This document shows positions 1-43,814 of a stretch of 43,814 bases of DNA, one piece after another. Within the stretch, counting starts at the first letter, position 1. Every line of letters starts with the position of its first letter. The DNA comes from Candidatus Omnitrophota bacterium (GTDB lineage Bacteria > Ratteibacteria > UBA8468 > B48-G9 > DTJG01). A model generated the notes under the pieces. That model was not told the DNA's origin. It did no database searches and worked only from the letters and a program-made list of their open reading frames with translations. Made by a program: the position numbers and the translations under genes. The stretch lies in contig JAMWCC010000012.1 in the NCBI GenBank assembly GCA_023818375.1, positions 1-43,814 of the forward strand, given 5' to 3'.

Positions 1-129
1 TTCCTCACCTGGTCCATACACAACGCCTGGAATAAAACCATTCCTCCTTAAAGAACGACTGGCACCTTTTCCTTTTTCAGTTCTTGGTTTTGCAAAAAAT
101 GCAACTGGTTTTTTTTCTTTTTCAATCAT
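1..129 (-). CDS. rplY: 50S ribosomal protein L25 (Ctc family), N-terminal part, truncated by window edge
   Basis: Reverse-strand reading from ATG at 129: MIEKEKKPVAFFAKPRTEKGKGASRSLRRNGFIPGVVYGPGE, matching the L25 N-terminus (GKGASR.LRR.G.IP.VVYG). SD ggaggt upstream. Confidence 0.85.
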   Translation of the reverse strand, partial: MIEKEKKPVAFFAKPRTEKGKGASRSLRRNGFIPGVVYGPGEE

Positions 130-161
130 TTTTACCTCCAAAGAAATGTAACAGCACATAA

Positions 162-189
162 AGTTTACCATCAAAAGCCATATTGTCAA
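162..189 (-). promoter_or_regulatory. putative sigma70-type promoter for rplY
   Basis: Reverse strand TTGACA (184-189) - N16 - TAAACT (162-167). Confidence 0.45.
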
Positions 190-201
190 TAGTTCAGTTA
201 T

Positions 202-1080
202 GTGGTAAAAAATAAAACTATGGAAATATTTTTCACAAAAGAGTTGCTTGAGTACTATGAGCCAGGGCATCCTGAGAGTCCTGAAAGAGTACAAGCCATT
301 ATCGATTTCCTTGAAAAAAAAGGTAGAAGCAATTTTTTAAGCTTTGGCAGCGCACAAGAGAGTATACTTTTAGAAGTTCATTCCCGAATGCACATTGATG
401 CTGTGAAAAAGAATAATTTTTTTGACCCTGATACTCCTAACATCCCAGACATTTTCAAATTTGCATCTCTTTCAGCTGGAGGTGCTTTGGCGGCAGCACA
501 ACTGGCAATCGATAAAGAAGATGCTTTTGCACTGATAAGGCCTCCTGGTCATCATGCAGGAAAAGATTTTCTTGGAGGATTTTGTTATTTCAACAATATT
601 GCGATAGCAGTGCAACATTGTTTAAGATCAGTAAAAAAAATAGCCATTCTTGACCTTGATGGTCATCATGGAAATGGGACAGAATCAATATTCAAGGACT
701 CGAAGAATGTATTGTTTATTTCAATTCACCAGGCTCATGCTTACCCATGGACAGGGGTCATGAGTTTTTCGAATTGCTATAATTTTCCAGTGAAAAAAGG
801 GACTGGTTTTCCTGACTACAGGATTTTTCTTCATGAGGCACTCGGTCTTATAAACAGATTTGGCCCTGATATTGTAGGTATTTCTCTTGGTTTTGATACA
901 CATAGGAATGATCCACTTCTTGACTTGAATTTTGTTGATTCTGATTACTACCATATGGCTAAGATGATTGGAAGAAGTATTTGTGTTCCTACTTTTTTTG
1001 TACTTGAAGGTGGTTATGACATAAAATCAATCGGTAACTCTTTTTTTTGTTTTTTATCTGGCTGGGAGAAGGTTCGATGA
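202..1080 (+). CDS. histone deacetylase-like / acetoin utilization family deacetylase
   Basis: Motifs RPPGHHAG, GGFCYFNNIAIA, DLDGHHGNGT, EGGYD typical of class II HDAC/AcuC-like deacetylases. Start could be GTG 202 or ATG 220. Confidence 0.85.
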   Translation: MVKNKTMEIFFTKELLEYYEPGHPESPERVQAIIDFLEKKGRSNFLSFGSAQESILLEVHSRMHIDAVKKNNFFDPDTPNIPDIFKFASLSAGGALAAAQLAIDKEDAFALIRPPGHHAGKDFLGGFCYFNNIAIAVQHCLRSVKKIAILDLDGHHGNGTESIFKDSKNVLFISIHQAHAYPWTGVMSFSNCYNFPVKKGTGFPDYRIFLHEALGLINRFGPDIVGISLGFDTHRNDPLLDLNFVDSDYYHMAKMIGRSICVPTFFVLEGGYDIKSIGNSFFCFLSGWEKVR

Positions 1081-1141
1081 TTTTTAACTGAGCCTTGAGT
1101 TTTTCAACACCCGCATTTATATTTAAAGACAAGGAGAACGG

Positions 1142-2926
1142 ATGAAAAATATTAAAGTAATATTCGAACCAGGAATGATCGAAATTGAAATACCCGCAGG
1201 TAGTAAAATAATTACAGCCATAGAAAAAACAGGAATTCCATTTGAACTGCCGTGTGGTGGCAAAGGGATATGTGGGAAATGTAGTGTAAAGGTGATTCAA
1301 GGAGCGCCTTTGCCAACCCAGACAGAAAAAAAGATTCTTGGCGAAAAAGTTAAGGATGGGTGGCGACTTGCGTGTCAATCAAAACTTAACACAAATGCAA
1401 AGATAGTTGTTGAAAGTAGAGCCTCCTCATATCATAAGATATTGACCTCGAAGTGTTTGTGTGATATTTTACACAGTCCTGCTATAACAAAGAAGAACTT
1501 TAATATACCAGAGATTACACTTGAAAACCCGATTTCCCTTCAACAGCAGGTTGCTTTTCATTTAGGAATAGAACCAAGACTAATCAATCCGTTTTTGTTT
1601 AGAGATGCACATTTGATAGGTGAAACCAGATTCACATCAATTTTTTATGAGGAAAATCCGATAGCACTCGAGGTTCAAGATCCCCAGCATTGTCTTTATG
1701 GTATTGGTTTTGACCTTGGAACGACAACAATGGTTCTGACTGTGTTTGATCTTGAATCATGCAGAGAAATAATAACAATTGTAAGGCCAAATCCCCAGAT
1801 AAAATTTGGTGATGATGTAATAAGTAGGATTGATTTTAGCCTTAAGGGCGATGGGTTAGAAAAGCTTCATGAAGTTGTTATTGAAGAGATAAACAAGATG
1901 ATCAACGAGGCTGCTAAGACAGCTGGTATAAATAACAAACATATTTACCAGTTTGTGTTGGCAGGAAATACTGTGATGGAACACATTTTTTTGAAAATTC
2001 CATTAAATTCATTAAGCAGAATTCCTTTTAATCCAGTAGTTAAAGGTCCTGTGGAAACAACTGCTTCTCAGGTTGGTTTGAACATAAATCCAGAAGGAGT
2101 GGTTTTTGTTTTTCCTGTTCTTGGTGGATTTGTTGGCGGAGATACTACTGGTTTAATTCTTGCCACAGGTATTCACAGGGAAGAAGACATTCAGATGGGA
2201 ATTGATATTGGCACAAATGGAGAGATTGTTATTGGAAACAAAGATGGAATAATTGCAGCTTCAACTGCGGCAGGACCTGCATTTGAAGGTGGAAGGATAA
2301 GCTGTGGAATGCGCGCACAGACAGGAGCCATTGAAAAATTTTGGTATTCAAAAGGAAATCTTGGCTGGCAGGTTATAGGTGGAAATAGTGCCAAAGGTAT
2401 TTGTGGTTCAGGTCTTGTTGATATTGTGTCGATAATGAAGGAGCATGGAATTATAAATGATGCAGGAAGATTTGAAGAAGAAACACAATCACCGCTGAAA
2501 AAACATCTGGTAAGACATGATGGAAATTTTATTTTTGCACTTGAACCAGAAAAGCCAGATTATATACATATAACTCAAAAAGACATAAGGGAATTTCAGG
2601 CAGCAAAGGCAGCAATAAGAAGTGGAATAGAGATTCTTATGAAACTTAAAGGTATAAAATTTGAAAAGATTAAAAAGATCTACCTTGCTGGTGCTCTTGG
2701 AAATTTTGTTAATGTTGAAAATATAAAAAAACTAAAAATGTTACCTGACTTCCCAACAGAGAAAATCATTCCTTCTGGTAATACTTCCCTTGCTTCAACA
2801 CTTCTGCTTTTGTGTAATAGTAAATTGAAGCATGAGTTTTATACCATTTTAGAAAAAACAAAAACTGTTGAACTTTCCATCCATCCTGAATTCCAAAACA
2901 TATTTACTGAATCCCTTTTCTTTTAA
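1142..2926 (+). CDS. RACo-type reductive activator of corrinoid protein (2Fe-2S ferredoxin domain + ASKHA/DUF4445 domain)
   Basis: N-terminal CGGKGICGKCSVKV 2Fe-2S motif, then GIGFDLGTTTMV, GIDIGTNGEIV, GSGLVDIVS, AGALGNFVN motifs of the RACo/RamA-like ASKHA family. Confidence 0.85.
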   Translation: MKNIKVIFEPGMIEIEIPAGSKIITAIEKTGIPFELPCGGKGICGKCSVKVIQGAPLPTQTEKKILGEKVKDGWRLACQSKLNTNAKIVVESRASSYHKILTSKCLCDILHSPAITKKNFNIPEITLENPISLQQQVAFHLGIEPRLINPFLFRDAHLIGETRFTSIFYEENPIALEVQDPQHCLYGIGFDLGTTTMVLTVFDLESCREIITIVRPNPQIKFGDDVISRIDFSLKGDGLEKLHEVVIEEINKMINEAAKTAGINNKHIYQFVLAGNTVMEHIFLKIPLNSLSRIPFNPVVKGPVETTASQVGLNINPEGVVFVFPVLGGFVGGDTTGLILATGIHREEDIQMGIDIGTNGEIVIGNKDGIIAASTAAGPAFEGGRISCGMRAQTGAIEKFWYSKGNLGWQVIGGNSAKGICGSGLVDIVSIMKEHGIINDAGRFEEETQSPLKKHLVRHDGNFIFALEPEKPDYIHITQKDIREFQAAKAAIRSGIEILMKLKGIKFEKIKKIYLAGALGNFVNVENIKKLKMLPDFPTEKIIPSGNTSLASTLLLLCNSKLKHEFYTILEKTKTVELSIHPEFQNIFTESLFF

Positions 2927-2929
2927 ATT

Positions 2930-4762
2930 ATGGGAAAAGACAAAGATCTTGTTTCAGTTGCGATTGATATACCGGAAAAAAAACTTTTTACTTACAGGAC
3001 AACTATTCCTGTAGAGATAGGTCAGAGAGTAAGGGTTCCTTTTGGGAAAAGGATTGTTCAGGGTTGGGTGGTTGGCCCGGGTATTTCTGGCGATTACGAC
3101 TACAAAAATATTATCAAGGTTTATGATGAAAAACCGATAATAAATGAATTTCTAATGAAGCTGGCAGTTGAAATGGCAGCAAATTACTTTACATCTGTTG
3201 GGAACGTCCTTGGAGCAATGAACAAAAATCTCTCTTTAAAAAAGATACCACCGGATTTTAAATCGGAACAAACAAATTTTTACACGTCAAAGTATACTGA
3301 AAATACAATCTTCGATAATATTTTAGATTCTATGAAGTCAAAAAGTACGTTGTTAGCCATTGTGAAATTTGCGTCAATTGAAAAAAAGAAAAAGTTTTTC
3401 CTTGATCTTTCTGGTTCATGTAGAGGTTCCTGTGTGATTGCCTTTAGTAATCTTATTGATGTTAATCGTTATTCTGCGTTACTTGAATCAGCTTATGGAA
3501 GAAGGGTAATTGTTTTTACAAGTGAGTTGAATAAAACAGAAAAAAGTATCAAATGGAAAAGGATGATTGAAGAAAAAAATTTGATCATTACAGGTACAAG
3601 AATTTCTCTTTTTTCTCCGGTTTCAGATTTAGCAATTGTTGTGGTTGACGAACCTTCAGAATATGGACATAAGGAAAATCAGCAGCCAAGATATAATTCG
3701 AAAGAAGTTGCTTTAATGATTTCGAAAATTCTTAATGTACCGGTTTTGTTTACTGTTTTTCAGCCAGACGTTGCTGATATGCATATGGTAGGGTCTTCCA
3801 AAGCTTTAATGATTGAAATAGATAAGGAATACCAATTACCACAGGTTTTAACCAGTCAGATTCGTATGAAATCGCAGAAGGACTTTTTAACAGATACTTC
3901 AAAACATCTTCTTGAAAAAAATGTTATTGAGAAAAAGAAGGTTGTCATTATCCATAATATTAAAGGTTATGCAAGAGTTATCATTTGTAAGAAATGTGGT
4001 AACGTTTTTGTGTGTGAAAATTGTGGTAATAGGGCTGTGCCAGTTTCTGAAAGTTTTGTTTATTGTATTAAATGTAAAATGTTTACAGAGATTCCAGCAA
4101 AGTGTCCTGATTGCAAAAAAGGATCTTTAATAACAAGGCAGCCCGGTATTAGAAAAATCTTTTTTGCTCTTAAGTCCTTATATCCTGATTTGAGTATAAG
4201 TTTAATTTCGGAAAGAGAAAAGATTGATATCGGTTCTGACATTTTTCTTGGGACCCAACATATTGTAAATTATCTTGAGCAGATTTCTCCTGGGCTTTTG
4301 ATTTTTGCAAATGCGGATACCATTGCGGCAGGAAGTAGGTTCAGAAGCGAAGAGAAATTCTTCCTTCTTGTAGAAAAAATTAAAAGGATGATGTGTGGAA
4401 AAGAAAACACCATAATAATTCAAACAAGGAATCCAGGATTAGATGTCTACATAGATGTGGCTAAAAATAATTATGAAAACTTTTACAAACGGGAACTCTC
4501 AATAAGAAAAAAACTGATGTTTCCACCATTTGGTGAACTTATTGAAATCTGTTTTTCAGGAAGAAACTGGGGAAAAAATAAGAATTTTGTTTTTGATGAA
4601 CTGAAAAAGTTTGGAGAAATCTATGAGGTTTCTCCAAAGGAAAAGGAAGATACAGTATGGTGGAAGGTCTTAGATAGAAAGATTGCCTTTGAGATACTCC
4701 AATCTGTGATTGATAAATACAGAATAACAAAGATCTCTTTGGACACCACCCCCTACTTCTGA
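2930..4762 (+). CDS. priA: primosomal protein N' (PriA)-like protein with degenerate helicase motifs
   Basis: N-terminal 3'BD-like FTYRTTIPVEIGQRVRVPFGKRIVQGWVVG, zinc-binding CKKCGNVFVCENCG...CIKCKMF...CPDCKKG, and GTQHIVNYLE in the motif V region. Walker A and DEEH are not conserved. Confidence 0.8.
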   Translation: MGKDKDLVSVAIDIPEKKLFTYRTTIPVEIGQRVRVPFGKRIVQGWVVGPGISGDYDYKNIIKVYDEKPIINEFLMKLAVEMAANYFTSVGNVLGAMNKNLSLKKIPPDFKSEQTNFYTSKYTENTIFDNILDSMKSKSTLLAIVKFASIEKKKKFFLDLSGSCRGSCVIAFSNLIDVNRYSALLESAYGRRVIVFTSELNKTEKSIKWKRMIEEKNLIITGTRISLFSPVSDLAIVVVDEPSEYGHKENQQPRYNSKEVALMISKILNVPVLFTVFQPDVADMHMVGSSKALMIEIDKEYQLPQVLTSQIRMKSQKDFLTDTSKHLLEKNVIEKKKVVIIHNIKGYARVIICKKCGNVFVCENCGNRAVPVSESFVYCIKCKMFTEIPAKCPDCKKGSLITRQPGIRKIFFALKSLYPDLSISLISEREKIDIGSDIFLGTQHIVNYLEQISPGLLIFANADTIAAGSRFRSEEKFFLLVEKIKRMMCGKENTIIIQTRNPGLDVYIDVAKNNYENFYKRELSIRKKLMFPPFGELIEICFSGRNWGKNKNFVFDELKKFGEIYEVSPKEKEDTVWWKVLDRKIAFEILQSVIDKYRITKISLDTTPYF

Positions 4763-6963
4763 TACTTGCTCATTTTCCATACAATGAAGCCCATGATTGA
4801 CTTTAGAAAAAAAAGAAAAATCAAAGAATTAAGAATTCCAACTGCTGAAATGAGAAAAATTGGGGTCAGAATGCTTCCTAAGGTTGCACCAGAAAGATCA
4901 GCCGCATAAAACCTGCTGATTGAATCAGAGAAAACCTTTTCTTTTGAGAGGTAAATTTTGTTAACAAGGGGAAATTCCCATCCAACAAAAAAGCCCACCA
5001 CAGCCATTGAAAAAAAGAAAAAAATTTTTGTAGTCACATCTTTTGCCGTTAGTAAAAGGATTACACTTATAAAGATTAGTTGAACTATCTGCCATATAAA
5101 AAGGTACCTTGTCCAATTTTTTTCTATTTCAACAATTCTTGAAAAAATTAAACTACCAGCAGCCATGCCTCCCATAAAAAGCCCTGTAAGAATACTCAAA
5201 TAAAAATATAGAGACCCATGATAAAGCTGGAATAAAAACATGAAAATAAGTTCTAAAGCGATGGTGACAAAACCTGTTGACATAACTGTAAATTCAAGGA
5301 TTTTTGTTTTTTTCTGTTTTGTGAGAGGAAAGAAAAGTATTAAGGTGATTGCAAATAAAGTGATAACAATAATTAAGAATGATTTCTCAATGCCTTGTGT
5401 GTTTCCTGTTGATAATAAAAGCCAGTATTCAAGAGCTGGTATAACTATAAATGGTCTATTACCAGTGTTGATTAACCGAGTAGAGCCATCTATCATATTC
5501 AAAAATTGTTCCTTTTTTTCTCTATTGAGCTTTTCCTTAAGATAGAAATCAGTGATAATGTTTGTATATATCCTTTTTTCCTTTTTTCTTGATGACATCA
5601 ATTGGGCAGTCATTTCAGGCACATCATTTATTGCGGAGCAATATCCAGTTGAATATCCAGGAACAACCTGTACTGAATGGAAAACTGTTTTCAGACTTGA
5701 GTATAAAATTCTGTGCACACCAACAAGGGGGTCTGACATATACTCAGGGAAACCTTCAACCACCAAATAAAATATACCATTTTTTGAAAGATGTCTTTTT
5801 ATTAGTTGAAAAAATTCTTTTGTGTAGAACCTGGCAGTTTTTAAAGAAAATGGAACACCTGCGTCAAGAATTATTACATCCCACTTATTTGTTGTTTTCT
5901 TTAACATTCTCAAAGCATCGTCCTGAATGATATGGATTTTTTCATTTCCATAACCAGGAAAATTTGATGGAGAAAATGTTTTAATTGCATCAATAAGTTC
6001 AGGGTTTATCTCGACACAATCAATTCTTTCAACATCATACTTCAATATTTCGGGGATAGTACCTTTCATTCCTGCACCTATTATCAAAATACTGTTTGTT
6101 CGATTACTAAAAAGCATTGGGAAATGAACAGTTGTTTCTATCCATTCCTTATCTGGATAAGGTACACTAAAAAGCAGCCTTCCATCTACAATAAAAGAAA
6201 TCTGGCTGTTTTTTTCAAAGACTAAAATGTTTCCATAATGGGTATTGACCCAATACTTTGGTGGATCCTGGAGATGCCATTGTTTCAACAGAGTTATATC
6301 GTTTACCCATGAATAGAAACCACCCTTTGGGAAAAAGAAAAAAGACAAAAGCAAAAAAAAGGTAGACACCCAAACAAAAACAAGTTTTTTTTGTTTGTTT
6401 TTTATTGTGAACAGAGGAAGACAGGAGATCAGATTTAAAAGAGAAACGATGCACGCTGTTTCAAATGGATTTGTGTATTTTTGAATGATAAAGGCAAAAA
6501 CAAATCCGCCAGTTAAAGCACCTGCAGCCTCCCATCCATAAAAAACCCCTGGTCCGCGCCCCTGAGAAATAATTATTTTGAAAAAATTCGCACCAGCAAC
6601 AAATCTGATACCCTGGCAGAAACTGAAAATTCCTGGAGCAAGTAATATAAGAAGGGATGATTGATACACGCTCAGGATCTGGCCTGGCGAAAGATTTAAC
6701 AGTGTCGGATACAGCCTGATAATTGCAAGGCTTATGATTAAATACACACCTTCAAAGATTGTAAGAATTAAAAAAATAAAACCAAAATTTTTTCTGATAA
6801 ACTTTGCAACGAGGCTTCCAACAGCTCCTAAAGAAAGCCAGATTGCAAAGAATATACCCAAAAAAAGTTCATTTCCATTAAGTACTATAAAGATTTCTCT
6901 TAAAAGCAAAATTTGGCTGGACAGTGCAGAAAAGCCCTTGAGGAAAAAGGCAAAAGTAATCAT
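4753..6963 (-). CDS. fused membrane (MFS-like) / spermidine synthase-like protein
   Basis: N- and C-terminal multi-TM segments flank a soluble SpeE-like domain (ILIIGAGMKGTIPEILKYDVERIDCVEINPELID...DVIILDAGVPF). Confidence 0.75.
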   Translation of the reverse strand: MITFAFFLKGFSALSSQILLLREIFIVLNGNELFLGIFFAIWLSLGAVGSLVAKFIRKNFGFIFLILTIFEGVYLIISLAIIRLYPTLLNLSPGQILSVYQSSLLILLAPGIFSFCQGIRFVAGANFFKIIISQGRGPGVFYGWEAAGALTGGFVFAFIIQKYTNPFETACIVSLLNLISCLPLFTIKNKQKKLVFVWVSTFFLLLSFFFFPKGGFYSWVNDITLLKQWHLQDPPKYWVNTHYGNILVFEKNSQISFIVDGRLLFSVPYPDKEWIETTVHFPMLFSNRTNSILIIGAGMKGTIPEILKYDVERIDCVEINPELIDAIKTFSPSNFPGYGNEKIHIIQDDALRMLKKTTNKWDVIILDAGVPFSLKTARFYTKEFFQLIKRHLSKNGIFYLVVEGFPEYMSDPLVGVHRILYSSLKTVFHSVQVVPGYSTGYCSAINDVPEMTAQLMSSRKKEKRIYTNIITDFYLKEKLNREKKEQFLNMIDGSTRLINTGNRPFIVIPALEYWLLLSTGNTQGIEKSFLIIVITLFAITLILFFPLTKQKKTKILEFTVMSTGFVTIALELIFMFLFQLYHGSLYFYLSILTGLFMGGMAAGSLIFSRIVEIEKNWTRYLFIWQIVQLIFISVILLLTAKDVTTKIFFFFSMAVVGFFVGWEFPLVNKIYLSKEKVFSDSISRFYAADLSGATLGSILTPIFLISAVGILNSLIFLFFLKSIMGFIVWKMSKYQK

Positions 6964-6995
6964 ATGGCTTGCCTACGCTTTATATTTTAAGCTAT

Positions 6996-7814
6996 TTACT
7001 TTGTTTTGATATCTTCAATAGGGGAATAATCCACCTGAACCTTATATTTTTTCTTCAGTTGTTCTTCAAATGTTGCTATTTTGTTTTGTTCAAGTTTTCT
7101 TTTTATTTCCTGGGAGACTTCATTTAGGGAGCGTTGTTGAGCAGGAGAAATTTCATCAACTCTAATTATGTGATAACCAAATTGTGTTTTAACTATATCG
7201 CTTATTTCATCTTTTTTTAATGAAAAGGCAACATTCTCAAATTCTTTTACATAAATTCCTCTTTGTCCCCAGCCGAGATCTCCTCCTCTTTGTTTTGTTG
7301 CATCTGTGTTATGCTGACTTGCAAGTTCTTCAAAGCTTGCGCCATTTTTTAGCTGTTCAAGTATTTCCTTTGCTTTTTCTTCAGTTTGAACCAGTATATG
7401 CCTTAGTTTTCTTCTCTCAGGAGTCTGATACTGTTGCGGGTTTTTCTCATATTCATACTTTATTTCTGTTTCTGTCACTGGGTTTTCCTGGAGCATTTTT
7501 GAGATATAGTTGGTTATCACATACATTGTTTTGAGCCTTTCAATGTTTTCACTTTGTTCTTCTGTCAGTTTTATACCCGAATCCTGAGCCGCCGTGAAAA
7601 AAAGTTTTTCTTTCACAAATTGATCAAAAAGTCTTTTTTTCATATCAGGATTGAGATTGACATACCTTACCCGCATTTGATTTAAGTTTTTCTCAAATTC
7701 TTTAAGAGTGAAGCTTTGGTTCCCAATTTTAAGAACAACAGGGTCCTGCTTTTTTTCTGCTGCAAAACCATATGTAAAACCCAAACATATCAAAAAAATT
7801 AAAATCTTGTTCAT
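6996..7814 (-). CDS. parvulin-type peptidyl-prolyl cis-trans isomerase (PpiC/SurA/PrsA-like), secreted
   Basis: Signal peptide; RKLRHILVQTEEKAKEILEQLKNGASFEELASQHNTDATKQRGGDLGWGQRG...FGYHIIRVDEI. Confidence 0.9.
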   Translation of the reverse strand: MNKILIFLICLGFTYGFAAEKKQDPVVLKIGNQSFTLKEFEKNLNQMRVRYVNLNPDMKKRLFDQFVKEKLFFTAAQDSGIKLTEEQSENIERLKTMYVITNYISKMLQENPVTETEIKYEYEKNPQQYQTPERRKLRHILVQTEEKAKEILEQLKNGASFEELASQHNTDATKQRGGDLGWGQRGIYVKEFENVAFSLKKDEISDIVKTQFGYHIIRVDEISPAQQRSLNEVSQEIKRKLEQNKIATFEEQLKKKYKVQVDYSPIEDIKTK

Positions 7815-7937
7815 TTTTTCCTCCTTGCATTTTTAAACTCAATTTTATTTGTTTTATTTAGCAATGTCAACAGTCCATAATCGCATCATAGTATCTAGCC
7901 GAAAAATACACCTTTGGTAAGATAAAGTTATGACTTT

Positions 7938-7966
7938 TTGACCACGGCATAAAAAATAGTTATAAT
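7938..7966 (+). promoter_or_regulatory. sigma70-type promoter of tRNA-Cys
   Basis: TTGACC (7938-7943) - N17 - TATAAT (7961-7966), about 10 nt upstream of the mature tRNA. Confidence 0.65.
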
Positions 7967-7975
7967 TTTTTTAAA

Positions 7976-8047
7976 GGCCAGGTAGCCAAGCGGCAAGGCA
8001 GCGGTCTGCAAAACCGCTATTCACCGGTTCAAATCCGGTCCTGGCCT
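7976..8047 (+). tRNA. tRNA-Cys (anticodon GCA)
   Basis: Cloverleaf: GGCCAGG/CCTGGCC acceptor, anticodon arm GCGGT-CTGCAAA-ACCGC, T-arm CCGGTTCAAATCCGG, discriminator U73. No encoded CCA. Confidence 0.95.
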
Positions 8048-8050
8048 CTT

Positions 8051-8701
8051 TTAGATTAGGTTCTTATTGACAAGTTCTAAAACATCAAAAAGAGAATTAC
8101 AAAGCATTGAAGGATTAGCTTTTTTAAGTTCTTCAATGGTCGAAGAGCCTGTTGGAACTACAATCGTATCCACTCCAGCCTTTTTACCCGTGTATACATC
8201 AATATCCATGTCGCCAATAAACACTGCTTTTTCTTTTTCTACTTGGAAAAGATCGAGTAATTTCAAAACCATTTCAGGATCTGGTTTTTGATTGTTTACC
8301 TGGTCGCCGAATATAGCTGTGTCCAGATATTCTTTAATTCCAAGTTTCTTTATAATCAAATCTCCTGATTCAAAAGGTCTATTTGATGCAATGGCAACCA
8401 ATCTTCCATCTTCTTTTAATTTTTTAAGTAATTCCTTTGCTCCTGGCAAAAGTTTTACCCTGCCATCCAAGGATTTTAAGTGGTATTCCCTGTAGATTTT
8501 TGATGCCTGTTCTACATCTTCAGGCCTGAAAAATCTTGGAATATAATTTTTGTCTCCATGACCAACAGCTCTTTTCGCTGTTTCAAAATCAACCGGCGGA
8601 TACCCAAGCTTATTAAGTGTATACAAAAGGGTTTCCCATATTGCCTGATAGGCATCCATCAAGGTTCCATCAAAATCGAATATGAAAAGCTTTTTTTTCA
8701 T
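8051..8701 (-). CDS. HAD family hydrolase (phosphoglycolate phosphatase-like)
   Basis: FIFDFDGTLMDA, VAIASNRPF, KPDPEMV, FIGDMDIDVYTGKKAG motifs. Confidence 0.9.
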   Translation of the reverse strand: MKKKLFIFDFDGTLMDAYQAIWETLLYTLNKLGYPPVDFETAKRAVGHGDKNYIPRFFRPEDVEQASKIYREYHLKSLDGRVKLLPGAKELLKKLKEDGRLVAIASNRPFESGDLIIKKLGIKEYLDTAIFGDQVNNQKPDPEMVLKLLDLFQVEKEKAVFIGDMDIDVYTGKKAGVDTIVVPTGSSTIEELKKANPSMLCNSLFDVLELVNKNLI

Positions 8702-8826
8702 AACGCCAGTGATTATACTAAATTTGACACGAAAATCAAGTCTTAGAATTAAACTTTAATTTTGCTAAAAGCGTCTAAAAGTTGACAATACGCAACATAA
8801 GGTATAAATTTTATGTGAGGTGTAGC

Positions 8827-9231
8827 ATGAAAAAAAATATAATTATGATATTGCTGATGGTTAGTTTTACAGTTTATGCCCATGCTGCTGATAGGGTTGT
8901 GTTGGGTGTAAATGAACAGATTCAGGTTCCTGGAGAAAGACGAATTCCTGATGCTTCTGCAATTGCCAATAGGGCAAAGGAATTACTCGAAATACAGAAA
9001 AAACTTTTTGACATGGAAAGAGAAGTAATTCAGCAAGACCAGGAACTGAAACAGATAGCTGAACAAATAAAACAGCTCCAGCAACAATTGAGAGAAAAAG
9101 TGGAAGATAAATTGAAAACAAATGAAGAATATCAATCTCTTAAACAACGCAAGGAACAAATCAGACAGGACTATATTAAGGCGAACTTCAAACCGAAAGA
9201 ACATCCAGTAAAAAGATTTGAACGAAGATAG
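8827..9231 (+). CDS. secreted coiled-coil protein of unknown function
   Basis: Signal peptide MKKNIIMILLMVSFTVYAHAA, then Glu/Gln/Lys-rich heptad-like region. ORF-track start 8782 includes an upstream extension lacking an RBS. Confidence 0.6.
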   Translation: MKKNIIMILLMVSFTVYAHAADRVVLGVNEQIQVPGERRIPDASAIANRAKELLEIQKKLFDMEREVIQQDQELKQIAEQIKQLQQQLREKVEDKLKTNEEYQSLKQRKEQIRQDYIKANFKPKEHPVKRFERR

Positions 9232-9279
9232 CCCCACCCACAATTTTTTTTCTGTGTTGATAAATGATATGATAATTTT

Positions 9280-10146
9280 ATGTTTGGTGGAATAGATCTT
9301 ATTGTAATAATGTTTGTGCTTGGCGGTATTCTTGGTGGTGCAGGACGTGGTTTTCTGGGTACAATTATTGATATCTGTGGTATTGCATTTGGAATTTTCG
9401 TAGGTTCATTTGTTTATTTTGCACCAGTAAAACTTTTTGCAAAATTTGGAATTACAGGAACAACGGTTCAACTTATTTTCTTTGTGCTTTCAAGTATCGT
9501 TCTGGCTTTGTCTTTTATTCTTTTGCTTGAAGCAATCAGAAGAAAGGTTGAAATAAAACCCGCTATTGATAGAATAATTGGTGGATTATTTGGTTCTATC
9601 AATGGATTTATTGCAGCAGCAAGCCTTCTTATAATAATGACATCTTCGGTTAATGTAGCACAGGAAATAGATCAGGCAAGGTTTGCTCCTTCTGTAAGGG
9701 ATGGATTGTTGAAGTTTTATGAAAAAATCGAGAGACATAACATTACACTTCCTAAGATGATTATTCTCCCAAGTGCTTATATGGATGAATTTGGGAAGGA
9801 AGTTAGTAGTGCAAGATTTATCAAGCTGAATTTTACAAAGTTTGAAGGTTATACCTGCATTAATTGCGGCGGGAAAGTAAAATTTGCGGGTTATCTTGCA
9901 AAATATGGTGCAGGAATTGTTCCAAAGTTTGTATGTGAAAAATGTGGAAGAACTTCAGATGGCTGCCAGACCTATGAAGGATATCATAAACTCTATGATG
10001 GCTGTGTTGTTGAACTTGCCCGAAAAGGAATGAAGTTTGATTGTGGAACATGGCCAAATAGAACCTGGGTTACGCCTACAGGTCCATGTCCGTTTGATGG
10101 CAATACGCTTGAACTTATGCTCTGGCGCGAACCAATCAAATACTAA
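9280..10146 (+). CDS. CvpA-family membrane protein with Cys-rich (zinc-ribbon-like) C-terminal domain
   Basis: CvpA-like N-terminal TM region (DLIVIMFVLGGILGGAGRGFLGTIIDICGIAFGIFVG), then CINCG...CEKCG...CQTYEGYHKLYDGC...CPFDG. Confidence 0.7.
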   Translation: MFGGIDLIVIMFVLGGILGGAGRGFLGTIIDICGIAFGIFVGSFVYFAPVKLFAKFGITGTTVQLIFFVLSSIVLALSFILLLEAIRRKVEIKPAIDRIIGGLFGSINGFIAAASLLIIMTSSVNVAQEIDQARFAPSVRDGLLKFYEKIERHNITLPKMIILPSAYMDEFGKEVSSARFIKLNFTKFEGYTCINCGGKVKFAGYLAKYGAGIVPKFVCEKCGRTSDGCQTYEGYHKLYDGCVVELARKGMKFDCGTWPNRTWVTPTGPCPFDGNTLELMLWREPIKY

Positions 10147-10150
10147 TTAG

Positions 10151-10903
10151 ATGACACTGACCTATATCTTTGGATCTCTGGTTACAGGACTCATTGCTGG
10201 TTTTATCTGCGGCCTTACAGGCATGGGTGGTGGAACAATCTATGTTCCTGTATTCTATTTTATGCTGGGTTCAATTAAGAAAGCCATTGGTACAAGTTTA
10301 CTTGTGATTCTTGTATCTTCAATTTCAGCATTTATTTCACATATGAAAGCCAGTCAGGTTAATTTCAAGATTGCTGGATACCTTATTGTTTCAGGTATGA
10401 TTGGGGCTCAGTGTGGAAGTTTTATAACAGCCAGAATTCCAGACTTCGCGGTGAAGATATTTTTTATCTGTCTTACGATTTTCCTTTCTCTAAATATGTG
10501 GAAAGAAAAGGCAAACAATACGCAAAACTGCACTGTGGAACTAAAAATGGCTCCTGTAAAGTTCGGACTCATTGGATTTGCCGGAGGGCTTGTTTCAGGG
10601 ATGGGTGGTGTTGGTGGTGCGATAGTGCTTGTTCCATTGCTTCATCTGTGTGTTGGTGTGCCGATTAAGATGTGCATTGGCACAACACTTTCTGTGGTAA
10701 TGTTTAATTCTCTTTCAGGCGTAATAGGATACCTGTATCATGGATTGGTAGAAATTCAAACAGGACTGATCACAGGTTTTGTTGCAATTTTTTCTGCCAT
10801 GTTTGGAGCGAAAGTCAGTTTGCACACAGATAACAGAAAATTGAGAAAAATCTTTGCAGCGGTACTTCTTATGGCAGGACTTGCTGTTTTGATAAGAAAA
10901 TAG
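10151..10903 (+). CDS. sulfite exporter TauE/SafE family protein
   Basis: Multi-TM; GFICGLTGMGGGTIYVPVFY and internal repeat GLVSGMGGVGGAIVLVPLL. Confidence 0.85.
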   Translation: MTLTYIFGSLVTGLIAGFICGLTGMGGGTIYVPVFYFMLGSIKKAIGTSLLVILVSSISAFISHMKASQVNFKIAGYLIVSGMIGAQCGSFITARIPDFAVKIFFICLTIFLSLNMWKEKANNTQNCTVELKMAPVKFGLIGFAGGLVSGMGGVGGAIVLVPLLHLCVGVPIKMCIGTTLSVVMFNSLSGVIGYLYHGLVEIQTGLITGFVAIFSAMFGAKVSLHTDNRKLRKIFAAVLLMAGLAVLIRK

Positions 10904-10941
10904 ATCTGGCATCTTCTGTGTTATTCTGATATAATAAGAAT

Positions 10942-11568
10942 ATGGAACAAATTCATACAAAAGCACTGGCATTACTCAAAGAAAACGAGCTCGTAGAAAG
11001 GGCAAAAAAACATGACCATGCTGCCTTTGAAGAACTGGTGAAAAGAAATCAAGCAAAGATATACAACCTTGGTTTGAAACTTCTGGGAAATAAAGAGGAT
11101 GCAGCTGATCTTCTTCAGGAAACATTTATCAATGCCTATTACGCACTACCAAAATTTGAAGGCAAATCAGCCTTTTCAACCTGGCTTTATAGAATAGCTA
11201 CAAACAATGCTTTTATGAAGATGAGGAAGAAAAAGATTCCTCTTGTCAGATTTGAGTCAGAAAAAAATGATTCTGAACAACCCACAGGTTCATTTAATAT
11301 TCCGGATTGGTCTAATGATCCCCGTGCACATTTAAAGAACGAAGAACTGAGGATGCTGATAGAAAGATCAATAGATGCATTACCAGGTAAGTACAGGACA
11401 ATCTTTGTTCTTCACGATATAGAGGGTTTTTCAACTGAAGAAATCAGTAAGATGCTCAATCTTTCAGTTCCTGCAGTGAAATCAAGAGTTCACAGGAGTA
11501 GGGTATTTTTAAGAGATAGGCTGTCTCAATATTTTCGGACAGGTTTCAAACAAGGGGTAAATCTTTGA
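10942..11568 (+). CDS. RNA polymerase sigma factor, ECF sigma-70 family
   Basis: Region 2 DAADLLQETFINAYYALPKFEGKSAFSTWLYRIATNNA; region 4 LPGKYRTIFVLHDIEGFSTEEISKMLNLSVPAVKSRVHRSRVFLRDRL. Confidence 0.92.
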   Translation: MEQIHTKALALLKENELVERAKKHDHAAFEELVKRNQAKIYNLGLKLLGNKEDAADLLQETFINAYYALPKFEGKSAFSTWLYRIATNNAFMKMRKKKIPLVRFESEKNDSEQPTGSFNIPDWSNDPRAHLKNEELRMLIERSIDALPGKYRTIFVLHDIEGFSTEEISKMLNLSVPAVKSRVHRSRVFLRDRLSQYFRTGFKQGVNL

Positions 11569-11813
11569 GATGTGAAAAGTATTTTCAATTAATTTCAATG
11601 TATCTCGACAGAGAGCTTGATCAAATTTTGCTTGATGATCTTCAAGAACATATTTCTCTATGTGAAAACTGCATGGCATTTCTCAAAACCATGGAAAAGA
11701 CAATAGCCCTTTCCAGGGCTTACTATCATAAGAAATGCGGAAGGGTACCAAAGAGTGTTTCTGAGCATATGTTCTATCATCTCAGGATAATATACAAAAA
11801 AAGAAAAATTTAA
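11565..11813 (+). CDS. zf-HC2 family putative anti-sigma factor (no obvious TM segment)
   Basis: CEKYFQLISMYLDRELD...LQEHISLCENCMAFL (H-x3-C-x2-C), overlapping the ECF sigma stop. Confidence 0.75.
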   Translation: MRCEKYFQLISMYLDRELDQILLDDLQEHISLCENCMAFLKTMEKTIALSRAYYHKKCGRVPKSVSEHMFYHLRIIYKKRKI

Positions 11814-11827
11814 TTTTCATTCCAAGG

Positions 11828-12553
11828 ATGAACTATTTAATCAAAGGCTGGGTAAAAGATTCTTTCTGTGATTGGGATTCAAGAATATCTTCAGTGATTT
11901 TTCTTCCAGGTTGTAATATGAGATGCGAATTCTGCCACAACTGGGAGCTGGTTGAGAAATATCAGGATTTAGAAGATGTTCAATGGAGTCATATAAAGAG
12001 CTATCTTGTTGAAAACAGTGATTTTATTGATGGAGTTGTAATTTCAGGCGGGGAACCTTTTCTTTCAGATTTTCTTTTTGATTTGGTAAAAGAAATAAAA
12101 CAAATGAATTTTGCTATCAAGATTGATACAAATGGTACATTTCCTGACAAGCTGAAATTTCTTATTGAGAATTCTCTGATTGATGGCGTTGCAATGGATG
12201 TTAAGAATGAATTTGAGCCAAACATTTATTCGCGGACATGCGGAGTTAGAGTTGACACAGATATGATTGAAAAAATTTTGCTTTCAGCAAAAATTTTGAT
12301 GGATTCAGATATTGACTATGAATTTCGTACAACACTTGTAAGATCGTTTCATACACCTGAAAACATAAGAAGAATTGCAGAAAAGCTTAAGGGCGGAAAA
12401 AGATATGTGCTTCAACAATATAGAAAAGTAAATGTAAGAAGTAATTTTGACGGAGGAAAACCGTTTTCAAAGGAAGAAATGGAATATTTCCGTAAGCAGG
12501 TTTTTGAATTTTTTGATGAGTGCTATATCAGATTTTACACAATGGAGATGTAG
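11828..12553 (+). CDS. anaerobic ribonucleoside-triphosphate reductase activating-type radical SAM protein
   Basis: IFLPGCNMRCEFCHNWELV (CxxxCxxC), VVISGGEPF, IDTNGTFPDKL, VAMDVKNEF typical of the NrdG2-like family. Confidence 0.82.
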   Translation: MNYLIKGWVKDSFCDWDSRISSVIFLPGCNMRCEFCHNWELVEKYQDLEDVQWSHIKSYLVENSDFIDGVVISGGEPFLSDFLFDLVKEIKQMNFAIKIDTNGTFPDKLKFLIENSLIDGVAMDVKNEFEPNIYSRTCGVRVDTDMIEKILLSAKILMDSDIDYEFRTTLVRSFHTPENIRRIAEKLKGGKRYVLQQYRKVNVRSNFDGGKPFSKEEMEYFRKQVFEFFDECYIRFYTMEM

Positions 12554-12565
12554 TACCATCTTTCT

Positions 12566-13222
12566 ATGGAAAATACAACATTTCTTTTGAGTTTTTTTGC
12601 AGGGGTAGTGTCGTTTTTTTCTCCTTGTATTATTCCACTTATTCCCGCTTATTTTTCTTTCCTTGTTGGTTCGTCCATTGAAGAGATAAAAAAAGGAAAG
12701 AAAAATTTGTACTCAGCAGTTGTTTTATTTTGTCTTGGGTTTACAATCATCTTTGTAATTCTTGGTGCTTCAGCAACAACGATTGGTAGATTTCTTGCTT
12801 TGCACCTAAAATATTTCAAGATTTTTGCTGGTATAATAATGATTATTTTTGCTTTGGAAACAATTGGATTGATACACATTTTTTCTCGCTATAAGGGTTT
12901 TTCCCCCCATTATAAAAATACTCCCAAAGGTTTTGGTGCAATGCTTTTTGGGGCAGGTCTTGCAATTGCATGGACACCATGTGTTGGACCTGTACTTGGA
13001 GCAATTCTTACAATGGCTTCAACTCAGGAAACCCTTGCAAAAGGTGTATTAATGCTTTTTTCATATTCAATAGGGCTTTCTATTCCATTTTTCGTTATCG
13101 CAGTATTTCTGACTACACATAAGAAGTTTAATCTTGTTATGCAAAAGCATACTAAAATACTAAGAATTATTGCTGGTATTGTTTTAATTTCATTTGCTTT
13201 GTATCTTTTTTTAGGGAGATAA
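12566..13222 (+). CDS. ccdA: cytochrome c biogenesis protein CcdA
   Basis: GVVSFFSPCIIPLIPAYFSFLVG and AIAWTPCVGPVLGAIL paired PC motifs; 6 TM. Confidence 0.92.
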   Translation: MENTTFLLSFFAGVVSFFSPCIIPLIPAYFSFLVGSSIEEIKKGKKNLYSAVVLFCLGFTIIFVILGASATTIGRFLALHLKYFKIFAGIIMIIFALETIGLIHIFSRYKGFSPHYKNTPKGFGAMLFGAGLAIAWTPCVGPVLGAILTMASTQETLAKGVLMLFSYSIGLSIPFFVIAVFLTTHKKFNLVMQKHTKILRIIAGIVLISFALYLFLGR

Positions 13223-13223
13223 G

Positions 13224-14093
13224 ATGGATATTTTGGATCTTGCAATTATTGGTTCTGGTCCTGCAGGTTTAACCGCAGGAATATACGGAGCAAGAGCAAA
13301 TATGTCTTTTGTTGTTTTTGAAGGTATGTATCCTGGTGGAAAACTTGTTTGGATTAAAAAGATTGAAAATTACCCGGGTTTTCCAACAGGTGTTTCAGGA
13401 CCAGAGCTTGCTGAAAGATTCTACAATCAGGCAACAAACTTGAAGGTAAATTTCATATTTCAAAAGGTTGAAAAAGTTGTAAAAGACAAAGATGTTTTCA
13501 AAATAATTTCTGGGACACAAAGCTACCAAACAAGATTTGTTATTGTTGCTTCTGGTTCAGTTCCAAAAAAACTTGGAATTAAAGGAGAGGATGAGTTTTT
13601 GGGTAGGGGAGTTTCCTATTGTGCAATATGTGATGGTCCATTGTTCAAAAATAAAAAGGTTGTTGTAATCGGTGAAGGGAAGCATGTTGAAACAGATTTG
13701 GAATATCTTAAAAGATTTTCTTCTGTTACGTGGCTGCGCAAACCTAATAGCCAAGAAAAAAAGATTGATGGTATTTCTGTTGTTAGGGCAATACCAGTTG
13801 AAATTGTTGGAGAATATTCAGTTAAATTAATTATAGCTCAGACAGAATCAGGATTCATAGAGATTGAAACAGACGGGGTTTTCATTTTTGCAGGATTTAA
13901 ACCATCATTCGATTTTCTACCTCCTGATGTGATCCTAGATGATATAGGTTATGTGAAAACAGATGGTAACTTACAAAGCTCTGTGGAAGGGCTATATGCT
14001 TGCGGTGATATAAGAAGTGGTTCTTTGAAACAGATTGTGGCTGCAGTTAATGATGGAGCAGTGGCTATCAATGAAATAAGAAAAAAAATTTAA
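13224..14093 (+). CDS. thioredoxin reductase-like FAD-dependent oxidoreductase with atypical NADPH-binding region
   Basis: IIGSGPAGLTAGIYGARA, redox CAICDG, ACGDIRSGSLKQIVAAVNDGAVA. GGGxxA/HRR motifs replaced by GEGKHVETDL/WLRKP. Confidence 0.88.
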   Translation: MDILDLAIIGSGPAGLTAGIYGARANMSFVVFEGMYPGGKLVWIKKIENYPGFPTGVSGPELAERFYNQATNLKVNFIFQKVEKVVKDKDVFKIISGTQSYQTRFVIVASGSVPKKLGIKGEDEFLGRGVSYCAICDGPLFKNKKVVVIGEGKHVETDLEYLKRFSSVTWLRKPNSQEKKIDGISVVRAIPVEIVGEYSVKLIIAQTESGFIEIETDGVFIFAGFKPSFDFLPPDVILDDIGYVKTDGNLQSSVEGLYACGDIRSGSLKQIVAAVNDGAVAINEIRKKI

Positions 14094-14368
14094 TCTGTTT
14101 TACTTGCCTTTTCAATTTTTTCTTTAACCTGTTTTAAGTTTTCTTTAAGCTTTTCAAATTCAGAGATCATTCTGTCAATTTCAGCGATTGTCTGATTGAG
14201 GTTTTCAGCAACTCTACCAACTGCTTTTACCTGAGAGTCAAGCTGTTCAATGCGTGTTTGAAGAAGGGCTACCTTTTTTGTGTAGTTTATGTACAAAATT
14301 GCAAAAGAAATCCATCCAGAAAGAAGCACAACACCTGCAAGCCATATAATCAACTTTAACCTTTTCAT
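14090..14368 (-). CDS. small single-TM coiled-coil protein, unknown function
   Basis: N-terminal TM, then heptad-rich sequence (LLQTRIEQLDSQVKAVGRVAENLNQTIAEID...). Confidence 0.6.
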   Translation of the reverse strand: MKRLKLIIWLAGVVLLSGWISFAILYINYTKKVALLQTRIEQLDSQVKAVGRVAENLNQTIAEIDRMISEFEKLKENLKQVKEKIEKASKTD

Positions 14369-14661
14369 TTTTCCTCTGGTACCATTGTAATTGCATCCTT
14401 AGGACATTCATATGCACATATTCCACATCCTTTACAATATTCATAGTCAAATTCAAAAAACTTCCCATCTTTTGTTTTTATTGCACTGTCTGGACAGTAG
14501 ACCCAGCATATAAGACAATGGATACATTTTTCAGGAATATGAACGGGTCTGATGCTTCTCCAGTTTCCTGTTTTAAAATTTTTTGATGTTCCTGCTTCAA
14601 GTATGTCTCCTTCAGGTAATTCCTTCCATGTAAGTTTTTTTTCTTCCACAATAACCTCCAT
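14365..14661 (-). CDS. 2-oxoacid (pyruvate-type):ferredoxin oxidoreductase delta subunit, 2x[4Fe-4S]
   Basis: CIHCLICWVYCPDSAI and CKGCGICAYECPKDAI, with the PorD N-terminus (TGNWRSIRPVHIPEKC). Confidence 0.9.
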   Translation of the reverse strand: MEVIVEEKKLTWKELPEGDILEAGTSKNFKTGNWRSIRPVHIPEKCIHCLICWVYCPDSAIKTKDGKFFEFDYEYCKGCGICAYECPKDAITMVPEEK

Positions 14662-15242
14662 CAGTTTAAAATTTTCACTTGGTTATATGCCATTTCAACT
14701 GCCTTGATGTTACCTTCAATAACCTCGGGTTTATTTCTGAATTTCAACTCCAGTTTATGCCTTATGTCTCTAACAACAGCACCAAGGTCCAAAATGCCGA
14801 TAATTTTTATCAATGCTCCCATCATCGGCGTATTTGGAATTTCTCTTCCTATTGTTTCAAGGGATATTTTTGATGCGTCTACTGTGCATATTTTTCCTTT
14901 AAAATTAAGTCTTTTCGCAAACTCTTCAGGGTCCTTTGATGAGTTGAGAAGAATTACTCCACTTTCAGGATTTAAACCATCTATCACATCAACCTGTTCA
15001 AGAAGAGAAACATCAAGAACGACCACAACATCAGGATTTAAAATGGGCCCGTGTGTTCTTATTGGTTTGGAACTGATCCTGTTAAAAGAAACGACAGGAG
15101 CACCCATTCTTTCAGGACCATATTCTGGAAAAGCTTGTATGTATTTTCCTGTGGAGCAGGCGGCATCACCAAAAAGCAATGCAGCGGTTTTTGCGCCCTG
15201 ACCACCACGGCCATGCCATCTTATTTCAAACATTTCTTTCAT
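14661..15242 (-). CDS. 2-oxoacid (pyruvate-type):ferredoxin oxidoreductase gamma subunit
   Basis: MFEIRWHGRGGQGAKTAALLFGDAA...QAFPEYGPERMGAPVVSFNRIS typical of PorC/gamma. Confidence 0.92.
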   Translation of the reverse strand: MKEMFEIRWHGRGGQGAKTAALLFGDAACSTGKYIQAFPEYGPERMGAPVVSFNRISSKPIRTHGPILNPDVVVVLDVSLLEQVDVIDGLNPESGVILLNSSKDPEEFAKRLNFKGKICTVDASKISLETIGREIPNTPMMGALIKIIGILDLGAVVRDIRHKLELKFRNKPEVIEGNIKAVEMAYNQVKILN

Positions 15243-15957
15243 GGCTCAACTCCCTTTGATAAAGTAAAATCAGAGAACTAATAAAACTGACTTCAAAAAA
15301 GCTTGCAGTGATACTTTTATAAATTTTCCAAAAATTGCCCGAGATATTATAGACCTTTTCAGGTAGATACACAAGTACAGCAATTGCCGCAAAATAAAAA
15401 AAAGCAATCACTAATATTTTATCAAGTTTTTTCCTACAAAAAAAAATAGCCTTTTTTAACGATTGTATTATACCGGTATTTTCACTGAAAAGCACAATAG
15501 GAGCAAAAAGAGATAACAAAAAATAGTATGCCGGAAAAGCAAGCCAGGCAAGCCATAAAAGTATAATGCTTGCTGCCGCAAAAAGCGAGATTCCACTTGT
15601 TGCCTTTACAGCGAGCATCAATAGTCCAGCAAACACAATAACAAAAAAAATGAATATACATTTGATGATAAGAAATCTAAGAAAAAACTTGGCGCCATTT
15701 GAAAAAAATAGTTTCACTGTTAATTTCATTCCAAGGAGAATTTTTTTTAGTGATCCGTAGACGCCACAGGTGAGAAAATTCTCCAGCATCAAAACCATCA
15801 GAAGCCACAAAAACTGAGTTTCTTGTTGATTTTTGGAAAAGATATGGTCAATGATACTTATTAGAAATAGTGTTGAACATACCACTACAACAAATAATTT
15901 AAGTTTTTCCGGGGTTAATTTCAACCCAGATTTTAGAACCTGTCTGACTGTATTCAT
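15226..15957 (-). CDS. polytopic membrane protein of unknown function
   Basis: Several long hydrophobic segments; overlaps proS start and porC-like start, consistent with co-transcription. Confidence 0.65.
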   Translation of the reverse strand: MNTVRQVLKSGLKLTPEKLKLFVVVVCSTLFLISIIDHIFSKNQQETQFLWLLMVLMLENFLTCGVYGSLKKILLGMKLTVKLFFSNGAKFFLRFLIIKCIFIFFVIVFAGLLMLAVKATSGISLFAAASIILLWLAWLAFPAYYFLLSLFAPIVLFSENTGIIQSLKKAIFFCRKKLDKILVIAFFYFAAIAVLVYLPEKVYNISGNFWKIYKSITASFFEVSFISSLILLYQRELSHERNV

Positions 15958-17102
15958 TTAGAATCTTTCAATGCCTTGGTAAGGAATTCCTTGACTTTTC
16001 CAATCTCAACGTCATACTTCTTCTGGGTTTTTCTTTCAAGTATTTCAATCTTTCCCTGTGTTAGTTTTCTTCCGAGAGTGATTCTATAGGGAATTCCAAG
16101 TAAATCTGCATCAGCAAATTTTACACCTGCAGATTCTTCTCTATCATCAAAAAGAACGTCAATTTTTTCTGTTCTTAATTCATCGTATAAATTATTTGCA
16201 ATTTCAACTTGTTTGTTATCAGCCATGTTTACAGGAACTATAATTGCTACAAAAGGTGCTACAGATAAAGGCCAGATGATGCCTTTTTCATCATGGCTAC
16301 CTTCAATAATTGCTGCAACGACTCTACTAACACCTATTCCGTAGCAGCCCATTACAACTGGTTTTTGCTTTCCATCTTTATCCATGTAAAGAACATTCAG
16401 TTTTTCCGAATAGTCAGTACCAAGTTTAAAAATGTGTCCTATTTCAAGCTCTGCACAATCTCCAGCTGCTACAAATTCTTCTGAAAATTTTCCACCTATA
16501 ACTCCAGAATCTGCAGATTGAATTGTAACTGAAATATTGCATCTTTGGAAAATTTTCATATATGCCTGTCTCATTTTTAAATAAGATATCTCTGATTCCC
16601 GCTCGGTTCTGTCAAAACTGTAACAGTCTTTCATGAGAAATTCCCTTGCCCTTATAATTCCAAACCTTGGTCTTATTTCGTCCCTGAATTTTGATTGGAT
16701 TTGATATAACATCAAGGGTAAATTTTTCCAGCTTTTTACATATTTTCTTACAATGTCGGATACAACTTCCTCATGGGTTGGACCCAGTAACATTTCACGA
16801 TTGTGGCGGTCTTTTAAAACTATCATATCTTTTCCCATCTTTTCATATCTTCCAGATTCTTTCCAAAGTGATGCTGGTTGTAAGGCTGGCATTAAAATTT
16901 CAATCGCACCTGCATTATTCATTTCTTCCCGTATAATATCGGAAACCTTCTGAAGAACCTTCAATCCAAGGGGAAGAAATGTATAAACTCCTGAAGCCAG
17001 TTTATCTATCATTCCTGCTTGATGCATCAATTTCTGACTTATAGTTTCAGCATCAGCTGGTGGTTCTCTTGATGTAAAAATAAAAGAATTTGTCCATTTC
17101 AT
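15954..17102 (-). CDS. proS: prolyl-tRNA synthetase, compact form lacking the INS editing domain
   Basis: LMHQAGMIDKLASGVYTFLPLGLKVL, GPTHEEV, FRDEIRPRFGIIRAREFLMKDCYSFD, EIGHIFKLGTDYS, GCYGIGVSRVVAAIIE. Only 382 aa. Confidence 0.93.
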   Translation of the reverse strand: MKWTNSFIFTSREPPADAETISQKLMHQAGMIDKLASGVYTFLPLGLKVLQKVSDIIREEMNNAGAIEILMPALQPASLWKESGRYEKMGKDMIVLKDRHNREMLLGPTHEEVVSDIVRKYVKSWKNLPLMLYQIQSKFRDEIRPRFGIIRAREFLMKDCYSFDRTERESEISYLKMRQAYMKIFQRCNISVTIQSADSGVIGGKFSEEFVAAGDCAELEIGHIFKLGTDYSEKLNVLYMDKDGKQKPVVMGCYGIGVSRVVAAIIEGSHDEKGIIWPLSVAPFVAIIVPVNMADNKQVEIANNLYDELRTEKIDVLFDDREESAGVKFADADLLGIPYRITLGRKLTQGKIEILERKTQKKYDVEIGKVKEFLTKALKDSK

Positions 17103-17168
17103 TTTTTTTCCTCTTTTTAGTTTCGAAAAATTACAAAATATTATACACCATCATTGATAGACATCAAT

Positions 17169-18686
17169 TTATTTTTGTCTTAACTCATCAAGAAAATTTT
17201 TCGCAAGTTGATGATTAGGGTTCATTTTTAATGTTATGATTAATTGGTTTTCTGCCATCTTTATATCGCCCTTTTGCGCATACACACAAGCAAGAAAAAA
17301 ATGACTGTCTGGATCATCCCATAAAAGCCTCTCATAGTCCTTTGCAATTTTTTCAGCTAACTCAGTCTTATTTTTCTGTAAATTGTATACGATATTAGCC
17401 TTACTGAGTTTTGCAAATATTCTCAAATACATATCTTCAAAGGATGAGCCTGGATTCCATCCGAATATATATGCCCATAACCCAGCAAAAAAAAGTAGAC
17501 CTATCGATCTTATAAACTTTTTATTTTTGATATCATCCCAAATTTGTTTGATGAAAACGCCTGCTGTTATTGTCATACATGCAACTGCAGGAAACCTGTA
17601 TCTATCGGTTATAAAGAACATGATAACCCACATTATTTGAACAATTGTAAATGAGACAAAAAGAAAATTTTTCCTTTGTTTTGCCGCAATAAAAATACCA
17701 ATGATACCAAGTGATGTTATCAAGCCGAATTTTACAAAACCAAGCTTTAAAGCAGGTATAAGTTCCCTCGCAACGTAAATGCTGAGATTCTGAGGCCATT
17801 CATAGCTATTAAAAAAAAGAATAAACTTTCTAAACAGCAATTTCCAGAAATCAATTTCTCCTGGAGACAAAAGTTTTCCCTTTGGATAAAAGAAAAGCCC
17901 TGTTGAATCAGAACTGTTTCCAATCTGCCAGTTTACAGGTCCATTGGTACATATCAGAACAAACTTTCCACTAACCGCAAAGTTTCTTGTTGTTACAGGT
18001 AAAATTACTATAGTACAGGCTAGTCCACCAAGAAGCAAAACCCTGATTATCTGTCTAAGTTTTGTTTTTGCTTTTGGATATTTTACTATTTCTTTTTCTT
18101 CCCACAGGTACAACCCAACTATGATGAATGGAATAAACGCAAGAATTGTTGGTTTAGCAAGAGCCGCCAGTCCTAGTACAATTCCACATAAAAACCATAG
18201 AGACTGTTTTTTTAATTCAAGTGCTTTATAAAGAGTGTAGATGAAAAGGATATTCAAAAGTGTTATAAAACCATCGCTTAATATTGTAACTGAATAAAGA
18301 ATGATGGTTTGGTAAAAAGCATAAAGTAATGCGGCAATAATACCTGTTTGTTCATCCTTTATTTTTTTCCCAAGCAAATAAATGATAAAAATTACCAGTG
18401 TATCAAGTAATGCCTGAAATACCCCAACAAAAAAAATACTCCCATTCGATAAAGAGTATAGTAACGCAAGAAAATATGCATACAATGGTGCCATATAAAA
18501 GGCATCGCCATCAACATAAAATGGGTTTTTTATGATTGATTGAGCCCATAAATGGAAGGTTTTCTGGTCATGCTTGTCCATTAAGGCAGGGTTGTAAAAA
18601 GCTGTAGAAGAAAGCTGAACAAGAGTAAAAAACCTCAAAAGAAATCCTACGACAATTATCCCTAAGATAATAGTCTTTTTTTTCAT
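17169..18686 (-). CDS. glycosyltransferase family 39-like (PMT/ArnT-like) membrane protein with C-terminal TPR-like region
   Basis: N-terminal periplasmic-loop acidic motif (ALMDKHDQKTFHLWA), multi-TM, C-terminal GDIKMAENQLIITLKMNPNHQLA TPR-like. Confidence 0.75.
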   Translation of the reverse strand: MKKKTIILGIIVVGFLLRFFTLVQLSSTAFYNPALMDKHDQKTFHLWAQSIIKNPFYVDGDAFYMAPLYAYFLALLYSLSNGSIFFVGVFQALLDTLVIFIIYLLGKKIKDEQTGIIAALLYAFYQTIILYSVTILSDGFITLLNILFIYTLYKALELKKQSLWFLCGIVLGLAALAKPTILAFIPFIIVGLYLWEEKEIVKYPKAKTKLRQIIRVLLLGGLACTIVILPVTTRNFAVSGKFVLICTNGPVNWQIGNSSDSTGLFFYPKGKLLSPGEIDFWKLLFRKFILFFNSYEWPQNLSIYVARELIPALKLGFVKFGLITSLGIIGIFIAAKQRKNFLFVSFTIVQIMWVIMFFITDRYRFPAVACMTITAGVFIKQIWDDIKNKKFIRSIGLLFFAGLWAYIFGWNPGSSFEDMYLRIFAKLSKANIVYNLQKNKTELAEKIAKDYERLLWDDPDSHFFLACVYAQKGDIKMAENQLIITLKMNPNHQLAKNFLDELRQK

Positions 18687-19651
18687 TTACCGGCGCGAAT
18701 GTAGTCAACCATATCGATGATGATTTCTTTAATAGAGGTCGAAGGAGAAAAATTGGTCAATTTTCTAAGTTTAGATATGTCTGGGACTCTCCTATTCATG
18801 TCTTGAAATCCATCCTTGTACACAGTTTCTGGTTTTACAAAACGTATCTCTGAATTACTCTTTGTCAGTTCTTTTACCAGTTCAGCAAGAGAAAGTATTG
18901 AAATTTCTTCAGTGCTTCCAACATTTATTATCTGCCGATTTGCTTGTGGTAGGTTATGGAGTTTTAGAAAAGCAGTTACAGCATCCTTGACGTGTGTGAA
19001 ACATCTTGTTTGGGTTCCGTTCCCAAATATCGTTATGGGTTGATCTGAAAGGGCTTGATTAATAAATTTTGGAAGAACCATACCGTACCTACCGGTTTGT
19101 CTCGGGCCTACTGTATTGAAAAGTCTTACAATTATTATATTTAGTCCTCTTGATTCAGCATATGCAAGAGCAAGAAATTCATCTAGTGCTTTGCTGCAGG
19201 CATATCCCCATCTTTTTATTGAGGGATTTCCAATTATAATATCATCTTCTTCACAAAAAGGTACTTTCTCATTTTTTCCATAGATTTCAGACGTTGATGT
19301 AAAAAGGACAGGTTTTCTGTAGCGTGAAGCAGCTTCAAATACATTTTTTGACCCCAGAATATTAATCTCAATTGATTCAAGTGGTTTTTCCAGAACAGTT
19401 TTAACTCCAACGGCAGCAGCAAGATGAAAGATGAAGTCAACTCTTGAGCATAAGTTTTCCACGACGTACCTATTCAAAACACTGTCTATGAAAAAGTGGA
19501 ATTTTTTATTTTTTAAATGATGCTTTACGTTTTCAACAGAACCTGTTGAAAGGTCGTCAATTATTGTTACATCGTTTTCTGAGTTAGAAAGCAATGCGTC
19601 CACAAGGTGCGAACCGATAAAACCGGCTCCTCCAGTGACAAGATAATTCAA
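18683..19651 (-). CDS. NAD-dependent epimerase/dehydratase (extended SDR)
   Basis: VTGGAGFIGSHLVDALL, HLAAAVGVK, TSTSEIYG, WGYACSKALDE (YxxxK), FNTVGPRQTGRYGMVLP. Confidence 0.9.
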   Translation of the reverse strand: MNYLVTGGAGFIGSHLVDALLSNSENDVTIIDDLSTGSVENVKHHLKNKKFHFFIDSVLNRYVVENLCSRVDFIFHLAAAVGVKTVLEKPLESIEINILGSKNVFEAASRYRKPVLFTSTSEIYGKNEKVPFCEEDDIIIGNPSIKRWGYACSKALDEFLALAYAESRGLNIIIVRLFNTVGPRQTGRYGMVLPKFINQALSDQPITIFGNGTQTRCFTHVKDAVTAFLKLHNLPQANRQIINVGSTEEISILSLAELVKELTKSNSEIRFVKPETVYKDGFQDMNRRVPDISKLRKLTNFSPSTSIKEIIIDMVDYIRAGK

Positions 19652-19724
19652 TATTTCTCCTTTCTAAGTTAGTAAGCCACAAACAATTATACCTGAAAAT
19701 CTAAAGGTTGAAAAGGTGTAACGC

Positions 19725-19754
19725 TTGTAATCTTTTCAGATTCTATGGTAAGAT
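19725..19754 (+). promoter_or_regulatory. putative promoter for the 24-aa micro-ORF
   Basis: TTGTAA (19725-19730) - N18 - TAAGAT (19749-19754), followed by SD AAAGGAG. Confidence 0.35.
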
Positions 19755-19772
19755 AATTATAAAAGGAGAAAA

Positions 19773-19847
19773 ATGCGAAGAAAAAAAAGAAAATTGAGAT
19801 GGCGCTCAAAGAAGGCAAATCACAGGAAGAAACCTACAATGGGTTAA
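19773..19847 (+). CDS. very small, highly basic protein (24 aa): MRRKKRKLRWRSKKANHRKKPTMG
   Basis: ATG 9 nt after AAAAGGAG SD. 13 of 24 residues are K/R. TAA stop ends at 19847, 1 nt before the convergent prs stop. Below the ORF-track length cutoff. Confidence 0.6.
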   Translation: MRRKKRKLRWRSKKANHRKKPTMG

Positions 19848-20777
19848 TTAGATAAAAAGAGAGCTCACAGAAGTTTCAAGATGTATTCTTTTAATTGCTT
19901 CACCGAGCAATTCTGCAACAGAAAGAATAGTAAATTTTTCCGGTAGGATGTTGTGTGGGATAGTATCAGTAATAATAATCTCTGAAAGCCCAGATCTATT
20001 AAGCTTTTCAATTGCTCCATTTGAGAGTACCGGATGCGTACAGCTTACAAATACCTTTGATGCATTGTTTTCAAGGAGAACTTTTGTAGCTTCTATTACT
20101 GTGTTTCCTGTTGATATCAAATCATCCACTATGATCGCTTCACATCCGGATACTTCTCCTATCAGATGAGTTGCCTCAACCGAATCAGGACCATCCCTTC
20201 TTTTGTCGACTATTGCAAGTCGAGAGCTTAACCTTTTTGCAAAAGCCCTCGCCATTTTGACGCTTCCAACATCAGGAGCAACTATAACAGGATTTTTCAT
20301 GTTTTTACTTTTCAGATAATTGATAATTACAGGCGCTGCAAAAAGATGGTCAACAGGAATATCAAAAAAACCTTGTATCTGTGGGGCGTGAAGGTCCATA
20401 GTAAGGATTCTCTGGGCTCCTGCGGCAACAAGCAGGTTTGCAACCAGTTTTGCAGTAATTGGTACTCTTGGTCTATCCTTTCTGTCCTGTCGTGCATAGG
20501 CATAGTAGGGTACAACTGCTGTTATTCTTTTGGGAGATGCTCTTCTAAAGGCATCAAGCATAACAAGGAGTTCCATAATACTTTCATTCACTGGATGACA
20601 GGTTGACTGAATAATAAAAACATCTTTTCCTCTTACATTTTCTTCTATTTTTACAGAAATCTCGCCATCATTAAATCTTGATACTTCAATCTTCCCAAGT
20701 TGTTTCCCAAGGAACCTGCATATTTTTTCTGCAAGTGGTCTGTTTGCATTGCCTGTAAAAATCAAACAGTTGTTCAT
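19848..20777 (-). CDS. prs: ribose-phosphate pyrophosphokinase
   Basis: FNDGEISVKIEENVRGKDVFIIQSTCHPVNESIMELL, YYAYARQDRKDRPRVPITAKLVANLL, VDDLISTGNTVIEA. Confidence 0.97.
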   Translation of the reverse strand: MNNCLIFTGNANRPLAEKICRFLGKQLGKIEVSRFNDGEISVKIEENVRGKDVFIIQSTCHPVNESIMELLVMLDAFRRASPKRITAVVPYYAYARQDRKDRPRVPITAKLVANLLVAAGAQRILTMDLHAPQIQGFFDIPVDHLFAAPVIINYLKSKNMKNPVIVAPDVGSVKMARAFAKRLSSRLAIVDKRRDGPDSVEATHLIGEVSGCEAIIVDDLISTGNTVIEATKVLLENNASKVFVSCTHPVLSNGAIEKLNRSGLSEIIITDTIPHNILPEKFTILSVAELLGEAIKRIHLETSVSSLFI

Positions 20778-21523
20778 ACTTTGCTCCTCAGTTGAAACAA
20801 ATACTCCTCAGCCTTCTTCAAATCCTCAGGTGTGTTTATTCCTATGGTTTCTTCGGGTGTTGGTGTTGTCCAGGATGAGACTTTTTTTTCATCATTCATA
20901 AATAGGGCTATAACGTCAGTAAGGTAGTACTCTTTTTTCACTGGATCCATTTTTATTCTTTTGAGAGCGTCAAACAACGCAGTCTTTTCGAAAATGTACA
21001 CACCAGCGTTTATTTCTTTTATCTTTTTTTCTTCGGCACTTGCATTTATTTCCTCAACTATTTTTATAACACTGCCCTGAGGGTTTCGTATTATTCTTCC
21101 ATATCCTGTAGGGTTTTCAAAAAAGGCAGTAAGGAGTGTACAATCTGCACCTGTCTCTTGATGAACCTTGTGAAGTTCTTTTATTGTATTATACGTTAAA
21201 AAAGGCACATCACCACATAGAACAATGACATTGCCGGAAAAATCAGAAAGTGTTTTTTCTGTCATCATTACTGCATGTCCTGTTCCAAGTAGTGTAGGTT
21301 GTTCAACAAAAATCACTGGTTCATCCTTTAATTCTTCCATGACCTTTTCTTTTTGAAAGCCAACCACAATAATGATTCTTTCAGGACAACAGTTTTTTAG
21401 CGTAGATACTAGATAAGACAACACAGGCTTGCCGAGTATTCGTATTAGGGTTTTCTGATTTTCCCCACCGAGACGCTTTCCATATCCAGCTGCTAGCACT
21501 ACTGCTGCTGTATTTTTATTCAT
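20774..21523 (-). CDS. GlmU-like UDP-N-acetylglucosamine pyrophosphorylase (uridylyltransferase domain only)
   Basis: AAVVLAAGYGKRLGGENQKTLIRILGKPVL, LGTGHAVM, LCGDVPFL, EYYLTDVIALF. Ends at 249 aa with no hexapeptide-repeat domain. Confidence 0.88.
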   Translation of the reverse strand: MNKNTAAVVLAAGYGKRLGGENQKTLIRILGKPVLSYLVSTLKNCCPERIIIVVGFQKEKVMEELKDEPVIFVEQPTLLGTGHAVMMTEKTLSDFSGNVIVLCGDVPFLTYNTIKELHKVHQETGADCTLLTAFFENPTGYGRIIRNPQGSVIKIVEEINASAEEKKIKEINAGVYIFEKTALFDALKRIKMDPVKKEYYLTDVIALFMNDEKKVSSWTTPTPEETIGINTPEDLKKAEEYLFQLRSKV

Positions 21524-21539
21524 AAGCTTTAATTTTTAC

Positions 21540-21610
21540 CTGCCCGGCGAGGATTTGAACCTCGAACCACGGCTCCAAAGGCCGGTGTGTTACCATTACA
21601 CCACCGGGCA
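21540..21610 (-). tRNA. tRNA-Gln (anticodon TTG)
   Basis: Reverse strand TGCCCGGTGGTGTAATGGTAACACACCGGCCTTTGGAGCCGTGGTTCGAGGTTCAAATCCTCGCCGGGCAG; loop CTTTGGA, discriminator G73. Confidence 0.92.
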
Positions 21611-21619
21611 AAAAGATAG

Positions 21620-22018
21620 TTAACTTTCCTTGGATTCCTCTTTTCCGGTGGCGCTTTGTTTTTGCTGATTATAAGCTTCGATTATCTTTTTCTGAAGATA
21701 ATCCCGGAATTGAGTATTTATTGGATGAGCAAGATCCTTGTGTTGCTGAGGAGTAGCCCTTTGATTTTTCTGCTCTGCAGCTTTTATTTCTGTTCCGCAT
21801 TGTCCACAGTATTTATTTGTGATTGGATTTTTGAAGTTGCATTTGGGACATGGCTTTTGCATCTTTCTGCTTGGCATCGCAATAAACAGGCCATTTTTAC
21901 CTTCAATAATTCGGATTTCTCTTATAACGAAGGAATTGTCGAATGTTACTGATGCGTATGCGCGCAGCCTGCTATTAGGTTTATTGATTGGTGATATTCT
22001 TGTTTCAGTAATTTCCAT
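21620..22018 (-). CDS. spoVG: SpoVG-family protein with internal zinc-ribbon insertion
   Basis: SpoVG core MEITETRISPINKPNSRLRAYASVTFDNSFVIREIRIIEGKNGLFIAMPSRK...KDLAHPINTQFRDYLQKKI. Between the halves: CPKCNFKNPITNKYCGQCG. Confidence 0.88.
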   Translation of the reverse strand: MEITETRISPINKPNSRLRAYASVTFDNSFVIREIRIIEGKNGLFIAMPSRKMQKPCPKCNFKNPITNKYCGQCGTEIKAAEQKNQRATPQQHKDLAHPINTQFRDYLQKKIIEAYNQQKQSATGKEESKES

Positions 22019-22898
22019 GTTGCTCCTCCTTTTGCGTAGTTTTGCGATAACTTTCTATTTTGTAGTGTCGCCAGTCCCGGATTACCTCCGGTAATTCATC
22101 CAGTTTGGTCTTGTTCCCTATGGCATATATCCCTCCTCCGGAGCCAGTTAAAACAAATCTTTTCCCTGCAACTTCTTCAATGATTTTCTTGCCTTCTGCT
22201 ATTTTTTTGTTTAGGTTCAGTGTCACCTCCTCTAACCTGTTAAACAGTAGTTTTTCAAGTTCATCAATCCTCATATCCTTCCAGACGGATAAAAAAATTT
22301 TAATTCTTAAGCGCGCCTGTGTCAAATCAAAAAGTTGTGCTGGTGTAAGATTTTCATAAACGGATTTTGTTGAAATCTCAACATCTGGTACAAACAGATC
22401 AAAAAAAAGTGAAGGTAGATTTTCTAAAGGATGAACAATTTCACCCCTGCCTTCGATTACGCAGGGAACATCGTAAATAAATGCAGGTACGTCAGAACCA
22501 ATTTTTTCTCCTATTTTGATTAGTTGTTGGGTGGAAAGTCCAAGTTTCAAGATACTATTATATGCTTTAAGAACGGCTGCAGCATCGCTGCTGGCTCCAC
22601 CAAGTCCACTACCAGGTGGAATATTCTTTCTCACTGTAATTTTAACTGGATTTTTCCTTGTTTCAGGAAAAAGCAATGAGAGGATTTTAATGGTTTTTGA
22701 AACTGTGTTTACTTCAGGGATCTTCCATGGTCCATGAAATTCGACAAGGTTGCTTTCAGATGGAGTTATCTCTATCTGGTCAAAAAGGTTTACCTTTTCA
22801 ACTATTGAACAGATGTTGTGATAACCATCCTTGCGTTTTCCTATAACTTCCAGGTATAGATTAAGCTTCGCCGGCGCCCTTATCTTTATTTTTTCCAC
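22005..22898 (-). CDS. ispE: 4-diphosphocytidyl-2-C-methyl-D-erythritol kinase
   Basis: APAKLNLYLEVIGKRKDGYHNI, PPGSGLGGASSDAAAVL, LTGSGGGIYAIG (GHMP kinase motifs). Confidence 0.95.
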   Translation of the reverse strand: MEKIKIRAPAKLNLYLEVIGKRKDGYHNICSIVEKVNLFDQIEITPSESNLVEFHGPWKIPEVNTVSKTIKILSLLFPETRKNPVKITVRKNIPPGSGLGGASSDAAAVLKAYNSILKLGLSTQQLIKIGEKIGSDVPAFIYDVPCVIEGRGEIVHPLENLPSLFFDLFVPDVEISTKSVYENLTPAQLFDLTQARLRIKIFLSVWKDMRIDELEKLLFNRLEEVTLNLNKKIAEGKKIIEEVAGKRFVLTGSGGGIYAIGNKTKLDELPEVIRDWRHYKIESYRKTTQKEEQHGNY

Positions 22899-23463
22899 GA
22901 GAAACCTTCACCTGAGCAGGCTTCAAAAGTTTTCCATTCATCACATAACCCGCACGTATTTCTTCAATAACTGTTCCTTCAGGTTTGTCATCGGTTTCGA
23001 CTATTTCAACTGCTTCGTGAAACATTGGATCAAACTGTTTCCCTAAGGATTCTAATTTTTTTACGCCCAATGATTCCAGTAAATTTGATGACTGTTTTTT
23101 TAACATAATGAGTCCATCTGCGATATTTTTGTTCAGTGATGGATTCGAACAAATGTCATTCACGATTTTTTCAAATATCTCATCAAAAAAAAGCAATTTC
23201 TCAGCAAAAGATGCCTGTAGGTATATTCTGAATTCTTCCTTTTCTTTTTCAATCCTTTTTTTAAAATTCTCCATTTCAGCAGCCAATCTTGCTGCCCTTT
23301 CTTTCCATTGTGCGATTTCTTTTTCGAAATTTTTCACTTTTTCTTCGAGCTCTTTACACCTGGCTTCAAACTGTTTTGCCTTATTCCTGAACGCAGCAAC
23401 CCTTCTAAAATCCCTCTCCCTTATATGGATAATTCTTTCGTTTTCCTGTGGTACTTTTTTCAT
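22861..23463 (-). CDS. grpE: nucleotide exchange factor GrpE
   Basis: Coiled coil plus AAEMENFKKRIEKEKEEF, FDPMFHEAVEIVETDDKPEGTVIEEIRAGYVMNGKLLKPAQVKVSRG. Start at MKKVPQENER (23463) rather than the long ORF start. Confidence 0.92.
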   Translation of the reverse strand: MKKVPQENERIIHIRERDFRRVAAFRNKAKQFEARCKELEEKVKNFEKEIAQWKERAARLAAEMENFKKRIEKEKEEFRIYLQASFAEKLLFFDEIFEKIVNDICSNPSLNKNIADGLIMLKKQSSNLLESLGVKKLESLGKQFDPMFHEAVEIVETDDKPEGTVIEEIRAGYVMNGKLLKPAQVKVSRGKNKDKGAGEA

Positions 23464-24065
23464 CTGATTATGCCCATTCTCCATGGTGGCCAGTAAATGA
23501 AAAGAGCCTTCCCAACAAGATTTTTTGATGGTATAAATCCCCAATATCTGCTATCTCTGCTGTTGATGCTATTGTCGCCCAGAGCATAGTATGCATTTTC
23601 AGGGATTTTTACTTCCTTGTTAATTCCATAAGAGCTTGCACCCTCGCAATAATAATATAGAGGAATTGGAATATTTCTTGGTTGTTCCATAATTTTCCCA
23701 TCAATGTATACATGACCATCCTTTATTAACAGGGATTCTCCTGGTAATCCAACAAGTCTTTTTACAAAATATTTCTTAGGATCTTCTGGATATTTAAATA
23801 TTATTACCTCCCAACGCTGAGGCTGTCTTATTTTATAGATGATTTTATTGGCTAAAAGCCTATCATGTATTTTAAGCGTTGGCTTCATTGATTCACTTGG
23901 AATAACGAATGCCTGAACAAAAAATTGTCTCAAAATTAGCACTAAGGCTATTGCCCATACCCAGGACAAAATTTCTTTTCTTCTGTGACTTTTTTTTGTT
24001 GCCTGGTCGCTTTTTACGTTTTTCATTTGTATTTTAAGATGATGTTTAAGCCTGTATCGTTTCAT
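23460..24065 (-). CDS. lepB: signal peptidase I
   Basis: VQAFVIPSESMKPTL (catalytic Ser), YFVKRLVGLPGESLLIKDGHVYIDG, YALGDNSINSRDSRYWGFIPSKNLVGKA. Confidence 0.95.
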   Translation of the reverse strand: MKRYRLKHHLKIQMKNVKSDQATKKSHRRKEILSWVWAIALVLILRQFFVQAFVIPSESMKPTLKIHDRLLANKIIYKIRQPQRWEVIIFKYPEDPKKYFVKRLVGLPGESLLIKDGHVYIDGKIMEQPRNIPIPLYYYCEGASSYGINKEVKIPENAYYALGDNSINSRDSRYWGFIPSKNLVGKALFIYWPPWRMGIIR

Positions 24066-25179
24066 TTTTCAATATCATTTCATAAATCTTGCAATATTTT
24101 TCTACCATGTCTTCAAGAGAAAATTTCTTAACAATCTCAAGGGAATTTTTACCCATGAGCTCCCGCATTTTTTCATCAGATGCGATTGTTAAAATAGCAT
24201 CAGCTAGTTCTTCTGGTCTTTCAGGTTCAACAATAAGTCCATTTACGCCATGTTCTATTATCTCCGGTAAATCTCCAACCTTTGTAGCAACGACAGGTTT
24301 CCCGCACGCCATCGCTTCCAGTGCCACTACCGGGAAGCCTTCCCACCTGGATGATATAACCACAATGTCAAAATTTGCCATATAATTATACACATTCTCA
24401 ACAAAGCCATAAAGTAAAACCGTTTCAGAAAGTCCAAGTTTTTCTATCAGACTTGTTAAATTTTTTTCAAGAGGTCCCTTGCCCAGAATTACAAATCTTA
24501 TGTCATTTCTCTTGTTAGATACTATGTTGGCAGCTTTGATAAGGATATCAAAACCTTTTGCTTCTCGCAGATTTCCAACAGCTCCAACTGTTATGCCTTT
24601 GTGCTTTTGAATTTGTTTATCATTGGCAAGTTTTTTCCTTTTGATTTCCAAGTCGATCCCATTTGGTATTACCAGAATCTTGTTTGGTTTTATTCCCGCG
24701 TTTTCTACAAGTGCCTTCTTGCCTGCCTTAGAGTTTGAAACAACTAAAGAGCATAAAAAATCTGAAAATTTTTCCATCTTCCAGTGGATAGACCTTTTCC
24801 AGTTGTCTGTGCTTCTTTGAGAGCAAATAAGTGGAGTCCAGAAAAAGATTCTTATAAATTTTGCAAACATATTTCCAGCAAATAAAAAAGAATGAAGCAG
24901 ACAGGGTTTTTCCTTAAGGAAGATATAAAAGAATTTCAAAAGACCACCAAATGGGTTTTTTTTAAAATTCAATGTGTAATATCTTAGCTGAAATAACGAA
25001 AGCATTTTGTGAAAAACTCCTTTTGCTTGCAAGGTAACAATAACTGGTTCAAAGCCATATTTTCTTATTCTGTCTGCAAGCAATATCAACATCCTTTCTG
25101 TACCTCCAATATTCTGACTAGGAAGAATGTATACAATCTTCTTATTTTTCGTAGTAGGGATGATTTTTTGGATTGACAT
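24046..25179 (-). CDS. glycosyltransferase family 4-type (GT-B)
   Basis: ILPSQNIGGTERMLILLADRI, NGIDLEIKR, EGFPVVALEAMACGKPVVATKVGDLPEII. Confidence 0.9.
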   Translation of the reverse strand: MSIQKIIPTTKNKKIVYILPSQNIGGTERMLILLADRIRKYGFEPVIVTLQAKGVFHKMLSLFQLRYYTLNFKKNPFGGLLKFFYIFLKEKPCLLHSFLFAGNMFAKFIRIFFWTPLICSQRSTDNWKRSIHWKMEKFSDFLCSLVVSNSKAGKKALVENAGIKPNKILVIPNGIDLEIKRKKLANDKQIQKHKGITVGAVGNLREAKGFDILIKAANIVSNKRNDIRFVILGKGPLEKNLTSLIEKLGLSETVLLYGFVENVYNYMANFDIVVISSRWEGFPVVALEAMACGKPVVATKVGDLPEIIEHGVNGLIVEPERPEELADAILTIASDEKMRELMGKNSLEIVKKFSLEDMVEKYCKIYEMILKNETIQA

Positions 25180-25759
25180 GATTTTTTATTCTCACAATAG
25201 CAAGTTGTGCATTTAATACTGGGTCAGGAAAAACAGTTTTCAAACTTTTTCCGCTGCCAGCAAATAGTGAGAGAATTTTTTTTGAGGGACTTGCGATAAT
25301 TTCTGCTTTTGCCATTTTTTGAATTAATTTATCTATCCTGCAAGAGTAAATTTTTACATGCTTTTTTTCTAGTTCAGAAGGTTTTTTTAATAAGACATAA
25401 TGGACAAAATCACCGATTGATGGTAAAACCACACCGACATAACTATCTTTTTTAAATTTGTATGCAATGCATTCCAAGCTGCTTATACCGTAGACTTTTT
25501 TATCATCTGCAATAGATAATCCGTATGCAATAGAAAGACCCAGCCTTATTCCAGTCCATGAACCAGGTCCAGAAGAAACAACAAAATAATCAAACATTTG
25601 GGGTTTCATTCCAGTGGACTTAAAAAGGTTGTCAATAGCAGGTAATAGTTCCCTACTTGTGTCTTTACTTTTCCATATTTTTTTCTCAAGGACTGTACAG
25701 TCTTGTAATATTGCAATTCCAGTTTTCTGAACCGAGCATTCAATAGAAAGAAGAAACAT
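25142..25759 (-). CDS. tsaB: tRNA threonylcarbamoyladenosine biosynthesis protein TsaB
   Basis: LSIECSVQKTGIAILQD...VVSSGPGSWTGIRLGLSIAYGLSIA. Confidence 0.88.
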   Translation of the reverse strand: MFLLSIECSVQKTGIAILQDCTVLEKKIWKSKDTSRELLPAIDNLFKSTGMKPQMFDYFVVSSGPGSWTGIRLGLSIAYGLSIADDKKVYGISSLECIAYKFKKDSYVGVVLPSIGDFVHYVLLKKPSELEKKHVKIYSCRIDKLIQKMAKAEIIASPSKKILSLFAGSGKSLKTVFPDPVLNAQLAIVRIKNHVNPKNHPYYEK

Positions 25760-25762
25760 AGG

Positions 25763-26899
25763 TTACAAAGTAGAGTTAAGGATTTCGGTTAAAGATTTGC
25801 TGTCAGTAGAGAAATTCTGATCAAGAATTTTTTTTGTAACAAGTTCAACAGTTGCTGTTCCCAAAGGTACCTTCCCTCTAAGCAGAAGTGGAAGTTTTTC
25901 ATCATCTGCGGATATTGATACAAATAACCTGCCTTTTTGAAAAATGGCTTCGTCTCCTGTTGCTTCAGATTGAATTAAAAAGTATTGCTTTTCGCCAACA
26001 AGAAATTTGTCGATATCTTTTTTCAGCAAAGATAAAGAAATATTCGCAAGTTTTGTTATGCCAACTGTTAATTGTGATGGTTTCATTTCTTCCTGAACCA
26101 TGGACCTAATTACATACATGGAAGATAGCCCGTCATAAAGTGTATCAGAAAATTTGATTTTCCCAGTTTTACAGCCATACTGTTTTCCTTCTTTAAATTT
26201 TTTCACCTCGTATGTGAGAGTTTTTGTTCTATGGTCAATGATGGTTTTTGTAATCTGGCTTGTACTTGAAGAGGCAGAGTAGTTATAGTAATAGAATGGT
26301 AGGTTGTTCCTAACGTCAATATATGAATCAAATCTATTATAGCCATTACCCACCCTTGTCCATATGCCTTCAGGTATGGTTAATCCAACAATATGAAAAA
26401 CATCCCTGTTGTTAATTTTTTCTTTTTTACAGACCAATATAAATTTCCCAACATTTGCAAAATTCCATTTGATCCTATAAATAAGACATTCACCATTCAA
26501 CAGATACAGATTATTAAAGTTTCTATTTACAATAGTTGGTGTTTCAGCGCGGTTTTCTTGTTTTTTAACAAGTGGTTTGTTTCTATCATCTATTTTATGC
26601 TTGATCATTATTGTTTCAGTAGAAGTAGTTTCAGTAACAACTTTATCAACCATTTCAGTGTGCTTTGAAACTGTCTTTTCTGTTTCCAACAAAACTACGC
26701 TACTTTTTTCTTCTTCTGGATGGATGGTATCTTGCGGTTTTTCCTGTAGGGGTATCAGTGTCAGCGAAACAGTCTCACTGGAAATATCCTCTGCTGGTAT
26801 TATCTGGGTTTTTTTTAACACAACTTCTTTTTTTTCTGAACATCCACTAAGAAACAAAAGACCAATGATGGTGAAAAATGTTATTGTTTTTCTACCCAT
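25763..26899 (-). CDS. lipoprotein with DUF3108-like domain
   Basis: Lipobox GLLFLSGCSEKK; C-terminal NGECLIYRIKWNFANVGKFIL...GLTIPEGIWTRVGNGYNRFDSYID...LPFYYYNYS pattern of DUF3108. Confidence 0.7.
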   Translation of the reverse strand: MGRKTITFFTIIGLLFLSGCSEKKEVVLKKTQIIPAEDISSETVSLTLIPLQEKPQDTIHPEEEKSSVVLLETEKTVSKHTEMVDKVVTETTSTETIMIKHKIDDRNKPLVKKQENRAETPTIVNRNFNNLYLLNGECLIYRIKWNFANVGKFILVCKKEKINNRDVFHIVGLTIPEGIWTRVGNGYNRFDSYIDVRNNLPFYYYNYSASSSTSQITKTIIDHRTKTLTYEVKKFKEGKQYGCKTGKIKFSDTLYDGLSSMYVIRSMVQEEMKPSQLTVGITKLANISLSLLKKDIDKFLVGEKQYFLIQSEATGDEAIFQKGRLFVSISADDEKLPLLLRGKVPLGTATVELVTKKILDQNFSTDSKSLTEILNSTL

Positions 26900-27015
26900 T
26901 TAAGATTTCCATTTGAGATTTCCCATGAGTTATTTTATCATGCTTTAGACAGGTACAGAAATACCATGGTTTATTTCTCTAATATTCTAACCTTTTTTGT
27001 TCAAGCTTGCAAACA

Positions 27016-27045
27016 TTGACTATACTTACTTTACCTGATAAACTA
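27016..27045 (+). promoter_or_regulatory. promoter of fur-feoB operon
   Basis: TTGACT - N17 - TAAACT (coordinates +/-1). Confidence 0.5.
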
Positions 27046-27047
27046 AA

Positions 27048-27063
27048 TGAGATTGAATCTCAA
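27048..27063 (+). promoter_or_regulatory. putative Fur box (7-1-7 inverted repeat)
   Basis: TGAGATT-G-AATCTCA just downstream of the -10 element and upstream of fur (coordinates +/-1). Confidence 0.5.
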
Positions 27064-27075
27064 AAATTAAATGCT

Positions 27076-27489
27076 ATGAGAACAGATAAATGGCTTCCAG
27101 ATGTTGAATCTTTTGCAAAAAAAGCCGGACATTTCAAGGTTCAAGATTTAATCCAGCTTATGAGAGTAAATGGAGTACCAATTTCAAGGGCTACGGTTTA
27201 TCGCGCAGTGAATAAACTTCTCTTTGCTGGCAAGATTATTCAAATTTCACATGAGAAGGAAAGAGTTTTTGAGTTTGTAAAACAGCAGGTACACTATCAT
27301 TTTAGATGCAAAAACTGTGGCACTATCCTTGAATTCTATAGTGATGAGATTGACAATTCAATAAGAGGAAGTGCCAGAAAGCTTAAAATATTATTGAGTG
27401 AACAAAAATTGATTCTTGAAGGATTTTGCAAATTTTGTTCCAGGGGGAAAAGTGCAAGAAAAAGAAAAAAACAAAAAAAGTGTCAATAA
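27076..27489 (+). CDS. Fur family transcriptional regulator
   Basis: ISRATVYRAVNKLLFAGKI...VHYHFRCKNCGTILEFYSDEID...GFCKFC. The ATG at 27076 is a better start than TTG 27007, which would place the promoter inside the CDS. Confidence 0.88.
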   Translation: MRTDKWLPDVESFAKKAGHFKVQDLIQLMRVNGVPISRATVYRAVNKLLFAGKIIQISHEKERVFEFVKQQVHYHFRCKNCGTILEFYSDEIDNSIRGSARKLKILLSEQKLILEGFCKFCSRGKSARKRKKQKKCQ

Positions 27490-29419
27490 GAACAATCTGG
27501 AACATAATAAGATTATCCTTGTTGGTAATGCAAACGTTGGTAAAAGTGTAATTTTTAGCCTTTTAACCGGAAGGTATGCAACTGTTTCAAATTACCCTGG
27601 CACCACGGTCGAAATAAGCAATGGCATTACAAGAATAGGGAACAAAAATTTCGAAGTTATAGACACACCAGGGATATCGGATTTTTTTGGAAGAACAGAT
27701 GATCAACGGGTTACAAGAGATATTTTACTTGAAAATCCAAATTCAATTATTGTAAATGTGATAGATGCAAAGAATCTAAAAAGAGGCCTTATTCTAACAG
27801 TTTTTTTGTGTCAACTAGGTATGAGGCAGGTTATTGCGCTAAACATGATGGATGAAGCTAATGATAAAGGTATTTTTGTCGATCACAAAAAACTTGCGGA
27901 AATTTTTAAGGTTCCTGTAGTACCAATGATTGCTACAGAAAGAGTTGGACTTCACCAGCTCAAGGAGGCAATATTAAAGGCATCACCGGGTGCGTGCAAT
28001 GTTTCTTATTCTGAAGATGCGGAAAAATTTATCAGTGGGATAGAAAGTAAACTGCCTGAAACTTCTTTCACGAACAGACGACTTGCTTTATTTATTGCAG
28101 GAGCTACTGATCAGATTCAGGAAATATACAAGAAAATGAAGGTTTTTGATGTAGATATGATTGAAGCAACATGGGAGCAGTTTCAATATACATTGTCCCA
28201 ACCTATCAATTATCTTCTTACAACTTCGATTATGAAAAAAGCTGAAGATATTGCAAATTCAGTTTCAAGGAAAAGCAAACTTTTGGAATCTGGACAAAAG
28301 GATATCTTCAATAAGTTAACTATCCATCCAATTTCAGGTATATTGATTGTTTTTGTGGTTCTTTTTTTTATGTATCTTATTGTCGGTAGATTTGGTGCAG
28401 GTTTCTTGGTTGATATTCTGGAGAATAAACTGTTTGGCCAGATAATTAATCCTTTCTTTATCAAAGTTTTTTCTCAAAGTAATCACGTCATTCGTGATTT
28501 TTTTGTAGGTGATTATGGCATCATTACCATGGCACTTTCTTATGGACTTGGAATAGTTCTACCAATTACTGCAATATTTTTCCTATTTTTTGGATTTCTT
28601 GAAGATTGCGGTTATTTCCCGAGATTAGCGTTCTTAACCGACGCAATTTTTAAGTCCATGGGATTGACAGGAAGGGCAGTTTTGCCCCTTGTCCTGGGTC
28701 TTGGTTGTGGAACAATGGCAACGCTGACAACTCGTATCCTTGATACAAAGAAAGAAAAAATTATTGCAACGGTTCTTCTGGCTGTTGCGATACCATGTTC
28801 AGCACAGCTTGGAGTTGTACTTGGGATACTTGGTGCTATTTCTAAACTGGCACTTTTTGTATGGGCAATATCCATTTTTATAGTAATGGTCATTATTGGA
28901 GGTGCCCTGAATTTTCTTATCCCGGGTGAGACCCGTTTCTCAATGGAGATTCCACCTTTGCGTTTGCCATATCTGAGAAACATAGGTATTAAAACAGGTA
29001 GGAGAATAATCTGGTATCTTAAGGAGGCCCTTCCACTTTTTATTCTTGGTACGATAATACTTTTCATCTTGAATATTTCTGGGGTACTTTCATATATCAT
29101 TTCATTTCTTTCACCTGTTGTGATGGCTATGGGACTGCCTGTTGAGATGAGTAAGGTTTTTATGATGGGCTTTTTAAGACGTGATTATGGAGCAGCAGGA
29201 ATGTTTGATCTTTACAATGATGGACTGCTTAGCCCAGGTCAGAGTGTTGTTGGTGCAGTGGTTCTTACACTATTTGTACCCTGTGTAGCCCAGTTTTTTG
29301 TTATGATAAAAGAAAGGGGTATTTTGGTTGCAATTGCAATATTCTTTTCTGCAACCGTTATTGCCTTTTTGAGCGGTTTTCTGCTAAGCGCGATTCTGAC
29401 TATTTCAGGGATTTTCTAG
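27452..29419 (+). CDS. feoB: ferrous iron transport protein B
   Basis: ILVGNANVGKSVIFSLLTGRYATVSNYPGTTVEIS, DTPGISDFF, NMMDEA, multi-TM with GCGTMATLTTRILDTKKEK and RRDYGAAGMFDL. GTG start with SD AGGGGG overlapping the fur 3' end. Confidence 0.95.
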   Translation: MQEKEKNKKSVNKNNLEHNKIILVGNANVGKSVIFSLLTGRYATVSNYPGTTVEISNGITRIGNKNFEVIDTPGISDFFGRTDDQRVTRDILLENPNSIIVNVIDAKNLKRGLILTVFLCQLGMRQVIALNMMDEANDKGIFVDHKKLAEIFKVPVVPMIATERVGLHQLKEAILKASPGACNVSYSEDAEKFISGIESKLPETSFTNRRLALFIAGATDQIQEIYKKMKVFDVDMIEATWEQFQYTLSQPINYLLTTSIMKKAEDIANSVSRKSKLLESGQKDIFNKLTIHPISGILIVFVVLFFMYLIVGRFGAGFLVDILENKLFGQIINPFFIKVFSQSNHVIRDFFVGDYGIITMALSYGLGIVLPITAIFFLFFGFLEDCGYFPRLAFLTDAIFKSMGLTGRAVLPLVLGLGCGTMATLTTRILDTKKEKIIATVLLAVAIPCSAQLGVVLGILGAISKLALFVWAISIFIVMVIIGGALNFLIPGETRFSMEIPPLRLPYLRNIGIKTGRRIIWYLKEALPLFILGTIILFILNISGVLSYIISFLSPVVMAMGLPVEMSKVFMMGFLRRDYGAAGMFDLYNDGLLSPGQSVVGAVVLTLFVPCVAQFFVMIKERGILVAIAIFFSATVIAFLSGFLLSAILTISGIF

Positions 29420-29428
29420 GATAAAGTA

Positions 29429-30070
29429 ATGGATAGAGAACTTGAAGATATTATGCTTGAGATTTGGAAAAGGAGAGAGCAAAAGGAATCTTCGATTTCT
29501 GGGTTAGATCCTTCTAAATTGAATCTTCTTAAAGAAAAAGGATTGGTTACTATTTCAGCTGGAACAGTATCTTTTACACCACAAGGTGAGGAAATTGCCA
29601 AGATACTGGTGAGAAGACACAGATTGTGGGAAGTTTTTTTTCATGATGTACTTGGAATGAAAGAGTTTAATGAAATGGCAGGAGCGTTTGAACATGAAGC
29701 ATCAGGAAATATCGATCAGGCGCTTTGCGATTTTCTTGATCATCCACAGCAGTGTCCAGATGGTAGACCTATTCCAAGGGGTCAATGTTGTAAAAGAAAG
29801 AGAAAAAGAGCAGGGTGGGGGTTTTTTCAAAATATGGGTATAATGAGACTTTGCGATGTGCCAAAAGGAAAGAAAGTAAGAATCGTTTGCCTTAGGGGTA
29901 AACTTTTTCCAAAACTTTCCGGATATGGCATTGTTCCAGGTTCAATTGTTTCTGTTCAGGAAACCTTTTCAGGTTTCATAATAAGAATCGATCACTCTGA
30001 AGTAGCCCTGGATAGAGAAAGTTGTGCTGATATTCTTGTTCAGATTATTCCTGATGAGGATGAGACTTAG
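29429..30070 (+). CDS. DtxR/MntR-family metal-dependent regulator fused to FeoA-like (SH3-like) domain
   Basis: KLNLLKEKGLVTISAGTVSFTPQGEEIAKILVRRHRLWEVFFHDVLG...FEHEAS...HPQQCPDGRPIPRG, then FeoA-like LCDVPKGKKVRIVCLRG...GIVPGSIVSV. Confidence 0.85.
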   Translation: MDRELEDIMLEIWKRREQKESSISGLDPSKLNLLKEKGLVTISAGTVSFTPQGEEIAKILVRRHRLWEVFFHDVLGMKEFNEMAGAFEHEASGNIDQALCDFLDHPQQCPDGRPIPRGQCCKRKRKRAGWGFFQNMGIMRLCDVPKGKKVRIVCLRGKLFPKLSGYGIVPGSIVSVQETFSGFIIRIDHSEVALDRESCADILVQIIPDEDET

Positions 30071-30075
30071 TATGT

Positions 30076-30825
30076 TTATTGCTTGACTTTTAATCTCGAA
30101 ATGACCTCCTGGGCGTTTTTAATCCTTTGTTGGGTATCAGGATGATCACTTAGAAATGTTAGCTTCAATGTAGGTTGTTTTTTTTCAAGCTCTTCCATCT
30201 TTTTAAAAAACCATATCATACCTTCGGGGTTATAACCAGCATTAAATGCATAGGTTATTCCTTGTGTATCTGCTTTAATTTCCTGTTCCCTGCTGTATTT
30301 CAACATTGAAAGTGTGAAGACCGTATCTACTGCCTGTTGTATCGCTTTTTGTCTTCCTGAACCAAAAAGGATGCTTGCAGGTATTGAATAAAGAATCTGT
30401 TTTTCGAGCCTATGTACTGCGTCTCTGTTGCAAATATGGGCAATTTCGTGTCCTATTATACATGCTAATTCATCTGGAGAATCTATACGCTTAAGTAGTC
30501 CTGTATAAACATAAACAAAGCCACCGGGTATAGAAAATGCATTAACCTCATCCTTTTCAATAACCTTGAATTTATATGGAAGATGATTTCTGTCATTATT
30601 TACAGCAATTTTTGAGCAGACAGCAGTGAAGCCATTAAAGATTTTATCAGGGTGATCAACAATTTTAAACTCAGAACTTATTTTCTTATCAAGAGCAATG
30701 CCCATATCTATTTCATCTTTTTCTGTATATATTGTCTGTTCCTGTTTCCCTGTAACAGGGTTATAATAAGTGGCACAACCTGAAAGAAAAACAGTCAATA
30801 TTGTCAATATCAAATATTTCTTCAT
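30076..30825 (-). CDS. M48-family metalloprotease lipoprotein
   Basis: Lipobox LTVFLSGCATYYNPVTG; IIGHEIAHICNRD (HExxH); EQEIKADTQGITYAFNAGYNPEG; SDHPDTQQRI. Confidence 0.9.
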   Translation of the reverse strand: MKKYLILTILTVFLSGCATYYNPVTGKQEQTIYTEKDEIDMGIALDKKISSEFKIVDHPDKIFNGFTAVCSKIAVNNDRNHLPYKFKVIEKDEVNAFSIPGGFVYVYTGLLKRIDSPDELACIIGHEIAHICNRDAVHRLEKQILYSIPASILFGSGRQKAIQQAVDTVFTLSMLKYSREQEIKADTQGITYAFNAGYNPEGMIWFFKKMEELEKKQPTLKLTFLSDHPDTQQRIKNAQEVISRLKVKQ

Positions 30826-30834
30826 GTTTACCCC

Positions 30835-32214
30835 CTATTTTCCGACGCAGAATCTGCTGAAGATTTCATCAAGTACTTCATCAGATAAATTTTTCCCTGG
30901 TATTTCATCAAGTTCAGTTATTGCAAATTTTATCATTTCGGCAAGTACATCACAGTTTCCATTATTATTCATAGTGTTTTTTATTTCTTCAAGGATTTTA
31001 AGCGTTTTTTCAAGGAGGTTGTTTTGTCTTATATTGATGAAAAACTGTGGATTTTTGATTTCGCATAACCCCTCATTCAGTTTTTCAATTATCAGTGAAT
31101 GAAGGTGATCGATACCTTCTCCAGTGATACAGGAAATTTTTATAACATCTGATTTTGTTGAGATTTTTTTAATTTCATCTTCATCAATGCAATAAGGCAG
31201 GTCGCACTTGTTCAAAATTATGATGTGTGGTTTATTTCTTGCCATTTCAATGATTTGTAAATCAAGCTGATCAATACCAGAAAAACTATCTAACATAACC
31301 AAAACCATTTCTGCCTTTTCAATCCATTTTAAAGACCTTTCCACACCAATCTTTTCAATTTCATCAGTGTGGTGTCTTATACCTGCAGTATCAATTATTG
31401 TAAAAGGGATTCCCTGGATATTTATTATTGCTTCTATTGAATCTCTTGTAGTTCCAGGAATATCTGACACAATAGCCCTGTCTTCTTTTACAAGGATATT
31501 GAGTAAGCTTGATTTTCCAACATTTGGTTTTCCCACAATAGCGATTTTTACACCTTCTGAAAATATCCTGCCTGATTGACCTTCTTTAATGATGCTTCTA
31601 ATCTGTTCTGATGTAGATTCAATTTTATCAATAATTTTGGTATTTACAATGCTGCCGTAATCCTCTGAAAAATCAATTTCATAGTTTAAAAGTGTCAAAA
31701 CTTCCATTAGCTGGCTTCTAATATCGTTTATTTTTTTTGATAATGAGCCCTGTAGTTGTTTTATTGATAGCTGTAGTGCTTCCTCTGTTTTCGCATTTAC
31801 AATTTCAAGAATACTTTCTGCCTGTGCAAGATCAATCCTTCCGTTCAGAAAAGCCCTTTTTGTGAACTCTCCTGGCTGAGCAAGTCTGGCACCGCAACTT
31901 ATACAGAGAGAAAGTATCGCCTTGATAGCCGCAATCCCACCATGACAGCCTATTTCAGCCATGTCCTCTCTTGTGTAACTTGATGGTGCTTTCATTATTG
32001 TAACAAGGACCTCATCAATGACCTTTTCATAATCATCTACTATATACCCGTATCTTACAGTGTGAGTTTGCCAGACTTTACCGATTTTCCTTTTCCTGCC
32101 AGGTTTAAATATTTTTTCAATAATTTTTAGTGTATCAGGACCACTCAATCTTATAATACCTATCCCGGCTATTCCATATGGGGTAGAAAGTGCACAAATT
32201 GTATCTCTTTCCAT
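30835..32214 (-). CDS. mnmE: tRNA uridine-5-carboxymethylaminomethyl(34) synthesis GTPase MnmE
   Basis: MERDTICALSTPYGIAGIGIIRLSGPDT, IVGKPNVGKSSLLNILVKEDRAIVSDIPGTTRDSI, IDTAGIR, C-terminal FSRFCVGK. Confidence 0.97.
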   Translation of the reverse strand: MERDTICALSTPYGIAGIGIIRLSGPDTLKIIEKIFKPGRKRKIGKVWQTHTVRYGYIVDDYEKVIDEVLVTIMKAPSSYTREDMAEIGCHGGIAAIKAILSLCISCGARLAQPGEFTKRAFLNGRIDLAQAESILEIVNAKTEEALQLSIKQLQGSLSKKINDIRSQLMEVLTLLNYEIDFSEDYGSIVNTKIIDKIESTSEQIRSIIKEGQSGRIFSEGVKIAIVGKPNVGKSSLLNILVKEDRAIVSDIPGTTRDSIEAIINIQGIPFTIIDTAGIRHHTDEIEKIGVERSLKWIEKAEMVLVMLDSFSGIDQLDLQIIEMARNKPHIIILNKCDLPYCIDEDEIKKISTKSDVIKISCITGEGIDHLHSLIIEKLNEGLCEIKNPQFFINIRQNNLLEKTLKILEEIKNTMNNNGNCDVLAEMIKFAITELDEIPGKNLSDEVLDEIFSRFCVGK

Positions 32215-32300
32215 AAACCTTCCCGCAGGTGGTAAAATATATTTATATTATACTGCGACTTTTGTAAACCTTTAGCATCTAATTTTAAAAAGGAGCGAAA

Positions 32301-33152
32301 ATGTCAGCAAGGATTAGAAGTTATTTCCTGTTAGGAGTACTGAGTGTAATACTAATTTATGTCGGGAGTTTATTTGGAAGAGAAGGAATGTTTGTGGCAT
32401 TTTTTATTGCGTTAACAATGAATCTTTTATCTTATTTTGCTGGCGATAAAATAGTTCTTGCAATGACAAGGGCTGTTAAGGTTTCCGAAGATCAGATGCC
32501 ATGGCTTCACAACATTGTTTCAGAAGTTTGTGTTGCAGCACGCGTACCAAAGCCAAATATTTATATCATTCCTTCTCAAAGCCCAAATGCTTTCGCCACA
32601 GGAAGGGATCCCTATCATTCGTCTGTTGCTTTTACACAGGGAATTCTGGATCTGCTTGATGAAAATGAGCTCAAAGGTGTTATTGCTCATGAGATATCCC
32701 ACATAAAGAACAGAGATATTCTTATTGCTACAATTTCTGCTACAATTGCTAGTGCAATTATGATGATTGCAAGGATGATCCAGTTTGCTGCAATGTTTGG
32801 AGGTGGAAGAGATTCAGAAAGGGGTGGAAACATTTTCTCTGTTTTCGCAATGCTTGCATTCGCAATACTTATGCCAATAGTAGCAACAATGATAAATCTT
32901 GCAATATCCAGAAACAGGGAGTATCTTGCAGATGAAACAGGTGCGAAACTTATACATAATCCTTTTGCTCTCGCAAAAGCCCTCAGGAAGCTTGCAATGG
33001 GTGTTTCTGCAGTACCGATGAATGAAGTAAATCCATCAACAAGCCATCTTTTCGTAGTAAATCCATTTTCATCTAAATCTTTTCTCACTCTATTTTCAAC
33101 TCATCCACCGATTGAAGAAAGAATAAAAAGGCTTGAAAGAATGGGTTTTTGA
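32301..33152 (+). CDS. htpX: zinc metalloprotease HtpX
   Basis: NAFATGRDPYHSSVAFTQGILDLLDENELKGVIAHEISHIKNRDIL; SRNREYLADETGAKL; FSTHPPIEERIKRL. Confidence 0.97.
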   Translation: MSARIRSYFLLGVLSVILIYVGSLFGREGMFVAFFIALTMNLLSYFAGDKIVLAMTRAVKVSEDQMPWLHNIVSEVCVAARVPKPNIYIIPSQSPNAFATGRDPYHSSVAFTQGILDLLDENELKGVIAHEISHIKNRDILIATISATIASAIMMIARMIQFAAMFGGGRDSERGGNIFSVFAMLAFAILMPIVATMINLAISRNREYLADETGAKLIHNPFALAKALRKLAMGVSAVPMNEVNPSTSHLFVVNPFSSKSFLTLFSTHPPIEERIKRLERMGF

Positions 33153-34236
33153 TTAATACCGGTTTTTTTCCATCCACCTTGCTATTGCATAAAATCTTTC
33201 AAGCTCGACCCTTATTCCGTCAGCAAATACTCCTAATATGAAATTTGCTCTTTTCAATCTTTCCGTGATAACTGAATTAAGAAGATCAGGAATATCCTGA
33301 ATTTTACTGAGAAGGAATATTGATGGGTCAAGAGCACCTATAATAATGGTATCTTCTCCAAGAATATCAAGAGCAAGTTCCCAGTGTGGATCACCTGTTG
33401 GTGGTGGGGTCAGCGCATGAATTCCAGCACATCCTGTCTTTTATAAGATGGAGCAGGTTTTTCACATGTCCACACATGTGAATTATTGCGGTTTTACCAG
33501 CATTTTTGATTATTTTCACAAATTCCTGTTGATGGGGCATGTTATATTGTTTGTAGACTTCCGGGCTAATGTAGTAAGTACTTGTATTTTCAACAAGTAT
33601 TACGTAGTCGCAGGGACAGTTTGCCAGTATTCTGAATGCATCCTTTTCCTTTTTATGAATCGTATCTATCAATTCTTCCATTTCATCAGGATAGTCGTTC
33701 AAAAGATAATAAAAATTTTCTATTCCCATATCAATCTCAAGTAATCTTGGAATTGTTGATGGTCCCCAGAATCTGGTTACGATACCATTATCTCCCACAA
33801 GGCTTTCAAGTTTATCAAAGGTTTCTTTATCATCCAATTCCAGGAAACTTGCCTGTTCCCACATTTTTGTATAAATTTTCACCGCATCAACTGAATCTAT
33901 CATATATTTCACAGGATGTCCGCCTTTTCCATAGACGCCAATAAGATTCCCTTTTGGCGTACTAAATCTTCTGATAGTTTTTCCATTTTCTTGATAGGTT
34001 TGCTCCAAAATATCTTTACTCCATTTTAGTTGTGGACTTCTGAATGTAAAGGGTGTGTTCCAGCCATTCAAAAGAAAAATATCGCAGCCTATGGCTTTAT
34101 AAAAATCAATCCCAAAATTTTCTCTAAGATGTTTTGGAAAAAAGTCAATGCTATTATTATCAACAAGGGCTGTCCAAGAAAGACAGTCATGGGGTTCTCT
34201 ATTCATTATTGCTTTAATTCTCTCTTTCGGTGTCAT
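33153..34236 (-). pseudogene. uroporphyrinogen decarboxylase family protein (corrinoid methyltransferase-like) interrupted by one frameshift
   Basis: ORF 33391-34236 (MTPKERIKAIMNREPHD...HMCGHVKNLLHLIKDRM) ends early. The next frame continues as (C)AGIHALTPPPTGDPHWELALDILGEDTIIIGALDPSIFLLSKIQDIPDLLNSVITERLKRANFILGVFADGIRVELERFYAIARWMEKNRY* to 33153. Confidence 0.8.
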
Positions 34237-34335
34237 ATCTAATTCAAGTATAACATACCTTATGTCCTGGGGCATTGTTTTTATCATTAAAAGTGAAGTA
34301 AACTATAATGAGAGTACTAAAAGCAAACATATTGG

Positions 34336-35100
34336 ATGAAAAAAATCAAACTTTTTGTATTTGATCTTGACGGTACTGCCCTTGATAGTAACCAAAGGCC
34401 CTATGCAAGATTTTCTCCTGTTTTTTGTAGCTTCCTTGACGAAATTTCACAGGAAGGAATTTTATGGAGCATCAATTCTACCTGGGATGTTGATGCTCAA
34501 TGGGATCTTGTTTTAAGTAGTCCAGTCCAAAGCAGGCCGGTTTTTCTTATGGGTGGGCTTGGAAAAAAGCTTGCCAGAGTTGGGAAGAGTGAAATTGAAA
34601 TGGTTGAAGAATATAATAGTAAGATTCAAAAGAGGGTTGAGAAACACGCAAAAGATATCGTATCAATAATGAAAGAAATGGTTCAGGAATTTTATCCAGA
34701 AAAAATTCACTTTTATGGACATCTTTTCTCGTTTACCGTGATTGAAAAAGAAACCGAAAAGCTACAATCTTATATCCAAAACAAAATTTCATCCATCCCC
34801 AGGACCATTAAATTATATGCCAGTAAAAACGGAGTTATTGTGACCCATTCTTTTTTGAATAAAGGAGAAATTTTATCAAAAGTCGAAAAGATGTTAAATA
34901 TTACGCCGGATGAAGTTGCAGTAGCTGGTGATAGTATATTTGATATCTCTATGATGACAAAAAATTTGGCAAGATATATTATTTGCCCTTCCAACGCAGA
35001 AAAAAAAGTAAAAGAAATTGCCAGAAAAAACGGTGGAGTGGTTGCCTCAAAGCCCTTTTACTGTGGAGTCTTTGAGGGTTATAGAATGTGTCAGGGTTGA
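34336..35100 (+). CDS. HAD-superfamily hydrolase (type IIB-like)
   Basis: LFVFDLDGTALDSNQRPYARFS, INSTWDVD, NKGEILSKVEKML, AVAGDSIFDISMM. Confidence 0.82.
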   Translation: MKKIKLFVFDLDGTALDSNQRPYARFSPVFCSFLDEISQEGILWSINSTWDVDAQWDLVLSSPVQSRPVFLMGGLGKKLARVGKSEIEMVEEYNSKIQKRVEKHAKDIVSIMKEMVQEFYPEKIHFYGHLFSFTVIEKETEKLQSYIQNKISSIPRTIKLYASKNGVIVTHSFLNKGEILSKVEKMLNITPDEVAVAGDSIFDISMMTKNLARYIICPSNAEKKVKEIARKNGGVVASKPFYCGVFEGYRMCQG

Positions 35101-35166
35101 TAGTACACAAAAGATCTCTTTCGTAAATCTTGAACTGAATATCACTGGTCGTTATCGGAAAAATAG

Positions 35167-35194
35167 TTGACAAATTAAACATGAGTGATAAGAT
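35167..35194 (+). promoter_or_regulatory. promoter upstream of LacI-family regulator 1
   Basis: TTGACA (35167-35172) - N16 - TAAGAT (35189-35194). Confidence 0.55.
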
Positions 35195-35196
35195 AG

Positions 35197-35220
35197 AAAG
35201 CGATTGATAGAAATCGCTTT
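35197..35220 (+). promoter_or_regulatory. inverted repeat at predicted TSS of LacI regulator 1 (candidate operator or hairpin)
   Basis: AAAGCGATT-gataga-AATCGCTTT, perfect 9-bp arms, 3 nt before the ATG. Confidence 0.55.
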
Positions 35221-35223
35221 AAA

Positions 35224-36273
35224 ATGCAGAAAATAACACTAAAAACAATTGCAGAAAAGGTCAAAGTTAGCCCATCCACTGTTTCTCGGGTTATAAGAAA
35301 TGATAGAACCTGCTACATAAGTAAATCAAAGAAACAGGCAATTTTAGAAGCGGTAAGAAAACTAAATTATGCTCCAAATTTTGCAGCAAGGAATCTTGCT
35401 CTAGGAAAAAGTTCGAACGTGGCTTTTGTGTTGTGCAGATTATGTCATATTGGTGAATCCGGACCCTTTACTTTTAAAATTCTGGAAAATATTCAAGAAA
35501 CTTTGAGAAGGGAAGGATATAGCCTTTCTGTGATAACAATACCTCACGATAATCTGAACGGGTTTAGAGAGATATGCTTATCAAGAAAATTATATGATGG
35601 AATTATTTTTGGTTCAGGGGTTATCTCTGAAGAAACAGCTGATATAATAAAAAATTCTGAAATTCCCAAGATTGTGGTTGATGATAATTCTCCCTTTCTT
35701 GAAAATATTCCAAGAGTGATAACAGATAAGGAAGAAGGGATTACAAGCGCAATCTCCTATTTAAAAAAAATGGGCCATAGAAAGATTGCTTTCTACGGAC
35801 ACAGTACAAGTATGCTGGAACTTTTTAGGAAAGCCATGATTAATAACGAACTATCATTTGATAAAAAACTTGATTTCAGGTTTTCATCAGGTAACATCTA
35901 TGAATTAATGTTTGATGCTTATGTTAATGCCACTTTAGTTTTAGAAAATCTTTCAAAGTTTACAGGGGTGTTTTGTGCTAATGATTTTGTTGCCCTTGGT
36001 TTAATCCAAAGGTTAACAGAGAAAAAAATAAAAGTTGGGTCCGAGATTTCTATTATTGGATTTGACAATATTGAAGAACTACTTAACGTACCTGAAGATG
36101 AAAGATTTCTAACTACTATACACAAACCGCGAGAAAAAATGGGAGAAGAGACCGCAGAGCTGCTTCTTAAAATGATGAAAAACGGAAGAATGAGAAATAG
36201 GGCGAAGAAATTACCTTGCAGGCTCATTATAAGAAAATCAACAGGATATTGCAAAGGAGGTGATGAAAAATGA
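35224..36273 (+). CDS. LacI family transcriptional regulator
   Basis: [55 protein letters not shown]; periplasmic-binding-like core ([24 protein letters not shown]). Confidence 0.93.
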
Positions 36274-36902
36274 AAAAGGGATTTACTCTTATTGAACTAC
36301 TTGTTGTTATAGCGATTATCGCAATTTTAGCCGGACTTTTGCTTCCAGCATTATCCAGAGCCAGAGCGATGGCTAGACAGGTATCATGCATTAACAACCT
36401 TAAACAGCTGGGTCTGGCGTTTCATCTTTATTTTACCGATTATAATGAGGATATACCGCTGGCAGTGGGTCATGGGGATGCAACACATGGTCACAAGTCT
36501 TGGTATGTACGTATTGCACCATATATTAGGCCTGGTTTTAACGCGACAGCAAGTGCAATTACTAACCTAAAGGTATTTACCTGCCCGTCTTATCGCACAG
36601 CAGAGGGTATTAGTGCATGGTATCCGAGATTTGCTGAAAACTACTACTGGGGAAATCCGGACCAACCTTGGCGAAAGTTATCCAGTGTAAAAAAACCATC
36701 TCAGACAATGCTCTTGATAGAGAAAAGTGATATTACAACCCCTTTTCGTGTATATACCGGTGAGATTTCAGGAATAACAAAGGCAAAGCAAAATAGGCAT
36801 CTGACTGGGGTGACGATTCTCTTTTTTGACGGCAGGGCTGACTTCTGGACAGACTCTATTCCAGCGAGTGATTCAGATGTATTCTGGTCTAAACCTTACT
36901 GA
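36270..36902 (+). CDS. type II secretion-like prepilin (DUF1559/H-X9-DG type) 1
   Basis: [54 protein letters not shown]-terminal [12 protein letters not shown] (H-X9-DG). Confidence 0.9.
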
Positions 36903-36904
36903 TT

Positions 36905-37579
36905 TTGATGCAGAATTGCTGGAACATGATAAAAGAAATAGAAATAGGCAAATCGAGATCGATTGGATTCACCTTAATTGAGCTTCTGGTGGTAATTGCT
37001 ATCATTGCTATTTTGTCGGCCTTATTGCTGCCGGTTTTATCGAAGGCGAGGGAAACAGCGAGAACTGCAGTGTGCATAAGCAATTTGAAGCAAATAGGAA
37101 TTGCGTTCACGCTGTATTTCGATGATAACGATGGCTATATTCCCTATGCAAGTCAATCAGATGATTTAGATGGAAGAGTCTGGTTTAGAGCCATCGGTAA
37201 GTACATAAGCGGTAAGTATATTCCCAGCGGGACCAAGCTTCACCCGGTATTTCAATGTCCGTCTTACCGTGTTCCACCTGTTACCTTTTATAGACCAGCC
37301 TGGGGAATGAATTATTACTGGGGAAATATTAATAGGCCAATGACCAAAATCGAAAAGTTAAAAACCCCTTCACAGACATTACTTTTGATAGAAAGCAATG
37401 GTCCCATCATAGATGGGACCTATTATGTATCTACCGGCAATATTTCATATATCGAACATGCAAGACAGGTAAGGCATAAAGTAGGAGTGACAACCTTATT
37501 TTTTGATACTTCTGCTAAGGTATGGGTATGGTCGATACCAGCAAGTGATAGTGATCCTTTTTGGGCTAAGCCCTATTGA
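36905..37579 (+). CDS. type II secretion-like prepilin (DUF1559/H-X9-DG type) 2
   Basis: [62 protein letters not shown]-terminal [12 protein letters not shown] variant; paralog of the preceding ORF. Confidence 0.9.
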
Positions 37580-37599
37580 ATGATTAACTGGGAGGGATC

Positions 37600-38139
37600 A
37601 TGATGAAATTATGTTGGTTTTATGGAGGTTTGTTAATAATTTTTGTTCTTTCATGTGTTTCTGCAGTTGTTAATGTAAAAAATGGTGGTTTTGAAAGTGG
37701 GAGTAATCAACCTGACTTTTGGTTTACTTATAAAAGTCCTGGTACAGATGCTGTTTTCGTCTGGGACAATAAAGTTTTTCACAATGGTAAATATTCGGTC
37801 TACATAAAAAATAATGGTCCAAAGAATGCAGCTTGGCAAACTTCTATTCCAGTGAAGGGTGGAGCAACTTACCTGATTAAGGTTTGGGCAAAAGTTAAAA
37901 ATGGCAAAGGAGTTACGAGAATTGGTTTAAGATGTGAAGATGCCGTTGGTAACTGGACAGGGCAGGTTATTGAGGGTACTGGAATATCCGGTGATAAAGA
38001 TTGGACTGAGATTTTTTTGCATGCAAGAGTTCCTGAGAAAGCTGCAAGGGCAAGGATCTTCCTCGTGAATTCTGCTGGCAGTGGCGATGAAATATGGTTT
38101 GATGATGTGACCGTCGAAGAAACTGAAGAAAAAAAATGA
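37600..38139 (+). CDS. secreted CBM-like (jelly-roll, CBM4/9/22-like) protein
   Basis: Signal peptide; NGGFESGSNQPDFWF...YSVYIKNNGPKNAAWQTSIPVKGGATYLIKVWAKVKNGKG...IFLVNSAGSGDEIWFDDVTVEE. Confidence 0.75.
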   Translation: MMKLCWFYGGLLIIFVLSCVSAVVNVKNGGFESGSNQPDFWFTYKSPGTDAVFVWDNKVFHNGKYSVYIKNNGPKNAAWQTSIPVKGGATYLIKVWAKVKNGKGVTRIGLRCEDAVGNWTGQVIEGTGISGDKDWTEIFLHARVPEKAARARIFLVNSAGSGDEIWFDDVTVEETEEKK

Positions 38140-38906
38140 CAGTATTATTAACCTTGGTACTGGCACTTTTATTTTTCCTTCCAGAAGGAAATTGCCTTAC
38201 GATTTTTGAAAACATCAACAATAGTTTTGAGGAAAGCGAAACAGCACCATTAAACTGGTCAAATTATCTTACCCCAGGAACAAAAGGAGAATTTGGGTGG
38301 GATAAAACTGTATTTCATGGTGGACAAGCTTCTATCTATCTGAAAAATGAAGGTCCTAATAATGCAGCCTGGTTTACCGAAGTTTTTGTGGTTGGAGGTT
38401 TGGAATATTGTTTAAAGGTTTGGGCAAAAGTTAAAAATGGGAAAGGGAAAACCCAGATTGCTGCTCGGGGTTTAAACGAAAAAGGAGAATGGATCCATGG
38501 ATGGTTTCCTGAGAGTCAAACTCAGGATATTTTTGTTACCGGCACAATTGAATGGAAACAATTGTGTTTCAGGATTAGAGTACCGCCAGAAGCAACTAAA
38601 ATAAGACTGTTCTTAATGAATTCGGGTGGTTCCGGTGATGAAGTCTGGTTTGATGATTTGGAAATAGAAGATTATTTTTGGGAAACAATTACTGATTTAT
38701 TACCATCAATTCAAAAATCATTGAGGACAAATTGGAACAATCTGAAATACAAACAAGAATGGGAATCTTTAGCTAAAAATGTGGAAAATACGATAACAGC
38801 ATTAAACAATATCCAGGAAAAAATGAAACAAAAACTATTACCAGTTGCAGAAAAAAAATTATCTGGCAACAGATTCATGAAGCTTACAACTTACAACAGA
38901 GGATAG
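38136..38906 (+). CDS. secreted CBM-like protein with C-terminal helical extension; apparent 5' half of a gene continuing in the -1 frame
   Basis: Signal peptide; paralogous to 37600-38139 (FHGGQASIYLKNEGPNNAAWFTEVFVVGGLEYCLKVWAKVKNGKG...MNSGGSGDEVWFDDLEIED). Reading frame breaks at A8 (38851-38858). Confidence 0.75.
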   Translation: MTVLLTLVLALLFFLPEGNCLTIFENINNSFEESETAPLNWSNYLTPGTKGEFGWDKTVFHGGQASIYLKNEGPNNAAWFTEVFVVGGLEYCLKVWAKVKNGKGKTQIAARGLNEKGEWIHGWFPESQTQDIFVTGTIEWKQLCFRIRVPPEATKIRLFLMNSGGSGDEVWFDDLEIEDYFWETITDLLPSIQKSLRTNWNNLKYKQEWESLAKNVENTITALNNIQEKMKQKLLPVAEKKLSGNRFMKLTTYNRG

Positions 38907-38929
38907 ATCGGGAGAGTTTTGTAGTTAAA

Positions 38930-40507
38930 TTGAATAAGAAATATCAGGATTTTGGTTATTTTTGGGCGGATAGTATGGAAAAAGTTTTCATTTATGACCT
39001 GCCTTTTAACTTTTATAAGAATGTTGGATACTTGGAAATTTTCCCAGGAGAAAAGGAATCTATCCAATTAGTACTTGTACCATTTCAGGATATATACAAT
39101 GTTACACTCGTCATTAAAAGTAATCCTGGGAAATTTGGTAAGATTCCTGAGAATAGTCTGATGTGGAAGGTTGTTGGTTATGTAAAAATTGATAATCCAG
39201 GTATAAACTTTCATAGACCAGAACCTTTTCCTTATTCAGGTTGGTGGCCTGATTTGTTACTTGAGAAAAAATACTTTTCTATTAAAAGCAGAGCATTTCA
39301 ACCTGTTTGGATTGAGGTAAGAGCACCATATAATCAGAAGCCAGGAAGATATCCTATAAATATTGAGATTTATTTTTCTCAAAAACCAGATGGAGCTTTG
39401 AAGAAAAAAACAGTCAGTTTAACAGTAGAAGTTTTGCACGGAAAACTTTCTGAAAAATGGTATATGAAAAAAATGTTTAGTTTTTCTGCTAAAATAGCAA
39501 AGGGACCATACTTTGATGCCAAAAATTCTGTTTATTACGGCGAAAATTGGGAAAATATTGCAAACAAATTTTATGACTTATTGATAGATTACAGGATAGG
39601 TATTGGTTCTCTTTACGAATCGATAGATTACTATCCACCAGAGCTTATCCTTCATGCAGTAGAAAAGGGACAGAATTTTATCCTTGCAGCAAGTGTGCCT
39701 GCTGCAAGGTTTGGTGCTGATGGTAAGCCAACGCTGAAATCTGTTGGTTTTGAAATATTGAAGAATCTGGAAAACAAAATTGCACCATGGCTTAAGGAAA
39801 AGGGTTTATTGAGTATCTCTTACTTATATGGTTTTGATGAACAGTGGGCTGAATTTTTTGAATATTGTAGGGAAATTTTTACACAAGTAAAGAAGAAAAC
39901 AGGATTGAAAACAATGACCACGATACATGATGATACTTATGGAACAGGTTCAATATTGAAAGATGCAGTTGATGCATTTGTTTCACCGATTTCAACTTAT
40001 CTTAGGACATTGGAAACAGTAAGAAAAGCTAAAAATGAGGGACGGGAAGTCTGGTGGTACAGTGCCTATGATTTGAATATAGAAACCAGTACAGTTAGTT
40101 TTCGTGCTCTGCCTTTGCGTGGACTTGCAGTAAATTCTGATGGCTATTTGATATGGTGTATGAACAGATGGGTTGGAAATAAGGATTTCATTTCTGATAA
40201 TATTTTGTCGGAATGGAATCCAAAACTGGATGGTAAAGCAACTACCTCTTCTGGTATGTTAATATATCCTGGAAAAGATGGACCAATCAGTTCTATAAGA
40301 TTAGAGAATCTCAGAGATGGGATAGAGGACTATGATATCATATTTCAAACTATGTTGGCAATGAAAAAAAAGAACCAGACCACCAAAGAAGCGATAGAGA
40401 GAATCTCAGATTTATTGGATTTAAAAGGCGATGTATCTTGCTACACACCCGATCATATCAGAAGTATGAGGAAAAAAATATCAGAATTACACATGGAGAA
40501 AAGGTAA
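38930..40507 (+). CDS. DUF4091/GH123-like glycoside hydrolase catalytic region; apparent 3' half of the 38136 gene
   Basis: YGFDEQWAEFFEYCREIF, DAFVSPISTYL, EGREVWWYSAYD, GMLIYPGKDGPISSIRLENLRDGIEDYDII (C-terminal DUF4091/GH123 signature). Confidence 0.78.
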   Translation: MNKKYQDFGYFWADSMEKVFIYDLPFNFYKNVGYLEIFPGEKESIQLVLVPFQDIYNVTLVIKSNPGKFGKIPENSLMWKVVGYVKIDNPGINFHRPEPFPYSGWWPDLLLEKKYFSIKSRAFQPVWIEVRAPYNQKPGRYPINIEIYFSQKPDGALKKKTVSLTVEVLHGKLSEKWYMKKMFSFSAKIAKGPYFDAKNSVYYGENWENIANKFYDLLIDYRIGIGSLYESIDYYPPELILHAVEKGQNFILAASVPAARFGADGKPTLKSVGFEILKNLENKIAPWLKEKGLLSISYLYGFDEQWAEFFEYCREIFTQVKKKTGLKTMTTIHDDTYGTGSILKDAVDAFVSPISTYLRTLETVRKAKNEGREVWWYSAYDLNIETSTVSFRALPLRGLAVNSDGYLIWCMNRWVGNKDFISDNILSEWNPKLDGKATTSSGMLIYPGKDGPISSIRLENLRDGIEDYDIIFQTMLAMKKKNQTTKEAIERISDLLDLKGDVSCYTPDHIRSMRKKISELHMEKR

Positions 40508-40508
40508 A

Positions 40509-41387
40509 ATGAAAAAAAGATTTCTTTATTCGGTTAATACCAATGGTCTACCAAAACAGATGTCCATAAGTGAAAAGGTGAAATTGATATCAAAAACAGG
40601 TTTTAATGGCGTCGAATGGGGGTTGCCTTCAAAGATAGATGAAGTTAAAAAGTGTATTAAGGAAATGATGAGTACTTCTGAAGAAGAGGGATTGAATGTT
40701 ATTTCCTTTATCAATGCCGGACCTTTTTGGAAAAAGGATCATTTAGAAAGAATTAGTGAAATAATTGCCCCAACAAAAGTTAGACAGATAAGAGTTTCAC
40801 CCCCCTGGGTTGCTTTTGACTACCAAGAGTCATTACATCAAAAAGAGTCAGCTAATGAATTGTTTTTAAGAATGAGAGAAAAAATTTATCAAGCTGTTGA
40901 AGTTGGGAAAAAATATAATATGAGATATTTATTGGAAACTCACATGGGAAGCATATGTGCCTGTCCTTTTGTTGCGCGTTCACTCATTGATGGATTGAAT
41001 GAAAACCATGTTGGAATAATTTATGACCCTGCCAATGGGATTGTAGAAGGAGGATATAGGCCAAGGGCATCGGTTGAATTTTTAGGAAATTATCTTGGTT
41101 ATATTCATGCCAAGAATGTAAAATGGTTTGTTTCAGGGCAAACGCAGGATAGACCTTTAAGAACAAGATGGAGCTGGCAGGTTTGTTCTTTATCTGAAGG
41201 TATTGTTGATTATGTTGAAGTCTTTTTCGCCTTAAAGGTAACAGGGTGGTCTGGCTGGATATCTGTTGAAGAATTCTTCAGCGAAAAACCTGAAGAGCAA
41301 CTTAAGGCAGGACTAAATTTTTTGAAAGATTGTGAAAGTGTAGCGCCAGAAAATACTAGTGAACCTTTCCTTTCTTTTAATGATTAG
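40509..41387 (+). CDS. sugar phosphate isomerase/epimerase (xylose isomerase-like TIM barrel)
   Basis: TGFNGVEWGLPSKIDEVKKCIKEM, YLLETHMGSICACP, GIIYDPANGIVEGG, YIHAKNVKWF, WISVEEFFSEKPEEQLKAGLNFL. Confidence 0.88.
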   Translation: MKKRFLYSVNTNGLPKQMSISEKVKLISKTGFNGVEWGLPSKIDEVKKCIKEMMSTSEEEGLNVISFINAGPFWKKDHLERISEIIAPTKVRQIRVSPPWVAFDYQESLHQKESANELFLRMREKIYQAVEVGKKYNMRYLLETHMGSICACPFVARSLIDGLNENHVGIIYDPANGIVEGGYRPRASVEFLGNYLGYIHAKNVKWFVSGQTQDRPLRTRWSWQVCSLSEGIVDYVEVFFALKVTGWSGWISVEEFFSEKPEEQLKAGLNFLKDCESVAPENTSEPFLSFND

Positions 41388-41597
41388 ATGGATGATCATA
41401 AACTATCTACAAAAATTGCACTTGGTCTTTTGCCTGACTGGGTGAATGAGATTCTACTAAAAGAAAAAAACAATCTAATAGAAGAATATTGCATGTATCC
41501 TGACTATTACTATGATCCGCATAAATATTCTCGTGTCCAGCCTTTTTTATTTTTTTTAAAGGTGTACCATTTCATTATCTGCCAAGGCAGCAAATAA
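41388..41597 (+). CDS. N-terminal fragment of PLC/P1-nuclease-like protein, frame broken at T8
   Basis: MDDHKLSTKIALGLLPDWVNEILLKEKNNLIEEYCMYPDYYYDPHKYSRVQPFLFF, then frame change. The continuation KGVPFHYLPRQQIIYDNWQVVYSGNKF... is in the frame of the 41720 ORF. Confidence 0.55.
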   Translation: MDDHKLSTKIALGLLPDWVNEILLKEKNNLIEEYCMYPDYYYDPHKYSRVQPFLFFLKVYHFIICQGSK

Positions 41598-41719
41598 TAT
41601 ATGATAACTGGCAGGTTGTATATTCAGGGAACAAATTTTGCATAAAAAGAATTTACCAACCCAAAAATGAATTCTATTATTTTTGCAATCGTGCGTTCAG
41701 GTTTTATTTCAAAAGGATA

Positions 41720-42682
41720 ATGAAAAATTTGATAGAAAACAGAATCTCAGAAGCTGCAAAATTTACAGGATCCTTTATCCATACCTTACAGGATTTTTGC
41801 AGTAATCTTCACTGCCTAGAAAATCCTGAAGGAAGCGACATTTTTGTTCTTGACCGTTTGATAAAACCTCATGGTCACGATAAATACATGACTCCGAGTA
41901 TGATTTTGGCAAAGGAATATCCCTTTTTTTTGAACATAAGGAAATATAGACCATTTTTACTTGGAACAACACAACCTGAGGCGATTTTCCATCTTTATTC
42001 CAGACTTGTTTCAAAAATAACCAGAATCAGATTTTATCTTATACCCCTTGTTGAGGGAGTATACCGAAATAAAAAGAAGCAGATTCAAAAAAATCAGTCT
42101 TTTATAATACTTGAAGGAGCAAAACTTGTTGCTGATGTTCTTTATACAATTTTTTCTCTGACCTTCAATCGTTTCAAAAAAAACCAGGTTGATGTACTAA
42201 AAAAAATTCATCTGGAAGAAATATCACCTATAGAGAAACCATATATACTATCATATCCATACAGATTTACGCCCATTGTCAATAACTTTTGCCTCGACAT
42301 GGACAGAAGATTTGTTCCCCTACAATTAAAATTTCCAGATGGAACAGTTAAAACCTTTAGACATGGTTTTGGAACTGGATGTCATATTGAATACGATCTC
42401 GTCTATGATATACCAAAAAATGTTTTCAAAAATTTTCAGGGTAGTGTGGGTCTTCACCCTATTTTGGGAAAAAATGGGAAAATTAAGGTGGAAATTAGCC
42501 TGAACAACAAGGTTTTTTATCATAACGAGTTTGGAGAGAGAAAATTAGCAGACATTTTTGATGTACCTATACTTTGCGGTGGAAAATTAAAGCTCACTGT
42601 CAGGGACAGGACTGGTTGTTGGGGAAGTCCTGATAATAATGTTGTATGGGCAGAGCCAATATTGATTAAGAATGTGGTATAA
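41720..42682 (+). CDS. C-terminal portion of the same protein: helical region plus NPCBM-like carbohydrate-binding domain
   Basis: FTGSFIHTLQDFCSNLH (PLC/P1-like H/D pattern); C-terminal FRHGFGTGCHIEYDLVYDIPKNVFKNFQGSVGLHP...KVEISLNNKVFYHN...LKLTVRDRTGCWGSPDNNVVWAEPIL resembles NPCBM. The same frame is open upstream to the T8 tract. Confidence 0.6.
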   Translation: MKNLIENRISEAAKFTGSFIHTLQDFCSNLHCLENPEGSDIFVLDRLIKPHGHDKYMTPSMILAKEYPFFLNIRKYRPFLLGTTQPEAIFHLYSRLVSKITRIRFYLIPLVEGVYRNKKKQIQKNQSFIILEGAKLVADVLYTIFSLTFNRFKKNQVDVLKKIHLEEISPIEKPYILSYPYRFTPIVNNFCLDMDRRFVPLQLKFPDGTVKTFRHGFGTGCHIEYDLVYDIPKNVFKNFQGSVGLHPILGKNGKIKVEISLNNKVFYHNEFGERKLADIFDVPILCGGKLKLTVRDRTGCWGSPDNNVVWAEPILIKNVV

Positions 42683-42714
42683 AAAAGGTTTGCCTATAGT
42701 AGAGGAATGTTGAT

Positions 42715-43059
42715 ATGAAAATAACAACAAATTTTCCTGGTGGTAATGGAAAGGATTTCAAATTTCTCGGAAAAGACCACATAAGATTTACACACAGAGA
42801 CACGAAACGGAAAATACGCTCTGTGGTTCGATTTTTTGTTGAAGAAGTGGATTGCAAGTAGTTAATATGTGGGATAAACAGTGGAAAGTATATTCCTGGA
42901 TGGCCTTTTCGATCAAACGTAAAACCTGTTTTCAGGCATAGAAATACTCTCTGGAAAAGAGTACCTTTTTCATATGCAGCTACCATGTTTACTGCCAGAA
43001 AATACCAGTTGGTCCTGGACAGTGGCGCAAATTGGAAAAAGCAATTTTTCGCGGTTTAA
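42715..43059 (+). pseudogene. gene remnant interrupted by an in-frame TAG (42859-42861)
   Basis: MKITTNFPGGNGKDFKFLGKDHIRFTHRDTKRKIRSVVRFFVEEVDCK*LICGINSGKYIPGWPFRSNVKPVFRHRNTLWKRVPFSYAATMFTARKYQLVLDSGANWKKQFFAV*, one frame with a single amber codon. Confidence 0.35.
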
Positions 43060-43152
43060 ATAGTGTCCTTAATAATTACAGATATGCTTAACTTCTGACA
43101 AGGCGATTTAAACCTCTTTGCAGCATCAAAAAAATATTTTATTTAAAATAAC

Positions 43153-43180
43153 TTGACAAATTTTTAACTCGAGTTAAAAT
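43153..43180 (+). promoter_or_regulatory. promoter upstream of LacI regulator 2
   Basis: TTGACA (43153-43158) - N16 - TAAAAT (43175-43180). Confidence 0.6.
43162..43179 (+). promoter_or_regulatory. palindromic operator overlapping the promoter spacer and -10
   Basis: TTTTAACTCGAGTTAAAA, 18-bp perfect palindrome with CpG centre as in LacI-family operators. Confidence 0.6.
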
Positions 43181-43207
43181 TTAAGTGGAAAATAAAAAGG
43201 TGGTCGT

Positions 43208-43327
43208 ATGAAAATCCATAAAACTCTTTTAAAATCAAAAGGAAATGCTCTATGGCTTGTTTTTATCTGTAATTTAAATCGATTTAATAAAGGCACAGAA
43301 TCAATCTTTTCAGGAAGGAAGATATGA
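43208..43327 (+). CDS. possible 39-aa leader ORF coupled to LacI regulator 2
   Basis: SD AGGTGG, ATG at 43208; MKIHKTLLKSKGNALWLVFICNLNRFNKGTESIFSGRKI*. Stop overlaps the regulator start (ATGA). Confidence 0.35.
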   Translation: MKIHKTLLKSKGNALWLVFICNLNRFNKGTESIFSGRKI

Positions 43328-43814
43328 CACAGAAAGACATAGCAAAGATGCTGGGAATTTCACGTTCCACTGTTTCACTTGCACTTAAAGGTTATCCTAA
43401 GATTAGTAAGGAAACAAGAGAAAAGGTTGTAAGACTGGCTAAACTGACCAATTACAGACCCAACTTTATTGCTCAGAATTTATTAAAAGGGAAGACATAT
43501 ACAATCGGACTCATGCAGGCATTTCCTTTTAGTCCTTTTTTTATAGAGCTAACAGGCAAGATCCATCAACTACTAAGAAAACACAATTATCTGTGTATAT
43601 CTGTTGAGATTGGTTCAAGTATGGAGTTTAAAGAATCTTTGGAGATTTTCATGGCAAGGAGGGTGGACGCTCTGATATGTCTTATTTCTTTTCTTGATAT
43701 GGATGGAATGTTGCAGATAAAGAATGAGAAAATTCCATCTGTTTTCTATAATGAAAATCCAGACCTTCCAGCTGACATTGTTGCTGTTGATACATACCAA
43801 GGTGGTTGTGTTGC
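43324..43814 (+). CDS. LacI family transcriptional regulator, truncated by window end
   Basis: MTQKDIAKMLGISRSTVSLALKGYPKISKETREKVVRLAKLTNYRPNFIAQNLLKGKTYTIGLMQAFPFSPFF; SD GGAAGGAAG. Confidence 0.92.
   Translation, partial: MTQKDIAKMLGISRSTVSLALKGYPKISKETREKVVRLAKLTNYRPNFIAQNLLKGKTYTIGLMQAFPFSPFFIELTGKIHQLLRKHNYLCISVEIGSSMEFKESLEIFMARRVDALICLISFLDMDGMLQIKNEKIPSVFYNENPDLPADIVAVDTYQGGCV

Follow-up and report, generated by a model that had tools for sequence, protein, structure and literature searches.

A recurrent cassette of a LacI-fold regulator, a DUF1559 prepilin and secreted glycan proteins, and its possible role in sugar-responsive export or display

Why would genes for pilin-like proteins lie between a LacI-type regulator and secreted proteins that bind and cleave glycans? 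Such an arrangement occupies the end of the window, by which we mean the whole stretch of DNA that was analysed (43,814 nucleotides, contig JAMWCC010000012.1 of a Candidatus Omnitrophota bacterium). As judged from open reading frames and Pfam, positions 35224-42682 on the plus strand form a tightly packed operon of seven genes from LacI to NPCBM, and the features of this region are as follows.

35167..35220, plus strand: candidate promoter TTGACA-16-TAAGAT with inverted repeat, just 5' of the LacI ATG
35197-35220, plus strand: candidate operator, a AAAGCGATTgatagAAATCGCTTT-like inverted repeat inside the promoter segment before LacI
35224..36273, plus strand: LacI-family regulator, gene 1 of the operon (LacI HTH 8e-14, Peripla_BP_3 sensor 4e-24)
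36270..36902, plus strand: DUF1559 prepilin 1 (N_methyl and DUF1559, H-X9-DG, Cys40/Cys105)
36905..37579, plus strand: DUF1559 prepilin 2 (N_methyl and DUF1559, H-X9-DT)
37600..38139, plus strand: secreted CBM_4_9-type glycan-binding protein (CBM_4_9 2e-11)
38136..40507, plus strand: CBM-GH123, a single gene with a frameshift (~790 aa: start resembling a signal peptide, then CBM, linker and catalytic GH123 domain)
40509..41387, plus strand: sugar isomerase/epimerase-like TIM barrel (AP_endonuc_2 4e-22)
41388..42682, plus strand: NPCBM-domain protein (NPCBM 1e-6; frameshift at the T8 run 41550)
43153..43812, plus strand: second LacI unit, promoter-like TTGACA-16-TAAAAT over the palindrome tttaactcgagttaaa, then a LacI gene from 43324

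The leading regulator carries both the DNA-binding domain and the periplasmic-binding-type sensor that place a protein in the LacI family. Its gene overlaps that of prepilin 1 by 4 nt, the ATGA overlap that an earlier note on this DNA had read, and the later genes are nearly contiguous as was also claimed, indeed more tightly than described, since ATG 41388, the start of the NPCBM gene, adjoins the isomerase stop. The candidate promoter before LacI is weak evidence by itself because promoter-like sites are barely more frequent in the region than in shuffled sequence (38 vs 31.8). The gene order proposed in the earlier note held for LacI, the two prepilins, CBM, GH123, isomerase and NPCBM, but not for the way in which some genes were split, nor for the second LacI gene as a member of the cluster. 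The latter is probably a separate unit, because it lies ~640 nt downstream with a promoter-like site and palindrome of its own; Pfam matches its HTH at 43324, and the gene is truncated by the contig end. The label "PLC-like" for the NPCBM protein was dropped, as Pfam gives NPCBM alone. No signal peptide was seen in the isomerase-like protein, and a sequence search of the PDB returned no match for it.

The gene splits concern the glycan-directed proteins, which had been taken for two CBM proteins and a separate hydrolase. CBM-GH123 looked like two genes (open reading frames 38136-38906 and 38930-40507) since the reading frame shifts within an A8 run (38851-38858), where the two frames cross; the GH123 frame is open upstream to 38777. 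In G011, a relative from another family, the ortholog is a single protein of 811 aa whose alignment spans the junction. We therefore replaced the reading of two true CBM proteins by one CBM protein and one CBM-GH123. The CBM_4_9 protein is probably a duplicate of the CBM domain in the gene that follows it, as the CBM regions of both genes align with one and the same N-terminal region of the protein L159_9 (41%). Both the GH123 catalytic domain (4e-15) and the N-terminal domain (1e-9) exceed the Pfam cut-off, placing the protein in the GH123 family, and the stretch YGFDEQW, read by eye in the window protein and in its G011 ortholog, corresponds to the GH123 DE motif with its catalytic role (PMC11087588). 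The best PDB match (2e-19) is to the GH123/DUF4091 beta-N-acetylgalactosaminidases (NgaDssm, PDB 8k2j), which share with it the two GH123 domains as well as the DE motif, suggesting an enzyme of the beta-N-acetylgalactosaminidase type. In contrast to NgaDssm, however, the window protein has an N-terminal CBM, and it is distant, with ~25-30% identity in the matched stretches. A search against genome contigs found no relative of the GH123 protein.

What, then, are the two proteins encoded beside the regulator? Both exceed the Pfam cut-offs for N_methyl and DUF1559 and thus belong to the DUF1559 prepilin family; they are 52% identical, with prepilin 2 likely starting at ATG 36926 or at the upstream TTG 36905. 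The C-terminal H-X9-DG motif, which had been assigned to both, is present in prepilin 1 but reads DT instead of DG in prepilin 2, and it varies over the prepilin set. Scores against the Verru_Chthon models TIGR02596 and TIGR02599 were ~20 bits, below the curated cut-offs of 70 and 256.5. Given the old solute-binding annotation behind the Pfam name SBP_bac_10, such a protein might instead be an envelope or solute-handling protein that helps to import or sense the released sugar in place of a transporter, its N-terminus being merely an anchor and sorting signal. The Rhodopirellula papers take DUF1559 as solute-binding, with stress-linked expression (PMC2754498), DUF1559 proteins of Tuwongella are found in membrane fractions (PMC8567305), and, as the earlier note had observed, no SusC/D, ABC or PTS family is matched by Pfam among the proteins of the cluster. 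We nevertheless consider this explanation improbable, as the prepilin profile matches type IV pilin PilA and GspG in the PDB through the N-terminus, and the globular part of the predicted prepilin 1 structure (mean pLDDT 84) is short and looks unlike a two-lobed binding protein.

The arrangement is not peculiar to the window. We counted regulators with a LacI-fold sensor and a LacI- or GntR-type DNA-binding domain, and scored those lying directly upstream of a prepilin on the same strand within 300 nt. This holds for 40 of the 74 regulators in six genomes, where chance would give 0.2-0.5% per regulator: 5/7 in the genome of the window (G000), plus one more at a contig edge; 2/2, 15/19, 5/14 and 5/10 in the relatives G006, G014, G011 and G015; and 8/22 in G049, which is related at the domain level only. 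The reverse order, prepilin before regulator, was found in 0 cases in the six genomes. Among 37 regulator-prepilin pairs examined at the sequence level, 14 overlap or lie at most 10 nt apart, and the next gene encodes a secreted-type protein in 29 of the 33 pairs with a visible downstream gene. Some AraC regulators, too, lie ahead of a prepilin in G014 (2/4), so the sensor of the cassette is not always LacI-fold. The cassette was also found in named Lentisphaeria and in one planctomycete; cultivated carriers include Victivallis vadensis and the planctomycete 'syqfu' (CP087563.1).

For the downstream genes, loci were picked solely for the presence of a prepilin, and secreted status was assigned by a crude hydrophobicity rule. 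By this rule a secreted protein follows the prepilin in 8/19 cases in the genome of the window, against a background of 35/397 (p=2e-4), and in 23/30 cases in the relatives, against 15/182 (p=5e-15). Glycan-related domains were found in 24 of the 28 cargo proteins scanned individually, and GH123, GH42, GH9, CBM4/9, CBM9, LamG, DUF4838 and NAGLU are abundant among the downstream proteins, whereas a control set of 55 secreted proteins from the same loci consisted chiefly of proteases, SurA and TPR proteins. The order of regulator, prepilin and cargo, and its recurrence, are far above chance. This is the outcome on which the earlier note had staked its proposal, namely that prepilins adjoin such genes more often than expected at random.

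Whole cassettes are also kept across families while their surroundings differ. Regulator, prepilin and CBM-GH123 of the window recur together in G011, with 62% identity over the full length of prepilin 1, 41-48% for CBM-GH123 and 32% for the regulator sensor; the isomerase gene is absent from this conserved cassette. Another two cassettes from different families (L063 and L047) share 61% in the regulator, 58% in the prepilin and 64% in the cargo, and L018 and L168 form a further orthologous pair from different families. Prepilin subtype goes with cargo and regulator between families, where prepilins are more alike if their cargo is related (permutation p=5e-4), but not within one genome, where a Mantel test found no correlation between prepilin and cargo similarity, although the paralogs may be too diverged. 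By these comparisons, regulator, prepilin and cargo are co-inherited at the ortholog level; linkage of the genes alone could account for part of this agreement. It is conceivable that position in the operon entails no functional coupling at all, and that prepilins are selfish or mobile leader genes, or markers of insertion hot spots for secreted-protein genes. Their paralogue number is very high, near-identical N-terminal DNA might promote recombination, and standalone prepilins are frequent, many having no regulator and several no secreted neighbour. However, the fixed order and strand, the translational overlap, the bias in regulator class, the recurrence in a domain-level relative and the conservation of entire cassettes in changed surroundings make this explanation very improbable.

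We tentatively favour, at somewhat less than even confidence, the view that the window operon exemplifies a recurring type of sugar-responsive cassette made up of regulator, prepilin and cargo, in which the pseudopilin serves as an export or display adaptor on a shared machine. The LacI-fold sensor, encoded first, would control the operon through an operator at the operon's own start, and sugar freed from the target glycan would reach the regulator and de-repress the operon. The cargo would pass the inner membrane by Sec, while prepilin peptidase would process the matching pseudopilin. The latter would then be inserted in a common type II secretion/type IV pilus machine, whose genes lie at other sites in the genome, and there it may aid cargo export or keep the cargo on the cell surface. 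We infer sugar induction, passage by Sec, reliance on a common machine and the adaptor role alike. The genome of the window encodes platform proteins of such machinery on four contigs and three secretin matches on two contigs; with 46 prepilins, it carries far more of these than platform or secretin genes. Among named contigs the nearest is JAMWCZ010000009, from a Candidatus Omnitrophota MAG (PilT-like 80%, PilB-like 78%).

Cargo might leave the cell without a prepilin, because the cargo proteins start with ordinary signal-peptide-like sequences. The cassette could accordingly encode an inducible glycan adhesin, in which the prepilin assembles into a pilus that binds the glycan through its variable globular domain and the enzymes are released free; every operon would thus supply a pilus for attachment to its own glycan, the pilin handling no cargo. 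The prepilins do have a variable globular domain after a nearly invariant N-terminus, and there is precedent in rumen bacteria, for which cellulose-binding type IV pilins are known; R. flavefaciens reportedly has pili. This explanation appears less likely to us, as Pfam finds no CBM domain in the window prepilins and the prepilin 1 model resembles no solved fold in the PDB, those of CBMs and lectins included (best Foldseek E 6.7).

If the export or display adaptor reading is extended, the expanded DUF1559 prepilins would be interchangeable sugar-inducible plug-ins, with the pseudopilin of each operon programming the shared machine for the adjacent enzymes. The PVC group and several candidate phyla would then forage for glycans with a modular system that differs from SusCD-based PULs, a generalization that is possible, albeit doubtful. 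Few paralogue families of Planctomycetes and their relatives are as large as the DUF1559 prepilins, and the fixed order of regulator, prepilin and glycan cargo suggests a purpose for many of them. It predicts pilin-enzyme partnerships, offers a neighbourhood rule by which to locate systems for glycan degradation where lineages are without SusCD-type PULs, and makes a role for DUF1559 prepilins directly testable in cultivated carriers. The literature covered on DUF1559 or prepilins together with glycoside hydrolases, LacI, Lentisphaerae, Omnitrophota or Armatimonadetes, which included few subscription papers, contained no earlier description of the cassette or of the regulator link.

Three known systems resemble the cassette in part. 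As in T2SS pseudopilins and type IV pilins, the prepilin N-terminus matches GspG and PilA, and the genome has genes for platform proteins and secretins; however, the cassette pilins are encoded apart from the machine, beside cargo and regulator, and their globular domain has no solved relative. With the expanded DUF1559 (SBP_bac_10) family of Planctomycetes, which has 74 members in Rhodopirellula baltica (PMC2754498) and 68, two of them essential, in Planctopirus limnophila (PMC10632474), the cassette prepilins share the N_methyl and DUF1559 architecture and the many paralogues. Signal-peptide genes adjoining DUF1559 genes have already been recorded for one planctomycete, in a passage that itself mentions no regulator, glycan cargo or cassette, whereas the order described here is statistical and extends beyond Planctomycetes. 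Finally, PULs and CAZyme gene clusters likewise combine a local regulator with secreted glycan-binding and glycan-cleaving proteins in one operon. The window operon is a CAZyme gene cluster in the loose sense of a regulator plus CAZyme/CBM genes, but not in the strict sense that places a transporter inside the cluster, and it lacks the SusC/SusD pair of a Bacteroidetes-type PUL. In contrast to these systems, with their SusC/D, ABC or PTS components, it is a DUF1559 pseudopilin that occupies the place beside the regulator.

We show here that the operon at the end of the window is a cassette, in which a regulator, a DUF1559 prepilin and secreted, glycan-related cargo follow one another. An earlier note had claimed a nearly contiguous order of LacI, tandem prepilins, CBM, GH123, isomerase and NPCBM genes. 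ORF calling and Pfam recover this order on the plus strand, and all genes from 35224 to 42682 are overlapping or contiguous once two frameshifts are corrected.

Genes of the window operon (ORF calling, Pfam)
35224-36273, +, LacI regulator
36270-36902, +, DUF1559 prepilin 1
36905-37579, +, DUF1559 prepilin 2
37600-38139, +, secreted CBM_4_9 protein
38136-38906, +, weak CBM ORF
38930-40507, +, GH123 ORF
40509-41387, +, TIM-barrel isomerase-like protein
ATG 41388, operon to 42682 after frameshift correction, +, NPCBM protein

A promoter-like site and a palindrome are predicted from sequence upstream of the first LacI start. The second LacI gene, which the earlier note placed in the cluster, is present, truncated by the window end, and stands ~640 nt downstream with a predicted promoter-like site and palindrome of its own. 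Contig C57 of the genome (G000; 2.07 Mb in 129 contigs) is wholly or almost wholly covered by the window. An MtaA/CmuA-like methyltransferase ORF (33391-34287, -), a weak match and probably incomplete, adjoins a HAD phosphatase.

The claim of two CBM proteins and a separate glycosidase stood for the CBM_4_9 protein, while the second CBM proved to be part of the GH123 gene. Upstream, the GH123 frame stays open as far as 38777 and crosses the CBM frame at an A8 run (38851-38858), and the ortholog in genome G011 is a single 811-aa open frame that aligns without a break across CBM, linker and GH123. In the NPCBM gene the open frame extends from 41525, and the ORF starting at the ATG directly after the isomerase stop enters it at a T8 run (41550-41557). 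Both frameshifts, lying at 8-nt A/T runs of which the window holds some 45, are probably assembly or sequencing errors; they may instead reflect real slippage or gene decay.

Secreted-type genes follow prepilins, and LacI-type sensors precede them, above chance. In loci picked for holding a prepilin, irrespective of neighbours, 8 of 19 prepilins in G000 (background 35/397, p=2e-4) and 23 of 30 in relatives (background 15/182, p=5e-15) had a secreted-type gene as the next one in the same direction. Signal peptides were called with a simple rule based on hydrophobicity, gene calling was likewise simple, and the genomes are fragmented MAGs. Genome-wide positions of sensor domains (PF13377) were compared with prepilin signals (PF07963), adjacency being a same-strand prepilin start <=300 nt downstream, for which chance predicts 0.2-0.5% per regulator. 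Of the sensors in G000, 5/7 were adjacent to a prepilin, and a further one sits at a contig edge; the figures were 2/2 in G006 (where the chance calculation took in 20/35 prepilin matches, leaving this result unaffected), 15/19 in G014, 5/14 in G011, 5/10 in G015 and 8/22 in G049, which is related at domain level only. In none of these six genomes did a prepilin lie directly upstream of a regulator. Some G000 contigs end a few bases from a prepilin N-terminus (C38, 3-74; C105, 17715-17783 of 17786; C79, 30058-30129 of 30146; also C44), so repeats of the N-terminal DNA probably interrupt the assembly and conceal further cassettes.

Cargo was examined in 37 regulator-prepilin pairs; since these loci were partly selected for adjacency, enrichment is judged only from the prepilin-chosen loci and the genome-wide positions. 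Regulator and prepilin overlap or lie <=10 nt apart in 14/37 pairs on a sequence-level reading, and a secreted-type protein comes next in 29 of the 33 with a visible downstream gene. Scanned singly against Pfam, 24/28 cargo proteins carry glycan-related domains (GH123, GH42 trimerisation, GH9, NAGLU, DUF4838, CBM4/9, CBM9, LamG, pectate-lyase-like, heparinase II/III-like). The 24 include proteins with the lectin-like LamG fold and matches slightly under the curated threshold. Secreted controls drawn from those loci belong mainly to housekeeping families. At one G049 locus (L160:4832-9704), two adjacent ORFs of 313 and 1288 aa share identical first 45 residues, reflecting either tandem duplication or an assembly artefact. 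The regulators join a LacI or GntR DNA-binding domain to a LacI-type sensor. In G014, 2/4 AraC regulators stand directly upstream of a prepilin (L054, G014:C8:131577-132025; G014:C3:2186-2638), which is the same architecture with a different regulator class; a third appears divergent from a prepilin (L051).

Some cassettes are co-inherited between families. Contig C44 of G011, a genome from another family, carries an ortholog of the window cassette, with 62% prepilin identity over full length and 41-48% in the fused CBM-GH123; its regulator has a GntR-type HTH and a sensor 32% identical to the window LacI sensor. The isomerase, the NPCBM gene and other window flanking genes are not conserved there. 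A second cassette common to two families (L063/L047) matches at 61% in regulator, 58% in prepilin and 64% in cargo, and L018/L168 is a further shared one. The earlier note had asked whether prepilin subtype co-varies with GH family: prepilin globular domains are more similar where cargo is related in cross-family pairs (permutation p=5e-4), but no such correlation exists within single genomes, a pattern that suggests, without proving, specific matching of pilin and cargo. In G011 (L159:12339-14574), the cassette regulator is oriented head-to-head with another prepilin, behind which come two secreted proteins; two divergent cassettes may thus share a single regulator. A scan with the prepilin alignment led to named contigs that show the regulator-prepilin-secreted order. 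Those from Lentisphaeria or Victivallaceae are L105, L134 and L143, as well as L145, where one gene intervenes; L119 lies on a complete chromosome that bears the label Planctomycetes bacterium syqfu. Among named relatives, a 'Candidatus Omnitrophota' MAG is nearest to G000.

By sequence, the nearest solved structures to the window GH123 are NgaDssm-type beta-N-acetylgalactosaminidases (8k2j), and the DE motif of GH123 enzymes (PMC11087588) is retained; GalNAc-beta-containing glycans are thus the best guess for its substrate. Most likely, each cassette is an operon that would be switched on by a sugar, and whose pseudopilin would adapt a shared type II secretion/type IV pilus machine to the adjoining enzymes. 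What we show is the order of the genes, their enrichment, the type of cargo and the co-inheritance; we infer the induction, the route of export and the function of the pilin. G000 holds 46 prepilins, versus T2SSF platform genes on four contigs (C18, C41, C84, C27) and secretins on two (C95, C84). The main rival is that the cassette pilin is itself a glycan adhesin. The window prepilins match pilins and GspG through the N-terminus only, and the confidently modelled fold of prepilin 1 (pLDDT 84, pTM 0.81) has no match in the PDB. Tandem GVNVLYVSG-type DUF1559 prepilins lacking regulator and secreted cargo form a conserved set across genomes (L006, L060, L061, L055) and are possibly the major pilins of a shared machine.

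Neither the regulator link nor the glycan cargo nor the cassette as a unit was found described in the literature searched, which lacked many subscription papers. DUF1559 has elsewhere been termed unknown or solute-binding (PMC2754498, PMC10632474). In Tuwongella, according to Seeger et al. 2021 (PMC8567305), genes with both domains (N_methyl and DUF1559) are often flanked by signal-peptide genes.
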